From assembly GCF_006517175.1 (NCBI RefSeq), contig NZ_CP041186.1, positions 6,599,074-6,663,073 of the forward strand: a DNA stretch of 64,000 nucleotides. The letters run 5' to 3'. The notes beneath the pieces were generated by a model, which did no database searches, was not told the origin of the DNA, and worked only from the letters and a program-made list of their open reading frames with translations. This DNA is from Persicimonas caeni. Lineage in GTDB: Bacteria; Myxococcota_A; Bradymonadia; Bradymonadales; Bradymonadaceae. Positions 1 through 64,000 of this stretch are shown here, piece by piece (position 1 is the stretch's first letter; every line of letters begins with the position of its first letter). Position numbers and translations under genes: made by a program.

Positions 1-50
1 CGAAGCAAAGGGCGTTCCAACGCTTGCAGAAGCGCGGGCAGGATGGGTCT

Positions 51-66
51 GACTGACTGGTCAGTC
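51..66. promoter_or_regulatory. TetR-type operator-like palindrome
   Basis: A perfect 7-bp inverted repeat, GACTGAC-TG-GTCAGTC, with a 2-bp spacer. This is the classic form of a TetR/AcrR-family operator. It lies beyond the 3' end of the kinase gene, so it probably controls a gene to the left of the window. The regulator is not in view. Confidence 0.45.
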
Positions 67-173
67 GGTATTGGATGAAAAAGTGTCCAGAAGTGGAGCA
101 AGCGCAACGCGGCGCCGGATGTGACGCCGCGGGCTATGAAAGACGCTCGAGAGCGTCGAAGAAGGGGGGAGAC

Positions 174-2042
174 TCAGGGCGCAATGAGCATGCGCGGACT
201 GTTGTCTTCCTTTTTCTCTGCCTTTTTTGTCGTGGTCTTTTCGGTCGTCGACGGTGACGACTTCTCCTCGCGTTTTTCGGTGCGCTCTTTGCGGCGCGGG
301 GGACGCTTGGAGGTTCGGCGCACGGTCTTCTTTCGGTCGAGATCGACGGTGAGCTCGGAGTCGCTGTCCGGGCTGACGGTGATCTCCTTGCTCTGGTAAC
401 CGCGTCGGCGTAGTTCGACGTCGACCGGGTCCTCGTCACCGGGTTCGAAGGTCAGCGCGACTGGAGCGGTGCCGAGTTTCTCGGAGCCGCGATACACGGC
501 CGCTCCCTCGGGCGACGAGTTGATGGTGATCTTGACCGGCTCGGGCTTGGTCGCAGCAGCGGGAGCCTCGTCACCTTCGGCGTTAGCGGCCTCGTCCGCC
601 TCTTCGTCTGCTGCCGGATCGGCGGCCTCGTCTTTCTCGTCGGTTGCCGCGGCAGCCAACGCTCCGGGTTCGGCCGGTCCGGCTGCTTCGGCCCCTTTAT
701 CCAACTCACCATCCAACTCACCGGCCTCAGCCGACGCGACCGCCGCGTCGTCGTTCTGATCCTCGGATAGCTTGGTCGTGAGCAGCCATGCGGCGACTCC
801 TCCGAGCAACAGCACGGCCAATCCCAGGATGACCAGCGCTTTGACGCCCCGGTTGCCGATCCCCGCCTCTTGGATCGCCACTTCGGTCGAGCGGGCCATC
901 TGGTTGGTGGGGCCCTGGGGGGAGCGGGCGCGCATCGATGGGTGAGTTCCTGACAGGTCGGCGCTCTGGTCGGCGGGCACGCCTCCCTGTTGCATTTGCG
1001 CGTACCCCTGTTGGGTGTTGCCGTACAGCTGACCCGTGGTCGGCTGATTCATCTGCCCGGTACGGCTGTTCATGATGCGCGAGTTGCTATCCAACGTGCC
1101 GGCTTCGGCCAACCGCGATGTGGGCATGTCGGCGCTGAGGACCGGAACCGACGCCGGGTCCACCTCGGCCAGCGCATCGGCAAACTCCTCGGCGTTGGCG
1201 AAGCGTTGGTTGTGGTCGATATGCAGCGCTCGGGCGATGACCGGCCCCAGGGGGCTGTCGAGCAGCGCGTTGGGCAGGTCGAGTTCGCCCATCGAGTGCG
1301 CTTTGACGCAGCGAAGCGGGTGCATCTCGTCGACAACGGCTTTGCCGGTGAGCGCCTCTACCAAGATCAAGCCCATCTGGTAGACGTCGAAGGCCGGCGA
1401 GACAATCTGCGCCTCGATATACTCCGGAGAGAGGTACTGGGGCGTTCCCAGAATCTCGCCGGTGGCGGTCAAGCGGCCTTCACGGGCGTCGCGGATGTGG
1501 GCGATGCCGAAGTCGACGATGCGCAGCGACTCGGTGCGCTCGCCGGGGTTGGCCAGAAAGAGGTTCGACGGCTTGAGGTCCTTGTGCACGATCCCGAGCT
1601 TGTGCGCCTCGCCGAGGGCCTCGAGACAGTCCACAAAGAGGGGAAGGGCACGCTTCGGATCCATCGAGCCTTTATCAAAGATCTGCTCTTCGAGGTCGTG
1701 ACCCGACAGCAGTTCCATCACGATGAACGGGATATCGCGCCGCTCGCCGATGAGCCCGAAGTCGAAGATGTTGACCACGTTCGAGTGCTGGATCTTGGCC
1801 GCCAGCTTCGCCTCGCGCTTGAAGCGCGCCAGGATATTCTGCTGGGCGTTCGGATCGGTGGTCGAAGCGTGCAGGTTCAGGAACTTGATCGCGACCGGAC
1901 GCTCGATATTGGTATCGAACGCCTCGAAAACCTGAGCGAAACCGCCGGCCCCCAGATGGCGCGTGATCTCGTAGCGGCCCTGGATAACCGTACCGCTCTT
2001 AATCTGAATGTCGTGGATACGGATCGTTGTTTGGTCGCTCAT
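174..2042 (-). CDS. Transmembrane Ser/Thr protein kinase with PEGA domain
   Basis: Hanks-type protein kinase of 622 aa. The N-terminal cytoplasmic kinase domain (about residues 20-290) shows the glycine loop LGAGGFAQV, the ATP-binding Lys in AIKFL, a catalytic loop reading VHKDLKPSN (HKD in place of the usual HRD), DFG, and SPE. A Gln/Pro/Ser-rich juxtamembrane stretch leads to one transmembrane helix near residues 400-421. It is followed by an Asp/Glu/Ala-rich linker and a PEGA domain (about 500-567, motif INSSPEGAAVY) that would lie outside the membrane. The tail is Lys/Arg/Thr-rich. PEGA domains are thought to bind surface or periplasmic ligands, so it is likely a sensor kinase; the substrate is unknown. 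It is divergent from the ferritin-like gene at 2248. Confidence 0.92.
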   Translation of the reverse strand: MSDQTTIRIHDIQIKSGTVIQGRYEITRHLGAGGFAQVFEAFDTNIERPVAIKFLNLHASTTDPNAQQNILARFKREAKLAAKIQHSNVVNIFDFGLIGERRDIPFIVMELLSGHDLEEQIFDKGSMDPKRALPLFVDCLEALGEAHKLGIVHKDLKPSNLFLANPGERTESLRIVDFGIAHIRDAREGRLTATGEILGTPQYLSPEYIEAQIVSPAFDVYQMGLILVEALTGKAVVDEMHPLRCVKAHSMGELDLPNALLDSPLGPVIARALHIDHNQRFANAEEFADALAEVDPASVPVLSADMPTSRLAEAGTLDSNSRIMNSRTGQMNQPTTGQLYGNTQQGYAQMQQGGVPADQSADLSGTHPSMRARSPQGPTNQMARSTEVAIQEAGIGNRGVKALVILGLAVLLLGGVAAWLLTTKLSEDQNDDAAVASAEAGELDGELDKGAEAAGPAEPGALAAAATDEKDEAADPAADEEADEAANAEGDEAPAAATKPEPVKITINSSPEGAAVYRGSEKLGTAPVALTFEPGDEDPVDVELRRRGYQSKEITVSPDSDSELTVDLDRKKTVRRTSKRPPRRKERTEKREEKSSPSTTEKTTTKKAEKKEDNSPRMLIAP

Positions 2043-2247
2043 CAGAGCCCCGAAAATGCGTCATACTAGCTTTAAGATGATTCCCGGATACATGTTACTT
2101 GGAGTAAGAGTCAAATGCTAGCGTTTTAACGGATTTTTGAACCTCCGGATGCGCGCGTGTGCGAGACGTGGTTGAAATACCCGCCGTTTTCTGTAGCATC
2201 CCGCCATACTGAGTGGATACTAACTTTGACCAAGTTGAGGAAGTAAA

Positions 2248-2847
2248 ATGCGCGAACGACTCAAGACGTTGCTCGAGGCGATCACCGACGATGTGCAGAC
2301 CGAGGTCGTCTGGCTCAATACGCTGTCGCTTCTCGAATATATCGGTGCCCGCAAAATCGGTAAGACGATGTGCCAGAGCCACCCATCGGCGGTCGTGCTC
2401 GACCACTGGGCCGACGAGACTCGCCACGCCTATGCGTTCAAGCGCCTGTGCGAAGAGCTCAACGGCGGAGAGTGCGACGAATACTTGGCCCACGACTCGG
2501 CCATCAGCTTTTTCCAGAAGCTCGATGAGAGCGCGAGCAAGTGGGTGACCGAGGCGACCGGTGAGGACGACCCTCGTCAGAACTACCTGCTGGTGACCAC
2601 GCTCATCGAGCGTCGCGCGATGATGGTCTACCCGCTATACCGCGCGGCGACCTCCCACGACATCGTGCGCGACGAGTTGCAGGCGATCATCGTCGAAGAG
2701 CAGGACCACCGGGTCGAAATCGAGGAGCGCGCCATCGCTCACCTCGAAGCAAGGGGGGTCGATATCGAAGCCGCCTTCGCCCTCGAAGAGGACCTGTTCG
2801 GCAGTCTTTTGACGGCGATGGCGATGGAGATCGGCGTCGAGCTGTGA
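2248..2847 (+). CDS. Ferritin-like (diiron-type) protein
   Basis: A 199-aa, strongly helical acidic protein. Two spaced ExxH motifs, ETRH (about residue 62) and EQDH (about 153), plus extra Glu residues in the flanking helices, give the four-helix diiron pattern of the ferritin-like superfamily. No signal peptide is seen, so it is probably cytoplasmic. ATG 2248 has a good upstream GAGGAAG. Possible roles are iron or oxidant handling or a diiron oxidase; nothing in the sequence decides between them. It is transcribed divergently from the kinase and sits before the lipoprotein gene at 2950. Confidence 0.6.
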   Translation: MRERLKTLLEAITDDVQTEVVWLNTLSLLEYIGARKIGKTMCQSHPSAVVLDHWADETRHAYAFKRLCEELNGGECDEYLAHDSAISFFQKLDESASKWVTEATGEDDPRQNYLLVTTLIERRAMMVYPLYRAATSHDIVRDELQAIIVEEQDHRVEIEERAIAHLEARGVDIEAAFALEEDLFGSLLTAMAMEIGVEL

Positions 2848-2949
2848 GACGGCGGGTCAGGCGGGCGAGGGAGTGCGTAGCATTGCGGCAACGATTTTGT
2901 CATACTTCTGCGAAGTTCGAGATATCTACCGATTGAGGGTTCCGAGACG

Positions 2950-4788
2950 ATGACGACCCGACTTGCCGTACGCCGCGCATCCGGTGCGCTTCTGCTGTCG
3001 TGTGTGATTGCGTGTTCCAGCGCCGGGTGTGAGTCCGGCACCGACCAGAAGGACGAGCCGCACCGCCAAGTCGACCCGTCGGATACCGCCGGGCTCGACG
3101 GAAGCGACGATACCGCTTTCGACACGTCCTCCCGCGACGCCGCCGACGGCAGCCAGGCAAGCGACGCCGAGCAGGATGCGACCGACGACGGTGTCCCCGA
3201 GTACGCGCTGTCGGCGGCCCCCTACACGACCCTGCAGGGACTGTGGGCACCGCGCGCCCTCTCAGACGCAGCCAAGAGCGCCATGGGCGGCGAAATCGGC
3301 GTGACCGACATCGCGCGGTTTGCCGACTACGATATCGGCGTACAATTCGAGGCTGGAAAGCCGTGGGTGATTCACGGGGAGCTTGCGCCGGGATTTCGCC
3401 AAGGCAGCGGCGGTGAGCGCAGCAGTCTGCTCTACTTCTGGGAGGCGGCCGACCCCCAGATGATCGACGAGGAGTCGCCGATTCGCTTCGCGGGGACCAC
3501 TATCGCGCCGATGGGGAGCACGTATCGGCCGCAGAGCCACCTCATCGCGCAGGTCTTCGAGTCGCAGGTGCGAAGCGCGCGGCGTATCAGCGAGGCGAGT
3601 GGCAGGCCGTTCGACTTCGCGTTCATCGCCGGCGACATGACGGACGGCGGCCAAGAAAACGAGCTTGCCTGGACCATCGACATCTTGGCCGGCGGCGTCA
3701 TCGACCCCGACTCGGGCGTCGACGACGACCCGGTGCCGGGACCCGGCAACGACTTCGGCGACCCGTTTCGCTCACCGGGCATCGGGGTGCCTTGGTACCC
3801 GGCCGTCGGCAACCACGAAACCCTCTACATGGGGACCTTCCCGGCGACCGACGCGGTCCAGGAGGCCGCGGTGGGTGACCAAGTCATCGACTTTACCGAC
3901 GATCTGCCCCTTCTGCGCAATATCGACACCGCCTCGAATGGATTTCGCGACGGCTCGACTCCCCACGGCGACGTGGTGACGGGCGGTACGACGCCGCCCG
4001 ACCCCAAACGACGCATCCTCGATCTGGGCCAAGTCTTGTCGGCCCTGCAAGCGGGCGGCGGCGAGCCCGTTGGCCACGGCATCGACGACAACAACGTCTT
4101 CGAAGAACTCGGCTACTACAGCTTTCATCCCATTCCGGGAAAGCCGGTTCGTTTTATCGTCATCAACACCCTGCTGCGTAATCTTCCCACGGCGCTGGGC
4201 GGCATCAGCCGCACCCAGTTCGAGTGGGTGGAAGACGAGCTGAAGAGCGCCCAGCGAAACGGCGAGCTCGTCATCGTCGGTAGTCACCACCGGGCCTCGG
4301 ACTTCGGGCCGGTGAGCGTGGTCAGCGGCGGTGAGTTCAAGTCGCTGTTGGCTTCGTATGACAACGTCGTGTTGCACGTGGCCGGCCACGGCCATCACAA
4401 CGCCAAGAAGCTGGTGCGCCCCAGCGGCTCGCACGACCCCGAGCAGGGCTACTGGGAGATCATGTGCTCGTCGACGGTCGACTTCCCGATGCAGTCACGC
4501 ATCATCGAGCTGGTCTACGAGGGCGCCGGCTACCTGTCCGTCTACGTGACCAACATGGAGCAAAACGCCGCCGACGGCACACTGGCGCGTTGGGCGCTCG
4601 ATTTGGCCGTGGCTCGCAAGTTCTTCGTCAACCGCTCATACCGTGACAAGTGGGCGGAAGGGCTCGATACGATGAACCTGTTGCTGCGCTTCAAGCTCAC
4701 CTCCAAGATCACGCAGGCCATCGAGGCCGAGGAGTGGCCTACGCGCGTCGAGTCGGAAGAGACTCTGCAGCAGTTGTCCGGTCCCTGA
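2950..4788 (+). CDS. Calcineurin-like metallophosphoesterase lipoprotein
   Basis: A 612-aa secreted lipoprotein. The signal peptide ends in a lipobox-like run with Cys (SSAGC, about residue 26), followed by an Asp/Ser-rich linker to about residue 85. The catalytic part carries the metallophosphoesterase metal-binding motifs in order: GDMTDGG, GNHET, SHH and the C-terminal GHGHHN. The usual first D-x-H motif is not evident, so the fold is probably a diverged TIGR03767-like or PhoD-like branch. It is predicted to hydrolyse phosphoesters at the cell surface or in the periplasm. The gene stands alone and ends 21 bp before the convergent HAD gene. Confidence 0.8.
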   Translation: MTTRLAVRRASGALLLSCVIACSSAGCESGTDQKDEPHRQVDPSDTAGLDGSDDTAFDTSSRDAADGSQASDAEQDATDDGVPEYALSAAPYTTLQGLWAPRALSDAAKSAMGGEIGVTDIARFADYDIGVQFEAGKPWVIHGELAPGFRQGSGGERSSLLYFWEAADPQMIDEESPIRFAGTTIAPMGSTYRPQSHLIAQVFESQVRSARRISEASGRPFDFAFIAGDMTDGGQENELAWTIDILAGGVIDPDSGVDDDPVPGPGNDFGDPFRSPGIGVPWYPAVGNHETLYMGTFPATDAVQEAAVGDQVIDFTDDLPLLRNIDTASNGFRDGSTPHGDVVTGGTTPPDPKRRILDLGQVLSALQAGGGEPVGHGIDDNNVFEELGYYSFHPIPGKPVRFIVINTLLRNLPTALGGISRTQFEWVEDELKSAQRNGELVIVGSHHRASDFGPVSVVSGGEFKSLLASYDNVVLHVAGHGHHNAKKLVRPSGSHDPEQGYWEIMCSSTVDFPMQSRIIELVYEGAGYLSVYVTNMEQNAADGTLARWALDLAVARKFFVNRSYRDKWAEGLDTMNLLLRFKLTSKITQAIEAEEWPTRVESEETLQQLSGP

Positions 4789-4808
4789 AGTCGCCCACGT
4801 GGACGTCG

Positions 4809-5498
4809 TCAGCCCCACAGAAACTCGCGTGCGCTCGGGTCGGTGAGCGCCTCGACGCCGTGGTGCGCCCCGTACGAGAGCAACTCGTCGACGGTGGCGC
4901 CGCCGGTGGCCACCCCCAGGCATTCGGCGCCGATCGCCCGCGCGGCGGCGATGTCGCGGTCGGTATCCCCGATGACAATCACCCGACATCTCTCCAGCGC
5001 CATCCCGAGGCGCTCGGCGCCGCGCCGGGCGCCTGCGGCGATGAGCTCGGCGCGATCCTCGGCGTCACAGCCAAACCCGCCGAAGTCGAAGTGAGGGTTG
5101 AGCCCGCCACGTGCGAGCTTGATACGCGCGCCGCGCTCGATGTTGCCAGTGCCCAGCCCGATGGCCGCGTTCGTGCGCTCGCCGAGCGCGTCGAGCAGCT
5201 CGACCACACCCGAAAAGATGGTGTAGCCGTCGGCGGCATCGACAAACTCGGGCAGAAACCCCAGGTAAGCCTCGATGGCGGCCTCGATCGCCTCGTCGGT
5301 CGCCTCCAGTTGGGCGGCGACGAGTCCTTGGCGGGCGATGCTGCGATCGGTCATCCCCGCAAAGGAAAACTCGAGGTGATCACCCGGGCCGGCCAGATCG
5401 GCGAAGGCGCGCTCGAAAGCGCGACGCCCGGCGCCCGCCGTCGAGATGAGCGTGCCGTCGATGTCGAACAGGAAAATGCTGGGATGGGCTTGTGTCAT
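4809..5498 (-). CDS. HAD-family hydrolase (phosphoglycolate phosphatase-like)
   Basis: A 229-aa cytoplasmic HAD phosphatase. Motif I is FDIDGT near residue 11 (nucleophile and acid/base Asp), and motif IV is VIGDTDRDIAAA near residue 175. The helical cap inserted after motif I and the overall length match the phosphoglycolate phosphatase/beta-phosphoglucomutase subgroup. The substrate cannot be read from the sequence. It is convergent with the upstream metallophosphoesterase gene and divergent from the lipase-like gene at 5599. Confidence 0.82.
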   Translation of the reverse strand: MTQAHPSIFLFDIDGTLISTAGAGRRAFERAFADLAGPGDHLEFSFAGMTDRSIARQGLVAAQLEATDEAIEAAIEAYLGFLPEFVDAADGYTIFSGVVELLDALGERTNAAIGLGTGNIERGARIKLARGGLNPHFDFGGFGCDAEDRAELIAAGARRGAERLGMALERCRVIVIGDTDRDIAAARAIGAECLGVATGGATVDELLSYGAHHGVEALTDPSAREFLWG

Positions 5499-5598
5499 GA
5501 TAGTTCGTTGCGTTTTATGGGCAGGCTGGACGCGAGGTGTCGGTAATCGGTAACATCGCGCGTCGCGACGGTTTCAAGTGTTATAGGAGTCTCGAAGA

Positions 5599-7128
5599 AT
5601 GTTGAATGCCAGATTATTGCTTGTCTTGATTCTTGGATGCAGCGCAGCTTTGGTCGGTTGCGGTGACGATTCGGGGAACGGTCAGTCCAACGCACTCCAA
5701 GATACCGACATCAGCGCAGATGCCGGCGATGTCTCCGAAGACGCGCTCGGTGACGGCGGCCACGATGGCGACGTCGGCGAAGACAGCGACGCGGATGCGC
5801 CGAGCTGTGAGGCGTTCCCGGCCCCTGAGATTGCCGGCACGACCGAGACCGACACGTTGGCCAACGCCCCGGCGCGTTGCGGCCAGCCGTCACACACGTG
5901 GATCGAAGACCCCCGCCTTGGCGAGGTGACCCAGATCGGCGTCGAGAAGGATTTTCCCGCCGCGTTCATCGAGGGCATCCTCTCCAGTGAGAATATCAAC
6001 GCGCCGCGCGAGATCGCCCACGATGCGCGGGTGGTTCAGTACGCCTACATGACTCAAGATCGCGGCCAATTGGTCGAGGCGAGCGCGATGGTGGCGTTCC
6101 CGACCGATCGTCAGCCCGGCGCCGAGCCCCGAGAAGTTCTGTTGTTGCTTCACGGCACCACCGGCTTCACCGACGCATGTGCGCCGTCGTCCGACCTGGC
6201 ATCGCAGGGGCTGGCCGCGCTGCTCGCCTCCTTTGGTTATATGGTCGTCGCCCCCGACTATATCGGCCTGAAAGGCTTTGCGGATCCGACCGGATTTCTG
6301 CACCCGTACTTGGTGGGGCAGTCGACGGCGATTTCGTCGCTCGACGCCGTGCGCGCCGCTGCCAACTTGCCGTCGGATAAGCGTGGCGACTGGTGTCTGA
6401 AGCCCGAGGTCGTCGCCTTTGGCGGCTCGCAGGGCGGCCACGCGGCGCTGTGGGTCGATCGCCTCGCGCCGTATTATGCCCGTGAGTTGGAGCTGCTCGG
6501 CTCGGTGGCCACCGTGCCCCCGGCGGACATGCTCGGCCAGATGGACCGCGCGCTCGAGCAGTTCGTCAACGCCACGGGCAACACCGTGGCCTTCTTGGGG
6601 ACCACCGCCAGCTGGTACGGGGTCGAGGATCGCCTCGACGAGGTCTTCGTGTCTCCCTACGAGACCGATATCCCCGACGCGCTCGGCTCGACGTGTGACT
6701 TTGGCGACATCGCCCCGGACGTCTCCGACACCACGGACATCTTCCAGCAGGCCCTGGTCGACGCCGCGGTCGACGATACCCTCGGCTCGGTCGAGCCATG
6801 GGGGTGCATCACCGCCGAGAACGGGCTGACGACCACGTCGGTGCCGCGCTTGGAGCCGACGAGCGACTCGTACGGCGTGATGTTCGTGGTCGGCGAGAAC
6901 GACGAGCTGGTGCACACGCCCATCGAGCGCGACGCGTTCGTCGAGCTGTGTGATCAAGGCATGCAGATGGAGTTTCTGGAGTGCGCCGGCGCCGGCCACG
7001 GCGAGACGACGTTTTTCGCCATGCCCGAAATTCTCGACTTTGTCGACGCGCGCATCGATCGGGTGCAATTCGACGACGCGGCCGCTTGTCAGCTCACCTC
7101 GCCGACCACCTGTCGAGGCACGCAGTGA
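5599..7128 (+). CDS. Secreted alpha/beta-hydrolase lipoprotein (lipase-like)
   Basis: A 509-aa lipoprotein: signal peptide with lipobox ALVGC (Cys about residue 21), then a low-complexity Asp/Gly/Ala linker to about residue 70. The hydrolase domain shows the oxyanion region LLLHGTTG and the nucleophile elbow GGSQGG (Ser277). A C-terminal GAGHGE supplies the likely catalytic His, and an Asp lies in the GENDEL region. The arrangement resembles the secretory lipase family (LIP, PF03583). Several Cys residues probably form disulfides. It likely hydrolyses esters at the cell surface, as expected for a predatory or biomass-degrading bacterium. Confidence 0.78.
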   Translation: MLNARLLLVLILGCSAALVGCGDDSGNGQSNALQDTDISADAGDVSEDALGDGGHDGDVGEDSDADAPSCEAFPAPEIAGTTETDTLANAPARCGQPSHTWIEDPRLGEVTQIGVEKDFPAAFIEGILSSENINAPREIAHDARVVQYAYMTQDRGQLVEASAMVAFPTDRQPGAEPREVLLLLHGTTGFTDACAPSSDLASQGLAALLASFGYMVVAPDYIGLKGFADPTGFLHPYLVGQSTAISSLDAVRAAANLPSDKRGDWCLKPEVVAFGGSQGGHAALWVDRLAPYYARELELLGSVATVPPADMLGQMDRALEQFVNATGNTVAFLGTTASWYGVEDRLDEVFVSPYETDIPDALGSTCDFGDIAPDVSDTTDIFQQALVDAAVDDTLGSVEPWGCITAENGLTTTSVPRLEPTSDSYGVMFVVGENDELVHTPIERDAFVELCDQGMQMEFLECAGAGHGETTFFAMPEILDFVDARIDRVQFDDAAACQLTSPTTCRGTQ

Positions 7129-7238
7129 GGCGGCACTTGGCCCCTCGAGATGCCTCTTAGCCGGGAAGGGGGTAGACGCGCCCGTTCTGCTGTCGATATT
7201 CGAGTTTAAGGGATATCAACGACATCAGGGGGCAGAAC

Positions 7239-9149
7239 ATGGGCGTGCAGGGGCATCACTCTGTTGGTGGCGCTGTATCGAAAAACGCGGGGCGTTTGAT
7301 CGCGGCGGGGGCCGCGGTGGCGCTGATCTTGTTGTGCTGGGTGGCGGCGGCAGGTGCGCTGCCCCGAGGGATCGTCGCCGAGCGCTACGTCGAGGGGCTA
7401 GCGAACCCCACGGCGATGACCATCGCTCCCAGCGGGGACATCTTGGTCACCGAAAAGGGCGGGGAAGTGCGTCTGGTGCGCGACGGCAACCTCGTGGCGG
7501 GACCGGTGGTGCGCTTTTCGCCCACGGTCAAGGGCCAGGCCGGTCTGCTGGGCATCGACGTCTTCGACGACTTTGCCGAAAGCGGTCGGTTTATCGTCGC
7601 CTACACTCCTGCCTCCGATCCGACACGCATCTGGTTGTCACGGGCGCGAATGACCCCCGAGGGCGGGGAGGTGCTCGAGGATCCTTGGAAGGTCTTGCCC
7701 AACAACCCCGACTCAGATCGCAACTATGCCGGGCGTGTCGAGGTGGCCGACGGCCACATCTATGTCGGCCTGGGCGACCTGGGGCGGCACAACGAGGCCC
7801 AGAGCACACGCCGGCTTCCGGGCAGCATTCTTCGCTACAACCTCGACGGCACGGTTCCCGCCGACAACCCCTTTGGGACGGCGGTGTATGCCTATGGGTT
7901 TCGCAACCCGCAGGGCTTCGAGACCGTCGGGGACGGCACGCTGTGGGTGGTCGACAGCGGCGAGACCGAACACGATGAAATCAGCCGCGTGGTCGCCGGC
8001 GGCAACTACGGTTGGCCGGTTGTCATTGGCCACTGCGACAATTACCCGCTGACCGAGGTGTGCGACGAGACCTCGTTGCTCGACCCTCACTACGAATTTC
8101 GTTGGCAGACGAGGGTGACCGGCGTGGCCGGTTATCGCGAGGGGCTGATGCCCGCGTTGCGCGGCAGCGTCTTTGTCACCGGGCGCCGCTACGGGGAGTT
8201 GCACCGACTGGTCTCCACCGCCGATGGCCGCCGTCTCGAGTTGGCCGTGCCCTTTTTCGTCTTGCCGGGCTCGGAGCCTCAGGCCGGCTTGGTCGACGTG
8301 AAGGTCGGGACCGACGGCGCGCTCTACGTGCTGGTCGGCGATACGCCCGCAGGTCAGATCTTGCGCATCGCCCCGCGCGAAGACGTGCTCGACCAGAACG
8401 CCATCCTCGAAGAGGGGACCGAGCTGCGGCCCGCCGATACTCCGGTGTGCACGGTCAGCCAAGTGGACGCGGCGGTGCCTTGGTCGCAGGGCGCGCTGCT
8501 CGTCATTTGCCTGGTGCTGCTCGTCTGGGCGCTTCGCCGCCGAGAGGTCCCGCGCGCAGTCACCATTTGCGCCTGCCTGCTGGCCGTGCTCACGCTGTGG
8601 AGCGCCAAGGTCCACGCCCAGGAGGCGCGCTGGGGCGTCAAAGCCGGCGCCAACGTGGCCACCGTCAGCGGAGACGATGTCGTCACCGCCAGCCTCGCGC
8701 CCGGCGTCACCGCGGGCGTAGCCTCACGCTTCGAGTTCAACGAGTATCTGGCCGTGGCGCCCGAGCTTATCTACGCCTGGAAAGGCACCGGGATCGACAG
8801 CGTCGACGACCGACACCTGTCTCATCACCTGACCCTGCCGGTCTTCATGGAGGGCAGGCTCAATTTCGGCTGGATCGAGCCGCGTCTGACGGCCGGCCCG
8901 GCGGCTACGCTGGTGTTGAGCGCGCGCACCGGTGACCAAATCATGACCGACCGGCTCAATCGTTGGGGCTTCGCCGTGGCGGGAGGGCTGGGGGCCGACT
9001 TTGGCTTCGGCAGCGGGATGATGACCGTCGATGCGCGCTTCGAGCGCGGGCTGACAGAGGTGTACGACGACAGAGCCACGCCGCACTACATTCGTACGCC
9101 GGAGAACTACAACAACGTGGCCTATCTACTTGTCGGGTATCTCTTCTAA
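7239..9149 (+). CDS. Glucose/sorbosone dehydrogenase-like propeller fused to a PorT-type outer-membrane barrel
   Basis: A 636-aa protein with two halves. Residues 1-45 are a signal segment. About 45-400 is a six-bladed beta-propeller of the PQQ-dependent glucose/sorbosone dehydrogenase type (motifs GFRNPQGF, GGNYGWP). Residues about 412-437 are a C-terminal-anchor-like segment: a preceding Cys, a hydrophobic helix, then RRRE. Directly after this, residues about 440-460 read as a second signal peptide ending VHA-Q. Residues 461-636 are a beta-barrel of the porin/PorT type with an aromatic C-terminus (YLLVGYLF). It looks like two formerly separate exported proteins in one frame. ATG 7239 follows AGGGGGC. 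Confidence 0.8.
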   Translation: MGVQGHHSVGGAVSKNAGRLIAAGAAVALILLCWVAAAGALPRGIVAERYVEGLANPTAMTIAPSGDILVTEKGGEVRLVRDGNLVAGPVVRFSPTVKGQAGLLGIDVFDDFAESGRFIVAYTPASDPTRIWLSRARMTPEGGEVLEDPWKVLPNNPDSDRNYAGRVEVADGHIYVGLGDLGRHNEAQSTRRLPGSILRYNLDGTVPADNPFGTAVYAYGFRNPQGFETVGDGTLWVVDSGETEHDEISRVVAGGNYGWPVVIGHCDNYPLTEVCDETSLLDPHYEFRWQTRVTGVAGYREGLMPALRGSVFVTGRRYGELHRLVSTADGRRLELAVPFFVLPGSEPQAGLVDVKVGTDGALYVLVGDTPAGQILRIAPREDVLDQNAILEEGTELRPADTPVCTVSQVDAAVPWSQGALLVICLVLLVWALRRREVPRAVTICACLLAVLTLWSAKVHAQEARWGVKAGANVATVSGDDVVTASLAPGVTAGVASRFEFNEYLAVAPELIYAWKGTGIDSVDDRHLSHHLTLPVFMEGRLNFGWIEPRLTAGPAATLVLSARTGDQIMTDRLNRWGFAVAGGLGADFGFGSGMMTVDARFERGLTEVYDDRATPHYIRTPENYNNVAYLLVGYLF

Positions 9150-9176
9150 GACAGAAGCAAGTAAGGCAGAAGCAAG

Positions 9177-9203
9177 ACGCCGGCGCAGAGCATGCGCCGG
9201 CGT
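9177..9203. terminator. Hairpin between convergent genes
   Basis: A perfect 11-bp inverted repeat (ACGCCGGCGCA / TGCGCCGGCGT) with a 5-nt loop, lying between the fusion gene and trxA. It has no T-run, but its position suits a bidirectional terminator. Confidence 0.55.
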
Positions 9204-9215
9204 TGATCTAGCTCG

Positions 9216-9566
9216 TCACGCTTCGTCTTCTTCGGCCACTTCCACCAGCTGCTCGAACATCTCTTCGAGCTGGCTGCGCGACACGTTGCCGGTCAACCGG
9301 CGAAGCACATGCCCCTTGTGGAAGAAAATCAGCGTCGGGACCGCTTGGATGCGGTGCTCGTTGGCGAGGTGGGTGTTGGAGTCGATATCGACCTTGCCGA
9401 CTTTGACTTGGCCGTCGTATTCGGCGGCCAACTCGTCGACCAGGGGCGACAGTGCCTTACACGGGCCACACCACTCGGCCCAAAAGTCGACGACCACAGG
9501 CAGGTCCGATTCGAGAACTTCTGCTTCGAAATTGTCGGTCGTCAACTCGATAGCGTCGTTGCTCAT
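9216..9566 (-). CDS. trxA: Thioredoxin
   Basis: A 116-aa cytoplasmic thioredoxin with the canonical active site WCGPCK near residue 33. It also has the upstream Asp of VVDFWAEW, the cis-Pro loop VPTLIFF and the following GxxxxxLTG. No signal peptide is present. It reduces protein disulfides using NADPH and thioredoxin reductase. The C-terminal extension is acidic and slightly longer than E. coli TrxA (109 aa). A second thioredoxin elsewhere in the genome cannot be excluded, so the symbol is by function. Confidence 0.93.
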   Translation of the reverse strand: MSNDAIELTTDNFEAEVLESDLPVVVDFWAEWCGPCKALSPLVDELAAEYDGQVKVGKVDIDSNTHLANEHRIQAVPTLIFFHKGHVLRRLTGNVSRSQLEEMFEQLVEVAEEDEA

Positions 9567-9839
9567 CAGTTACTTCCTTCGAATGAGGATGAACAATCCG
9601 TCCGTTGGACTACGCGCGCGGGCTACCGTGCCCGGCGTCAGATTGAGCGGTCACACTAGTGACTTGAGCGTCAGATGCAACCTCCCTCGTCAATCAGAAC
9701 CTTAAGAACACACTCGATAACGCGCAAGTCGACGCCGAAAAGTGCGTCGAATCAGGGTGTTGGTGGTGGTTGAATTCCCATTCGACATTTGAGAAAGTCG
9801 TCTCCGAGCAGAACTCACAAATTGGCCCGGAGACTGCAG

Positions 9840-10640
9840 ATGCGATTGAAGATGCGATGGCTGGCTTCGATGTTGGGGATGGCGCTGATGGTCTCGGTGG
9901 GGTGCACCGAGCCGAACGCAGCGGCGACGAGCAACAACGGCGACGACAACAACGGCGGTTGGAACCTGGGCGACGCCCAGAGCGACACGGCCGCTGACGA
10001 CACCTCGCCCGATCCCACCGACACAAGCGGTGGCGGCGATGTCGCGGCCTCGGACACCAGCGTGCCCCAGGACACCACACCCGACCCCGCGGATATCGGT
10101 ACGCCCGAGGACACCAGCGTGCCCGAAGACACGTCCCCTACTCCGCAAGACGCCGCGTTGGACACGGCTCCAGACGTCACTCCGGACGCCTCGCCCGTCG
10201 ACACCGGCCCGACCACCTGCTCGACCAACGCCGATTGCACCGGCGGCACACTCTGCTGCGCCGTCGACTGGCAAGGTACCACCGAGTGCGTCACGAGCGA
10301 CCAGTGTCGCACCGGCGGCGGCTTCTGCTCGAGCGACAACGAATGCGCTCCGAACGAAGGGTGTTGTGACGTCTGGGGCAACCAGATCTGCTCCACGCGC
10401 TGCGGTGGCGGCGGTGGTGGAGGTGGCGGCACCGGAAGCGGCGACCCGTGCACGACCAACACCGACTGCTCGGGCAACGAAATCTGTTGCTCGGACGGCC
10501 AGACCACCTCATGCACCACCCGCGACAGTTGCTGGACCGGCGGCATTTGCAACCAGGACTCCGAATGCCGTCAGGGCGAGACCTGCTGCGACGTTCCGCA
10601 GGTCGGCCAGCGCTGCGTCGATTCCAACTGGTGTCGCTAA
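9840..10640 (+). CDS. Cys-rich lipoprotein with four WAP-like modules
   Basis: A 266-aa exported lipoprotein. The start was set at ATG 9840 because GGAG lies 7 nt upstream and a lipobox (VSVGC) follows at once; an upstream in-frame ATG would spoil the signal peptide. After the lipid Cys comes a Thr/Asp/Pro-rich linker of about 110 residues. Four Cys-rich modules follow, each with a C-x5-C-x5-CC core and two further Cys, resembling WAP/four-disulfide-core units. A run of nine Gly separates modules 2 and 3. Such modules often act as protease inhibitors or surface binding domains; the role here is unknown. Confidence 0.75.
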   Translation: MRLKMRWLASMLGMALMVSVGCTEPNAAATSNNGDDNNGGWNLGDAQSDTAADDTSPDPTDTSGGGDVAASDTSVPQDTTPDPADIGTPEDTSVPEDTSPTPQDAALDTAPDVTPDASPVDTGPTTCSTNADCTGGTLCCAVDWQGTTECVTSDQCRTGGGFCSSDNECAPNEGCCDVWGNQICSTRCGGGGGGGGGTGSGDPCTTNTDCSGNEICCSDGQTTSCTTRDSCWTGGICNQDSECRQGETCCDVPQVGQRCVDSNWCR

Positions 10641-10658
10641 ACGGTGAGCTCCTCAACC

Positions 10659-10664
10659 TATAAT
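10659..10664 (+). promoter_or_regulatory. TATAAT -10 box
   Basis: A perfect TATAAT 19 bp after the WAP-like gene stop. No convincing -35 is seen at 16-18 bp. It would start a transcript near 10671 with a ~100-nt structured leader in front of the gene at 10773. Confidence 0.4.
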
Positions 10665-10679
10665 TAGGACTTTTTGCCA

Positions 10680-10746
10680 AATCGGCCTCCAGTGTGCTAC
10701 GCTGGGGGCCGATTGGCTAGAGGGGGCGCCTCACGAGGGCGCTTTT
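10680..10746 (+). promoter_or_regulatory. Structured leader with terminator-like hairpin
   Basis: The hairpin AATCGGCC/GGCCGATT (10680-10714) is followed by GCGCC/GGCGC plus TTTT (10726-10746). Then comes a strong AAGGAGG (10760-10766). It can be read as the terminator of the preceding gene or as an attenuator controlling the small downstream gene. Confidence 0.45.
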
Positions 10747-10772
10747 CACCTGTAGAAGCAAGGAGGTGCATT

Positions 10773-11036
10773 ATCACGGTAGCAGCCCGACCCTATATCC
10801 ATCTCTCCTCGGATGAGCGCCGCAACTACGCCGATCTGAACACCGCCGAAAAGGCGATTATCCAGGTCGCAGTGCAGCGCGAATACGTCACCCGCGACGT
10901 CGTGCTCGACACGCTGTCCGATGAATTCACCAAAACCGACCTACGCGATGCGTTCACCGCCCTGTGCGACGAGCAGCGTCTCTTTCGCGTGGGCAACAAG
11001 GCCGAGCACGTGCTCATCGAACGCGACTTGTTCTGA
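10773..11036 (+). CDS. Small conserved-looking protein with non-AUG start
   Basis: About 87 aa, unrecognised. The protein reads as a compact alpha/beta domain with alternating charged helices (for example ERRNYADLNTAEKA), possibly winged-helix. The frame contains no ATG at all and no GTG near its start. A perfect AAGGAGG at 10760-10766 points to ATT 10770, ATC 10773 or ACG 10776. ATC 10773 has the best spacing (6 nt) and is one base from ATG. The only listed alternative, TTG 10674, has no SD and adds a low-quality Arg/Gly-rich segment. A strong terminator follows at 11062. Confidence 0.6.
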   Translation: MTVAARPYIHLSSDERRNYADLNTAEKAIIQVAVQREYVTRDVVLDTLSDEFTKTDLRDAFTALCDEQRLFRVGNKAEHVLIERDLF

Positions 11037-11061
11037 GCGAGCCCGAGCTCGACGCATAGAT

Positions 11062-11104
11062 ACAGAGAAAGCCGCAGTCCGTTTTGGGCTGCGGCTTTCT
11101 CTGT
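11062..11104. terminator. Strong intrinsic terminator
   Basis: A perfect 16-bp stem (ACAGAGAAAGCCGCAG and its complement) around an 11-nt loop. A-rich and T-rich stem ends suit termination in both directions. It ends the small gene on the left and the PEBP gene on the right. Confidence 0.85.
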
Positions 11105-11135
11105 TTGGGTCAAGTCGGTCGGTTTGCGCCCGAGG

Positions 11136-11828
11136 CTACTCGGCCTTGCGCTCGTAGGTCGCCGTGATCTCGGCTTGGCCGATGGCGTCTTCGGTCACCA
11201 CTTTCACGAGTTGCTCGACGGTGGGCACCTCGTCGAATTTGGCCCCCGGGTGGTCGATGGCGTAGATGCGAAACACGTAGCGGTGCGGCTTGTCACCCTT
11301 GGGCGGGCAGGGCGCGCCGTAGCCCAGCTTGTCGAAGTCGTTGATCGCCTGGAAGGCGTCGACGTCGGTCTCCGGGGCGCCCGGCGTGGTCACGACGATT
11401 CGCTCCACGTGCGGCACATTCTCGCCGAGCGCGTGCTCTTCGCCCGGGATGCCCCACATGCCCCAGTGGTGGAAGGTGCCTTGGGGCGCGTCCGGATCGG
11501 TCATGATGATGGCGTAGCTCTCGGTGCCATCGGGCGGCTGCGACCAGGTCAGCGGCGGCGACATGCCCTCGGCATCGCAGGTGAACTTGGTCGGAAGCAT
11601 CCCGCCGTCTTCGAAGGCCGTCGTCGACAGGCCGAACTCCATGCCCCCGCCTTCGTCGTCCGCCTGGTCGTCTTGTTGGGCTTGTTCGTCGGCGGCCTCG
11701 GGACTCTCCGCCATGCCTTGTTCGGTGGTGGCTTCGACGGTGGGGTCTTCGGGCCGGTCGGGGGTCTCGGTCTCGCATCCTGCTGCCATGATGAGCAGCG
11801 CGGACAACATGATCACACGGTACCTCAT
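11136..11828 (-). CDS. YbhB/YbcL-family (PEBP, Raf kinase inhibitor-like) lipoprotein
   Basis: A 230-aa lipoprotein: signal peptide with lipobox IMAAGC (Cys about residue 18), then a Glu/Asp/Gln-rich linker to about residue 60. The PEBP domain follows, with the signatures SPPLTWSQPP, MTDPDAP and FHHWGMWGIP, and YGAPCPPKGDKPHRY near the ligand pocket. Bacterial PEBP proteins are of uncertain function and are often described as ligand-binding. Here it would be membrane-anchored and exported. It ends at the shared terminator. Confidence 0.88.
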   Translation of the reverse strand: MRYRVIMLSALLIMAAGCETETPDRPEDPTVEATTEQGMAESPEAADEQAQQDDQADDEGGGMEFGLSTTAFEDGGMLPTKFTCDAEGMSPPLTWSQPPDGTESYAIIMTDPDAPQGTFHHWGMWGIPGEEHALGENVPHVERIVVTTPGAPETDVDAFQAINDFDKLGYGAPCPPKGDKPHRYVFRIYAIDHPGAKFDEVPTVEQLVKVVTEDAIGQAEITATYERKAE

Positions 11829-11905
11829 CGCGCACTCCCTCGTTTTGGGTAGTCGACAGCGCGGAATCTAATCCCCGACCGGGTATTCTCAATCGACCCG
11901 TGGGC

Positions 11906-12370
11906 CTAGAAATCGGTCTCGCGCATGAGTTGGTCGGCGATCCTGGCCTGGGTGTCGTTGTCGAGCTCGAACGCCTGGACCATGTTGCTCAACAGCAGCT
12001 GCTCGGCGCTGACGATGTCGCGGTCGGAGGCGGCGATGCGCGCGGCCAGATAATAAGTCTCTTCGCGCAACCAGTCCTCGCCAAGGCGCTCGCTGATCTG
12101 GTGCAGGTAGTCGGGGGCGTCGCCCGGCTGGGCGCTGATGCGCTTGGCGCGCGCGACCGACTCGCTCACGTAGGACTCCAACGGGATCTCTTCTTCCCAT
12201 TTGACGTGGCGCAGCGAGCTCGTCAGCTCCTTTTGCTCGTCGCCGGCAATCTCGCGGTCGACGGCCATAGCGTAGGTCAGCGCGTCGATCATCGCCTTCT
12301 CTTGCTCGGCGCTGATCTTGGAGAAGCTGCGGCCCGAAAACAGGTTGCTCAATGCGGTGATAATGCTCAT
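11906..12370 (-). CDS. TerB-like (tellurite-resistance TerB/DjlA N-terminal fold) protein
   Basis: A 154-aa all-helical acidic protein. The pattern MIDALTYAMAVDREIAGDEQ near residue 25, followed by a second, related helical half (YYLAARIAASDRDIVSAEQ), is typical of the TerB superfamily. TerB repeats carry Asp/Glu metal-binding sites at such DxE-type turns. No signal peptide is visible. No other ter genes are nearby, so tellurite resistance should not be inferred. It is transcribed leftward beside the PEBP gene. Confidence 0.62.
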   Translation of the reverse strand: MSIITALSNLFSGRSFSKISAEQEKAMIDALTYAMAVDREIAGDEQKELTSSLRHVKWEEEIPLESYVSESVARAKRISAQPGDAPDYLHQISERLGEDWLREETYYLAARIAASDRDIVSAEQLLLSNMVQAFELDNDTQARIADQLMRETDF

Positions 12371-12552
12371 CGAAGGCGCCTCACTGATAGCTAGGGTAAT
12401 CGCTGTTTTGTGCTCGAAGACGCCGCCAGTCTAGCGCAGGCTCGTCCTTTGTGCGAGCGGCGAGCAGCGCGCCCAGGTCTCGACGTTGCCGCTGACGTAA
12501 TTAGCTTGAAGACGATTTCGAACGCTCTACGACTCATGAAGGGAGGTTCTCC

Positions 12553-13977
12553 ATGTTCTTCAAACGCATCTACGACGAAGGTCTCGCCCAAGCTTCTTAC
12601 CTAATCGCCTGTGCCTCGACAGGAGAGGCGGTGGTCGTCGACCCCACGCGGGATATCGACATCTATCTGGACGAGGCCCGCGAGCAGGGCTTCGAGATTG
12701 TGGGCGCGCTCGAGACGCATATTCACGCCGACTTCTTGTCCGGCGCGCGCGAGCTGGCCAAGTCCGTCGGCGGTAAGCTGTACGTCTCCGGCGAGACGGT
12801 CTCGGGCTGGAAGTACAAGGGGTTGGATGATTTCGACACGGTCCACCTGAAGGATGGCGACGGCTTCGCGCTCGGAAACGTGCGCTTCGAGGCCGTGCAC
12901 ACGCCCGGCCATACCCCCGAGCACCTGTCCTACCTGGTCACCGACGGCGCCCAGGCCGACGAGCCGATGATGGTGCTCACCGGCGACTTCGTCTTCGTGG
13001 GCGACCTGGGCCGGCCCGACCTTCTGGAGACGGCCGCCGGCCAGAGCGGCACGGCCAAAAAGGGCGGCAAGCAGCTCTTTGGGGCGCTGCGCGACAAGTT
13101 CGTCGGCTTGAGCCACGAGGTGCTCGTGTGGCCCGGCCACGGCGCCGGTTCGGCCTGCGGCAAGGCCCTGGGCTCCATCCCGGCAAGCTCGGTGGGCTAC
13201 GAGACCAAGCACAACTGGTGGAAGAAGTATATCGACGATAACGACCAGAGCGGTTTCGTCGAAGAGCTCTTGGCCGACCAGCCCGAGACGCCCAGCTACT
13301 TTCGCAAGATGAAGGAGCTCAACCGCGACGGGATGACCTTTTTGGGCGGGCTGCCCACGCCGGCGAAGCTTTTGCCTGACAAGTTCCGCGCGCTGCGCCG
13401 CGAGGACGCCCACCTGCTCGACCTGCGCGACAAGGAGGCGTTTGCCGCCAAGCATGTGCCCGGGGCGCTGAACTTCTCGAAGCTCGAGGAGCTGTCCACC
13501 CACGCCGGCTGGGTGCTCCCGTACGACGACCGCCCGCTGGTGCTCATCGGGCGCGCCGACCAGATGGAAGAGGCGACTCGCCGGCTGGTGCGCATCGGCA
13601 TGGACAATATCGTGGGCTACGTCACCCACATCGAGGGCGCGGTCGATGACAGCGAACTGGGCTGCTATCCCATCGTCGACGTCGAGCACGCCCACAAGAT
13701 GTGGGAGAGCGACGACGCCACGGTTTTGGACGTGCGCGCCCAATCCGAGTGGGAGGAGGGCCACATCCCGGGCGCCATCCACGTCCACTACGGCAAGATT
13801 CGCGACAACCTCGACGAGATCCCGCGCGACCAGAAGCTCGTGGTCCACTGCGCCAGCGGCATCCGCGCCAACCTGGCCATCAGCCAGCTTCGCGCCGAGG
13901 GCTACGAGCACGTGGCGAATATGCCGGCGGGCTTCGACGGATGGAAAAAAGCAGGCTACCGGACGGAAGAGTCGTGA
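12553..13977 (+). CDS. Persulfide-dioxygenase-like MBL-fold protein with two rhodanese domains
   Basis: A 474-aa cytoplasmic enzyme. The N-terminal metallo-beta-lactamase domain (1-250) has HIHADF (His56, His58, Asp60), HTPGHTPEH and LTGDFVFVGD, the pattern of ETHE1-type glutathione persulfide dioxygenases. Two rhodanese domains follow. The first (about 280-365) lacks the active Cys; the second (about 370-474) has the loop HCASGIR with the catalytic Cys. The architecture matches single-chain sulfur-oxidising fusions, in which the rhodanese supplies persulfide to the dioxygenase. Start ATG 12553 has a strong GGGAGG. A hairpin terminator follows at 14001. Confidence 0.88.
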   Translation: MFFKRIYDEGLAQASYLIACASTGEAVVVDPTRDIDIYLDEAREQGFEIVGALETHIHADFLSGARELAKSVGGKLYVSGETVSGWKYKGLDDFDTVHLKDGDGFALGNVRFEAVHTPGHTPEHLSYLVTDGAQADEPMMVLTGDFVFVGDLGRPDLLETAAGQSGTAKKGGKQLFGALRDKFVGLSHEVLVWPGHGAGSACGKALGSIPASSVGYETKHNWWKKYIDDNDQSGFVEELLADQPETPSYFRKMKELNRDGMTFLGGLPTPAKLLPDKFRALRREDAHLLDLRDKEAFAAKHVPGALNFSKLEELSTHAGWVLPYDDRPLVLIGRADQMEEATRRLVRIGMDNIVGYVTHIEGAVDDSELGCYPIVDVEHAHKMWESDDATVLDVRAQSEWEEGHIPGAIHVHYGKIRDNLDEIPRDQKLVVHCASGIRANLAISQLRAEGYEHVANMPAGFDGWKKAGYRTEES

Positions 13978-14000
13978 GGCCTGGGGGGCTTGTGCGTTCG

Positions 14001-14040
14001 GGTCCTGCGAGCACATTTGGTCACGCGTGTTCGCAGGACC
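14001..14040 (+). terminator. Hairpin after the MBL/rhodanese gene
   Basis: A 14-bp stem (GGTCCTGCGAGCAC with GTGTTCGCAGGACC, one G-U pair) around a 12-nt loop. There is no clear T-run. Confidence 0.5.
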
Positions 14041-14061
14041 TGACGTCTAAAAGGGGGCCAC

Positions 14062-14631
14062 GTGAAAATCACACCGGTCGTTGGGGGAATCGCCGGGGCG
14101 CTTGTCGCCGGCGCCGGCACCATCATCTTGGGCAGCGTGTCGAACGTCGAGGCGATGGTGCTCGTCGAGGCCATCTTGCCGTCGACGCGCTTTTTGTGCT
14201 CGGCGATCATGACCGCGGCGGCCACGATTCTGGCGTTGTTGTTGACCAGCCTGGGGTTTGCCCAGGGCATCGACGTCAAGCTCAAGGCCAAGACCTACGA
14301 GCGCATGCGCCGCCTGGCGCTGGTCGACTCGGTGGCCCTCATCGGCTCGGTGCTCGTACTGCTCTTGCTGCTCAACGTGCCCATGGAGAAGACCGAGACG
14401 GTGCCCGCCTGGTGGTACAGCGCGGCGTACTACGCCATCATCGGCTCGTCGGCGGTCTTGGGCGGCTTGCTCATCTCGATTGTGCTGCTGCTCTACGAGA
14501 CCATCAAAGGCCTGACCCTGCTGGTCGGCAGCGGCACCTCGCCGCTGCGAAAGCACGACGAGGACGAAGAGCAGCAACAAGACGAGGACGTCAGTCCACC
14601 TGCGGGGTCAGTGTCACATCAACCTGGTTGA
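14062..14631 (+). CDS. Small integral membrane protein, unrecognised
   Basis: About 189 aa from GTG 14062, with GGGGG upstream. Four hydrophobic segments are visible, near residues 8-28, 45-65, 90-112 and 130-152. The cytoplasmic tail is acidic and Gln-rich (a run of DEDEEQQQ). The core resembles no family I can name. The last 41 bp overlap the convergent lipoprotein gene, so the C-terminal residues after about 180 may be under constraint from the other strand. Confidence 0.6.
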   Translation: MKITPVVGGIAGALVAGAGTIILGSVSNVEAMVLVEAILPSTRFLCSAIMTAAATILALLLTSLGFAQGIDVKLKAKTYERMRRLALVDSVALIGSVLVLLLLLNVPMEKTETVPAWWYSAAYYAIIGSSAVLGGLLISIVLLLYETIKGLTLLVGSGTSPLRKHDEDEEQQQDEDVSPPAGSVSHQPG

Positions 14632-15364
14632 AGTAGTACGACACCTCGCCCTGGTAGTCGGCGTCGACGCCCACGATGAGCCACAGGTTGCCGTTGGCGT
14701 CGGTCTCGACCGAGGCGCTGTGGGTGTGCTCGCGCGTCAGCGTGGTGTAGCGGTCGTAGATGATCGCGCACTCTTCGTTGTGCGTCAGGTCGCCGGCGGC
14801 GCTGGCGTCTTCGCCGCCCATCTCGCCGTCACCCTTCTGCATGTTGAACTTGAAGCTGGACTTGTCGTCGCTCTCGACGTTGGCCGGCTTGTAGGTCGAC
14901 GCGCCCATCTTCAGAAACATCAACTGCCCCTTCTCCTCGGCGCAGTCCTCCGGGTAATTCGACGCGAAGGTCAGCGTGTACTTGACCCGATACGCCGTCT
15001 CCGGCTCGAGCCCGGCGTCCGGACCCACCTGACGGCGCATGAACATGAAGATGTCACTGACGCTGTTCTGCCCCTCGAAATAGTAGGCCTTGTCGGTCTC
15101 GGAGACCTCGGCCGGAAGCGGGCGAACCTGCTCGACGAAGCCGATGCCCTCGCGCGCGCCGGCCGGGTAGTCGGTCACGTCGGCCTCCCAGCCCTGCTTG
15201 CCGTCGTTGAAGTTGTAGCTCAACTCGACCTCGGCCGGCCCGGAGACCTCGGCGCCGGCGTCGATCAGGTCGTTGTTGGTGGTGTCGTCTTCGCTCGCGT
15301 CCGAGCAACCGACGAGCAGCGAGAGGAGGGAGACGATGGCGAGGATCAGGATACTGCGTTTCAT
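14591..15364 (-). CDS. Lipoprotein with a carbohydrate-binding-like beta domain, unrecognised
   Basis: A 257-aa lipoprotein. Start chosen at ATG 15364, where a clean signal peptide (MKRSILILAIVSLLSLLVGC) begins; a longer frame would mask it. A short Asp-rich linker precedes a beta-rich domain whose opening (SYNFNDGKQGWEADVTDYP) looks like the start of a carbohydrate-binding or LamG-like jelly roll. Late motifs HTHSASV and NLWLIVGVDADYQG occur. Function unknown; probably surface-exposed. Its 3' end overlaps the convergent membrane-protein gene by 41 bp. Confidence 0.65.
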   Translation of the reverse strand: MKRSILILAIVSLLSLLVGCSDASEDDTTNNDLIDAGAEVSGPAEVELSYNFNDGKQGWEADVTDYPAGAREGIGFVEQVRPLPAEVSETDKAYYFEGQNSVSDIFMFMRRQVGPDAGLEPETAYRVKYTLTFASNYPEDCAEEKGQLMFLKMGASTYKPANVESDDKSSFKFNMQKGDGEMGGEDASAAGDLTHNEECAIIYDRYTTLTREHTHSASVETDANGNLWLIVGVDADYQGEVSYYFNQVDVTLTPQVD

Positions 15365-15474
15365 GGCAAAACCGTGTGGAGTGGAGCAGATGTTATCTGC
15401 GCGGTATTTACCACAAATTTGCGCCGCAAAGAAAGACGGGCGTGGCGCCTGCGGTGCAGACGCCACGCGCCGGC

Positions 15475-17139
<1,665 letters not shown>

Positions 17140-17275
17140 CGTCGTATGCCTCGGTTTTCTTAGGGTTGATTCGCAGGATCAGCTTATGGCGGCACGTTAG
17201 TTGTGCCGCGGCGTGTTTGCAACGGACAAAGCGTTGTGTTTGTGCCCGGATGGTGGGGATGGGTTGATGGTGGGG

Positions 17276-17600
17276 ATGGGGGGCCTCTCCCTCGATCCCT
17301 CTCCATCCCTTCGCTTCGCTACGGGCGGAAAGGGGGCCTCTCCTCGGTCCTCTCCATCCCTTCGCTTCGCTAAGGGCGGAGAGGAAGACGTTGCTTTGTC
17401 GATCTCTGTACAGAGTGCGATGTTGCTTTATCGATCTCGGTACAGAGTACGATGCAGCAACATCTTCCTCCCCTGCGCGAAGCAAAGCGTAGCGTAGGGG
17501 AGGACCGAGGAGGGGACGCCTCCTCTGCGAGCGAAGCGAAGTGGAGGAGGACCGAGGAGGAGGAAGCCTTTTTACCTACCCCCGACGCATCTCCAACCCC
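17276..17600. repeat. Dispersed repeat, copy A
   Basis: This fills the gap after ettA. The left part (17276-17449) is similar to copy B at 18964 and contains runs such as CCCTTCGCTTCGCTACGGGC and about one and a half units of a 32-bp repeat. The right part (17450-17600) is identical over 151 bp to 19208-19358. The identical part contains GC-rich hairpins (TCCTCCCCT/AGGGGAGGA) and the last codons of uup in copy B. No gene is seen here. Confidence 0.9.
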
Positions 17601-17605
17601 GCTTC

Positions 17606-17851
17606 TCACGGGCTGTCCTCTCCTTCGTGAAGGCCGGCGAGGAGTTGACCGAAGACTTTGTCGCCCGGGATGCCCTCGCCGTGGTCGAGTTCGACAACAC
17701 CCTGCTCGACGGCCTTGCGCAACAGTTGCAGCTTCGCCTCGCGCTCGCGGACCTGGTCTTCGAGCAAGCGCACGCCGGCGCGCACCGCTTCACTCCCGTC
17801 GGGGCGCGGTCGTCCCCGACCGCCGGGCTCAGCCCTCACAGCGTTCGACAC
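17606..17851 (-). pseudogene. ParD-like antitoxin remnant
   Basis: An 81-codon frame whose middle (GSEAVRAGVRLLEDQ, then REREAKLQLLRKAVEQG) matches the C-terminal half of ParD/CC2985-type antitoxins. The N-terminal ribbon-helix-helix start normally found (an MxxxLGxHFExF-type segment) is missing: an in-frame stop lies about 17 codons upstream of the GTG at 17851, and a Gly/Arg/Pro insert sits between the helices. No ParE toxin frame follows; repeat copy A begins 6 bp downstream. I read it as a truncated toxin-antitoxin relic, though it might still be translated. Confidence 0.5.
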
Positions 17852-17912
17852 GACGTAGTTGGGGCGCTATTTCTGGTGTGCTGGCAGCTCGCTGGCCCCG
17901 ACAGGAGATAGC

Positions 17913-18644
17913 ATGAAGCGAATCGTCAACATTGCGGCCGTGTGTGCAGCCTTGGTGCTGCTCGGATGGAGCGTCTGGTTCTTGATTCACGGGCGGCATC
18001 TGAACCAGCGAGGCGCCAACATGGCGAGGGATGCATACTACGACTATGACCCTCGCTTGTATCCCTATCGCGTCAGTTGTCCGGTGAGCTTCAACTTCGA
18101 GGCGCGGTGCAACCCAGAGGCCATCGTCGACAGGCGCTACGACATCGACGGCCCGAAGCGGCGCGTGCCCGCGCAGTGCGCCGAGCGGGTCGTCCACGGG
18201 TTCTTTCGCAACCTGCCGACCGGCGCGTTGGCGGCACTCGCCGAGCTCGACTCGGCCGAGCGGCAGCCCAGATGTCGGAGCATGATCGACTCCGGAGATT
18301 CACCTGCCTATGTCGATGTGTCGGGCTACGTCTTCCGCGGCGCGGCGGTGCTCGTCGTGCAGTTTCTCGGCAAACACTTGTCGGTGCCGGACGACTACGA
18401 TGCGTTCGATTGGCTCGGCGAGGAGTCGCTCGAGGTCGGTGAGGAGACCCAAGATGCACTTCGCGTGCGGGTCGACTTGGAGAGTGGGGGCGAATTGGAG
18501 TGTCTGTACGTACCGTTCGACATGTTCTTTGGAGGGCTGCCGCCGGAACTGAAGGCCTCGTTCATTTGTGCAGAGCAACTCGAATTGACTCGCGCCTTCG
18601 TCAACGACCCACCGATGCGACTGCCGGGGCCGCCTGAAGATTAG
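17913..18644 (+). CDS. Membrane-anchored protein, unrecognised
   Basis: A 243-aa protein. ATG 17913 was chosen because AGGAGA precedes it and a signal anchor (MKRIVNIAAVCAALVLLGWS) follows. The rest is probably extracytoplasmic, with five or six Cys that could pair. The sequence is mildly acidic with mixed alpha/beta character (YVDVSGYVFRGAAVLVVQFL). I do not recognise a family. It sits as an isolated plus-strand gene between the two repeat copies, which suggests a locally rearranged segment. Confidence 0.65.
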   Translation: MKRIVNIAAVCAALVLLGWSVWFLIHGRHLNQRGANMARDAYYDYDPRLYPYRVSCPVSFNFEARCNPEAIVDRRYDIDGPKRRVPAQCAERVVHGFFRNLPTGALAALAELDSAERQPRCRSMIDSGDSPAYVDVSGYVFRGAAVLVVQFLGKHLSVPDDYDAFDWLGEESLEVGEETQDALRVRVDLESGGELECLYVPFDMFFGGLPPELKASFICAEQLELTRAFVNDPPMRLPGPPED

Positions 18645-18659
18645 GGGATGGGGCGGATG

Positions 18660-18772
18660 GCGTAGTCGTGGACGTCGTCTTGGCCGTGGCCGTGGTCGTG
18701 GTCGTGGCTGTGGTCGTAGTCGTAGTCGTGGCCGTAGTCGTGGTCGTAGTCGTGGTCGTCGGCGCGCGGCAA
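18660..18772. repeat. GTCGTG-rich simple-sequence tract
   Basis: About 110 bp of imperfect GTCGTG/GTAGTC/GTGGCC hexanucleotides directly after the gene at 17913. On the minus strand one frame reads as alternating His-Asp/Tyr-Asp. No start or upstream gene supports translation, so I annotate only the tract. Confidence 0.8.
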
Positions 18773-18834
18773 GTACATTCCCCGACGGACCTCAATGCTT
18801 CCGTCGAGCCCTCGTCCACCCGTGCCACAGGTTT

Positions 18835-18918
18835 TCGAGGCTGCTCGCAAGGTCGAAATTGCCTGCCAGAGGCTCTTACGAGGCTGCTCGCAGGGTCGAG
18901 AATGCCTGCCGGAAGCGA
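18835..18918. repeat. Two 38-bp direct repeats
   Basis: CGAGGCTGCTCGCAAGGTCG... at 18835-18872 recurs at 18881-18918 with four changes (period 46 bp). No coding frame is evident. It lies in the 0.7-kb gene-free stretch 18645-19333, together with the hexanucleotide tract and repeat copy B. Confidence 0.7.
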
Positions 18919-18963
18919 TACGGCGTTGTGGAGATGTTGGGGGAGGATAGCAGAAGTTGGAGG

Positions 18964-19358
18964 GGGAGGGGAGGGGCCTCTCCCTCGATCCCTCTCCATC
19001 CCTTCGCTTCGCTACGGGCGGAAAGGGGGGCCTCTCCTCGGTCCTCTCCATCCCTTCGCTTTGCTACGGGCGGAGAGGAAGATGTTGCATTGTCGATCGC
19101 TGTACAAGGTGCGTTGAAGCTACACCGATCTCTGTACGGGGTGCGTTGAAGCTACATCGATCTCTGTACGGGGTGCGTTGAAGCTACATCGATCTCTGTA
19201 CGGGGTGCGATGCAGCAACATCTTCCTCCCCTGCGCGAAGCAAAGCGTAGCGTAGGGGAGGACCGAGGAGGGGACGCCTCCTCTGCGAGCGAAGCGAAGT
19301 GGAGGAGGACCGAGGAGGAGGAAGCCTTTTTACCTACCCCCGACGCATCTCCAACCCC
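18964..19358. repeat. Dispersed repeat, copy B (overlaps uup 3' end)
   Basis: Counterpart of copy A. It includes three tandem 32-bp units (starting 19109, 19141, 19173; core GTGCGTTGAAGCTACATCG) plus a partial fourth. Positions 19208-19358 are identical to 17450-17600. The last 25 bp are the final codons and stop of uup, so copy B is the likely source and copy A the duplicate. Confidence 0.9.
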
Positions 19359-21250
19359 TCCCACTCCCCGTACAACCCCTCCAACCGCGCCGTCACATCA
19401 CGCAGCTTCGTATTGAGCTCGGCAATCTCATCGGAGCGGTTGGCGTACAGGTCGGGGTCGGCGAGTTCGGCTTCGAGAGCGTCTTTTTGGGCCTCGGCCT
19501 CCATGATCTCGTGTTCGAGCTCCTCGAGGCGACGCTTTTCCTTCCAGCTCAACTTCTTGTTTTGCTCATTCTCGGGCTCTTCGTCGAGCTCGTCGTCCTC
19601 GGCCTCTTTCTCGTCGGTCGGCAGAGCCGTCGGCGAGGCGCGGCGGGCTTCGAGTTTCTGGTCGCGTTGCTCGCGGTAGTCGTCGTAGTCGCCGTAGTAG
19701 CGCACGAGGTCGCCGTCTTCGAAGGCGCAGATGCTGTTGCACACCCGGTTCAGGAAGTACCGGTCGTGGCTGACCACGACGATGCAGCCCTTGTAGTCGA
19801 CGAGAGCCTCTTCGAGGGCGCGCAGCGACTCGATGTCGAGGTCGTTGGTGGGCTCGTCGAGGATGAGCAGGTTGGCGTTTTGGGCGATGACGCGGGCCAG
19901 GCGAAGCCGGCGGAGCTGGCCGCCGGAGAGCATCTTGACGGGCGTCTTGAGGAGCTTTTTGCCAAAGAGAAAGCGCTCGAGGTACTTGCGCTTGTGGTAG
20001 CGGGTATCGCCGATCCAGACGTAGTCGCTCTCGCTGAAGGCGTCGAAGACCGACTTGTCGGGGTCCATGGTCATGTCCGATTGGCTCAGGTAGCCAATCT
20101 TGGTCTCCTCGCTCTTCTCGACCACGCCGGCGTTGAGGCGCTCGCGGCCCATGAGGATGTCGAGCAGGGTCGATTTGCCGCAGCCGTTGGGCCCCAGGAT
20201 GCCGAGCTTGTCGCCGGGGACGATCGAGATGCTCACGTCCTCGAGGACCTGGCGGTCGCCGTAGGACTTGTAGATGCCGCGCGCCGACAGCACGTGCGCG
20301 CCCATCGACGGGCCGTTGGAGATGGGGATGTCGACCTGGCGCTCGTCGAGCAGGCGCTGCTGCTTTTTGGCGAGTTCGATCTCTTTGTGGCGGTCTTTCG
20401 AGGCGCGCCCGCGGGCTTTGACGCCGCGGTCGAGCCAGTCGAGCTCGTCGTCGAGCAGCTTTTGCTTGCGCTGCTTCGTCTTGCGGCGCACCTCGGCGCG
20501 GTGCTCCTTGCGGTCGACGAACTCCTCGTAGGTGCCCGGGTGGCTGTGCAGCCCGTCGGGGGCGACCTCGATGATGCGCTCGGCGACCTGCTCGAGGAAG
20601 TAGCGGTCGTGGGTGATGAGCAAGAGCGCGCCGGAAAACTGGCGCAGCCACCCCTCGAGCCACTCGACGGTGTCCGGGTCGAGGTGGTTGGTGGGCTCGT
20701 CCATCAGGAGCAGGTCGGGAGACTCGATGAGCACGCCTGCCAGAGCCACGCGGCGGCGCTGGCCGCCCGACAGGTAGCGGATCTTGGCGTCGAGGTGCTC
20801 GGCGAGCCCCAGACGCGCCAAGACCTCGTCGACGCGGCGCTCCCAGTCCCAGCCGCCCAGGCTCTCGATGCGCTGGCGCATCTCGTCCTGGCGGCGGATG
20901 GCCGCGTCGAGATCGTCGGCGTGCTCGATCTCGGCCGACAACTTCTCGTAGGCCGCGATGGCCTCGCGCAAGGGACGCACCGCCTCGCCGACGATCTCGC
21001 GCGGGGTGGCCCCCGGGTCGAGATGCGTCTCCTGTGACAGGTGCGACAGACGCGCGCCGTTTCTGAGCGCGATCTTGCCCGCGTCGGCCTCGTAGCGGCC
21101 GATCAGAATGCGAAACAGCGTCGTCTTGCCGATGCCGTTCGGCCCCATCAGGGCCACGCGCTCGCCGTCGTCGACTGCGAAGTCGACGTCGTCGAAGATG
21201 ACGTCGGTCCCGAAGGACATCGAGAGATTTTGGACGTTTAGGACGTTCAT
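19334..21250 (-). CDS. uup: ABC-F ATPase Uup-like
   Basis: A 638-aa ABC-F protein (E. coli Uup is 635). Start set at ATG 21250 (MNVLNVQNLSMSFG), where the first ATPase domain begins. A longer upstream frame is Arg/Pro-rich and not credible. Walker A boxes GPNGIGKTT and GPNGCGKST, signatures LSGGQRRRVAL and LSGGQLRRLRL, and Walker B LLMDEPTNHLD and LILDEPTNDLD are all present. The C-terminal 110 residues are a charged coiled coil, as in the Uup DNA-binding tail. The role is in ribosome function and suppression of transposon excision. The stop codon lies inside repeat copy B. Confidence 0.9.
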   Translation of the reverse strand: MNVLNVQNLSMSFGTDVIFDDVDFAVDDGERVALMGPNGIGKTTLFRILIGRYEADAGKIALRNGARLSHLSQETHLDPGATPREIVGEAVRPLREAIAAYEKLSAEIEHADDLDAAIRRQDEMRQRIESLGGWDWERRVDEVLARLGLAEHLDAKIRYLSGGQRRRVALAGVLIESPDLLLMDEPTNHLDPDTVEWLEGWLRQFSGALLLITHDRYFLEQVAERIIEVAPDGLHSHPGTYEEFVDRKEHRAEVRRKTKQRKQKLLDDELDWLDRGVKARGRASKDRHKEIELAKKQQRLLDERQVDIPISNGPSMGAHVLSARGIYKSYGDRQVLEDVSISIVPGDKLGILGPNGCGKSTLLDILMGRERLNAGVVEKSEETKIGYLSQSDMTMDPDKSVFDAFSESDYVWIGDTRYHKRKYLERFLFGKKLLKTPVKMLSGGQLRRLRLARVIAQNANLLILDEPTNDLDIESLRALEEALVDYKGCIVVVSHDRYFLNRVCNSICAFEDGDLVRYYGDYDDYREQRDQKLEARRASPTALPTDEKEAEDDELDEEPENEQNKKLSWKEKRRLEELEHEIMEAEAQKDALEAELADPDLYANRSDEIAELNTKLRDVTARLEGLYGEWEGLEMRRG

Positions 21251-21930
21251 GCGTGCCGAGAACAAACGAGGTGGGTCGAGCCTTCCGCGGGGAGGGTTGC
21301 ACAGGGAAGGGCAAAGGCGCAATGGGCGGTCACGGGGACGGTCACGGCTCACCACCCAACACAAATGGCGAAAGCGCACAACCTGCCCGGGGCGCGCGGC
21401 GTCCTCGCCCGCCCTGGGGCGTCCCCGCCCCAGCTGGGCCGCGCGACGACGAGGTGTCAGGCACCGCGTTGTGCGGCCGTGATCGTCGTCGTGATCGTGA
21501 TCGGCCGTTTGTCTCGCCGCGAACAACAACCGCCGATCACGACGACGATCACGGAGCCGTCGACGCGGTGTCAGGCGCCGTGTTGCGGCACGCGGAGCGG
21601 CTGCTTGCTGCCCGCGGAGCCCTCGCCGGTGCAGCCCCAAGGCTCGCCTTGGGGTCGGGCGTGCGATTCCTCAACGCCGACCAACCCCTGCTTAGCAAAA
21701 CAAGTGGGCAAGCCCCGGCTCCGCATCGGCAAATGAGATGTGTGGGATGATCAGACGGTCACGGTCACGGGGTCGGCATCCGGTTTCCGGCAGACCCGCA
21801 TGAAATGCGGCTCGTCGGGGAACCCGGTTCCCGTACGGGGACATTGATGGGGGCGCAGGGATTCCTGCAAAACCACCACCTGTGCTAAGCTCGGCCGCGT
21901 AGCCAATACGCTGTTTTCCGAGGTCGAAGG
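21251..21930. other. Gene-free interval with inverted repeats
   Basis: No convincing gene in 680 bp. It holds a 23-bp inverted repeat (CCGTGATCGTCGTCGTGATC + GGC at 21477-21505 against 21532-21554) with a 6-nt bulge. This is framed by 31-bp direct repeats (21447 and 21560, core GGTGTCAGGC). There is also an 8-bp hairpin CCCCAAGG-CTCG-CCTTGGGG near 21638 and the dispersed repeat at 21790. It also carries the divergent promoters of uup and the GH1 gene. Confidence 0.7.
21790..21838. repeat. 49-bp dispersed repeat, copy 1
   Basis: 44 of 49 bases match 47892-47940. It contains a small palindrome GGGAAC-CCG-GTTCCC. It lies about 90 bp upstream of the GH1 gene. Confidence 0.8.
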
Positions 21931-23679
21931 ATGCGCAAGTTGTTGCTGTTTTGCTGTGTAGCTGCTCTCTTGGCCGCCTGCGGCGACGATAAGATCGACG
22001 ACGGCGGGCTCGTCGCCGACGCGGGCGGCGATGCTCGTGCGGATGGCGATTCCGATACCGCCGATGCGGGCGCGGACACGGTGTCTGATACCGTGTCGGA
22101 TGCGTCCGAAGATGCGGATGCGGGGGCGGACGCCGAGGATTTCGACGCCTATGCGCTGGCGCCCGGCGAGGTCAGCTTTGGTGAGCTGGGGTCGCTGTCG
22201 CAGGCGTCGGGCGAGGGGGGCTTTCGGTTCGGCGCGGCCACCGCGGCCGCCCAGATCGAGGATGGGCTGACCCGCAACGACTGGTATTTCTGGACGCTTC
22301 CCGAAGACCAGGGCGGCATGGGCGAGAGCGAGCCGGTGGGCGACGCGGTGTCGGGGGCGTCGAAGGCGCTCGAGGATATCGGGCTCATGGAGGCGATGAA
22401 CCTCGACGCGTACCGGTTCAGCGTCGACTGGTCGCGCATCGAGCCCAGGCGCGACGAGGTCGACCAAGCCGGCGTCGACCACTACGACGCGTTTATCGAC
22501 GGGTTGGTCGACGCCGGCATTCGGCCGATGATCACCGTGCATCACTTCTCCAACCCGATCTGGGTGCACGATTTCCGCGAAGATCCGTGCACCGACGCCC
22601 AGGAGCCGACCGACGCGAATCTGTGCGGTTGGGCGCACCCCGGCGGGGCCGACCAGATCATCGACGAACTCGCCGAGCACGCGGCGTTGCTCGCCCGAGA
22701 GTATGGCGACCGGGTCGACGAGTGGTGCACCCTCAACGAGCCTATCAACTACCTGCTGGCGAGCTACGGGGTCGGGTTCTTCCCGCCCGGTGAGGACTTG
22801 TTGCTCAGCGACGCGCAGCGCGTGCCGGTGGTGCTTCGCAACTACATCAAAGCGCACGTGGCGGTGTACGACGCCATCAAGCAGAACGACACCGTCGACG
22901 CCGACGGCGACGGCGTGGCGGCCGACGTGGGCTTTTCGCTGTCGATCGTCGACTGGCAGCCGGCGCGCGACAACGCGCCGAGCACCAACACCGAGGACAT
23001 CGCGGCGACCGAGCGCATCTGGTACGTCTACCACCACCTGTTCCCCGACTCGGTCATCAACGGCACCTTCGACGCCGACTTCGACGGCTCGCCCGACGAG
23101 CAGCACCCCGACTGGGCCGGAAAGCTCGACTGGTTGGGGGCGCAGTACTACTTTCGGGCGGGGGTCACCGCCAAGGTCGAGCTCATCCCGCTGGTCGACG
23201 CGACGATCTGCTTCGATACCTTCGACTTCGGCTCGTGCCTGCCCAGCCGCGACGCGTCGCACTGGGTGCCGTCGATGGGCTACGAGTATTATGAGCCGGG
23301 CATCTACAACGTGCTGACCGACCTGTCCGAGCGCTACCCGGACGTCCCGCTGGTGGTGACCGAGGCAGGCATCGCGGCCAAAAACGGCACGCGCCGCGCC
23401 GAGAATGTCGTGCGCACCCTCGAGCAGATGCAGCGCGCCATCGACGACGGGGTCGACCTTCGCGGCTACTACCACTGGAGCCTGATGGACAACTTCGAGT
23501 GGGCCGAGGGATATCACCCGAAGTTCGGGCTCTACTCGGTCGACCTCGACACGATGGAGCGCACCCCGACCGAGGGGGCGACGGTGTTCGGCGAGGTCGC
23601 CGGGGCGCGCAAGTTGACCGAGGCGCAGCGCGACGATTATGGCGGGTTGGGGCCGATGAGTGAGGCGGTCGAAGAGTAG
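21931..23679 (+). CDS. GH1-family glycosidase lipoprotein
   Basis: A 582-aa lipoprotein: lipobox LLAAC (Cys about residue 14), then an Asp/Ala/Ser-rich linker to about residue 80. The (beta/alpha)8 domain begins FRFGAATAAAQIEDG. It carries YRFSVDWSRIEP, the acid/base motif TLNEP (Glu270) and the nucleophile motif VTEAG (Glu478; usual GH1 form is TENG). WSLMDNFEWAEGY and the pentad FGLYSVD close the fold. A DADGDGV loop (about residue 325) could bind calcium. It is a predicted exo-beta-glycosidase held at the cell surface, which is unusual since most GH1 enzymes are cytoplasmic. Confidence 0.88.
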   Translation: MRKLLLFCCVAALLAACGDDKIDDGGLVADAGGDARADGDSDTADAGADTVSDTVSDASEDADAGADAEDFDAYALAPGEVSFGELGSLSQASGEGGFRFGAATAAAQIEDGLTRNDWYFWTLPEDQGGMGESEPVGDAVSGASKALEDIGLMEAMNLDAYRFSVDWSRIEPRRDEVDQAGVDHYDAFIDGLVDAGIRPMITVHHFSNPIWVHDFREDPCTDAQEPTDANLCGWAHPGGADQIIDELAEHAALLAREYGDRVDEWCTLNEPINYLLASYGVGFFPPGEDLLLSDAQRVPVVLRNYIKAHVAVYDAIKQNDTVDADGDGVAADVGFSLSIVDWQPARDNAPSTNTEDIAATERIWYVYHHLFPDSVINGTFDADFDGSPDEQHPDWAGKLDWLGAQYYFRAGVTAKVELIPLVDATICFDTFDFGSCLPSRDASHWVPSMGYEYYEPGIYNVLTDLSERYPDVPLVVTEAGIAAKNGTRRAENVVRTLEQMQRAIDDGVDLRGYYHWSLMDNFEWAEGYHPKFGLYSVDLDTMERTPTEGATVFGEVAGARKLTEAQRDDYGGLGPMSEAVEE

Positions 23680-23721
23680 ACTCCGTAATTGAAGGCGTTG
23701 CTGAAACCGAGGCGTTCCCCG

Positions 23722-25308
23722 ATGGAACTCGAGACAATCATCGACAAATTGACCGACCCGGCGGCCTACCCGCATCCGGTCGACGGGGAGGTCGTGTGTC
23801 ACCAGACGCATATCTCCGTGGTGTTTTTGGCGGGCGACTACGCCTACAAGCTCAAAAAGCCAGTCGACCTGGGGTTTTTGGACTACAGCACGCTCGAGAA
23901 GCGCGAGCACTTTTGTGAGCGCGAGGTCGAGCTCAATCGTCGGTTGGCCCCGGACGTGTACCTCGACGTGGTGTCAGTGACCGTGTCGGACGGCCAGTTG
24001 TGCGTGGGCGGCGATGGCGAGGTTGTCGAGTGGGCGGTCAAGATGCGCCGGCTCCCCGACGAGGCGACGCTCGAGGCGCGGCTCGCGCGCGGCGAGGTCA
24101 CCGCGGGGCAGATGGAGTCGGTGGCCAGGCGGGTCGCGGCGTTTCACGCGGAGGCGAGGAGCGACGAGGAGACGGCGCGGTACGGGCGCTTCGAGACGGT
24201 GGCGGGCAACGCGCGCGAGAACTTCGAGCAGACCGTCGAGCACGTCGGCCAGACGGTGCATCGCGACGTCTACGCGCGACTCGAGGCGTTGCAGGAAGCC
24301 GAGCTCGACCGGCTGCACGACCTCATCGAGCGTCGGGCGGCAGCGGGCGTCCCGTCGGACACCCACGGCGATCTTCGCCTCGACCACGTGTACGTGCTCG
24401 GCGAGGAGGATGAGGAGTACGTCATCGTCGACTGCATCGAGTTCAACGACCGGTTTCGCTACGCCGACCCGGTCGCCGACATGGCGTTCTTGGTGATGGA
24501 CCTCGAGTGTGCGGACCGGCGCGACTTGGCGCGGGCGTTTGCGGGGGCGTATTTCGAGGCAGCGGGCGACCGCGAGGGCGCGGAGTTGTTGTCGTTCTAC
24601 GTGGCTTATCGGGCGATCGTGCGCGCCAAGGTCGAGGGCATCAAGGCGACCGAGCCGGAGGTCGACGAGGCCGACCGCGCCGAAGCGTGCGAGAAGGCGA
24701 TGTCGCATTGGCTGCTGGCGTTGGGGCGGCTCGAGGCGCCCGAGCGACGCCCGGCAATGGTCCTCGTAGGCGGGCTCCCCGGCACGGGCAAGTCGACGCT
24801 CGCCCGGGCGTTGGCCGAGCGCGCGGGCTTCGAGGTCGTCGACACGGACGTGGTGCGAAAGGAGCTCGCCGGGCTCGCGCCGGACGATGACGGCAAGGCG
24901 GCGTATGGCGAGGGGATCTACACACAGGAGTGGTCGAAGAAGACCTACGGTGAGTGCTTGCGGCGGGCCGAGGCGCTGTTGTTCGAGGGCAAGCGCGTCA
25001 TCGTCGACGCGACGTTCTCGGGCGAGGCGCGCCGACAGATGTTCTTGGAGAGGGCGCACGCGTTGGGTGTTCGCAGCTTGTTTTTGGAGTGTCAGACGTC
25101 CTCCGAGACGGCCTGCGAGCGGCTCGCCGGGCGCACCGGCGACGTGTCGGACGCCGATTGGGACGTCTACACGAAGATGGTCGAGGCGTGGGAGGCGCCA
25201 TCGTCGGCGGTGACCGAGTGGGCGAGGCGGGTCGTGTCGGCCGAGGGCGAGGTCGGTGAAGTGGTCGATCGGGCGTTGGAGGCGTTGCGAGAGGAGGGGC
25301 TTTGCTGA
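23722..25308 (+). CDS. Bifunctional phosphotransferase (APH-like) / P-loop kinase protein
   Basis: A 528-aa cytoplasmic protein; ATG 23722 preferred over TTG 23689. Residues 1-330 are an aminoglycoside-phosphotransferase-like kinase: Lys in YAYKLKKPV, catalytic loop DTHGDLRLDHVY, metal loop VDCIEFNDRFRYADP. Residues about 345-528 are an AAA/zeta-toxin-type P-loop domain (GGLPGTGKST near 350; DATFSG). The pairing is a known bacterial architecture annotated as AAA-family ATPase, without an agreed substrate. The downstream membrane-protein start overlaps its stop, suggesting translational coupling. Confidence 0.82.
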   Translation: MELETIIDKLTDPAAYPHPVDGEVVCHQTHISVVFLAGDYAYKLKKPVDLGFLDYSTLEKREHFCEREVELNRRLAPDVYLDVVSVTVSDGQLCVGGDGEVVEWAVKMRRLPDEATLEARLARGEVTAGQMESVARRVAAFHAEARSDEETARYGRFETVAGNARENFEQTVEHVGQTVHRDVYARLEALQEAELDRLHDLIERRAAAGVPSDTHGDLRLDHVYVLGEEDEEYVIVDCIEFNDRFRYADPVADMAFLVMDLECADRRDLARAFAGAYFEAAGDREGAELLSFYVAYRAIVRAKVEGIKATEPEVDEADRAEACEKAMSHWLLALGRLEAPERRPAMVLVGGLPGTGKSTLARALAERAGFEVVDTDVVRKELAGLAPDDDGKAAYGEGIYTQEWSKKTYGECLRRAEALLFEGKRVIVDATFSGEARRQMFLERAHALGVRSLFLECQTSSETACERLAGRTGDVSDADWDVYTKMVEAWEAPSSAVTEWARRVVSAEGEVGEVVDRALEALREEGLC

Positions 25309-25817
25309 CATTGCTCGACGATTTTAGCGCGAAGTTACTGGGTTCGCGGACCTTCAAACTTGAGGTGGACGCGACCATCCCCGAGGCCGTCGAACTCTTG
25401 GAGCGAGAGGTTTCAACGGGCGCGCAGGTGCTGCTTCCCAAGCGTGGCCTTGCAGGACGCATCACGCCGTCGAAGGTGACGGTGCGCTATCGCAGCGGTT
25501 TGTTCGACAACGGCTGGGCTCCGATCTTTCGCGGCACGCTCGAGCAAACCGAGCAGGGGGTTCGGCTATCGGGGCGCTATACGCTTTTGCGGTGGGTTTC
25601 GGCCCTGATCATCGGGAGCCTTGGCTTTCTCCTCGTCGCGACAATGGCCTTGTTTGCAAGGGAAGTCGTGATCGGCGATGCCGGCGAAGCGTTTCGTGGG
25701 CTCGTCGGCATGGGGGGGATGACGGTGGTCTTTGCGTTCTTTCACACAGCGGGCATCGCATTGGGTTGGACGGAGACGAAGGAAATCGAGCAGCGATTGC
25801 GCGGCATTCTCGGGTGA
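25302..25817 (+). CDS. Small membrane protein, unrecognised
   Basis: About 171 aa. The likely start is TTG 25302, which overlaps the preceding stop and is preceded by GAGGAGG at 25291-25297. The N-terminal half is soluble; two transmembrane helices lie near residues 97-118 and 132-155. No family recognised. Coupling to the kinase gene suggests a shared role. Confidence 0.55.
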   Translation: MLTLLDDFSAKLLGSRTFKLEVDATIPEAVELLEREVSTGAQVLLPKRGLAGRITPSKVTVRYRSGLFDNGWAPIFRGTLEQTEQGVRLSGRYTLLRWVSALIIGSLGFLLVATMALFAREVVIGDAGEAFRGLVGMGGMTVVFAFFHTAGIALGWTETKEIEQRLRGILG

Positions 25818-25857
25818 GGTTTAGGATGTCGACGAGGACGAGTGGGGGGGGGCCGGC

Positions 25858-26020
25858 TAGTGGTCCAACAACTAAGTTGCTCGGCTCTTCGCCGGTTCTG
25901 AGCGACGACCTCTTCGGCGTTTTTACTCGATAATGCGCGGCATCGCCTCGCTGCAACGCCTTCGACTTCGTCGCTCAGTCCTGGCCGAATCATCCGAAAA
26001 ACTCTGTTGTCGGTCCACTA
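25858..26020. mobile_element. MITE-like element with TA duplication
   Basis: Inverted ends GTGGTCCAACAACTAAG (25860-25876) and CTCTGTTGTCGGTCCAC (26002-26018) are each bounded by TA, as expected for an IS630/Tc1-mariner-type target duplication. Inner arms (CTGAGCGACGA...) are also inverted. At 163 bp it is too short for a transposase, so it is presumably non-autonomous. Confidence 0.6.
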
Positions 26021-26823
26021 GTCGGTATTAGGGAAAGCCCTCCGTAACCCCCGCCGCGGCCCGTTTTTTGAAAAAGTACGCAACGATTTCTGATTTTTGC
26101 CGAAAACTGTAATGAGGGGTGGTGGTATCGTGCGCACGAATTTCCCCACAAAGTTGAAACGGGCGGGTGAGTCGAAGTTGGCCTTGGCTCACACGCTGGT
26201 GGCTGAGCCGGTGGGCTCTGAGGGTTCTGTTCGACAACTCACTCCCGTCGCCGAAGGCGGTTGATTCGTGCATCTTCGGCGCCGTCTGTCCTCGACGATG
26301 CGCTGCATCGCCTGCGTCAGACGGCGTCCGAATCTGCAGCGAATCCCCTCGCCTCGGCTCGGTCCGGAGTTGTCGAGCAGAACCTGGCTGCGGCGGAACG
26401 GTTTCCCGATCCGCAAAACAGAGCCTTCGTGGCGAGCGTATCTTCGGGGAGATGTCGGCCAGTACCTCTTTGGCGCGCTCGGCGGAGGCCGAGCCGGCAG
26501 TTTCGTCCTCGTGGCGAAACGGTCGGATTTGCCCGGTGCGGGTTTGTTGATGCGTCGAAGTTGGCGGTGGCGTGAAGATGGACCTGTGCCATGAGGATTG
26601 CCGCAGCGACGTCGTCGTAGCCAGTAAGTCGTGGCGTCGGGTCAGGCATGCGCCCAGCGTGTGACCTGGCCGAGGTGGCTTCAAAACGGGGCGGGCCTAG
26701 CCCGTTGACCTGTCGACATCACAAGAAAGTACGCAGCACCCATGCCGGCGAATTTCGCCGGTAGACGCACCGGTGTGCCGTCCTGACGGGGGTGGCCGGG
26801 TTAGCCGCACAGGCTGATTCACC
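26021..26823. other. Gene-free region
   Basis: 800 bp with overlapping Arg/Pro/Ser-rich frames on both strands but no ribosome site, domain or codon pattern supporting a gene. A palindrome CCGGCGAA/TTCGCCGG lies near 26744. It may be a decayed mobile element; I could not identify which. Confidence 0.5.
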
Positions 26824-27247
26824 GGCGGGACAAGCCCTCATCCTTCCCCACAAATCTCAAGTCGTTTTGATAAGCGGAGGCGCAAGCCGAAGCGCCACCC
26901 CTCGTAGCGTAGCGGAGAGGGGTGTCTTTAGCCCCATGTGACCGAAGGGAACGTGGGGGAAGGGGCGATGCTCGACACACCCACGCTTCGCGAATTGACG
27001 CATGGCTAAGGAGGTCGTGAGTTGAAAACGTCGAGAAGCGACCACGTGTCGAGGGCCCTCACGGCGCTCCGGGCGTTCCCTTCGGTCACACCCGGCTACA
27101 AAGACCCGGCAAACAACGCCGGGTGTCGCTCCGCCTCCGGCTCCGCTCATCAGAAGACATCAAGTCGGAGGCCTTCCATAGCCCGTGCATCCAGAAGAGC
27201 TAAACGTGGACGAGAAAAATGTGGGGAAGGATGAGGACAAGCCCGCC
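26824..27247. repeat. Nested palindromic element (~424 bp)
   Basis: Three sets of inverted arms share one centre. The outer set is 26824-26851 with 27221-27247 (core CTCATCCTTCCCCAC). The middle set is 26869-26900 with 27123-27151. The inner set is a perfect 16-bp pair at 26938-26953 and 27074-27089 (GTGACCGAAGGGAACG). The whole can fold on itself. Short frames inside are by-products. Confidence 0.7.
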
Positions 27248-27285
27248 GGGGTCTATGGGGCCGTTGGACGTGTCTGAATTCCGAG

Positions 27286-27930
27286 TTAGCGCAGGTCGAC
27301 CGTGCTCATGGTGCGCAGGGTGAGGTCGCTGCCGCGTGGGATGACCGCGTCGACGGTGCTTGCGCCCAGGCCGAGCACGCTGCCTGCGCCGGCGCCCAGG
27401 AGGCCGCCGACGATGGCGTCGCCGAAGTCGCCGCCGACGATGCCGCCGAGCAGTGCCCCGCTCACGGCGCCGATGGTTGCGCCTGTTCTGACCGGGCCGC
27501 GCTCGCGATCGCGGTACAGGCGAGCGCGGACGACCTCGACGCGCATCGGGTACGAGCGTCCGTCGAAGGCGAGTTGGCGGAAGTCGAGGCGGATCAACGC
27601 GTCGTCGGCGGGCCCGCGAGAGCGTTTGACGCCAGTGACCAGGCCGGTCACCACCGCGCCTGCAGGGACGACGACGTCGCCGCCGGGGCCGACGAGTGGG
27701 TGGACGAGCCAGGCGTTGAAGTGGTCGCCGCGGCGGTTGTGGCGGGTGCTGAGGGTGTTATCGAGGCGGACCGTGACCAGCGTGCCGGGCGGGATGGCCC
27801 AGCGGGTCGGGAGCTGGCGGTCGTACTCGTAGTACGCTCGTGATTGGTCGCTTTGAACCTGTGCGCTGCGGCAGCCGGGTGTGGCGCACAGCAGCAGTGC
27901 GGCCAGAATGGCCAAGATTCGTGGTGTCAT
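27286..27930 (-). CDS. Glycine-zipper lipoprotein
   Basis: A 214-aa outer-membrane-type lipoprotein. The signal peptide ends in TPGC (Cys about residue 20). The middle is beta-rich (IPPGTLVTVRLDNTL), resembling the exported TolA-like/YMGG-type stress lipoproteins. From about residue 145 it has two glycine-zipper helices with GxxxGxxxG spacing (GATIGAVSGALLGGIVGG, then GLLGAGAGSVLGLG). Glycine zippers oligomerise in or on membranes. The exact role is unknown; related proteins are linked to envelope stress or chlorine/solvent tolerance. Confidence 0.68.
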   Translation of the reverse strand: MTPRILAILAALLLCATPGCRSAQVQSDQSRAYYEYDRQLPTRWAIPPGTLVTVRLDNTLSTRHNRRGDHFNAWLVHPLVGPGGDVVVPAGAVVTGLVTGVKRSRGPADDALIRLDFRQLAFDGRSYPMRVEVVRARLYRDRERGPVRTGATIGAVSGALLGGIVGGDFGDAIVGGLLGAGAGSVLGLGASTVDAVIPRGSDLTLRTMSTVDLR

Positions 27931-28035
27931 TATTGCCCCTCCTCGGCGTCGAGACGCCGCCTCCCTTCAGGAAGGATCTAGACAACTTTGGGGCGACCGC
28001 AAGGCAGATTGTTCGGGGGCGTTGGCGGACGCGGG

Positions 28036-29544
28036 TCAGCCCTGGTTGACGCGGGTGATCAGGGTGGGGAGCATCTTGCCGGCGTGCTCGTGGGTGGGGT
28101 CGAGCTCGAGCAGCCGCTGGTAGAAGTCGAGGGCGCTGACGAATTTTTGCTGGCGCATCGCGTCGCCGGCGAGTTTTTCGAGGGCGTCGCGCACGTCTTT
28201 TCGCTTCGAGGCCGGGGCGAATTTCTCGCGGCATGGCTTACGCGTCTTCGGTTCGCGCAGATGCTTGTGCGCCGCGTCGATGCGCGAGCGTATCTGGCGG
28301 ACCCGTTTGATTTTGTCGGGAGGGAGCCGTGTCGGCAGGTTCGTCCTGCTGAGCAGGTCGCGCAGGTAGCGATAGCGCCTCTCGACTTCGGCGTCGTAGC
28401 ACGACCAGTGCAGGCCGAGCACAGCAAAGGGGTCGTCGGTGGTGTGCGTTTTGTCGTACAGCGCGTCGATTCGCGACTCGGTCAGGTGCGTGCGACGCGC
28501 CCAGCCGGCGGTGTCCTTGACCTTCGACGAGCTTCGGTCGAGCAGACCCACGGCGTCGAAGCCCGCCAGGGTTGCCATCGCCCTTGCGGGCGGCAGCGGA
28601 CAGGCTTTGAGGATATGGTCGAGGCGGCGCGGCGTGTCGAGAAGCCCGTCGAGGAGTTGGCGCTCGCTCAGGCTGAGGCCGAGGGTGTCCGGCGAAAAAG
28701 AGGCGAAGTCGGTGCGGCGAAGCTCGCCGATGACCAGCGCCTGTTTGGTCTGCTCGGGGTTGCGCTTGGCGCGGTACTTGGCGCGCATGAACACAAGTCG
28801 GTGCAGGTCGACGCCGGCGAGTGTTTGGCCGCGGTACGGCGAGCTGAGCTCGAAGTAGCGTCCACCGTCGAAGCTCTGTCCGTCCAGCCTTCCGGCGACC
28901 GACGCGACGTGCGAGAGCACAGCCGAAGCGGCTTGGCGTCGGTCGAGGATATGCGGGTGGCTCAAGAGCACCTGCGCTTCGGTCACCGAGCGGGCGTGCG
29001 CGTCGCGCACCAACAGGTTGGCGTCGGCTTCGCTGATGAGTTCTTTGCTTCGAAGATACGCGTGCAGCGACTTGGACTCGCGGGGCGGGTGAAACTCGAC
29101 GTCGTAGAGTTTGCCGCGACCGATGAGCAGCTGTATCTGGACGTCGTCGCCTCCCAGTTCCACGATGCCCCAGCCGTCGCGACTCGCCAGGGTGACGAGC
29201 ACCTCGTCGAGGGTCGTCTCGTCCAGATGAAAGGTCCAGTCGACCACGCCGCGTCCGGCGCGAAGGTCGACCGAGTGTAGGTACTCGAGTGTGGATGGGT
29301 CCTCATCGGTGGACGGCGCGTCTTCGAGTGAACGCGCCGGCGCTGCCGGCTGCGGCTTGTTCGGATGTGATTGGCCCGGATGCGACTGGCCCGGATGCGA
29401 CTGGCCCGGATGCGTCAGCTGATGCACGATGCTCTCGAGCGCTTCCGACATCTCCTCGGGGGAGAGGCTGACCGCATATTCGCTGACCAGCAGTGCGACC
29501 TTGCGCTCGAACTCCCGGCGGTTGGTTTCGTTGTTGGTCGGCAT
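28036..29544 (-). CDS. DUF4388-type protein with J-like domain and TPR tail
   Basis: About 502 aa from ATG 29544; a TTG at 29565 is the alternative, and neither has a clear SD. The N-terminus is helical, then a linker has three HPGQS units encoded by a 15-bp minisatellite. About 85-250 resembles DUF4388, a domain common in delta-proteobacterial gliding and signalling proteins. A degenerate J-domain (DPFAVLGLHWSCYDAEVERRY, lacking the HPD motif) lies near 375. TPR-like helices end the protein (KFVSALDFYQRLLELDP). It is probably cytoplasmic and a signalling or scaffold protein. Confidence 0.62.
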   Translation of the reverse strand: MPTNNETNRREFERKVALLVSEYAVSLSPEEMSEALESIVHQLTHPGQSHPGQSHPGQSHPNKPQPAAPARSLEDAPSTDEDPSTLEYLHSVDLRAGRGVVDWTFHLDETTLDEVLVTLASRDGWGIVELGGDDVQIQLLIGRGKLYDVEFHPPRESKSLHAYLRSKELISEADANLLVRDAHARSVTEAQVLLSHPHILDRRQAASAVLSHVASVAGRLDGQSFDGGRYFELSSPYRGQTLAGVDLHRLVFMRAKYRAKRNPEQTKQALVIGELRRTDFASFSPDTLGLSLSERQLLDGLLDTPRRLDHILKACPLPPARAMATLAGFDAVGLLDRSSSKVKDTAGWARRTHLTESRIDALYDKTHTTDDPFAVLGLHWSCYDAEVERRYRYLRDLLSRTNLPTRLPPDKIKRVRQIRSRIDAAHKHLREPKTRKPCREKFAPASKRKDVRDALEKLAGDAMRQQKFVSALDFYQRLLELDPTHEHAGKMLPTLITRVNQG

Positions 29545-29784
29545 GGGCGAGACGTGGCGTGACAACTTCGCTGCATTCTCAGTCGCGGCTCTAGAAACGT
29601 GGGCTTCCAGGCGAATGCAGCTCTACAAATTGGAGTTACTATCACTGCAAGCTCCTAACAAGGCGCTTTGGGTAAATAATCCATTAACGCGCAATGGGGC
29701 GTGTTTCTGGAGCCGACGCGATTTGGCATTCGAGTCAGACGTACGACATTCAAGGGGAGGTCCGTCGACTTTCGTGGAGGATTT

Positions 29785-30966
29785 ATGGATATCCCAACGC
29801 CCATTCAACGCGCCATCGGTTCCTACGAGCGAAGAAAGGAGCGCATCGGCCACGCGCTGCGAAAGCGCGTCGGCTACTTCGACCCGATTCGGGTGGTCGG
29901 TTACAACGGCTTTGGCACGGCGGAGTGCGCACACATCAAAGGCCGAGTGCTCGCCGACGACAAGGTCGACTCCGACCCGGACGACCACGAGCTCGAGCAT
30001 CTCGCCAATATGTTCCGGCGCTACCACACCGACGAAGTGCCCGAGGCGCACGTGCGGGTGACCTTCGGGGGCCAGAAGGTGGACGTGCAGACGGGTTGGG
30101 AGGGCTTTTTCGACGTCGATCTGGTGCCGGACGACTCGGTCGACCTCGACTCGTTGTGGCACGAGGTCGAGATGGAGCTTCTGGCGCCGAAGCCGCGCAT
30201 CAACCAGTCGACGTTTCGCTTTACGGGGGCGGTGCAGATTCCCACGCAGGCCGAGTTCGGAATCATCAGCGACCTCGACGACACGGTCCTCGAGACGGGG
30301 GCGACGGACCTGTTTCGCCAGGCGCGAATCGTGCTGCTGAACGGTCCGTCGACCCGGGTGCCGTTTCCCGGCGTCGCGGCGTTCTATCATGCGTTGCAGT
30401 ACGAGCGCGGCCGGCCGGCCAACCCAATCTTCTACATCTCCTCGTCGCCCTGGAACTTCTACGACCTGTTCGCCGAATTTCTCGACTTGCATGACATCCC
30501 GCGCGGAAGCCTCTTGCTCAAAGAGCACGGCTTCGACGAGGACCGGTTTATCAAGACGGGGCACGAAGAGTACAAGCAGAAGCGCATCCAGTACGTGCTC
30601 GATACCTACCCCGAACTGCAGTTCGTCTTGGTTGGGGACTCCGGCCAGAAGGATCCCGAGATCTATCGGGCGGTCGTGGAGGACAATCCGGGGCGTATCC
30701 GCGCGATTTATGTGCGAGACGTTTCGCCCAACGAGAGTCGGGTGCGCGACGTCGAGGTCAACGAGATCGCGCACAACGTGCAGGCCAATGGGGTCGATAT
30801 GCTGCTGGTCGACGATACCTTCGAGGCGGCGCGGCATGCGCGGCGAATTGGATTGCTCGACGAGTCGGAGCTCGACGTCATTCGCCAGGCGAGCGAGCGG
30901 GATCGAGAGGAGCAGGAAGAGGAGCTGAGCGGGGTCGAGAAGTTTGCGCGCCGGCTATTTTCGTGA
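29785..30966 (+). CDS. APP1-like phosphatidate phosphatase (DUF2183)
   Basis: A 393-aa cytoplasmic protein. ATG 29785 follows GGAGGATTT; the longer frame lacks an SD. A beta-rich N-terminal domain (30-150) is followed by the catalytic HAD-like domain: motif DLDDT with Asp163 and Asp165, Ser/Thr motif YISSSPWNFYD, Lys region and GDSGQKDPEIY. These are the signatures of the App1 catalytic domain (PF09949). It is predicted to dephosphorylate phosphatidate or a related phospholipid. Its last 12 bp overlap the convergent cytochrome gene. Confidence 0.87.
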   Translation: MDIPTPIQRAIGSYERRKERIGHALRKRVGYFDPIRVVGYNGFGTAECAHIKGRVLADDKVDSDPDDHELEHLANMFRRYHTDEVPEAHVRVTFGGQKVDVQTGWEGFFDVDLVPDDSVDLDSLWHEVEMELLAPKPRINQSTFRFTGAVQIPTQAEFGIISDLDDTVLETGATDLFRQARIVLLNGPSTRVPFPGVAAFYHALQYERGRPANPIFYISSSPWNFYDLFAEFLDLHDIPRGSLLLKEHGFDEDRFIKTGHEEYKQKRIQYVLDTYPELQFVLVGDSGQKDPEIYRAVVEDNPGRIRAIYVRDVSPNESRVRDVEVNEIAHNVQANGVDMLLVDDTFEAARHARRIGLLDESELDVIRQASERDREEQEEELSGVEKFARRLFS

Positions 30967-32412
30967 AGACGCCGTGTCGGGCGAGTCCTGCGGTGGCTCG
31001 AGTGTGTTGCGCGTGCCCCAGTCGTCCGAAATCTCGACGAGGGACGGTGTGCCATCGTCGCCGACCTGCCAGGTCGACTCGTGGAATTTGCGCCCGCGCA
31101 CGTAGCGGCCCTCGAGGTCGTGGTGCTCGAAGGCTTCCTCGTACATGCGATATTTGTGGCCGATGACTTTCACGGAGAACGCGTCGGCGTCGGCGGGCAC
31201 CTCGAGCAAGATGTCGTGGTGCTCGCCCGCGCCGATACGGTTGTCGGTGAGCTTTTTGAGCTCGGGCCACCACTGGTAGCGCGAGGCGATGCGGTCCTTC
31301 GAACGGGCGAGGACGTTGCCCTCGGCGTCCTTGGCGATGACTTCGATGTCGGCGTGGCGTTCGGGGTCGCCGGTGGGGAAGTTGTGGCCGGCGTTTTCGT
31401 TCGTCAGGCGCACCCACAATTTGGTGCAGGGGCCGTCAGGCGCGCATTCAGTGGCGCCTTTGCTGAACTCGGGGTCGCGCTCCGGTGACGGCTTTGCGTC
31501 GTCGGGCGCGTCGTGCAGCGCGATCTCGACGCCGGTGCCGTAGACCTTGCGAAGAGGCTCCAACTCGTCGGCAAATTTGGGGTGTTTGGGGATGAGCGAT
31601 CCGCCGAACCAGTGTCGGCGTGTCTTTCGCTCCGGCCGGTCGAAGGCCTCGGCGAGTTTGCGCTCGACGACGGGCATATGACAGCTCTGGCAGGTCTCGC
31701 CGGTCTGCCCGTGCGTGCTCGCCGCCCACTCTTCGCCGGTGGTGAAGTAGCAACCCAAGTTGCGCTCGGGCCACTCGGCTTGCGCCTGGTGGCACTGCGT
31801 GCAGGTCTGCTCGGTGAGCAGGTTCGGGTCTTTGGCGGTGGGGTGGGGCGCGTCGGTGTCGCCGAACGGGCCGTAGATAATGCCGTCGCGCACGTGGCAG
31901 GTCGCGCAGGTAATGGCGTCCTCTTGGAGCGTGGCGTCGTAGAGCGGATTGTCGACGTAGGTCGGCTTGCCGATATTGCCGTCTTCGATGCCCGTGACCA
32001 CCTCGGGGAGTTGGTTGAAGAGGGGCGTGTGGCAGTTGACGCACATCCAGCCAACATCATCCTGACTATTCGGATCGTGCTCGCCGCGCGACTTGGCCAG
32101 CTCGGCCATGAATTGGGCGTCGTCCGTCCAGGCGCGGCGGTGTGTGGAGATTTTCCACTCGTTGTAGATCTCTTGGTGGCAACCGCCGCAGGTCTCGGCG
32201 CGCATGTCCGGCAACCCTTTGGGTACCTCGGTAGGGGGCATCGGCTGCTGGAAGTAGGGGCGGCTTTCGTAGAAGGCCCACGACTTGTCGACTTTCTGTG
32301 CGTCGGTGAGTTCGGGTGCACGTTCGGCGGATTCGGGCGCAGGTTTCTGCTTGTCGCAGCCGGCTGTGGTGAGGGCGGCGATCAAGAGCAAGACTGAAAA
32401 GCTACTGCGCAT
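30955..32412 (-). CDS. Pentaheme cytochrome c lipoprotein
   Basis: A 485-aa exported lipoprotein (lipobox LTTAGC, Cys about residue 19). Five c-type heme sites occur in order: CGGCH, CVNCH, CATCH, CTQCH and CQSCH, all within residues about 75-235. Distal His residues suit bis-His ligation. The arrangement resembles cytochrome c554/multiheme families. The C-terminal 200 residues are beta-rich (HNFPTGDPERHADIEV). It is the last gene of a leftward unit with an outer-membrane barrel and a rhodanese lipoprotein. A role in electron transfer to or from sulfur compounds or the cell surface is inferred. Confidence 0.86.
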   Translation of the reverse strand: MRSSFSVLLLIAALTTAGCDKQKPAPESAERAPELTDAQKVDKSWAFYESRPYFQQPMPPTEVPKGLPDMRAETCGGCHQEIYNEWKISTHRRAWTDDAQFMAELAKSRGEHDPNSQDDVGWMCVNCHTPLFNQLPEVVTGIEDGNIGKPTYVDNPLYDATLQEDAITCATCHVRDGIIYGPFGDTDAPHPTAKDPNLLTEQTCTQCHQAQAEWPERNLGCYFTTGEEWAASTHGQTGETCQSCHMPVVERKLAEAFDRPERKTRRHWFGGSLIPKHPKFADELEPLRKVYGTGVEIALHDAPDDAKPSPERDPEFSKGATECAPDGPCTKLWVRLTNENAGHNFPTGDPERHADIEVIAKDAEGNVLARSKDRIASRYQWWPELKKLTDNRIGAGEHHDILLEVPADADAFSVKVIGHKYRMYEEAFEHHDLEGRYVRGRKFHESTWQVGDDGTPSLVEISDDWGTRNTLEPPQDSPDTASSRK

Positions 32413-32503
32413 CGTGTTGCCTTAGGAGGCAGACCTTCCAAGTTTGGACCAGCGCCAGAAGCGCTGCCTCCGAGAACTGGAAGCGCTGCCTCCGAGAAGA
32501 GGA

Positions 32504-33400
32504 TCAATCGTAGGGGTTAGAGAAGACCTCCCCGGTGAAGCTGAGACCGACGCTGGCGCTCCAGCCGCGTGCGACAAAGGCTCCAGTAGGAATGTAGCTG
32601 GCGTTGCCTTCGAGCGCAAAGCCGTTCCAGACGTTGAGGAGTGCGCCGGCTCCTACGGTCAAATAGCTTTTGGTGGGGCGTTCATTCCCGTCGCTGAATC
32701 GCTGGACGCCGCCGACGCGCGCGGTCAGGGCGAGTCGCTCCGGCCACACGAAGATGCCGCCGTCGACGGCGTAGTCGACGCCGTCGCCGAAGCCGTTGAG
32801 GCGGATGCGCGGGCCGGCCTGCGCGGTGACCCACGCCGGGACGGGGTAGAGCGAGCAGCCGAAGGCGGCCGTGGCGGCCAAGTCGACGCTGCCGTCACCG
32901 AGCGCCGGGGTGTAGCGCTCGACGCCGGTCGTCCCACTGCCGATGGTGCTCGCCGTGGCGTCGGCGCCCACAGTCCCTTCGTACAACGGGATGCGCGCGC
33001 CGGGGGTGATCGAGGCGGCGCAGCCCTCGTTCATGAGTCCGATTTGCAGGCCAATATCCAGGTCGCCCGCGCCCCAGCGCTTGTAACGGGTGCGCTCGTT
33101 GAGCTCGTTGGTGCTCGACAAAAAGGGCACGCTGAATTGGAGCGCGACGGAGGGAAAGACGCCGACTTCGGCGTAGGCGCTTACGGCTTGGTGGGAGTAG
33201 GCATACTCGGGATCGACCAAGTTACCCTGGCGGTCGAAGGCCTTGTCGCTCGAAAAGAGCCCTCCGGCGAGCTTGACGTAGGAGCTTCCCGGCTCCTTGA
33301 CCCACGGGCCGGCGATTGCCGAGCTGGGCGCAGCGAGAAGGGCAGCTACGACGACGGTGAGCGCGAGCTTGACGCAGGGATGTGTGAGCGCGTGTCGCAT
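32504..33400 (-). CDS. Outer-membrane beta-barrel protein
   Basis: A 298-aa barrel. ATG 33400 chosen at the start of a clean signal peptide that ends AIAG-PW near residue 31. The rest is a regular pattern of amphipathic beta-strands with aromatic girdles (VQRFSDGNERPTKSYLTVGAGA). There is a final strand near the C-terminus, though the last residue is not Phe. No ligand can be assigned. It sits between the rhodanese lipoprotein (109 bp upstream) and the cytochrome (91 bp downstream), suggesting a porin-cytochrome arrangement. Confidence 0.7.
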   Translation of the reverse strand: MRHALTHPCVKLALTVVVAALLAAPSSAIAGPWVKEPGSSYVKLAGGLFSSDKAFDRQGNLVDPEYAYSHQAVSAYAEVGVFPSVALQFSVPFLSSTNELNERTRYKRWGAGDLDIGLQIGLMNEGCAASITPGARIPLYEGTVGADATASTIGSGTTGVERYTPALGDGSVDLAATAAFGCSLYPVPAWVTAQAGPRIRLNGFGDGVDYAVDGGIFVWPERLALTARVGGVQRFSDGNERPTKSYLTVGAGALLNVWNGFALEGNASYIPTGAFVARGWSASVGLSFTGEVFSNPYD

Positions 33401-33435
33401 GAGATTGGCCGGTTCCTCAGCAGGTTGGGGAGAGG

Positions 33436-33469
33436 GGAGGGAGGCGTGCTGAGGTTCGCCTCCCTCCCG
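33436..33469 (-). terminator. Intergenic hairpin
   Basis: A perfect 12-bp stem (GGGAGGGAGGCG / CGCCTCCCTCCC) with a 10-nt loop between the rhodanese and barrel genes. There is no T-run in the leftward sense. It may be a partial terminator or an mRNA-stabilising stem within the unit. Confidence 0.55.
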
Positions 33470-33508
33470 CTGCACACCCCGCCGAAGCGGAGTGTAACTT
33501 GCAGATGC

Positions 33509-34465
33509 TTACTGATTTTGGGGTTGCTCGATGGGCAACTCGGAGTCCGACCACTCCACCCAGGAGCCGTCGTAGTTCTGGGCGTTGTCGACGCCGAGCC
33601 AGCGCAGCACCGCGTAGATGGTGGCCGAGCGGGTGCCGGTCTGGCAGTAGGGCAGGAGCACGGCGTTTTCTTGGAGCAGGCCGACTTCGTCGAACTCGGT
33701 GCGCAACGCTTCTTTGGAGCGAAGCTCGTTATTCTCGTCCCAGACGTTCTCGTAGTAGTACCAGACGGCGCCGGGGATATAGCCCTGGCGGGGATCGCCG
33801 CGGTCTTCGGTGCCGTTGAACTCGCCCTCGCGACGCGTGTCGATGAGGATGGCTTCGAGGTCTCCGTTGACTGCCTGCTCGACCTCGTCGCGGGTGGCCA
33901 ACACGCTGTCGCGGTAGGCGACCACGAAGTCACCTTCTTCGATGGAGGGCGCGTCGGTCTGCTCTTCGAAGGCAAGCTCGCCTTTCAGCGCGCTGTAGTC
34001 ATTGGGGTACAGGTAGACTTCGCCGTGGCCGAAGTACTCGAGCGTCCAGAAGAGACGGCCGGCGCCCGAGTCGCGCGCGTCGGCGTAGATGACGACCTTG
34101 CGGTCACGGTCGATGCCGAGGTCACGCACCTTCTGCTGCGCCTCGACCACATCCGTGATCAGAAAGCCATTGTCATCCTTCCACGCCTTGCCGCCATCGG
34201 TGTGCACGGCGCCCGGGAAGTGGCCGGCCTCGTAGTCTTCGAGAGCGCGTGCGTCGATGATGGTCGCACCCTCGTTGGCAAATTGCTGCAACTCCTGGGC
34301 GGTCACGTAGACCTTGCTGTTCAGCGGGGCGGGCTCGGCGTTTCGCTCGCTCTCGGGACGTGTGTCGTCTTGCTCGACGGCGGTACCTCCACACGCGCTC
34401 GCCGCAGTCACGAAGGCCAGCAAAAGCAGCATCAACCAAGATCGATTCAATAGGGTCGGTCGCAT
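33509..34465 (-). CDS. Tandem rhodanese lipoprotein
   Basis: A 318-aa lipoprotein. ATG 34465 is favoured because AAGGAG lies 7 nt upstream; ATG 34471 is only 1 nt from it. Lipobox AASAC (Cys about 25) follows. Two rhodanese domains occur: the first (about 50-165) has no Cys in its active loop (VIYADARDSGA); the second (about 170-310) has the loop YCQTGTRS with the catalytic Cys. It is thus like a secreted thiosulfate or mercaptopyruvate sulfurtransferase. It is the first gene of the rhodanese-barrel-cytochrome unit. Confidence 0.85.
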   Translation of the reverse strand: MRPTLLNRSWLMLLLLAFVTAASACGGTAVEQDDTRPESERNAEPAPLNSKVYVTAQELQQFANEGATIIDARALEDYEAGHFPGAVHTDGGKAWKDDNGFLITDVVEAQQKVRDLGIDRDRKVVIYADARDSGAGRLFWTLEYFGHGEVYLYPNDYSALKGELAFEEQTDAPSIEEGDFVVAYRDSVLATRDEVEQAVNGDLEAILIDTRREGEFNGTEDRGDPRQGYIPGAVWYYYENVWDENNELRSKEALRTEFDEVGLLQENAVLLPYCQTGTRSATIYAVLRWLGVDNAQNYDGSWVEWSDSELPIEQPQNQ

Positions 34466-34656
34466 CGTCATTCTCCTTGTCGTGCACACCAAAGATTGGG
34501 TGACAGTCATCTGGTCAAACAGGTTCGAGTTGTCGAGCTATCGAACCTAGACGCCTGCGATTCGCGTCCCTCAGCAGAAGGTCCACAGCATGTTTTGTAA
34601 TTAAAGCAGGTAAATCCTACCTGTCAAGTAGGGTTTATGTGGAAGGGGGCTGGAGC

Positions 34657-34695
34657 AATAAAAAAAGCCCCGCTGCAGGGCTGCAGCGGGGCTTT
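34657..34695 (-). terminator. Intrinsic terminator, leftward
   Basis: A perfect 14-bp stem (AAAGCCCCGCTGCA and complement) with a 4-nt loop and a run of seven T in the minus-strand sense. It has no minus-strand gene in front of it, which implies a non-coding transcript. Confidence 0.85.
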
Positions 34696-34937
34696 CTGCC
34701 GACCGGTAAGGATCAGTCCTTGCCGCGATGCTTTCGGTTCTCGGTGCTCGGTGCTCTGCGAGGATTTCTCGGCAGCGGGCAAGGTTGTAACTCCATGGGA
34801 AACCTCACTTCCGGGGAGCGCATGTTGAATGGGCGCTTACAAACTTCGTCGAGCACCACCGAACCCAATCACTGCCCGGTTTGGCACAATCGCGTGTGAG
34901 GCGTGAGGCACAGGCGGTTGAAGATGTGGCTCGCTGT
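34657..34937 (-). ncRNA. Candidate leftward small RNA (~280 nt)
   Basis: On the minus strand, TTGTGG (34972-34967) and TATAAG (34949-34944) are spaced by exactly 17 bp. Transcription would run to an intrinsic terminator at 34657-34695. No plausible protein frame lies between. Internal pairing includes CCTTGCC/GGCAAGG and the terminator stem. It does not resemble tmRNA, RNase P or SRP RNA by any motif I can see. It fills most of the 532-bp gap before the acyl-CoA ligase. Confidence 0.45.
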
Positions 34938-34943
34938 GCAAAA

Positions 34944-34972
34944 CTTATACGCACCGCGCACGCGCACCACAA
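34944..34972 (-). promoter_or_regulatory. Leftward sigma70-like promoter
   Basis: TTGTGG - 17 bp - TATAAG on the minus strand, 26 bp before the divergent acyl-CoA ligase start. Confidence 0.5.
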
Positions 34973-34997
34973 TTCGAACAGAGGCGAGGATACGATT

Positions 34998-36638
34998 ATG
35001 GAGAAGCTTTCGTACGTACACGGCACGAGCGATACGCCGTTGTTGGGCCAGACGATCTCGGAGAACTTGCGACGCGCCGTGGAGCGCTGGGGCGACCGTG
35101 AGGCGCTCGTGGTTCGCTCCCAAGACTATCGAGTGACTTACGACGAGTTGTGGGAAGAGGTCGAACGCGCCGCCAAGGGGCTGATGGCGATGGGCGTGGA
35201 GGCCGGCGAGCGCGTCGGGATCTGGTCGCCCAACCGCTACGAGTGGGTCATTACCCAATTTGCGACCGCGCGAATCGGCGCGATCTTGGTCAACATCAAC
35301 CCGGCCTATAAGGCCGCCGAGCTCAAGTACGCGCTCAATCAGTCAGAGGTCAGCCTGCTGCTGATGAGCGAAGGCTTTCGGACCACCGACTATCGCGAAA
35401 TCATCTCGCGGGTGCGCGACAAGTGCGAGACCCTCGAGGAGGTGCTCGTGCTCGAGGATGACTGGGGCGCGATGCTGCGTGCGGCGGCCGACATCGGCGA
35501 CAACGCGCTGCAGGACCGCGAGGAGTCGCTCCAATTCGACGAGCCCATCAACATCCAGTACACGTCGGGGACGACCGGCTTTCCCAAAGGTGCGACGTTG
35601 TCGCACCACAATATCCTGAACAACGGCTACTTCGTCGGTGAGGAGCTCGGTTACACCGAAGAGGACCGCATTTGCATCCCGGTGCCGTTCTACCACTGTT
35701 TCGGCATGGTGATGGGCAATCTCGCGGCGGTGTCACACGGCTCGTGCATGGTCGTGCCCGGCCCGGCGTTCGACCCCACGAGCGTGCTCGAGACGATCGA
35801 AGCCGAAAAGTGCACGTCGCTGTACGGAGTGCCGACGATGTTCATCGCCGAGCTCGACGACCCGCGCTTCGAGGAGTTCGACTTGTCTTCGTTGCGCACC
35901 GGCATCATGGCGGGCTCTTCGTGCCCGGTCGAGGTGATGAAACAGGTTCAGTCGAAGATGCACATGCCCGAGGTGACCATCTGCTACGGCATGACGGAGA
36001 CCTCACCGGTGTCGACGCAGACCAAGCGCGACGACCCGCTCGACAAGCGTGTGTCCACCGTCGGTCAGATCCACCCGCACGTGGAGGTCAAGATCGTCAA
36101 CCCGGAGACCGGCGCGGTCGTCCCCCGCGGCAAATCGGGCGAGCTGTGCACCCGCGGCTACAGCGTCATGCTCGGCTACTGGAACAACGAGGAGGGCACC
36201 CGCGAGGCGCTCGACGAGGCCGGCTGGATGCACACCGGCGACCTGGCCACGATGGACGCCGAGGGCTACGTCAACATCGTCGGGCGTATCAAGGACATGA
36301 TCATTCGCGGCGGCGAGAATATCTACCCGCGAGAGATCGAGGAGTTTCTCTACACCCATCCCGACGTCGCCGAGGTGCAGGTCATCGGCGTGCCCTCGGA
36401 GAAATACGGCGAGGAGGTGATGGCCTGGATCAAGCCCAAGCCGGCGCGAGAGCTCGATGACGCGCAGATGCGCGAGTTTTGCAAAGGCGAAATCGCGACC
36501 TACAAGATTCCGGCGTTCTGGAAGTTCGTCGACGAGTTCCCGATGACGGTCACCGGGAAGATCCAGAAGTTCAAGATGCGCGAGGAGTCGATCAAGGAAC
36601 TTGGACTGGAGGACGTGGCTACGCAGGAGATGGCTTAG
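34998..36638 (+). CDS. Acyl-CoA synthetase (AMP-forming)
   Basis: A 546-aa cytoplasmic ligase of the ANL superfamily. ATG 34998 follows GAGGCGAGGA. Motifs: P-loop [22 protein letters not shown] in WMHTGDLA, hinge [16 protein letters not shown], and the catalytic Lys in TGKIQKFKM. The match is closest to the ACSF2/FadD3-like medium-chain fatty-acid CoA ligases. It activates a carboxylic acid as acyl-AMP, then forms the CoA thioester. It stands alone; the leftward promoter of the candidate small RNA lies just upstream. Confidence 0.9.
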
Positions 36639-36668
36639 GGGCTAGGGGTTTAGGGGTTTGGGGGCAGG

Positions 36669-37499
36669 CTAGAAGAGCACGCCTTGCTTGACGGGGCGTG
36701 TCGAAGGGGGGAGTTCCGATGGTGCCAGTTCGATAGGTTGGCCCGGCTCTTTGCTCGCCGCGATGATGTTCGTGTCGCCGGTGGGCAGGGCCGGGCTGAT
36801 TTCGTCGATGGCTAGCTCGGGGGCGTTGTTCTTCTCGCTCAGGTGCGCCAAGACGAGCCATTCGAGTTCGGGATGTGCGATGCGCGAGACGAGCGCGCGG
36901 GCCTGCTCGTTCGACAGGTGGCCGCGGCTCGAGGCGATACGTCGCTTCAAGAAGGCGGGGTAGGGGCCTGTTCGAAGCATATGCGGGTCGTGATTCGCCT
37001 CGACCACCAGTACGCGGCAGCCGAGGAGGTGCTCGGCGATTTCGTCGGTCCAGTAGCCCAGGTCCGTTACAAAGCCCATCGAGAAGCCACTGGCGTCGAG
37101 ACGAAAGCCGGTCGGCTCGCTGGCGTCGTGCAGAAGCTCGAACGGGTCGACGGTGACTTCTCCAACGCGAAATGGTCCGTCGGCGGCGATGGGGGTCCAG
37201 TTTTGGGGCATCGGAAACCGCTCCTCGCACCCGACCAGCGTGCCGCGCGTCGAGAAGACGTGCGTCTCGGGATAGTTGTTCAAGAAGACGCGCATTCCCT
37301 TGACGTGGTCGCTGTGCTCGTGGGTGAGGAGCACTGCATCGAGGTCCTCGGGCGACTCGTCGATATCGCGAAGCCCATGGACGATGCGCCGGCACGAGAT
37401 GCCCGCGTCGATCAGAAGGCGCGTGTCTCCCACGCGCACGAATGCCGAGTTGCCTTTGGAGCCGCTGGCGAGGATTCGGATTTTGATGGTGTCGTCCAT
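36669..37499 (-). CDS. MBL-fold hydrolase, YycJ/WalJ-like
   Basis: A 276-aa metallo-beta-lactamase-fold protein with the YycJ-type opening ILASGSKGNS, metal motif THEHSDH (about 59-65), EANHD, and RGHLSN. There is no signal peptide. YycJ proteins are predicted phosphodiesterase-type hydrolases linked to DNA repair or cell-wall signalling in Firmicutes. Here it has no WalK/WalR neighbours. The gene is convergent with the acyl-CoA ligase (30-bp gap of GGGGTTTA-type sequence). Confidence 0.85.
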   Translation of the reverse strand: MDDTIKIRILASGSKGNSAFVRVGDTRLLIDAGISCRRIVHGLRDIDESPEDLDAVLLTHEHSDHVKGMRVFLNNYPETHVFSTRGTLVGCEERFPMPQNWTPIAADGPFRVGEVTVDPFELLHDASEPTGFRLDASGFSMGFVTDLGYWTDEIAEHLLGCRVLVVEANHDPHMLRTGPYPAFLKRRIASSRGHLSNEQARALVSRIAHPELEWLVLAHLSEKNNAPELAIDEISPALPTGDTNIIAASKEPGQPIELAPSELPPSTRPVKQGVLF

Positions 37500-37658
37500 G
37501 ACTTACTGCGAAGGGCGGGGGTGTTAGTGCGCCACAGAGTTACCCTTATCCCGTTGTTCTGCAAGGTGTAATTGGAGCTGTTGGATTGACGAACGGCGCG
37601 CCGAATCGAGGATCGGAGTGGTGTAGACAACGACTCCTTTCGTGGACGGGACTAGTCT

Positions 37659-38558
37659 ATGGCTACCGCCATTACGAGCGCCGAGCGACCCGATTGGCTT
37701 CCCGAGCATCTGTTCCCGTTCGACAGCCGCTTCGTGGGGGTGGACGGCCATCACATCCACTATGTCGATGAGGGCAGCGGGCAGGTGATCCTGTTCTTGC
37801 ACGGCAACCCAACGTGGTCGTTCTTGTACCGGCATATCATCGCGCGACTGAGCGACCAGTTTCGCTGTGTCGCACTCGACTTCCCCGGGTTTGGCCTGTC
37901 GACCGCGCGCGATGGCTATGGCTTTCGTCCGCAGGACCACGCGCACGTGCTCGGTGAGTTTCTCGATATGCTCGAACTCGACGAGATGCTCGTGATGTTG
38001 CACGACTGGAGTGGTCCGATCGGTCTTTCGGTGGCAGTCCAGCGACCCGAGCGCTTCGTGGGGTTCATCGTGGGGAATACGTTCGCGTGGCCGCTCGACG
38101 AGAAGTGGCGTTTTCGAGCGATGGCGCGGGCGGTTGGAGGGCGTTGGGGGGCGAGCGTCGAGCGGCAGTTCAACACCTTCGTCAACCTGGCGATGCCGTT
38201 GGCCACGACAAAGCATCTTCCTCACGAGGTGATGCGTTGCTACCGCAAGCCGTTCCCCTCGGCCGAGTCGCGCCGGCCCATTCACGTCTTCGCTCACGAG
38301 CTTCTCGCAAGCCACGGTTTTCTCTACGAGGTCCAGAAGAATCTGGGGAAGCTGCGCGAGCATCCGGCGCTGCTGGTCTGGGGCCAACGAGACGTCGCGT
38401 TCCGCGCCTCCGAGCGCGCGCGCTTCGAAGAGGTCTTTCCTGGCCACGAGCTCGTCTTGCTCGAAGATGCCAATCACTTCATCCAGGAAGACTCCCCAGA
38501 CGCGATTGCCGAGGCGATCGACGAGTGGGAGGATTTGGCGTGCAGTCACCTGCGTTGA
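37659..38558 (+). CDS. Haloalkane dehalogenase-like alpha/beta hydrolase
   Basis: A 299-aa cytoplasmic enzyme. HGNPTWSFLYR gives the oxyanion/halide Asn. The nucleophile elbow HDWSGPIG has Asp in place of Ser, followed by Trp, as in haloalkane dehalogenases. The catalytic His is in EDANHFIQED. A cap domain lies between about 140 and 215. These residues fit a hydrolytic dehalogenase (DhlA/DhaA group), although relatives include simple epoxide or ester hydrolases. No SD is clear at ATG 37659. Confidence 0.78.
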   Translation: MATAITSAERPDWLPEHLFPFDSRFVGVDGHHIHYVDEGSGQVILFLHGNPTWSFLYRHIIARLSDQFRCVALDFPGFGLSTARDGYGFRPQDHAHVLGEFLDMLELDEMLVMLHDWSGPIGLSVAVQRPERFVGFIVGNTFAWPLDEKWRFRAMARAVGGRWGASVERQFNTFVNLAMPLATTKHLPHEVMRCYRKPFPSAESRRPIHVFAHELLASHGFLYEVQKNLGKLREHPALLVWGQRDVAFRASERARFEEVFPGHELVLLEDANHFIQEDSPDAIAEAIDEWEDLACSHLR

Positions 38559-38596
38559 GGCGTAAGGAGGTCGCCGAGACTACTTAGTCGCCGAGA

Positions 38597-40459
38597 CTAC
38601 TTTTGGGCGTCGAGCGCCTCGATGCCCTTCTTCAGGTCGTCACGAATGCAGCCGTAACAATCCTCGAGGTTGAGCAGGCCGCAGCCGGTGCGGCCTTTGT
38701 CGGCGAAGTGCTCCAAGACTTCCACGGCGGCCGGATCGCCCTCGTCGACAATGGCTGCGATGGCTTCTTTACGCTGCTTGCACTCGTTGTTGTGGCGAAG
38801 CTCGATGCCGAGTTGGCGCCATTCGTCGAGGTCGTCGAGCCGTCCGGTGTTCTCGAGCACGTCACGGGCGCGGTCGCGCACCGCCGAGCGGCCTGCATAG
38901 GTGGCCAGTTCGGCCAACTTGCGGGTGACGTGGGCGGTGTCGAGGTGGTCTTCGACCAGCTTGCGTGCGTGCTCGGCGCGGTGGTCGCTGCGGTCGGAGA
39001 ATCGCTCGAGGACATGTTCGACGAGGACGGCGTCGTTGGCATACAGGGGCTCTTTGTCGAGCGCTTTGGCGTAGTGGTCGACGCTGGCTTGCCATCGGCC
39101 GCGTTCGCCGTTGACCCGGCCGCGCAAATAGTCGACGTGGGGGCTTTGGGCGAACTCTTTGTCGACTTTCTCGAGCGCTTCGAGCGCGGCGGTGGTTCGT
39201 CCCTCTTTGATATCCTCGAGCACCGGGACCAGCCCGGCGCTCTTCAAGAAGTCGCTACGTTCGCTGGTCAAATCACGTTCGACAGCTTCGCGCTCCTCTT
39301 CGGTCTGAGGTCCGCTCAGCCCGGTCGCGATCACGACAATCGGCAGGGCAAAGAGCGCCAGGAGCACCGCAGCGGTCAACGCCAATGTGATGCCCTGGGT
39401 GGCCGCGCTCTGTTGGCGAAGCCATCTCCAGGCACGCTCGATGTGCGGGTAGGCGAGTTCGCCGGCACGTGGCACCGCTTTGGTGATGCTGTCGAGTGAG
39501 CGGGACGCCGCCGCGGTCGTGGACGGGACCAGATTCGGTGCCGGTGGCTCTTCGAGAAGCTCGTCGTGCAGCGCCTGGGCGCTCGGCGGGCGCTTGGGAG
39601 GAGACTTGGAGAGCAGGCGCTCGACGAGGTTGGCCAGATGAACAGGAATATCGGCGTCGCCGGCGACTTTGGCGAGCGGCTCGGGCTGCTCGGTCAGGTG
39701 CATCGCCATGACGCGCGCGGGGCTGTCGTCGTCGAACGGCGGCCGGCCGGCGAGCATCTCGTACAGGATGACGCCGAGGCTGTAGAGGTCGGAGCGTCCG
39801 TCGACTTCGCCGCCGGCGGCCTGCTCGGGGGACATGTACCGGGGCGTGCCCCACACCGTGCCGGCCTTGGTCAGTTGCGCCTCTTCGTGCTCCTCAGTGA
39901 GTCGGACCTTGGCCACGCCAAAGTCGAGGATCTTGACGAAGTCGGCGTCGCCCTCGCGCTCGACGAGCATGATATTCTCGGGCTTGAGGTCCCGGTGGAC
40001 CACGTCGAGCTTGTGAGCGCGCGCGAGCGCCGAGGCGATTTGAGCGGCGATGTGGGTGGCGCGATCGGGGGCGAGCCGGCCGTGTTCGGCGAGTTCGTCT
40101 TCGAGGGTGCGTCCTTCGAGATACTCGATGACCAGAAAGAACGTGCCGTCATCCATGCGACCAAAGTCGCTGGCCGAGCAGATATTGGGGTGGTCGATGT
40201 TGGCCGCGGCTTGAGCTTCGCGCTGGAAGCGCTCGACGAGTTCTTGGCGTTGGGTGATTTGGGGGCGGAGCACTTTGACCGCCACGGTCTTCTTCATCAG
40301 GGTGTGTTCGGCACGATACACCGCACCCATAGCTCCCTCGCCCAGGCAGTCCTGAACAAGGTAGCGCCCCGATAAAAGCTCGCCGGTCAACGTGTCGGAC
40401 GGTGCGGCCAGTTCGCTCGGGACAGCGCCGGCCTCCACGGTTGGTTGCTCATCAGTCAT
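38597..40459 (-). CDS. Transmembrane Ser/Thr protein kinase with TPR-like region
   Basis: A 620-aa Hanks-type kinase; start at ATG 40459 (MTDEQPTVE), since the upstream frame runs into a terminator hairpin. Kinase domain about 30-290: glycine loop LGEGAMGAVY, VAVKVLR, catalytic loop HRDLKPEN, DFG and SPE all intact. One transmembrane helix lies near residues 354-378. The extracytoplasmic part is helical, TPR-like (TTAALEALEKVDKEF), and ends with several Cys (GCGLLNLEDCYGC). It likely senses an envelope signal; substrates are unknown. A 60-nt gap separates its start from the terminator of a candidate small RNA. Confidence 0.92.
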   Translation of the reverse strand: MTDEQPTVEAGAVPSELAAPSDTLTGELLSGRYLVQDCLGEGAMGAVYRAEHTLMKKTVAVKVLRPQITQRQELVERFQREAQAAANIDHPNICSASDFGRMDDGTFFLVIEYLEGRTLEDELAEHGRLAPDRATHIAAQIASALARAHKLDVVHRDLKPENIMLVEREGDADFVKILDFGVAKVRLTEEHEEAQLTKAGTVWGTPRYMSPEQAAGGEVDGRSDLYSLGVILYEMLAGRPPFDDDSPARVMAMHLTEQPEPLAKVAGDADIPVHLANLVERLLSKSPPKRPPSAQALHDELLEEPPAPNLVPSTTAAASRSLDSITKAVPRAGELAYPHIERAWRWLRQQSAATQGITLALTAAVLLALFALPIVVIATGLSGPQTEEEREAVERDLTSERSDFLKSAGLVPVLEDIKEGRTTAALEALEKVDKEFAQSPHVDYLRGRVNGERGRWQASVDHYAKALDKEPLYANDAVLVEHVLERFSDRSDHRAEHARKLVEDHLDTAHVTRKLAELATYAGRSAVRDRARDVLENTGRLDDLDEWRQLGIELRHNNECKQRKEAIAAIVDEGDPAAVEVLEHFADKGRTGCGLLNLEDCYGCIRDDLKKGIEALDAQK

Positions 40460-40520
40460 CGCGAACAATTGTGCGAGATTTCGCGCAGAATTGCGAGGGC
40501 GTTGGTATAAAAGTTGGACA

Positions 40521-40558
40521 TAAAAAAGAGGCCGCGGCCAACTTTCGGCCGCGGCCTT
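40521..40558 (-). terminator. Intrinsic terminator, leftward
   Basis: An 11-bp GC stem (GGCCGCGGCC core) with a short loop and a T6 run on the minus strand, 62 bp upstream of the kinase start. Confidence 0.82.
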
Positions 40559-40720
40559 CGAGACCGGCGTGGAGGGGACGCCGGCCGCTGGGGGCACCTG
40601 AGAAAGCGGGGTGCTCCAGAGCTACACCGCTGCAATTTGCGGATCGGGTGCGATCCGCGCACGACGCTCCAGTACCTTGGAGTTCCCCCCTCCATACAAA
40701 TGTACTGTCTATGTGACTAA
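40521..40720 (-). ncRNA. Candidate structured small RNA (~170-200 nt)
   Basis: It reads leftward from about 40700-40715 to the terminator at 40521. In order it has a 5' GGAGGGGGG, a hairpin CUCCA/UGGAG (40667-40682), an 8-bp perfect hairpin GCGGAUCG-CACC-CGAUCCGC (40639-40658), and a hairpin CCGGCGU/ACGCCGG (40564-40584). The loop of the last, CCCCUCC, is complementary to the 5' GGAGGGG and could form a pseudoknot. A possible promoter is TTGACG (40746-40741) with TACATT (40725-40720), though its spacing is short at 15 bp. No known family recognised. Confidence 0.5.
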
Positions 40721-40780
40721 ATGTAGGCAGGTGTGCGAGGCGTCAATGGCGGAATGCAAATGTGCGTCGGCCGAGCGGGC

Positions 40781-41542
40781 TCAATCGTCGCCAGAGCGAT
40801 GCACGGCAGGGTCGAGCAAATGGGAGGGGTGGACGTTGCCCAGGGCAGCCAACATGTTATTGCGCGCCTCGGGCACGGTCTGCTCGATCTGGTCGAGCAA
40901 TCGCTTGGCCCATTTGCGACGGGTCTGCACGCTGCCGCACAGGTTGCAGGGGATGATGGGAAACTCCATCAACTCGGCGTACTCGGCAATCTCATCTTCG
41001 GCCAGGTAGATGAGCGGGCGGATGACCTCGAAGCGGCCGTCGTCGGTGGTGTACTTGGCGGGCATTGCCTGCATGCGCCCCGCATGGGTCAGATTGAGCA
41101 GCAGCGTCTCGAGGCTGTCGTCACGGTGGTGGCCCAGCGCGATTTTGTTGCAGCCCAACTCTTCGGCGGTGGTGTAGATAATCCCGCGGCGCATGCGGCT
41201 GCAAAGCGAGCAGGGCGTGGCGCCCTCGGGCAAGGTGTCGACGACGATGGAGTAGGTGTCGCGCTCGCGAACCAGGTAGGGGATGTCGAGGGACTCCAGA
41301 TACTCGTCGATGATCCCGTGCGGGTAGCCAGGTTGTTCCTGGTCGAGGTGGAACGCGGTGAGTTGGAAGTTGAAGGGGGCGCGTGCGCGGATGTCACGCA
41401 GCAAGGCGAGCATAGTGTACGAATCTTTGCCACCCGACAGGCAGACCAACACATGGTCGTCGGGCTCGAGAAGGCCGAAATCGCCGGAGGCTTGGGTGAC
41501 TTGCTTTCGAAGACGGCTGGAGAGTTGAGCCAGACGGTCCAT
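40781..41542 (-). CDS. ttcA: tRNA 2-thiocytidine(32) biosynthesis protein TtcA-like
   Basis: A 253-aa ATP-pyrophosphatase. ATG 41542 has AGGAG 8 nt upstream; an upstream frame start lacks one. The PP-loop SGGKDSYTML lies near residue 38. Two CxxC motifs, CSLC and CNLC, would hold the [4Fe-4S] cluster, and GHHRDD completes the TtcA pattern. It adds sulfur to C32 of certain tRNAs. The length is slightly shorter than E. coli TtcA (311). The sulfur donor route is not in the window, though sulfurtransferases are. Confidence 0.85.
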   Translation of the reverse strand: MDRLAQLSSRLRKQVTQASGDFGLLEPDDHVLVCLSGGKDSYTMLALLRDIRARAPFNFQLTAFHLDQEQPGYPHGIIDEYLESLDIPYLVRERDTYSIVVDTLPEGATPCSLCSRMRRGIIYTTAEELGCNKIALGHHRDDSLETLLLNLTHAGRMQAMPAKYTTDDGRFEVIRPLIYLAEDEIAEYAELMEFPIIPCNLCGSVQTRRKWAKRLLDQIEQTVPEARNNMLAALGNVHPSHLLDPAVHRSGDD

Positions 41543-41782
41543 CGCACGAGCTCCTGGAGATACATCACGGACGACCACCAGGCGAGAAACAGCGCCCGGT
41601 GCAGGCGCATTTCTTTACCTGCACCGGACGCTTCTCGTAAAGCGAAGTCACAACCGCTGGGTGCTGCTTGGCGGTCGTCGCTCGAGTGTCGTCTGGAAGC
41701 GAGACGTATCCACAGAGACCTGCGTCAAATCCCCACCGTAGTGCTCCGGGTCAGACCACGGGTAGTGCTCTGGGTCAGACCA

Positions 41783-41956
41783 CTAATTCGGTTTTTCGGT
41801 CGGGTCGTCGGCCGTGGCTCCAAAGACCCACGTGCCTGGATTGGGTTTGACGTCTCCCGACAACTGAACGGTACGGATGCGCGGGCTCCCGCAGTAGCGA
41901 CATTGCGCCTTGGGCGGGAAGTTGTACTGTCCGCAATCGCGGCAAGCCGCGGCCAT
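41783..41956 (-). CDS. Small zinc-ribbon protein
   Basis: A 57-aa protein. ATG 41956 is supported by GGGAG 9 nt upstream. Two CxxC knuckles (CRDC and CRYC, 11 residues apart) form a rubredoxin/zinc-ribbon site. The C-terminus is short and unstructured. Family unassigned; such proteins are often nucleic-acid or acyl-carrier accessory factors (the OB/zinc-ribbon DUF35 type is one option). A tandem of two 22-bp repeats (GTAGTGCTCCGGGTCAGACC type) lies just past its stop, at 41739-41783. Confidence 0.6.
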   Translation of the reverse strand: MAAACRDCGQYNFPPKAQCRYCGSPRIRTVQLSGDVKPNPGTWVFGATADDPTEKPN

Positions 41957-42224
41957 GAGGTGATCTCCCTCAGACGTAGGTGCCTCGTTGCATCCTTCAG
42001 TGTGGCGGGTGAGTTCGGGCAACTTCCAAAGGTTCGCGATAAGATATTGCATCGATTCCTTTCCCCGTATGATCTCAATTGCGAGCCCCCGCTCGCTTCC
42101 ATGAGCTACTTGATCGAAGGGTGTATGGGTGCTGGGTCACCGCCTTCGACCTGAGCTGAGTGACTTCGCTCCGTGAAGTCACTACTGACGATTGCTTCGG
42201 TACGACACTACGACTGCGACAAAC

Positions 42225-42440
42225 TCAGTCCGCTTGGGTGACCGATTGGACGTTGGTCGCGTGCAGCCCTTTGGGGCCGCGGTTGAGCTCGAATTCGACG
42301 ACTTCGTCGGCTTTCAGCGTCTTGAAGCCATCCTGCAGAATCTGGCTGTAATGCACGAAGATGTCCTCATCCTCGCCATCAATGTTGATAAAGCCATAAC
42401 CTTTAGCGTTGTTGAACCACTTGACTGATCCCTTCGGCAT
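42225..42440 (-). CDS. CspA-family cold-shock protein
   Basis: A 71-aa single cold-shock domain with RNP1 KGYGFINI and RNP2 DIFVHYSQI. ATG 42440 follows GAGGGG. It binds single-stranded RNA/DNA and melts mRNA structure. The upstream 440 bp are unusually AT-rich near 42655-42730 and gene-free, consistent with a long 5' leader as in cspA, though no cold box was identified. Confidence 0.95.
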   Translation of the reverse strand: MPKGSVKWFNNAKGYGFINIDGEDEDIFVHYSQILQDGFKTLKADEVVEFELNRGPKGLHATNVQSVTQAD

Positions 42441-42879
42441 TGCTTGTCCCCTCTAAAGCCTCGAGAATAAAAATTAATCACGATTACGTTCTCGAAGTGC
42501 GCGTACCAACCAGTACACCACTTCTTAGTTGCTGGACGCTTCGTGGCGTCAGCAGTAAGGTCGGGCTTGTCGGATACCCCTCGCCTTTCGGCGCCGACGC
42601 TCTCCCTCCTCACATTTGAAAGCCTAAGTGCGCCCCCGCCTACCTGTGAAGATGGGGTGTCAAATTATTTTTCGCCCCCAAAATTACAAATCCCACCCCC
42701 ACGTATTTTGGTCTATTTCGATCATTTGGCGGCGTGGAAAGATACACCCAGACAAGAAGAAGGCCGTTTGAGCGCATGATTGGCCAGTCAGAGGGCAGGA
42801 TCTTCTTGTCAGCGAAGTGGGCGATCAGGTGGGGAGTTTTGACCGATCGGTAGCGATCACCCCCCGATCGGCGGTGTAT
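42441..42879. other. Gene-free interval (csp promoter/leader region)
   Basis: It contains an AT-rich patch (about 42655-42730) and, at 42843-42871, the hairpin CCGATCGG ... CCGATCGG just past the AmpG-like stop. The patch may carry the leftward csp promoter; the hairpin may terminate the permease transcript. No gene seen. Confidence 0.6.
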
Positions 42880-44166
42880 TCAGCGCCCGGGGCGAAGCCC
42901 GGTCATCTTCTTGCGGCTCAGCCAGTAGAGGAGCGCCAGCCCGGGCAGGGCTGCTGCGGTCGTCGCCACGAAATAGGTCGTCCACCCCATCCAGGCGACA
43001 GCGTATCCGGCGCCCGACGATGTGAGGGTGCGCAGCCCCGACGACAGGGCGGTCAACAGCGCGTATTGGGTGGCCGTGTACTCTCTTTTGCAAAGCGCGC
43101 TCAGGTAGGCGACGAACGCGGCGGTGCCCAGGCCGCCCGACAGGTTCTCGACGCCGATGGTGGCGGTCAGGAGTTGCATGTCGTGGCCGGCGTCGGCCTG
43201 CAGGCTAAACATCAGGTTAGAGGCCATCTGTAGGACTCCGCCGACCCACAAGGCGCCGACGATGCCGAGTCGACGCACCACCAATCCGCCCAAAAAGACG
43301 CCCGCGATGCTCGCTGCCAGCCCGTAGGTCTTGGCGATATTGGCAATCTCGACCTTCGAGAACTCCAGGTCGACCAACAGGGGATTGGTCATCGTGCCGG
43401 CGAGGGCGTCGCCGAGCTTGTAGAGCAGGATAAAGGCAGCAATCGCCGCCCAGCCCTTGCGGCTGGCGAAGTCGCGCAGCGGGCCGACCACTCCTTCTTT
43501 GAGGTGGGCGAGGGTGCTTGCTGGACACTCCTGCGGCTCGTCTTTGTCGGGCTCGGCGCTCATTAGGGTGGTCGCGAGTCCTACCGTGACCAGGCCTGCC
43601 ATCACCAGGTAGGTGAGTTGCCAGTCGCCGCTCCACTCGGCGATGTATAGCGCGCCGGCGCTCGCGGCGAGCATGCCCACACGGTAGCCGAAGACCGCGG
43701 CCGCCGCCCCGGCGCCTTGTTCGTCGTCGTCGAGTCTCTCGACGCGATAGGCGTCGATGACGACGTCCTGACTCGCCGAGATAGCGGCCACCCCGAGCGC
43801 GGCCATCGCGCACCAGAAGGCGTCTTGGCCGGGATCGCACATCGCCAGCGCCCCAATCGCGCCCATGAGGGCGAGTTGGAGGACGAAGATCCAGCCTCGC
43901 CGAAGCCCCAGCAGTTTGCCGAAGACGGGCACCTGGAGCCGGTCGAGCAGGGGCGCCCACAAAAACTTGAAGTTGTACGGGAGAGCCGTCGCCGCAAAGA
44001 GCCCCACACTTTTGATGTCGAGCCCCTCTTCGAGCAGCCAGAACGTCAGCGTGCTGTAGACCAGCAGTCGCGGAAGCCCGCTCGAGAAGCCGAGCAAGAA
44101 GAGGGCGAGCATGCGCGGGTCGAGGTAGACGCGCATCGATGTCAGCCAGGATCTCATGGGGGTCAT
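42880..44166 (-). CDS. AmpG-like MFS permease
   Basis: A 428-aa, 12-helix major facilitator protein; ATG 44166 or 44157, neither with a good SD (a much longer frame is Arg/Pro-rich and discounted). The opening FLLGFSSGLPRLLVYSTLTFW is the AmpG signature, which imports anhydro-muropeptides for wall recycling. ASQDVVIDAYRVE in the middle is also typical of AmpG. Closely related permeases transport other solutes. No ampD/nagZ genes are nearby. Confidence 0.85.
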   Translation of the reverse strand: MTPMRSWLTSMRVYLDPRMLALFLLGFSSGLPRLLVYSTLTFWLLEEGLDIKSVGLFAATALPYNFKFLWAPLLDRLQVPVFGKLLGLRRGWIFVLQLALMGAIGALAMCDPGQDAFWCAMAALGVAAISASQDVVIDAYRVERLDDDEQGAGAAAAVFGYRVGMLAASAGALYIAEWSGDWQLTYLVMAGLVTVGLATTLMSAEPDKDEPQECPASTLAHLKEGVVGPLRDFASRKGWAAIAAFILLYKLGDALAGTMTNPLLVDLEFSKVEIANIAKTYGLAASIAGVFLGGLVVRRLGIVGALWVGGVLQMASNLMFSLQADAGHDMQLLTATIGVENLSGGLGTAAFVAYLSALCKREYTATQYALLTALSSGLRTLTSSGAGYAVAWMGWTTYFVATTAAALPGLALLYWLSRKKMTGLRPGR

Positions 44167-44348
44167 TGTGGCGTAGTCAGGTTGCAGATGCGAGTTTTTT
44201 GGGGGACGGGGTGGTAAAGGGGCAAGGGGCTGGGAATCATGGGTTTTTGGGCTTTGTGTCTGGGGGGGCGTGTCTAAGGTCGGTGGTGTCGAGCCAGACG
44301 GCGTTGCCGTCGGCTTGCTGGTGCGGACGAGCCGGGAGGAGGCGTCCC

Positions 44349-44540
44349 ATGGAAGCATTCGAAGAGGTGCTCGCCGAGGTTTTTGCGTGGGTGCGTCTGG
44401 GCATCGAAGTGCTCGGCGCGGTGCTGTGCTCGGCGCTGATCGTCCGCGGCGGCCACGGGAGTTCGACCGCGTCGCGGATGCGCCGCCCACCGAGACCAAC
44501 GAGCAGCCGGGGGTTCGAACGTGGACACCGTCCAGCATAG
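44349..44540 (+). CDS. Short membrane protein, DUF1622-like, probably truncated
   Basis: A 63-aa frame with an excellent GGAGGAGG 7 nt before ATG 44349. The first 40 residues (VFAWVRLGIEVLGAVLCSALIV) look like the first helix of DUF1622 membrane proteins. The C-terminal half is then Arg/Pro-rich and unlike the family, so a frameshift or truncation is likely. Its end overlaps the DUF202 gene start by 20 bp, suggesting coupling. Confidence 0.45.
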   Translation: MEAFEEVLAEVFAWVRLGIEVLGAVLCSALIVRGGHGSSTASRMRRPPRPTSSRGFERGHRPA

Positions 44541-44961
44541 TACATCTCACCAACCCGAAGGCGAGCGTCGCCAGGGCAAGTCGAAGAAGAAGCTGAGCCG
44601 GCGCACCAGCCTGGCTTTCGAGCGCAGCGTGGCGGCCTCCGACCGCACCTTGATGGCCAGCCTGCGCACGGCGCTGTCGATGATCAGCTTCGGCTTTGCC
44701 ATCTTCGAGGGGTCGACCTTTTTGGCCCAGGCCGAGGAGTGGTCGGCCGCCGGGCCGCAGCGACTCGGGTGGGCGTTGGTCCTCGGGGGCACGCTGTTGC
44801 TGTTCATCTCGCTTTGGGAACACGTGCGCTACGTGCGCAATCTCAGCTACAGGACCGGCAATGAGATGCCCGTCTCGGGCGCGCTGGTCTCGGCAGTCAT
44901 CTTTTTGTTGTTGGCGCTGCTGGTCATCATCAACTGGATCTTCAAATTGGGCATTTTCTGA
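44521..44961 (+). CDS. DUF202 (YidH-like) inner-membrane protein
   Basis: A 146-aa protein from GTG 44521. The charged N-terminus is followed by SDRTLMASLRTALSMISFGF, typical of DUF202, and three transmembrane helices (about 45-67, 82-98, 118-142). Function unknown; family members are small multispanning proteins found beside transporters and sulfatase genes. It is the first complete gene of the plus-strand island and lies 95 bp before sulfatase 1. Confidence 0.78.
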   Translation: MDTVQHSTSHQPEGERRQGKSKKKLSRRTSLAFERSVAASDRTLMASLRTALSMISFGFAIFEGSTFLAQAEEWSAAGPQRLGWALVLGGTLLLFISLWEHVRYVRNLSYRTGNEMPVSGALVSAVIFLLLALLVIINWIFKLGIF

Positions 44962-45056
44962 CGCTTTCGAGCAACGGCGGGGCTCGCGCCGTCTGCGAGG
45001 ACCGCGACGACATCGACAACTCGCAGCCGTACAACTTTTAGCAAGGGGAGGGCGCG

Positions 45057-46538
45057 ATGAGCCCAGCGAAAAAACGCAAGCCCAATATTCTGGTGTTGTG
45101 GGGAGACGACATCGGGACGTGGAATATCAGCTATCACAACCGGGGGATGATGGGCTATCGCACGCCCAATATCGACCGCATCGGCGAGGAGGGCGTGGGG
45201 TTTACCGACTACTACGGCCAGCAGAGTTGCACGGCCGGGCGGGCGGCGTTCATCACCGGTCAGAACCCCATCCGCACCGGCCTGACCAAGGTGGGCATGC
45301 CGGGCGCCGACATCGGTCTGCAGGCCGAAGACCCGACCATCGCCGAGTTGCTCAAGCCGCAGGGCTATGTGACCGGCCAATTCGGCAAAAACCACCTGGG
45401 TGACAAGGACGAGTTTCTGCCGACCAACCACGGCTTCGACGAGTTCTACGGCAACCTGTACCACCTCAACGCCGAAGAGGAGCCCGAGCACCCCGACTAT
45501 CCGAAAGACCCGAAATTCCGCGAGAAGTTCGGCCCGCGCGGGGTCATTCACAGCTTCGCCGACGGGCGCATCGAGGACACCGGGCCGCTGACCCGCGAGC
45601 GCATGAAGACGATCGACGACGACGTCACCGATCGCACCTGCGAGTTCATCGAAAAGGCCCACAAGGACGACAAGCCGTTTTTCGTGTGGTGGAACTCCAC
45701 GCACATGCACTTTCGCACCCATATCAGCGAAGAGATGGAGGGCGTCAGCGGCCAGGGCCCGTACAACGACGCGATGGTCACCCACGACGGCCACGTCGGC
45801 CAGATCCTCGACAAGCTCGACGAGTTGGGCATCGCCGAGGACACCATCGTGGTCTACTCGACCGACAATGGCCCGCACTACAACACCTGGCCCGACGCGG
45901 CGATCACGCCATTTCGCAGCGAGAAGAACTCCAACTGGGAGGGAGCGTTCAGGGTGCCGGCGTTTGTGCGCTGGCCGGGCAAGATCCCAGCCGGCGAAGT
46001 GCTCAACGGGATGGTCGCCCACCAGGATTGGACGCCGACGTTTCTGGCGGCGGCGGGCGTGCCCGACATCCAGACAAAACTCGCCAAGGGCTACAAGGCG
46101 GGCAAGAAGAAGTTCAAGGTCCACCTCGACGGTGTCAACGTGCTCGACTATCTGACCGGCGAGGTCGAGGAGAGTCCGCGCAACGAGTTCTTCTACGTCA
46201 ACGACGACGGCCAGTTGGTCGCGCTGCGCTACGGGGATTGGAAGATCGTGTTCTTGGAGCAGCGCGCCAAGACGCTGGCGCTGTGGGCCGAGCCGTTCGT
46301 GCCATTGCGGGTGCCCAAGATCTTCAACCTGCGCCGCGACCCATTCGAGCGCGCCGACGAGAACTCGAATACCTACTACGACTGGCTGCTCGACCACGCC
46401 TTCGTGCTGGTGCCCGCCCAGGCGCTGGTGTCACAGAAGCTGCAATCGTTCCGGGAGTTCCCGCCGCGCCAAGAGCCGGCCTCGTTCAACCTCGACCGGG
46501 TGCTCGAGAAGCTCAAGGAGGGCTACCGGGCCGATTGA
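45057..46538 (+). CDS. Sulfatase 1 (type I, cytoplasmic)
   Basis: A 493-aa alkaline-phosphatase-superfamily sulfatase. The signature SCTAGRAAFITG places the formylglycine precursor at Cys58 in a C-x-A-x-R context (Ala replaces the common Pro). Metal ligands are in WGDDIG near the start and STDNGPH later. There is no signal peptide, so it should act in the cytoplasm. It hydrolyses sulfate esters (substrate unknown) after Cys is oxidised to formylglycine. Start ATG 45057 follows AAGGGGAGG. The FGE gene that could activate it lies 400 bp downstream, past a palindromic insertion. Confidence 0.93.
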   Translation: MSPAKKRKPNILVLWGDDIGTWNISYHNRGMMGYRTPNIDRIGEEGVGFTDYYGQQSCTAGRAAFITGQNPIRTGLTKVGMPGADIGLQAEDPTIAELLKPQGYVTGQFGKNHLGDKDEFLPTNHGFDEFYGNLYHLNAEEEPEHPDYPKDPKFREKFGPRGVIHSFADGRIEDTGPLTRERMKTIDDDVTDRTCEFIEKAHKDDKPFFVWWNSTHMHFRTHISEEMEGVSGQGPYNDAMVTHDGHVGQILDKLDELGIAEDTIVVYSTDNGPHYNTWPDAAITPFRSEKNSNWEGAFRVPAFVRWPGKIPAGEVLNGMVAHQDWTPTFLAAAGVPDIQTKLAKGYKAGKKKFKVHLDGVNVLDYLTGEVEESPRNEFFYVNDDGQLVALRYGDWKIVFLEQRAKTLALWAEPFVPLRVPKIFNLRRDPFERADENSNTYYDWLLDHAFVLVPAQALVSQKLQSFREFPPRQEPASFNLDRVLEKLKEGYRAD

Positions 46539-46635
46539 GGTTGGCCCTGCGAGTTGATTTCGGCGGGGCGCCCTTGCTTGGCAACCGGGCCCCTCCGTCG
46601 GCTTCGCCGCCACCTTCCTGCGGCTTGGAGAGCTG

Positions 46636-46870
46636 ACTATTGATCACATTTACCCCGAAGACGTGCGATTTGACCCGTGAACGTGCACCTGAACGTGAAC
46701 GGCCGTTCCAACGGCAGTGAGCCCAAACAACGATGAAGCTCCGATTGAGCGCATACGTTCACTTTGAAGGCCATTTCGCGATGACCACATGTGCAGGGAA
46801 ACAGCCGTTCAGGTTCACGTGCACGTTCACGCAGCCGCGCGACCTCGGATCTGGAAATGTGATTAATAGT
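46636..46870. mobile_element. Palindromic MITE-like element (235 bp)
   Basis: Ends ACTATTGATCACATTT (46636-46651) and AAATGTGATTAATAGT (46855-46870) are inverted, with 15 of 16 matching. A second inverted pair lies inside (46677-46703 with 46804-46830, 27 bp, core GTGAACGTGCAC). No frame inside is gene-like. It fills most of the sulfatase-FGE gap. No transposase is present. Confidence 0.65.
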
Positions 46871-46939
46871 TAATAGATAAGGCCGGACAACGGCCCGGGG
46901 AGGGGATTGCATGTTTGAAACACATGACGAGGGGAGCAA

Positions 46940-47905
46940 ATGACCACACCTGCAACTACGCCCGACCAGCAGCCCGACACCGATGCGATGGTCTGGATCG
47001 AAGGGGGCACCTTTCGGATGGGCTCTGAGCAGTTTTACCCGGAAGAGCGCCCGGTCCACCGGGTCGAGGTCGACGGCTTTTTCATCGACCGCCACCCGGT
47101 GACCAACGCCGAGTACGCCAAATTCGTCGCCGACACCGGCTACAAGACGATGGCCGAGCGCAAGCCCGACCCGAAGCTGTATCCCGGGGCGCCGCCCGAG
47201 ATGCTCGTTCCCGGGTCGATGGTCTTCTTTCCCACGGCGGGTCCGGTCGACCTGCGCAACGTGGCCCATTGGTGGCGCTGGGTGCCGGGGGCGTGTTGGA
47301 AGCGCCCGCTGGGTCCGGGGTCGTCGGTGCGCGGCCTTGGGCGCCACCCGGTCGTACACGTGTGCTACGAGGACGCCAGGGCCTATTGCGACTGGGCCGG
47401 CAAGGAGCTTCCGACGGAGGCTGAGTGGGAGTATGCCGCCCGCGGCGGCTTGGATGGGGCCCGGTTCGTATGGGGCGACAAGCATATGCCCGAGGGAAAG
47501 CCGATGGCGAATACCTGGCAGGGTCGGTTCCCCTGGGAGAACCTCGAGCTCGACGGCTACGAGCGCACTTCACCTGTGGGCGCGTTTCCGCCCAACGGCT
47601 TTGGGCTGTTCGATATGGCAGGCAACGTCTGGGAGTGGACCGATGACTGGTATCGGGCGCGCCACCCCGATGACCCGCAAAAGGCGTGCTGCACGCCGCA
47701 GAACCCGCGCGGCGGGGCCAAAGAACAGAGCTACGACCCCGGTCAGCCCCACGTGCCCATCCCGCGCAAAGTGCTCAAGGGCGGCTCGCACCTGTGTGCG
47801 CCGAATTACTGTTTTCGCTACCGTCCGGCTGCACGTCAGCCGCAGATGGTCGACACAGGGATGAGCCACCTCGGATTTCGATGTGTGCGCCGCAAACCCG
47901 CATGA
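46940..47905 (+). CDS. Formylglycine-generating enzyme (SUMF1/FGE)
   Basis: A 321-aa FGE-sulfatase-fold protein. IEGGTFRMGS opens the domain; WEWTDDWY, and GGSHLCAPNYCFRYRPAARQ with the catalytic pair Cys286/Cys291, match authentic FGE (redox-active/copper-binding C-x4-C), rather than EgtB or PvdO. HLGFRCV closes it. There is no signal peptide, so it works in the cytoplasm, where it converts a sulfatase Cys to formylglycine with O2. The last codons and stop lie inside a dispersed 49-bp repeat. Confidence 0.93.
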   Translation: MTTPATTPDQQPDTDAMVWIEGGTFRMGSEQFYPEERPVHRVEVDGFFIDRHPVTNAEYAKFVADTGYKTMAERKPDPKLYPGAPPEMLVPGSMVFFPTAGPVDLRNVAHWWRWVPGACWKRPLGPGSSVRGLGRHPVVHVCYEDARAYCDWAGKELPTEAEWEYAARGGLDGARFVWGDKHMPEGKPMANTWQGRFPWENLELDGYERTSPVGAFPPNGFGLFDMAGNVWEWTDDWYRARHPDDPQKACCTPQNPRGGAKEQSYDPGQPHVPIPRKVLKGGSHLCAPNYCFRYRPAARQPQMVDTGMSHLGFRCVRRKPA

Positions 47906-47940
47906 AATGAGCCTCGTCGGGGAACCTGGTTCCCTTACGG
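47892..47940. repeat. 49-bp dispersed repeat, copy 2
   Basis: 44 of 49 bases match 21790-21838. It supplies the FGE stop codon and the bases after it, including the GGGAACC-T-GGTTCCC palindrome. Confidence 0.8.
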
Positions 47941-47973
47941 AGGGCTGCAGGGTGATCATATTGAAGATGAACG

Positions 47974-48055
47974 CCCTGCAGACAAGCAGCGCCCGCTATT
48001 GAAGTGATTAGCATTGAGGGGCGGACGATGTGCAGCGTTTGCGCGAAACGGTGCG
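47974..48055 (+). repeat. Barrel-associated repeat E1
   Basis: ~82-bp element (CCCTGCAGAC ... GCTATTGAAG ... GGGGCGGACGAT ... CGTTTGCGCGA). It is one of four copies, each close to a barrel gene; this one lies just before the barrel at 48123. Confidence 0.75.
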
Positions 48056-48122
48056 AATTGCCAAGAGGGGTGTGGTTCATTTGCAACATGCGCGTCCGGA
48101 CGGCCAGGTGGGGGGGGAGACG

Positions 48123-49025
48123 ATGAGGCAGATTCGACGGTGGACGATATGGGGTGTGGTGGGGCTGGCGGCCTTGGTGGCCGCGTCGCTTGCGGTCCCG
48201 GCCGCCGCGCAGGAGGCCAATCCCGCCGGCCCCGCCGAACCTACCGAATCAGACGGCTGGGAGCTCAACGCCCGGCTGACCAATCCGATGCACGAGTTCT
48301 GGACGCTCGAGTTCCAGAATAACCTGCAGGTGCTCGACGGCGACCTTATCCGCGGCACGGCGCTGGGCAACGAGTTGCGCCTGCAGCCCTTGTTGCCGCT
48401 CGTCTTCGGCCGCCACGACGGGGTCGTGCTCTCGCTTCGCGTCACCCTGCCCATCGTCACCAGCCCCGACCTCGACAATGGGGTGGTGGGCGACGACCAG
48501 GAGCATATCACCGGGGTGGGCGACGTGGAGTTCTTGCGGCTCATCGGCCCCAACAAACGCCGGGGCCTGGTGTACGGGGTGGGCATCACCTCGCGCTTTC
48601 CGACCGCGCCCACTGACGAGCTCGGCGGGGGCAAATACCTGGTGGGGCCGGCCGGCCAAGTGTTCTATCTGGGCGACACGTGGGTCGTCGGCGCGCTCGT
48701 CGAGCACTGGGTGTCGTACCAGGGCGGGGTGGGCCGCGAGGACGTGCTGCGCACCGACGTTGACTACGTCATCGCGCGTCGCCTCACCGAGAAATGGTCG
48801 GTGGGCATGGCCCCGGAGGCGAGCTGGGAGTGGGGCGAGGGGAGCGACAACCGCGCCACCATCCCGGTGGGGTTGGGGCTGACGCGGATGACCCGGCTGG
48901 GCTACCTGCCGCTGAAGCTTCGCGCCGAGGCGCAGTACTCGGTCTTTCGTCCCGATCGGCTCGGCCCGCGGTGGGTCTTTCGACTCCAAATCCAGGCGGT
49001 GATTCCGAACGCGTTCGAAGATTGA
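48123..49025 (+). CDS. Outer-membrane barrel, pair 1 member A
   Basis: A 300-aa barrel. ATG 48123 follows GGGGGGAGA, and the signal peptide ends PAAAQ near residue 30. Repeated amphipathic strands follow (GVVLSLRVTLPIVTS, VLYGVGITSRFPTAP) up to the terminal RWVFRLQIQAVIP. It is related to the gene at 60194 in size, order and strand pattern (shared phrases around PLKL and VFRLQIQ versus VRFQFSF). It probably imports a solute. It lies 22 bp before member B. Confidence 0.72.
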   Translation: MRQIRRWTIWGVVGLAALVAASLAVPAAAQEANPAGPAEPTESDGWELNARLTNPMHEFWTLEFQNNLQVLDGDLIRGTALGNELRLQPLLPLVFGRHDGVVLSLRVTLPIVTSPDLDNGVVGDDQEHITGVGDVEFLRLIGPNKRRGLVYGVGITSRFPTAPTDELGGGKYLVGPAGQVFYLGDTWVVGALVEHWVSYQGGVGREDVLRTDVDYVIARRLTEKWSVGMAPEASWEWGEGSDNRATIPVGLGLTRMTRLGYLPLKLRAEAQYSVFRPDRLGPRWVFRLQIQAVIPNAFED

Positions 49026-49047
49026 CGGCCACGCACAAGGGGGAGTG

Positions 49048-49821
49048 ATGCGAGCACCACCGACGATCCGAAGAATCCTGCGCGTCTCGCTGTTCTTGGC
49101 GGTCGCCCTCCTGGCGAATCTCGTGGCCCGGAGCGCGGTCGCCGCCGAGCCGGAGGATGGGTGGCGCGTGGGTATCGCGCCCTTTTTCTGGGCCGGCGGG
49201 GCCAACGGCCGGCTGTCGGTCGACAAGCACGAGGTGGAGGTGAACAAGAACTTCGACCAGATCTTTGCCGACCTCGACTTCGCCGGCAGCCTCGCCGTGG
49301 AGGTAGGCCGGGGCGCGTGGAGCGTGGTCGTCGAGGGGTTGTACGTCGACGTGTCCACCGACGAGGCCTCGCCGCGGCCCGACGGGGAGTTCGCGCAGGT
49401 CGACCTGCAGGACTGGCTGGTCAGCGGCGTGGTCGGCTGGCGGCTATTTGGGAGTTCGTGGGGCTTCTTCGAGGCGATGGCGGGCGCGCGTTACACCGAC
49501 GTGAGCGTCGACCTCGCCATCGAGCGAAGCGGGCGCAGCTTCGCTCCCTCGCGCGACGCCAACTGGCTCGATCCGGTGATCGGCCTTCGCGGGCGGGTGT
49601 GGCTCGCCGAGCCGCTCTTTCTGGCCTACCGACTCGACGCAGGCGGGTTTTCCGTGGGCGCCGACCTCTCGTCGGTGGGCACCGCCGAGTTGGGCTACAC
49701 GCTGGGCCCGGCCGAGCTTCGCCTCGGGTACCGCTATCTCTACCTGCGCTACGACGACGAGGATTTCGACTACGACGCGGTCCACCAGGGGCCGGTGCTC
49801 GGCGTGGGATTCCGTTTGTGA
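49048..49821 (+). CDS. Outer-membrane barrel, pair 1 member B
   Basis: A 257-aa barrel (ATG 49048, AAGGGGG upstream). The signal peptide ends SAVAA near residue 33. The mature start EDGWRVGIAPFFWAGGANG is near-identical in form to that of the gene at 61117 (EDGWRFRIAPYLWVPGANG), so the two are paralogs. Both end with a matching strand (GVGFRL here). LRLGYRYLYLRY near the C-terminus is a further shared strand. Predicted 8-10 strands; function unknown. Confidence 0.72.
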   Translation: MRAPPTIRRILRVSLFLAVALLANLVARSAVAAEPEDGWRVGIAPFFWAGGANGRLSVDKHEVEVNKNFDQIFADLDFAGSLAVEVGRGAWSVVVEGLYVDVSTDEASPRPDGEFAQVDLQDWLVSGVVGWRLFGSSWGFFEAMAGARYTDVSVDLAIERSGRSFAPSRDANWLDPVIGLRGRVWLAEPLFLAYRLDAGGFSVGADLSSVGTAELGYTLGPAELRLGYRYLYLRYDDEDFDYDAVHQGPVLGVGFRL

Positions 49822-49917
49822 ACCAGCAGCTTGTACGGTTGACCGGCTGCGTCGCCTCCCTACAACTTGGCTGAGCGCGAGCGCGCGCTCGACAACGACA
49901 ACAAGGGAGGTGAAGAG

Positions 49918-50271
49918 ATGAGCAGTGTACCCAGGCATCCGCAAAAGCCACGCAAGTGGCTGCGCCATTTGGCGGCGGCCGCGTTGACCTTCGGCATGGT
50001 CGGCTTCATGCCGGACGTGGTCGAGGTGGTCACCCAGGAGACCGATACCGTCGAGGCGCAGTACGGCGAAGCGCGCCGTGTGTCGCGTCGCACGGCGCGG
50101 CGCACTTCACGCCGGACCACCGCCCGCCAGAACTATCTGTATTCGCTGCCGGCCGGCTACGACACCGTCGTGCGCGCCGGCACCACCTACTACGTCGCCG
50201 GAGGCACCTACTACCGGCCCGTGCACGTCGACGGCCAGGTCGCCTATGTGGTCGCCGACGATATCGACTAA
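49918..50271 (+). CDS. DUF6515-like secreted protein
   Basis: 117 aa from ATG 49918 (GGAGG 8 nt upstream). The N-terminal hydrophobic segment (about 15-33) is followed by an Arg/Thr-rich middle (SRRTARRTSRRTTARQ). It ends with a compact beta hairpin domain, GYDTVVRAGTTYYVAGGTYYRP. The latter matches DUF6515-like domains found beside sulfatase and porin genes. Probably periplasmic. 12 bp separate it from the DUF2092 gene, so they are likely co-translated. Confidence 0.65.
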   Translation: MSSVPRHPQKPRKWLRHLAAAALTFGMVGFMPDVVEVVTQETDTVEAQYGEARRVSRRTARRTSRRTTARQNYLYSLPAGYDTVVRAGTTYYVAGGTYYRPVHVDGQVAYVVADDID

Positions 50272-50283
50272 GAGGGGGACAAC

Positions 50284-51135
50284 ATGGAACACAACTCCAG
50301 CCAGACGAGCGGATATTCGCCGCTTCGCGCGATGCCGCACCTGCCGTGGCCGGTCGTCGTCGCCGCCATCATTCTCGGGGTGGTGGGCCTCGCCATCCAC
50401 CAGACCAAGGTGGCCAAGGCGCAATCGGCACCCTACGAGCAGGCCCAGCAAGACCGCATGGACGAGCGCGCCGAGGAACTCCTGCGCCAGATGTCCACCA
50501 AGCTTGCGGCCGCCGACGCCCTGACCATCGAGGGGCGCCGGAGCGTCGACCCGGAACTGCTCCCGGGGGCTCAGGGGCCCGAAGTCACCGATATCACCGT
50601 CTCCATCCGCCGCCCGGACATGCTCTATGCCGAGGCGCGCGGCGAGGATGACCACCGCAAGATGTACTACAACGGCGAGGATTTCTCCCTTGTCGACATC
50701 GAGCAGGGGCTTTACTCGACGGCCGAGGTGCCCGGCAATATCGACGTGCTGGTGCGGCGGCTCGGCGAGGAGTACGGGTTCAATCCGCCGGTCGCCGATA
50801 TTCTGGTGGCCGACCCCTACGCGCACCTGACGCGCAACGTCGAGGCCGGCAAGTACGTGGGCCAAGAGCAAGTCGACGGCAAGACCGTCGAGCACTTGCG
50901 CTTCGAGGAGGACTACCTGACCTGGGAGTTGTGGGTCGACGCCGAGCAGAAGCTGCCGGTCAAGATGGTCGCCATGGTGCCCGGCATGGAGGGGAACCCG
51001 AGGCTGGTCGCCGAGGGGATCGAGGTGAAGATCGATCCCGAGCTGGACGAGGCGATGTTCACCTTCGATCCGGCGGCCGAGGCCGAGGAGATCCCGATGG
51101 TGCCGGTGGGCGAGGAGCCGTCGGCGGCGCGATGA
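50284..51135 (+). CDS. DUF2092-like periplasmic protein
   Basis: A 283-aa protein with an N-terminal signal anchor (residues 22-42). The beta-rich domain includes FSLVDIEQGLYSTAEVPGNIDVLVRRL and LRFEEDYLTWELWVD, typical of DUF2092, a LolA/LolB-like fold thought to bind lipids or hydrophobic ligands. In other bacteria such proteins accompany arylsulfatase and barrel genes. The mature protein would be periplasmic. The downstream barrel remnant begins about 100 bp on. Confidence 0.75.
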   Translation: MEHNSSQTSGYSPLRAMPHLPWPVVVAAIILGVVGLAIHQTKVAKAQSAPYEQAQQDRMDERAEELLRQMSTKLAAADALTIEGRRSVDPELLPGAQGPEVTDITVSIRRPDMLYAEARGEDDHRKMYYNGEDFSLVDIEQGLYSTAEVPGNIDVLVRRLGEEYGFNPPVADILVADPYAHLTRNVEAGKYVGQEQVDGKTVEHLRFEEDYLTWELWVDAEQKLPVKMVAMVPGMEGNPRLVAEGIEVKIDPELDEAMFTFDPAAEAEEIPMVPVGEEPSAAR

Positions 51136-51239
51136 CCACGAGCTTGTCGGCCGAGTCGGGCCGGAAACACATGGTGCGCGTCGCGTTCAGGTCGACGCCT
51201 GCTTCGAGGCGCGCTCCGGGGTGGGATCGAGGAGGAGCC

Positions 51240-51399
51240 ATGTAGCAACGAGACTTTGGGTGATGTCTGCGCTTTGTGATCGCGGCCGCCTGGACGGCCT
51301 TGGTGGTGAGGCCGGTCGCGACGACGGCGTTACGTCGACCTGCAGACCGACGACGCGACCCCTCACGGGCTGAGCTTGGGAGTCGTGTTCAAGCGCTGA
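51240..51399 (+). pseudogene. Decayed outer-membrane barrel gene
   Basis: A strong SD (GAGGAGGAGCC) leads to ATG 51240, which is followed at once by TAG. The 3' end, in another frame, reads RYVDLQTDDATPHGLSLGVVFKR and a stop. This matches the last strand of the barrels at 49048 and 61117 (for example AVHQGPVLGVGFRL). Most of the gene is gone; only both ends remain, so it is a deletion remnant. Confidence 0.55.
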
Positions 51400-51606
51400 T
51401 TGTGTGGCAAGCCTGGACCCCAACAGCTGGCGGTGACTCGAAGTGTGTATAGACTCTGTCTATCGGCCGTTCGTTTTCTCGGCACGCTGAACAAACTGTG
51501 TGTCTTTGCAGTCTCGGGGCGTTGCCGAGCCCATCTTTCGCCGGTTTGAATTACATACAATTCGCAGGGGTATTCGCGCGGTATCTACTCGCAGGAGCGC
51601 AGGTCT

Positions 51607-53010
51607 ATGGCGTTCAGTGAACAGCAACCGTCGTCCGATGAACCGTCGAACCGTGCTGGAGGGTGCGCCTCCGGCTCGAGCTGCGCCGGCGTGACCTCTC
51701 GTCCGCAGCGGCCGACTACTTGGCCCAAAGACGCGCCGCCGAATTTCCACGTCATGGCCAAGCCGACCGGCGCGGTGTGCAACTTGGACTGCAAGTACTG
51801 CTTCTTTTTGTCCAAGGAGGCGCTGTATCCGGGGAGCCCGTTTCGCATGAGCGACGACGTGCTCGAGCTGTATATCAGCCAGGTCATCGAGGCGCAGCGC
51901 TCCCCGCACGTGACCATCGCCTGGCAGGGCGGTGAGCCGACCCTGATGGGACTGGCGTTCTTCGAGCGGGCGATGGAGCTGGTCGAGAAGTACCGGCGCC
52001 CCCAGATGACCATCGAGCACACCATCCAGACCAACGGCACCCGCTTGGACGAGGAGTGGTGCGCGTTCTTGCGCGAGCACGACTTCCTGGTGGGCTTGTC
52101 GATCGACGGGCCTCGCCGGATGCACGACGCCTACCGGGTCGACAAGGGCGGCCGGGGCACCTTCGACAAGGTCGCCCGCGCGGCGCTCTTGCTGGGCGAG
52201 CACGGCGTCGACTTCAATATCCTGTGCACCGTCCACGCCGAGAATGCCAGCCACCCGCTTGAGGTCTACCGGTTCTTTCGCGACCGACTCGGGGCCACGT
52301 TTATCCAGTTCATTCCCATCGTCGAGCGGGTCACCCAGGAAACCCGCGCTCAGGCCAACGAGGGCTGGGGCGAGGGGCGTGACAATCGTCCGCTCTACAC
52401 CCAGCGGGGTCGCATGGTCACCGAGCGCTCCGTCGAGCCCGAGCAGTGGGGCCAGTTCTTGATCGCGGTGTTCGACGAGTGGGTGCGAAACGACGTCGGC
52501 GAGGTCTTCTTGCCACAATTCGAGGCCGCGCTGGCAAGCTGGATGCGCCTGCCGCAGTCGATGTGCATCTTCGCCAAGACCTGCGGCAACGCCGTGGCGC
52601 TCGAGCATAACGGCGACCTGTATTCCTGCGACCACTACGTCGAGCCCGACTACCTTCTGGGTAATATCCGAGACACGCACATGCTCGAGATGCTCGCCTC
52701 CGAAGAGCAGCGCGCCTTCGGCCGCGCCAAGGAGGAGACGCTCCCGCAATATTGCCGCGATTGCGAGGTGCGCTTTGCGTGCAACGGAGAGTGCCCGCGC
52801 AATCGCTTTTTGGAGACGCCCGACGGCGAGCCCGGGCTGAACTACCTGTGCGCGGGCTACAAGGCGTTCTTCACCCATATCGACAAGCCGATGCAGATGC
52901 TGGGTGGATTGCTGCGCCGGGGTCGAGACCCGGCCGAGGTGATGCAGATTCTGGCGCGAGAAGACGCCTCCCGACCGCGGCGCAAGCGCCGCCGGCGTCG
53001 CCCCTCTTGA
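51607..53010 (+). CDS. Anaerobic sulfatase-maturating enzyme (radical SAM/SPASM)
   Basis: A 467-aa radical SAM enzyme. The cluster motif CNLDCKYC (Cys58, Cys62, Cys65) binds the SAM-reactive [4Fe-4S]. The WQGGEPTLMG and IQTNGT runs are typical. The C-terminal SPASM region (FACNGECP with further Cys) holds auxiliary clusters, as in anSME. It oxidises the Cys or Ser of a sulfatase to formylglycine without oxygen. An extra Ser/Gly/Cys-rich N-terminus of ~45 residues precedes the barrel. Note both this and FGE occur in one locus. Confidence 0.92.
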   Translation: MAFSEQQPSSDEPSNRAGGCASGSSCAGVTSRPQRPTTWPKDAPPNFHVMAKPTGAVCNLDCKYCFFLSKEALYPGSPFRMSDDVLELYISQVIEAQRSPHVTIAWQGGEPTLMGLAFFERAMELVEKYRRPQMTIEHTIQTNGTRLDEEWCAFLREHDFLVGLSIDGPRRMHDAYRVDKGGRGTFDKVARAALLLGEHGVDFNILCTVHAENASHPLEVYRFFRDRLGATFIQFIPIVERVTQETRAQANEGWGEGRDNRPLYTQRGRMVTERSVEPEQWGQFLIAVFDEWVRNDVGEVFLPQFEAALASWMRLPQSMCIFAKTCGNAVALEHNGDLYSCDHYVEPDYLLGNIRDTHMLEMLASEEQRAFGRAKEETLPQYCRDCEVRFACNGECPRNRFLETPDGEPGLNYLCAGYKAFFTHIDKPMQMLGGLLRRGRDPAEVMQILAREDASRPRRKRRRRRPS

Positions 53011-53156
53011 GTCTGGTCGAGTACGGCGCATACCTGCGCCGCCTACGACGGTCGGCGGGCGAGAAGGTGGGGGCGGGTACGGCGCTCTTCTCGGCGTTTT
53101 TCGTGTTGGGCGTGGGGCTCGTTCTGACTGGCGTGCTCGTGAGCGAGTTGATGTGA
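53007..53156 (+). CDS. Short membrane protein
   Basis: About 49 aa from TTG 53007, which overlaps the maturase stop. A charged N-terminus (EYGAYLRRLRRSAGEKV) precedes a single helix FSAFFVLGVGLVLTGVLVSE. No family. It is translationally coupled by position, but the start is weak. Confidence 0.45.
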   Translation: MSLVEYGAYLRRLRRSAGEKVGAGTALFSAFFVLGVGLVLTGVLVSELM

Positions 53157-53214
53157 GCGAACGGAAGTGAGCGAAACAGGCAACAAGGACCCGTGAGACT
53201 CGAAGAGAAACCAC

Positions 53215-55566
53215 ATGGCTAAAAAACACAAACAGTTCAAAGGACGTATCGCCCTGGACGCTCGTGACGCCGAGCCGGACTGGTCGGCCTTTGCGCCGCC
53301 GGAGGCGCCCGACGGCGCGCCCAATATCCTCTATATCGTATGGGACGACGTCGGGTTTGGCGCCTTCGAGTGCTACGGCGGGTTGATCGAGACGCCCAAT
53401 ATGACGCGCATCGCCAATATGGGGCTACGCTACACCAATTTCCACACCACCGCGCTGTGCTCGCCGACGCGTGCGTGCTTACTGACGGGGCGTAACGCCA
53501 CGAGTAACGGCATGGCGTGCATCTCGGAGTTCGCCACCGGCTATCCGGGCTCGAACGGGCGGATTCCCTTCGAGAACGCAATGATTTCGGAGGTGCTCGT
53601 CGATGAGGGCTATAGCACCTATTGCCTGGGCAAGTGGCACCTGACCCCTGACTACGACAACCACGCCGCCGGCTCGCGCCGGCAGTGGCCGCTGGGGCGA
53701 GGCTTCGACCGGTTCTATGGGTTCTTGGGCGGCGAGACCAACCAATGGTACCCGCTGCTTATCCAAGACAACCAGTCGGTCGACCAGCCGTATATGCCCG
53801 AAGACGGCTACCACTTTAGCACCGACATCGCCGACAAAGCCCTGCAATATATCCGCGATGCCGACGCGGTCGCCCCCGACAAGCCGTGGCTGATGTACTT
53901 TGCCCCCGGCGCGGCCCACGCGCCGCACCACGTCTCCAAAGAGTGGTCGGACAAGTACGGGGGCAAATTCGACATGGGCTACGAGGCGTATCGCGAGCAG
54001 ACGCTCGCCCGTCAGATCGAGATGGGGCTGGTTCCCGAGGGGACCGAGTTGCCGCCGATCAACGAGTTCGTCGACGAGACCGGCCCCAATGGCGAGCCGT
54101 GGCCACAGATCGACACCGTGCGTCCGTGGGACTCGCTCGAAGAGGACGAGCAGAGGCTGTTCTGCCGCATGGCGGAGGTCTACGCCGGCTTCGTCGACCA
54201 CTGTGACCATGAAATCGGACGGTTGCTCGACTATCTCGAGGAGACCGGCAAGCTCGACAACACGATCATCGTGGTGGTCAGCGACAACGGCGCCAGCGGC
54301 GAGGGGGGGCCGAACGGATCGGTCAACGAGATGAAGTTCTTCAACGGCGTACCAGACTCGATCGAGGAGAATATGAAGTACCTCGACGACCTGGGCCTGC
54401 CGAACACCTACAACCACTACTGCACCGGCTGGGCGCAGGCGTTTTGCACGCCGTTCAAGATGTACAAACGCTATGCGAACTTCGAGGGGGGCACCGCCGA
54501 TCCGCTGATGATCGCTTGGCCCGAGGGGATCAAAGCGCACGGTGAGATTCGCCACCAGTACTGCCATGCAGTCGACATCGTGCCTACGCTGTACGATTGC
54601 CTCGGGATGGAGCCGCCCGAGGAGGTTCACGGTTACACCCAGTCGGAGTTGGAGGGAGACAGCCTCTACCACACCTTCGACAACGCGGACGCGCCCACCA
54701 AAAAGCACGCGCAGTTCTACAGCATGCTGGGCACCCGCGCTGTCTGGTACGAGGGGTGGCACGCCGCCACGGTGCATCCGTCGATGGGCGGCTGGGGAGG
54801 GTTCGACCAGGACCGTTGGGTGCTCTACAACCACGACGACGACCGTACCCAGACCAAAGACTTGGCCGACGAGTATCCCGCCAAGCTCGAGCAGCTAAAG
54901 AACCTGTGGGCGATGCTCGCCGGCAAGTACAACGCGCTGCCCCTCGACGACCGTAAATCGGCCGAGGTGCTCTCGATCGAGCGCCCCGAGCCTGGCAAGG
55001 CGCGCGATCAATACGTCTACTACCCCCACACCGAGCCCGTGCCTCAGGCGGTCGGCGTCTCGACCGCGCAGCGCTCCTACGACATCGTCGCCGACGTCAC
55101 CGTCGAAGACGGCGGCCAACCCGACGGGGTCATCTTTGCACAGGGGAGCCACATCGGCGGCCACACTCTGTACGTCAAGGATGGTCGCTTGCACTACGTC
55201 TACAACTGGCTGGGTGAGCTGCAGCAAAAGATCAGCTCGTCCAAGTCTCTGGAGCCGGGAAAGCACCGGCTCGGGGTGAGCTTCGAGATCAGAGACCGCG
55301 ACGAGTACAACAGCCCGGTGGGGCCCGCGAGGCTGTTCATCGACGACGAGGAGGTCGGCTCCGACGACATTAAGACGACGCCGGTTTTCTTCGGGCTCGA
55401 AGGCGTCATCACTATCGGCCGCGACACCGGCAAGCCGGCGAGCGACGAGTACGAGTCGCCCGACGAGTTCAAGGGCGGGGTGGTCGAGAAGGTCACCATC
55501 GGGGTGCACGGCGAGCCACATCGCGATCCAGAGAAGGAGGCGGAGATCGCGCGGCGGCGTGACTGA
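53215..55566 (+). CDS. Sulfatase 2 (large arylsulfatase, cytoplasmic)
   Basis: A 783-aa sulfatase. The signature LCSPTRACLLTGRN puts the formylglycine precursor at Cys82 (C-x-P-x-R). Metal-site runs WDDVGFGAF and VSDNGASGEGG are present. No signal peptide is seen. The N-terminal 560 residues are catalytic; the C-terminal ~200 (YDIVADVTVEDG, GHTLYVKDGRLHYVYNWLG) form a LamG-like beta sandwich, as in the mycobacterial AtsA arylsulfatase. It is about 70% alike over aligned motifs to the next gene. Substrate unknown; probably a small aryl or steroid-type sulfate ester. Confidence 0.93.
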   Translation: MAKKHKQFKGRIALDARDAEPDWSAFAPPEAPDGAPNILYIVWDDVGFGAFECYGGLIETPNMTRIANMGLRYTNFHTTALCSPTRACLLTGRNATSNGMACISEFATGYPGSNGRIPFENAMISEVLVDEGYSTYCLGKWHLTPDYDNHAAGSRRQWPLGRGFDRFYGFLGGETNQWYPLLIQDNQSVDQPYMPEDGYHFSTDIADKALQYIRDADAVAPDKPWLMYFAPGAAHAPHHVSKEWSDKYGGKFDMGYEAYREQTLARQIEMGLVPEGTELPPINEFVDETGPNGEPWPQIDTVRPWDSLEEDEQRLFCRMAEVYAGFVDHCDHEIGRLLDYLEETGKLDNTIIVVVSDNGASGEGGPNGSVNEMKFFNGVPDSIEENMKYLDDLGLPNTYNHYCTGWAQAFCTPFKMYKRYANFEGGTADPLMIAWPEGIKAHGEIRHQYCHAVDIVPTLYDCLGMEPPEEVHGYTQSELEGDSLYHTFDNADAPTKKHAQFYSMLGTRAVWYEGWHAATVHPSMGGWGGFDQDRWVLYNHDDDRTQTKDLADEYPAKLEQLKNLWAMLAGKYNALPLDDRKSAEVLSIERPEPGKARDQYVYYPHTEPVPQAVGVSTAQRSYDIVADVTVEDGGQPDGVIFAQGSHIGGHTLYVKDGRLHYVYNWLGELQQKISSSKSLEPGKHRLGVSFEIRDRDEYNSPVGPARLFIDDEEVGSDDIKTTPVFFGLEGVITIGRDTGKPASDEYESPDEFKGGVVEKVTIGVHGEPHRDPEKEAEIARRRD

Positions 55567-55585
55567 AAGCGAGCCTCAGAGCCGA

Positions 55586-55619
55586 GTCTTCCTCCCCTCG
55601 CTTCGCGGGGGAGGAAGAC
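55586..55619. terminator. Hairpin between the two large sulfatase genes
   Basis: A 15-bp stem with a one-base bulge (GTCTTCCTCCCC...). It belongs to the same CTCCCC/GGGGAG hairpin type found in repeats A and B. No T-run; possibly an mRNA-processing or dampening site. Confidence 0.5.
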
Positions 55620-55661
55620 GTCGGCCTATTGGACAACCTCAGCAAAACCGAGAGACACACC

Positions 55662-58004
55662 ATGCCAAAGAAGAAATTCAACGGACGTATCGCCCTCGAT
55701 ATCCGCGACGCCCAGCCAGACTGGTCGCCCTACGAGCCGCCCAAGGCGAAGCGCGACGCCCCCAACGTGTTCTACATCGTGTGGGACGACGTCGGGTTTG
55801 GCGCCTTCGAGTGTTTCGGTGGGATGATTGAGACGCCCAATATGACGCGTCTGGCTAACCAAGGCTTGCGCTACACCAACTTCCACACCACCGCCTTGTG
55901 CTCGCCGACGCGCTCGTGCTTGTTGACGGGTCGCAACGCGACCTCGAACGGCATGGGTTGTATCTCCGAGGCGTCGTCGGGGTTTCCCGGCTCCAACGGG
56001 CACGTGCCCTTCGAGAACGGCTATATCTCCGAGACGCTGGTCGACGAGGGGTACAACACCTACGCGGTCGGCAAGTGGCACCTGACACCGGGCGAAGAGA
56101 CCCATATGGCGGCCAACAAGCGGCAGTGGCCGTTGGGTCGGGGGTTCGAGCGTTTTTACGGGTTCTTGGGCGGCGAGACCGATCAGTGGTACCCGGATCT
56201 CGTGCAGGACAACCAGCCTATCGAGCAGCCCGCAAGGCCCGAGGAGGGCTATCACCTGTCGGTCGACCTCGCCGACACGGCGATTCAGTATATCCGCGAC
56301 GCCAAGGTGATTGCCCCGCAGAAGCCGTGGTTGATGTACTTCTGCCCCGGTGCAGGACACGCGCCGCACCAGGTACCGCAGGAATGGGCGGACAAGTACA
56401 AGGGCAAATTCGACATGGGCTGGGACGCCTACCGCGAGCAGACCCTCCAGAAGCAAATCGAGATGGGGATCCTGCCCGAGGGGACCGAACTGCCCCCCAT
56501 CAACGCCTACGTCGACGAAACGAGTGCCGAGGGCAAGGAATGGCCCGAAGGCGACGTGATTCGCGATTGGGACTCGCTGGATGAGGACGAGAAGACCCTG
56601 TTTTGTCGCATGGCCGAGGTCTACGCCGGCTTCGTGAGCCACTGCGACCATCATATCGGTCGCGTGCTCGACTATCTCGAGGAGTCGGGGCAGCTCGATA
56701 ACACCATTGTGGTCGTCGTCAGCGACAACGGCGCCAGCGGGGAAGGGGGGCCCAATGGGTCAGTCAACGAGAACAAGTTCTTCAACGGCATTCCCGACAG
56801 CCTCGAGGAGAACATGAAGTACCTCGATGTGCTCGGTTCCACCGAGACCTACAACCACTACCCCAACGGCTGGGCGCAGGCGTTTTGCGCGCCGTTCAAG
56901 ATGTACAAGCGCTACTCGGGCCACGAGGGGGGCACCGCCGATCCGTGCATCGTCAGTTGGCCCAGAGGGATCCAGGCCAAGGGCGAGATTCGCGACCAAT
57001 ACATTCACGCCACCGACATCGTTCCCACCATCTACGACTGCCTGGACTTCGAGCCGCCCGCCGAGGTCAAGGGCTATACCCAGTCCGAGCTCGAGGGCGT
57101 GAGCTTCAAGCATACCTTCGAAGACGCCTCGGCGCCGACCCACAAGCGCATGCAGATCTACGGCATGCTCGGCACGCGCGGCATTTGGGCCGAGGGATGG
57201 CACGCCGCCGCGGTGCACCCGGCGATCAGCGGCTGGAGTCACTTTGCCGAAGATCGTTGGGAGTTGTTCCACCTCGACGAGGACCGCACCCAGGCCCATG
57301 ACTTGGCCGACGAGCATCCCGACAAGCTCGAGAAGCTCAAGCAGCTGTGGTTTATGCTCGCCGGCAAGTACAACGCGCTGCCCATCGACGACCGCACCGC
57401 GCCGGAGGTGCTGATGACGCCCAGGCCCCAGCCGGCTCCCGAGCGCAACGTCTACGTCTATTATCCAAACTGCGCCGACGTGCCCGAGATGGTCGCCGCC
57501 AACACCCACGGCCGCTCGTACGACATTGCCTGTGAGCTGACTGTCGACGAGGAGCGCGCCGAAGGAGTGCTGTTCGCCCACGGCGGACGCTTCGGCGGCC
57601 ACTCGTTGTACGTCCACGAGCGTCGACTGCACTACGTCTACAACTGGCTGGGGGAGAATGAGCAGAAGGTCACCTCCAACAAGTGTATTCCGACCGGGCG
57701 CCACACCTTCGGGGCGCGTTTCGACCTGACCGGCACCGATGGCCCCAGCCCCACGGGAACTGTCGAGTTGTATATCGACGAGGAGTGCGTCGGCACCCTC
57801 GACATCAAGACCCAGCCGGCGCACTTCGCGCTCGGTGGCGAAGGCTTGGCGGTCGGCCGCGACGGCGGCCAGCCTGTATCGAGCGACTACAAGAGCCCGT
57901 TCGAGTTCACCGGCGGGACCATCAAACAGGTCAACATCGACTTGCGCGGCGAGCGCATCCGCGACCTGGAGCAGGAGGCCAAGGCGATGATGTCGAGGGA
58001 ATGA
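55662..58004 (+). CDS. Sulfatase 3 (large arylsulfatase, cytoplasmic)
   Basis: A 780-aa paralog of sulfatase 2. ATG 55662 is taken (a TTG at 55629 is possible). The signature LCSPTRSCLLTGRN places formylglycine at Cys80. The same N-terminal PKKKFNGRIALDIRD-type start, WDDVGFGAF, SDNGASGEGG and C-terminal LamG-like sandwich are present. It likely arose by tandem duplication, with divergence at the substrate loops. Ends 1 bp before the 26-bp tandem array. Confidence 0.93.
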   Translation: MPKKKFNGRIALDIRDAQPDWSPYEPPKAKRDAPNVFYIVWDDVGFGAFECFGGMIETPNMTRLANQGLRYTNFHTTALCSPTRSCLLTGRNATSNGMGCISEASSGFPGSNGHVPFENGYISETLVDEGYNTYAVGKWHLTPGEETHMAANKRQWPLGRGFERFYGFLGGETDQWYPDLVQDNQPIEQPARPEEGYHLSVDLADTAIQYIRDAKVIAPQKPWLMYFCPGAGHAPHQVPQEWADKYKGKFDMGWDAYREQTLQKQIEMGILPEGTELPPINAYVDETSAEGKEWPEGDVIRDWDSLDEDEKTLFCRMAEVYAGFVSHCDHHIGRVLDYLEESGQLDNTIVVVVSDNGASGEGGPNGSVNENKFFNGIPDSLEENMKYLDVLGSTETYNHYPNGWAQAFCAPFKMYKRYSGHEGGTADPCIVSWPRGIQAKGEIRDQYIHATDIVPTIYDCLDFEPPAEVKGYTQSELEGVSFKHTFEDASAPTHKRMQIYGMLGTRGIWAEGWHAAAVHPAISGWSHFAEDRWELFHLDEDRTQAHDLADEHPDKLEKLKQLWFMLAGKYNALPIDDRTAPEVLMTPRPQPAPERNVYVYYPNCADVPEMVAANTHGRSYDIACELTVDEERAEGVLFAHGGRFGGHSLYVHERRLHYVYNWLGENEQKVTSNKCIPTGRHTFGARFDLTGTDGPSPTGTVELYIDEECVGTLDIKTQPAHFALGGEGLAVGRDGGQPVSSDYKSPFEFTGGTIKQVNIDLRGERIRDLEQEAKAMMSRE

Positions 58005-58005
58005 C

Positions 58006-58265
58006 TCGGTGCGAGGTCATCCTGCCCTCGTTCGGTGCGAGGGCATCTTGCTCTCGTTCGGTGCGAGGGCATCCTGCCCTCGTTCGGTGCGAGGGCATCT
58101 TGCCCTCGTTCGGTGCGAGGGCATCTTGCTCTCGTTCGGTGCGAGGGCATCCTGCCCTCGTTCGGTGCGAGGGCATCTTGCTCTCGTTCGGTGCGAGGGC
58201 ATCTTGCTCTCGTTCGGTGCGAGGGCATCTTGCTCTCGTTCGGTGCGAGGGCATCTTGCCCTCGT
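58006..58265. repeat. Tandem array, 10 x 26 bp, hairpin units
   Basis: Ten units of TCGGTGCGAGGGCATCTTGC plus 6 bp, perfect in length. Units differ only at two or three C/T positions and one early G/T. Each can fold as GAGGGCA-nnn-TGCCCTC. It occupies the whole sulfatase-transporter gap. There are no unique spacers, so it is not CRISPR. All frames are open because 26 is not a multiple of 3. Confidence 0.95.
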
Positions 58266-58279
58266 AGTAGGAGGACACC

Positions 58280-59164
58280 ATGGACGCATTCGATTGGGCT
58301 CTTGTCCTACAGACCATCTTCGTGATCGGGGCGATGGCCTTTATCGGCCTGTCGGTCAGTTGGCAGCAGGTCGTCGAGCTGCTGCGTCAGCGAAAGCAGT
58401 TCACGCGTGGGTTTATCGCCAATATGGTGCTCACTCCGCTGCTCGCCGTGTTGCTCATCTTGGTGTTTGACCTGCCGGTTGACGCCCAGGTGGCGTTGTT
58501 GCTGCTGGGACTGGCGCCTGGCGGAATGAATATGTTGCAGTTCACCACGAAGATCGAGGGAAGGTTGGCGCACGCGGCCGCCGCGCTGCTGGTGATGACG
58601 GTCATCGCGCTGCTGATCGTGCCGCTGGTCATCGTATTCGTGCCCCTGCCGCGCGAGCCCGGTGAGGTCACTGTGCTGGGCACGGTAGTGGCGGTCTTGG
58701 CTGCGGTGGTCGCTCCGATGGCCCTCGGCGCGGCGGTTCGCCACCGGTGGCCGGAGACTGCCCGGAAAGTAGCGCGGCCGATCAACTTGGTCTCCACCAT
58801 TGCCTTTGTCGCCGCGATCATCGTGAGCGCCTCCGTCAAAAAGGAAGCCGCCCAGGTGCTCACACCGACGGTGTTGTTGGTGCTCGTCCTCTTCGTCGCA
58901 GGCACGTTGCTCATCGGTTGGGCGATGGGGGGACGAGACCCGGTGCGCCGGCAGTTCTTGGCGACCGTCACCAGTATCCGCAACGCCGGTCTGGTGCTGC
59001 TGGTGGCTATGGTGATCTTCCCGCGAGCAGGCGTCGACCTTGTCGTGCTCGCCTACACCATGCTGATCATTCCGCCCAATGCCGTGCTGACGATCACCAA
59101 GATGGTGCAGGGGAAGCGTCGGCAGAAGAGGGCGCTCAAAGGCTCTGAACTCACGGGAGGCTGA
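58280..59164 (+). CDS. Bile acid:sodium symporter family transporter
   Basis: A 294-aa inner-membrane protein with nine or ten helices. LLLGLAPGGMNMLQFTTKIEG and TVTSIRNAGLVLLV are the two crossover motifs of BASS-family transporters, which carry organic anions such as bile acids, steroid sulfates or pyruvate with Na+. The first Gly/Asn-rich motif supplies sodium-site residues. ATG 58280 follows AGGAGGAC. Placed after three cytoplasmic sulfatases, it is the best candidate for bringing in their substrate. Confidence 0.82.
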   Translation: MDAFDWALVLQTIFVIGAMAFIGLSVSWQQVVELLRQRKQFTRGFIANMVLTPLLAVLLILVFDLPVDAQVALLLLGLAPGGMNMLQFTTKIEGRLAHAAAALLVMTVIALLIVPLVIVFVPLPREPGEVTVLGTVVAVLAAVVAPMALGAAVRHRWPETARKVARPINLVSTIAFVAAIIVSASVKKEAAQVLTPTVLLVLVLFVAGTLLIGWAMGGRDPVRRQFLATVTSIRNAGLVLLVAMVIFPRAGVDLVVLAYTMLIIPPNAVLTITKMVQGKRRQKRALKGSELTGG

Positions 59165-59229
59165 CGTGCGTGAGTCGCTCGAGGAGGGCTTGGCGAGGTG
59201 ATCGAGTCGAAGGCGAATAGGAGGCGAGC

Positions 59230-60024
59230 ATGTTCGACCAATTCCAACGCGTGGACGCCATTAGCGGTTGGTCCTTCCTGGTGATCATCGTCGCGCTTTT
59301 GGTGGCCTTCGAGATCGGACGTCACCTGGCGCGTCGGCGCAAGGCGGTGAAAACGGCACGCCAGCTCCACGCTGCCAACGTCCTCAGCGGGTTGCTCGTC
59401 TTGGTCTCGTTTCTGCTGGCCTTCAGCTTCGGCCTCGCCGCCGACTACTTCCAGCAGCGTCGGCAGGTCGTGCTCGACGAGGCCAACGCCATCGGCACGA
59501 CTTACCTGCGCTCGAAGTATCTGCCCGAGCCGCAGTCCAAGAAGGTCGCGCGTCTGATGCTCGCGTACGTCAATCTGCGCATCGTCGAGACGTCGCCCGA
59601 AGAACTCGCCAAGGCACGAACCCGGTCGGAAGCCTTGCAGGGCGAGCTGTGGAAGGTTGCGTCGTCGTTGGAAGACCAGAACCCCAACTCGGAGTTCGCA
59701 GGGCTATTTGTCGCTTCGCTCAACGAGATGATCGACCTGCACCAGACGAGGGTGACCACCGCCCTCGATTTTCGCCTGCCGTTGGTGGTCTTGGTGACGC
59801 TATACGTCGTCGCCTTTCTCACCCTATTGGTGATGGGCTACAACGCCGGGTTGGGCGGGACGGGAGACGCCGTGCTCACTGTCTCGGCGGTCCTCTGCAT
59901 CGCGGTCGTGCTCGTATTGATCAACGACCTGAACCGGCCGGTGCAACTCACCTTCGAGGTGAGCCAGCAGGCGCTCATCGACGTGCGCGATGCGTTGGAG
60001 CAGGATTTAGGACGACATCCCTGA
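59230..60024 (+). CDS. DUF4239-like membrane protein
   Basis: A 264-aa protein with four helices: residues 16-32, 50-70, and a pair near 180-235. Between them lies a large helical loop (QQRRQVVLDEANAIGTTYLRSKYL) that is the hallmark of DUF4239, a bestrophin-like domain. Function unknown; possible ion or anion permeation. It starts at ATG 59230, 65 bp after the transporter. Confidence 0.75.
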   Translation: MFDQFQRVDAISGWSFLVIIVALLVAFEIGRHLARRRKAVKTARQLHAANVLSGLLVLVSFLLAFSFGLAADYFQQRRQVVLDEANAIGTTYLRSKYLPEPQSKKVARLMLAYVNLRIVETSPEELAKARTRSEALQGELWKVASSLEDQNPNSEFAGLFVASLNEMIDLHQTRVTTALDFRLPLVVLVTLYVVAFLTLLVMGYNAGLGGTGDAVLTVSAVLCIAVVLVLINDLNRPVQLTFEVSQQALIDVRDALEQDLGRHP

Positions 60025-60033
60025 CCAGCCACA

Positions 60034-60114
60034 CGACCGTCTCGCGCAAACGTGTCGAATCGTCCGCCCCTCAATGATAGTTGCACCGCAATAGCAGGCG
60101 TGGGAGTCCTGCGA
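60034..60114 (-). repeat. Barrel-associated repeat E2
   Basis: ~81-bp copy in inverted orientation relative to E1 (reads GCGCAAACGTGTCGAATCGT... on the plus strand). It sits 80 bp before the barrel gene at 60194. Confidence 0.75.
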
Positions 60115-60193
60115 GGCGTGCCTCGCTCCATGGCGTGTTGAGCTTCAGGATAGGACGTATCGCGAACAGTGATTGTATGCTCCGGGGGGAGCC

Positions 60194-61069
60194 ATGTGTC
60201 ACCAGACGCAGTCCGAGAAGATTCGTTATGCCTTTTCGAGCGCCGTCGTCGTGTTGCTGGCGGCTACGCTGGTCTCGACGGCCTACGCGCAGGAGGAGGC
60301 ATCAACGGCCGAAGGGGCGGCTGGCCAACAGGCCGCCGGCGCGACCGATCTGGCCAAGAAGACCCAGAACCCGGTCAGCGACCTCATCAGCGTGCCCTTC
60401 GAGAACAACTTCCAGTGGGGCGCAGGCTTCGAGGACGAGTTCAGCTACCTGCTGGTGATCAAGCCGGTCTACCCGATGAAGCTCAGCGAGGAGTGGAACC
60501 TGGTCCACCGCGTGCTCGCACCGGTGAGCTACTTCCCGGAGCCGGCCCCGGGCATCGACGATGCGTTCGGCCTGGGCGACATTACCTACCAGGCGTTCTT
60601 CTCGCCGGAGTCGACCGAGCCGTTTGTCTGGGGCGTCGGCCCGCAATTTCAATTCCCGACGGCGACCGACGATATCTTGGGCACCGACAAATGGTCGGTG
60701 GGCCCGGCGGCGGTCGCCCTGCAGCTCAACGGGCCCTGGGTCTACGGGGCGCTACTCACCTACATGTACTCCTTCGCGGGCGACGACGCGCGTGACGACG
60801 TGCGCCTGGGGGCCTTGCAATACTTCATCAACTACAACCTTCCCAGCGGTTGGTACTTGACCACCAGTCCGACGAACACGCTGAACTTCGAGGCCGACGA
60901 CGACAAGTGGACCATCCCGCTGGGCGGCGGGGCAGGCAAGGTCGTCAAGTTCGGCCCCTTGCCTGTGAACCTGTCGTTGCAAGCCTACTACAACGTCGAG
61001 CGGCCTCCCGGCGCGCCCGAGGGAACGGTGCGCTTCCAGTTTTCGTTCCTGCTGCCTAGAGGGCGGTAG
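60194..61069 (+). CDS. Outer-membrane barrel, pair 2 member A
   Basis: A 291-aa barrel; ATG 60194 has GGGGGGAGC upstream. The signal peptide ends STAYAQ near residue 33. After NPVSDLISVPFENNFQWG comes a regular strand ladder, ending VRFQFSFLLPRGR. The start and the last two strands are shared by the short gene at 62223 (NPLSKIVRIPVEAQYFFG; VRVRITVVLPR). Paralog of the barrel at 48123 by size and neighbourhood. Predicted to pass a solute into the periplasm. Confidence 0.75.
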   Translation: MCHQTQSEKIRYAFSSAVVVLLAATLVSTAYAQEEASTAEGAAGQQAAGATDLAKKTQNPVSDLISVPFENNFQWGAGFEDEFSYLLVIKPVYPMKLSEEWNLVHRVLAPVSYFPEPAPGIDDAFGLGDITYQAFFSPESTEPFVWGVGPQFQFPTATDDILGTDKWSVGPAAVALQLNGPWVYGALLTYMYSFAGDDARDDVRLGALQYFINYNLPSGWYLTTSPTNTLNFEADDDKWTIPLGGGAGKVVKFGPLPVNLSLQAYYNVERPPGAPEGTVRFQFSFLLPRGR

Positions 61070-61116
61070 AGACGGCAGCACCGAGGCGCTGTATCCATAC
61101 GAATGGAGGGGGAGTC

Positions 61117-61968
61117 ATGAAGACAATCGTACCGATCATTCGCGCCAGCTTGACGGCGTTGGTCGTCGCCGCCGTGTGTCTGCCTGCCTGCGACGCTTGG
61201 GCGGCGGACGACGAGGACGGCTGGCGCTTTCGCATCGCCCCATACCTGTGGGTGCCCGGCGCCAACGGAGAGGTCACCATCGACCGGCAGACCGTCGACG
61301 TCGAATACTCGGTCGGTGAGGCCTTCGACGCGCTCTCCAATCTCGTCTCCGACGATGACGACGAAGAGGGCGACGACGTCGGCGAGGTGACCGATGCGGG
61401 CAGCGACCTCGACTTCGCCATGTTGGCAGTTGCCGAGGTCGGCAAGGGGCCGTGGAGCGTGATGGTCGACTTCATGTATCTGGGCGTGACCACCACCGAG
61501 GTCGACCCACGTCTGCCCCAGGTGGGCGCGGAGTTCGAGTTCGACGCCCTTATTTTCGGCGGCTCACTGACCCGTCGGCTCTTACGGGACGACTGGGGAC
61601 GCATCGATGCCTTGGCCGGCGTGCGCTACACCGACCTCGAGGTCGCGCTCGACCTGCGCTTTGGCGACGAGCGGGGCCTGTCGGTCGCCTCCATCGAGCA
61701 AAGCTGGGCGTCCCCGATCATCGGTGCGCGCGGCCGCTTGCTGCTTCCGTGGCGCTTCTTTCTGCAGGGCTATATCGACATCGGCGGCGCCGGCCTGGGG
61801 GCGGATTTTACCTGGCAGGGGTTCGCGGCCGCCGGGCTCGGCTTTCGCTACGTCGATATCCTGGTGGGGTACAGGCACCTGTACACGGACTACGAAAACG
61901 AGGACGACGACTTCGTCTGGGATCTCTCCAATAGCGGGCCAATTGGAGGCGTGTCAGTGCATTTTTGA
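61117..61968 (+). CDS. Outer-membrane barrel, pair 2 member B
   Basis: A 283-aa barrel; ATG 61117 follows GGGGGAG. Signal peptide ends AWAAD near residue 31. The mature start DEDGWRFRIAPYLWVPGANG matches member B of pair 1. An acidic loop (SDDDDEEGDD, about 75-90) is added between the first strands. RIDALAGVRYTDLEVALDL and the final GGVSVHF are shared strands. Probably 8-10 strands. Confidence 0.75.
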   Translation: MKTIVPIIRASLTALVVAAVCLPACDAWAADDEDGWRFRIAPYLWVPGANGEVTIDRQTVDVEYSVGEAFDALSNLVSDDDDEEGDDVGEVTDAGSDLDFAMLAVAEVGKGPWSVMVDFMYLGVTTTEVDPRLPQVGAEFEFDALIFGGSLTRRLLRDDWGRIDALAGVRYTDLEVALDLRFGDERGLSVASIEQSWASPIIGARGRLLLPWRFFLQGYIDIGGAGLGADFTWQGFAAAGLGFRYVDILVGYRHLYTDYENEDDDFVWDLSNSGPIGGVSVHF

Positions 61969-61990
61969 TGTGGTTATCGGCGAGTCGTAA

Positions 61991-62074
61991 GCCCTGCAGA
62001 CGAGCGACGCCTGCTATTGAAGGAGTTAATATTGAAAGGCGGACGATACGCGGCGTTTGCGCGAGGCGGTGCGA
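61991..62074 (+). repeat. Barrel-associated repeat E3
   Basis: Forward copy lying right after the barrel gene at 61117. It forms a large inverted repeat with E4; between them GCCAATAGCCAC/GTGGCTGATTGGC is itself a palindrome. Confidence 0.75.
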
Positions 62075-62105
62075 TGCGCCAATAGCCACGTGGCTGATTG
62101 GCAAA

Positions 62106-62187
62106 ACGACCGTCACGCGCAAACGTGTCTGATCGTCCGCCCCTCAATGGTAGTTCTACCTCAATAGGAGGTGTGTGATCCCTGCAG
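62106..62187 (-). repeat. Barrel-associated repeat E4
   Basis: Inverted copy, 36 bp before the miniature barrel gene at 62223. It pairs with E3 to give an ~200-bp cruciform-capable unit. Confidence 0.75.
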
Positions 62188-62222
62188 GGCGTTCGAATCG
62201 CACATCACAGGGAAGGGGGGAT

Positions 62223-62645
62223 ATGGGACGACGTATCTTTCGAAAGTCGACGATGCTTCTGGCCGCCCTTGTGCTCGTCAATCTTTGGGCAGCTACGGTC
62301 AGTGGCCAAGACGAAGAGGCATCGAAGAAAGCCACTGCCCAACAGAAGCGCGTCGCCCTCCGGCAGGTCGAGAACCCGCTTAGCAAGATCGTACGGATTC
62401 CCGTTGAAGCGCAGTACTTCTTCGGCCAAGGTCCCGATGACCGCTTCGCCTATCAGGTCGACTTGAAAGGCGAGCGGTGGCTGGTACCGGTCGGTTTCGG
62501 GGTAGGACGATTGGTGCTCGAAGACCTCTTTCCGTCGAATGTCCGCGTGGAGGGCTACTACCGCGTCGAGCGGCCCGAGAACGCGTCGCCGTGGACGGTC
62601 CGGGTGCGCATTACCGTGGTCCTGCCACGCTTGGAAAGATGGTGA
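62223..62645 (+). CDS. Miniature paralog of the 60194 barrel
   Basis: 140 aa; ATG 62223 follows GGGGGGAT. Signal peptide ends TVSGQ near residue 24. The remainder joins the first strand (NPLSKIVRIPVEAQYFFGQG) straight to the last strands (LVPVGFGVGRLVLED, VEGYYRVERPENASPWTVRV) of the 60194 protein. The middle ~150 residues are absent. It keeps an intact frame and start, so it might form a small oligomeric barrel or bind the larger one. An internal deletion in a duplicate is the likely origin. Confidence 0.65.
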   Translation: MGRRIFRKSTMLLAALVLVNLWAATVSGQDEEASKKATAQQKRVALRQVENPLSKIVRIPVEAQYFFGQGPDDRFAYQVDLKGERWLVPVGFGVGRLVLEDLFPSNVRVEGYYRVERPENASPWTVRVRITVVLPRLERW

Positions 62646-62662
62646 GAAAACGCGGGGGAGCG

Positions 62663-64000
62663 ATGAAGGTATGGGGAGGGATTGCAATCGTGATCGGCAT
62701 CTTGCTGGCGGCGGTACAGGTGTCCGCTCAAGTCGAGGTGGCAGGCAAGGGCCGCTGCTGTAAGCCGACCGACGGGCGGGTGCTGTGGACCGGCGACCAG
62801 ACCCGTATGAGTCTCGAGCAACTGGCGGCCTACGCCGCGCCGGTGTTGTGGTACTCGCCTGACGAGCCGCTGCTCGAAGAGATCGAAGGGCCCGAGCCCA
62901 TCAATATCCCGATGGCGTTTCCCTTCGAGGAACCCTCCGAAAAGCCGGTGGTCTACTACCGCGTTCGCGAGATTATCCGGGCCGAGGATGAGAAGGCGTA
63001 TTTCCCCGCCGGCGAGGACCGCAGCAAGGCTCAAATCGAGCTCTCCAAGGTCACCTCCGTCCAGATCGACTACTTCCACTATTACCCGTACGAGGCCGGC
63101 TTGGGCGGGCACACCCACGACGTCGAGTCGGTGGAGGTCAATCTTGTCGTCGTGCGCCATCCCGACTGCCAGAAGTGTCGCTACAGTCTGGCGGCGGTGT
63201 TGGTCAACGCCAAGGCCCACGGCATCAAGTGGTTCGACAATACGCTGGAGACCGACAACTTTAGCCGCTTTCCGATGCACGCCTTCGTCGAGGAGGGCAA
63301 GCACGCAAGCTGCCCCGACCAGAACGCCGATGGGCTCTACACCCCCGGCTTCGACGTCAACCGTCGGGTCAACGATGCCTGGGGCATCCGCGACACCTTG
63401 CGCGGGGGCATGCTGTTCACGGGCGCGTACCAATCGTGGTTCTTCAAGCCTCGCAAAGCGGGCGACCGTGTGTTCCCTCCGTTGCCCGACGACAGCGCGG
63501 TGCGCGACGAACTCGACGAGTACCTCGAGGAGGAGTCCGACCCGACCTTCTACGTGTTGCGACCGTACCCGCGCCTGGCGGCGGCCAAGAAGCACGACGA
63601 CGACAGCATCGTCTGGTTCGTCGACAAGGGCTACGACGATTGGCCCGAGGTCGAGGATGCGCCGGAGCTGCCCGAGCTCACCGAGCAGCTCGAGGCGGAG
63701 ACGTTCACCCGCTCGTTGTCAATCGCAGGTCGCTACGACGGAGACTGGGGCGTCTCGGGCGTCTTTCCCTTTTTCATTGTCGCCCACCTGACCGACCCGG
63801 TAGGCGGCGGCTGGATCATGCACCGGGTCTACCTCAAGGACGAGAAGCTGCGCGACTTCGGCTGGGGCGTGCTCTACACGCCGTCGGCTTCCCGATGGGT
63901 CGATGGCTATACCATCGTGGGCCTGGAGGTCGACGCCGAGCTGGACGCCGCCGGCGAAAAGACCAAGGAGACCGACGTGCTCGTGGAGGGCGGGTTGAAG
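62663..64000 (+). CDS. Secreted VPS62-like protein, 3' end beyond window
   Basis: 446 codons visible, open to the window edge. ATG 62663 follows GGGGGAG. The signal peptide ends QVSAQ near residue 23; a Cys pair (GRCCKPTDG) follows. The core DYFHYYPYEAGLGGHTHDVESVEV resembles the HxxDxE-type motif of VPS62/DUF946 proteins, which is usually written HEGDWE. I hold this name loosely. The protein is probably periplasmic or secreted and would be the last known gene of the island. Confidence 0.55.
   Translation, partial: MKVWGGIAIVIGILLAAVQVSAQVEVAGKGRCCKPTDGRVLWTGDQTRMSLEQLAAYAAPVLWYSPDEPLLEEIEGPEPINIPMAFPFEEPSEKPVVYYRVREIIRAEDEKAYFPAGEDRSKAQIELSKVTSVQIDYFHYYPYEAGLGGHTHDVESVEVNLVVVRHPDCQKCRYSLAAVLVNAKAHGIKWFDNTLETDNFSRFPMHAFVEEGKHASCPDQNADGLYTPGFDVNRRVNDAWGIRDTLRGGMLFTGAYQSWFFKPRKAGDRVFPPLPDDSAVRDELDEYLEEESDPTFYVLRPYPRLAAAKKHDDDSIVWFVDKGYDDWPEVEDAPELPELTEQLEAETFTRSLSIAGRYDGDWGVSGVFPFFIVAHLTDPVGGGWIMHRVYLKDEKLRDFGWGVLYTPSASRWVDGYTIVGLEVDAELDAAGEKTKETDVLVEGGLK

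Follow-up and report, generated by a model that had tools for sequence, protein, structure and literature searches.

Cleavage of the MYXO-CTERM sorting tag by MrtX, and the requirement for its Cys, have been shown in Myxococcus xanthus (PMC11980579). The same paper terms ORFs with an internal MYXO-CTERM rare and presents MXAN_5598 as an atypical configuration that is likely a fusion; its authors suggest that genes have fused and that the N-terminal part is processed, putting cleavage at the internal tag forward as a proposal, and they liken MXAN_5598 to the overlapping TraA/TraB genes, in which a surface protein with a MYXO-CTERM precedes a barrel-OmpA partner (PMC11980579). MXAN_5598 carries an internal MYXO-CTERM and then an outer-membrane barrel in one ORF, as does the ORF analysed here, and one case of this arrangement has thus already been described; the passages of that paper dealing with MXAN_5598 do not discuss a second signal peptide.

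The fused frame and its parts

We analysed a stretch of 64,000 nucleotides from Persicimonas caeni (the window; contig NZ_CP041186.1, positions 6,599,074 to 6,663,073), in which a forward-strand ORF at 7239-9149 encodes 636 residues in one frame that runs without a stop through five segments. An RBS-like AGGGGG (7227-7232) lies 6 nt ahead of the ATG, and no sigma-70-like promoter was found within the ORF. The first segment is a putative signal peptide (residues 1-40, 7239-7358) with a helix modeled at residues 9-39 and a candidate cleavage site between AGA and L; both signal peptides and their cleavage sites were called by hydropathy and by eye. The second is a glucose/sorbosone dehydrogenase (GSDH) propeller (residues 54-376, 7398-8366), assigned by Pfam (PF07995, E 7.8e-55). 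The last is an outer-membrane beta-barrel (residues 461-636, 8619-9146), where OMP_b-brl_2 (PF13568) matches residues 460-609 (E 7.5e-13, 49.4 bits against a cut-off of 27) over profile positions 2-174 of 175, in agreement with the initial annotation, which had called the barrel complete. Stand-alone relatives of the barrel with signal peptides of their own also occur (L037, L038); L038 (G011:C25) starts close behind a serpin gene.

Between propeller and barrel, an invariant Cys (Cys404, codon 8448-8450), a hydrophobic helix at about residues 418-432 and an Arg cluster (RRR, residues 433-435, codons 8535-8543) together form a MYXO-CTERM-like tail (8448-8543), which is internal here, unlike the usual C-terminal position of the tag. 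The same arginines begin the segment at residues 433-460 (8535-8618) that holds the second signal peptide, identified from hydropathy, the codons and a junction HMM. The initial annotation had placed the tail at residues 412-437 and the signal peptide at 440-460; both elements are retained, with the tail repositioned as above and the signal peptide now spanning about 436-460, and its VHA-Q site stays as the candidate cut between A460 and Q461. The arginines are flanked by two hydropathy peaks, and AlphaFold2 gave a confident propeller and, besides the N-terminal helix, helices at 408-434 and 437-465 that are broken at the arginines. The barrel part has no usable AlphaFold2 model because its relatives are too scarce. 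The whole 636-residue protein found no relative among GTDB contigs, and an alignment-based search returned general GSDH proteins only.

The tail of the window protein has no match to TIGR03901 (the NCBIfam MYXO-CTERM model) even at E 10, and its link to MYXO-CTERM therefore rests on its orthologues. Three independent propeller orthologues of the same family (L031, L032 and L034) carry the same Cys, helix and Arg cluster at the homologous position and end with a stop at this tail, and the L031 tail scores 20.7 bits with TIGR03901, above the cut-off of 20. An HMM of such junctions built without the window ranked the window junction top within the window, but at only 11.2 bits (i-E 0.009), a score that a non-candidate ORF equalled.

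No barrel lies next to any of the three orthologues, unrelated genes coming next in the two that are full-length (L031 and L032), and a screen of both strands, covering 131 distinct GSDH ORFs of many different phyla, turned up no second propeller-barrel fusion. The predicted pairing of a GSDH propeller with a barrel is therefore seen only here among the relatives examined, and an ancestral adjacency of the two genes is unsupported, since the orthologues have no neighbouring barrel. The initial annotation would have counted separate genes in relatives, with read-through only here, against itself; this is what we found for the propeller-barrel pair, whereas the architecture recurs widely, as described below. 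A second GSDH paralogue in the same genome (L033:1275-2564) is apparently a lipoprotein and has neither tail nor barrel.

The sugar dehydrogenase proposed for the N-terminal part is borne out as a domain, but less so as an enzyme. The catalytic His of dehydrogenases with the GSDH fold (His144 of sGDH) is replaced in the window protein by Asn162 (7722-7724), whereas L031, L032 and most relatives have His there. Activity should therefore not be assumed and appears doubtful.

The initial annotation had explained the join as a fusion of neighbouring genes by stop loss, noting that the last Arg codon, CGA at codon 435, is one transition from TGA. The codon is as described; however, it is weak evidence alone, because a single change would turn several nearby codons into a stop as well. 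Loss of the stop at CGA is insufficient by itself: the sequence from the arginines up to the second signal-peptide core contains no ATG, GTG or TTG, so that the barrel would have no start codon left, and the join would have taken either a deletion or the loss of a start codon as well as a stop. The orthologues, with no barrel next door, likewise lend no support to a fusion of neighbours. We also rejected a frameshift or a sequencing error, the latter (an error whose correction restores a stop) having been named by the initial annotation as a refutation: the other two forward frames are stop-free from 8301 to 8718, so a single indel cannot restore a stop near the arginines, and ten further junctions of this kind occur in the same genome, which makes such an error unlikely.

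Internal tags in the genome and across the phylum

TIGR03901 gave 77 matches over the P. caeni genome, 50 of them above cut-off. Ten of the 64 tails that were read in context are internal, nine of these scoring above the TIGR03901 cut-off, and in all ten the frame leads straight from the arginines into a second signal peptide, which is either of type I or has a lipobox. Counting the window, this gives 11 junctions in the genome, a count that may fall short where tags are as degenerate as the window's. The fused ORFs include adhesin-CTERM-signal peptide-barrel-OmpA proteins (1516-2551 aa), a CTERM-signal peptide-barrel protein (647 aa) and CTERM-lipoproteins (1061, 1441 and 2178 aa), several of them with OmpA, cadherin-like or TSP3 domains (Pfam). 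One frame of 3055 aa (G000:C1:4107351-4116518, L220) contains MYXO-CTERM tags at two internal sites, with a lipobox signal peptide behind each, and thus comprises three units. The genome also encodes the myxosortase MrtP (L224:1480-2664; 392 bits against a cut-off of 250); we rejected an identification of this gene as MrtX, whose model scored below cut-off.

We built a junction profile from the 11 junctions of this genome and ran it on relatives and then on the phylum, taken to be Myxococcota in view of the MYXO-CTERM tags and MrtP. In 11 families of the phylum, 39 junctions were verified by translation; as 21 candidates were scored per genome, junction counts are lower bounds. Matches in other genomes of the phylum reached 1e-10, and the best match in 14 genomes outside it was no better than E 4e-4. 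A second profile, built from 38 junctions, again gave matches in several families, with by far the most in P. caeni, although its training set holds most junctions of the genomes searched.

A start codon is absent from the Arg cluster to the signal-peptide core in 24/39 verified junctions, and the distance from the Arg cluster to the end of the signal peptide is 19-32 aa, i.e. a normal signal-peptide length. The Arg cluster therefore appears to double as the n-region of the second signal peptide. The window junction shows this pattern, with an Arg cluster leading in frame and without a start codon into a signal peptide and a predicted exported protein. The tail and second signal peptide found here are more than chance, given the three independent orthologues with the tail and the 39 verified junctions. 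The predicted architecture, i.e. a MYXO-CTERM tag joined in frame to a new signal peptide, is not unique to the window and, because of the 11 sites in this genome and the recurrence across the phylum, looks like a regular route by which a single translation yields two surface proteins.

Fused and split forms of related families

A CTERM-lipoprotein family, represented in P. caeni at 4820564-4824889, has matches in 44/57 genomes of the class and is a single frame at every locus whose sequence was readable throughout (19 of 19). In one genome two fused paralogues lie in tandem (G027:C220:15626-23907; frames of 1545 and 1532 aa).

A CTERM-barrel family (P. caeni 3970291-3972234) is fused in 24 genomes, split into adjacent genes in 26 and unreadable in one (G023). 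The barrel tree implies about 10 changes between the fused and split states (bootstrap range 9-10), at least five of them forced by well-supported branches. In 14 split genomes there is a 4-nt overlap between the tag gene's stop and a start codon in the barrel frame (separate CTERM and barrel genes with this overlap include L300, L308, L315, L319, L324, L334 and L341-L343), and such a start/stop overlap is a typical sign of coupled translation. These natural fused and split pairs indicate that joins of this kind have repeatedly formed and come apart again.

Among the fused CTERM-barrel genomes, 8/24 have a helix-Arg tail without the Cys, and the hairpin join is therefore not limited to MYXO-CTERM. 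These Cys-less fused barrels are L317, L323, L328-L331, L333 and L345 (from G031, G037, G040, G028, G034, G048, G042 and G046).

Proposed processing, alternatives and known systems

We consider it probable (roughly 70%) that the ORF at 7239-9149 encodes a two-protein precursor of this recurrent kind that is cut by a myxosortase and signal peptidase I. The proposal draws on the open frame, the domains, the lack of an internal start, the recurrence, the conservation and the fused/split switching of the related family. The first signal peptide would export the propeller, and the MYXO-CTERM-type helix would then stop transfer, leaving the arginines in the cytoplasm, where they would both cap the sorting tag and provide the n-region of the second signal peptide. 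The latter would restart Sec translocation, forming a hairpin, and so export the barrel, which signal peptidase I would cut after VHA460 and free for the BAM pathway; in the lipobox forms elsewhere signal peptidase II would act in place of signal peptidase I. Cleavage at Cys404 by a myxosortase, for which MrtP is a candidate, would separate the propeller as a probably lipid-anchored surface protein. The predicted outcome is the same as for a pair of neighbouring genes, except that there would be a single start and synthesis would be fixed at 1:1. The part of the initial annotation that had two exported proteins joined at a tag and second signal peptide, and probably processed into two, is thereby supported.

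The alternatives differ in what becomes of the joined frame. If the barrel were made separately, by reinitiation or from an internal start, the open frame would be incidental; the in-frame GTG at 8514 (codon 426) would give a 35-residue signal peptide, and the 4-nt overlaps of the split relatives fit such coupling. However, no ribosome-binding site is visible ahead of 8514, there is no start past the arginines, most junctions elsewhere are similarly startless, and the open frames are maintained over the whole class, and we regard this explanation as improbable. A further explanation, and a somewhat less plausible one, is that the protein stays uncut with its internal helices intact, the fused barrel keeping the propeller at the outer membrane, as the initial annotation had also suggested. 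A single ORF with the barrel directly C-terminal is what this would require, but two strong hydrophobic helices and the arginines would have to cross the periplasm intact, and the split forms of the related family yield two separate proteins. A tether is also less likely than cleavage because the second unit in many fused relatives is a lipoprotein with a lipobox Cys, and no barrel that could act as a tether is present.

The join could, finally, be a recent and functionless accident of the strain, through stop loss or sequence error. The unfused propeller orthologues, with no barrel beside them, would be expected if this were so, and Asn162 suggests a decaying enzyme; yet one indel is insufficient, a start must have been lost besides the stop, and there are ten other junctions in the genome and further ones conserved across genera, so that this origin seems very unlikely. 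The precursor reading also extends beyond the window. It is about an even chance that the in-frame hairpin is a general polyprotein junction in Myxococcota, delivering surface proteins in sets of two or three at a constant ratio, switching repeatedly with pairs of genes that overlap by 4 nt, and joining proteins that are functional partners.

Bacterial polyproteins that depend on a C-terminal sorting tag and a signal peptide both placed inside the chain have hardly been described. If cleavage takes place as proposed, many single-gene annotations in the phylum would in reality represent two proteins, and the joined units would be candidates for proteins that work together, as in TraA/TraB-like pairs. 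The natural fused and split versions offer a ready test of the interconversion between translation coupling and fusion. The literature searched held no account of recurrence within one genome, of an Arg cluster shared with a second signal peptide, of lipoprotein second units, of a three-unit chain, of class-wide conservation or of repeated switching between fused and split forms.

The bacterial cytochrome b/c1 precursor FbcH of Bradyrhizobium gives rise to two proteins through a cut at a signal peptide within the chain, as proposed here, but it belongs to a respiratory complex and lacks a C-terminal sorting tag. The PQQ-type glucose/sorbosone dehydrogenases (PDB 2g8s, 2ism and 7cdy) belong by sequence to the same propeller family as the window protein; they have neither tail nor barrel, and the position of their catalytic His is Asn in the window protein. 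TraA/TraB of M. xanthus are alike in the order of a MYXO-CTERM surface protein and a barrel partner, but are two genes with overlapping ORFs (PMC11980579), whereas here there is one frame. Beyond MXAN_5598, as presented in the passages of that paper which concern it, the present analysis adds 11 junctions in one genome, recurrence across the phylum, second units that are lipoproteins, a chain of three units, and reversals between the fused and split states.
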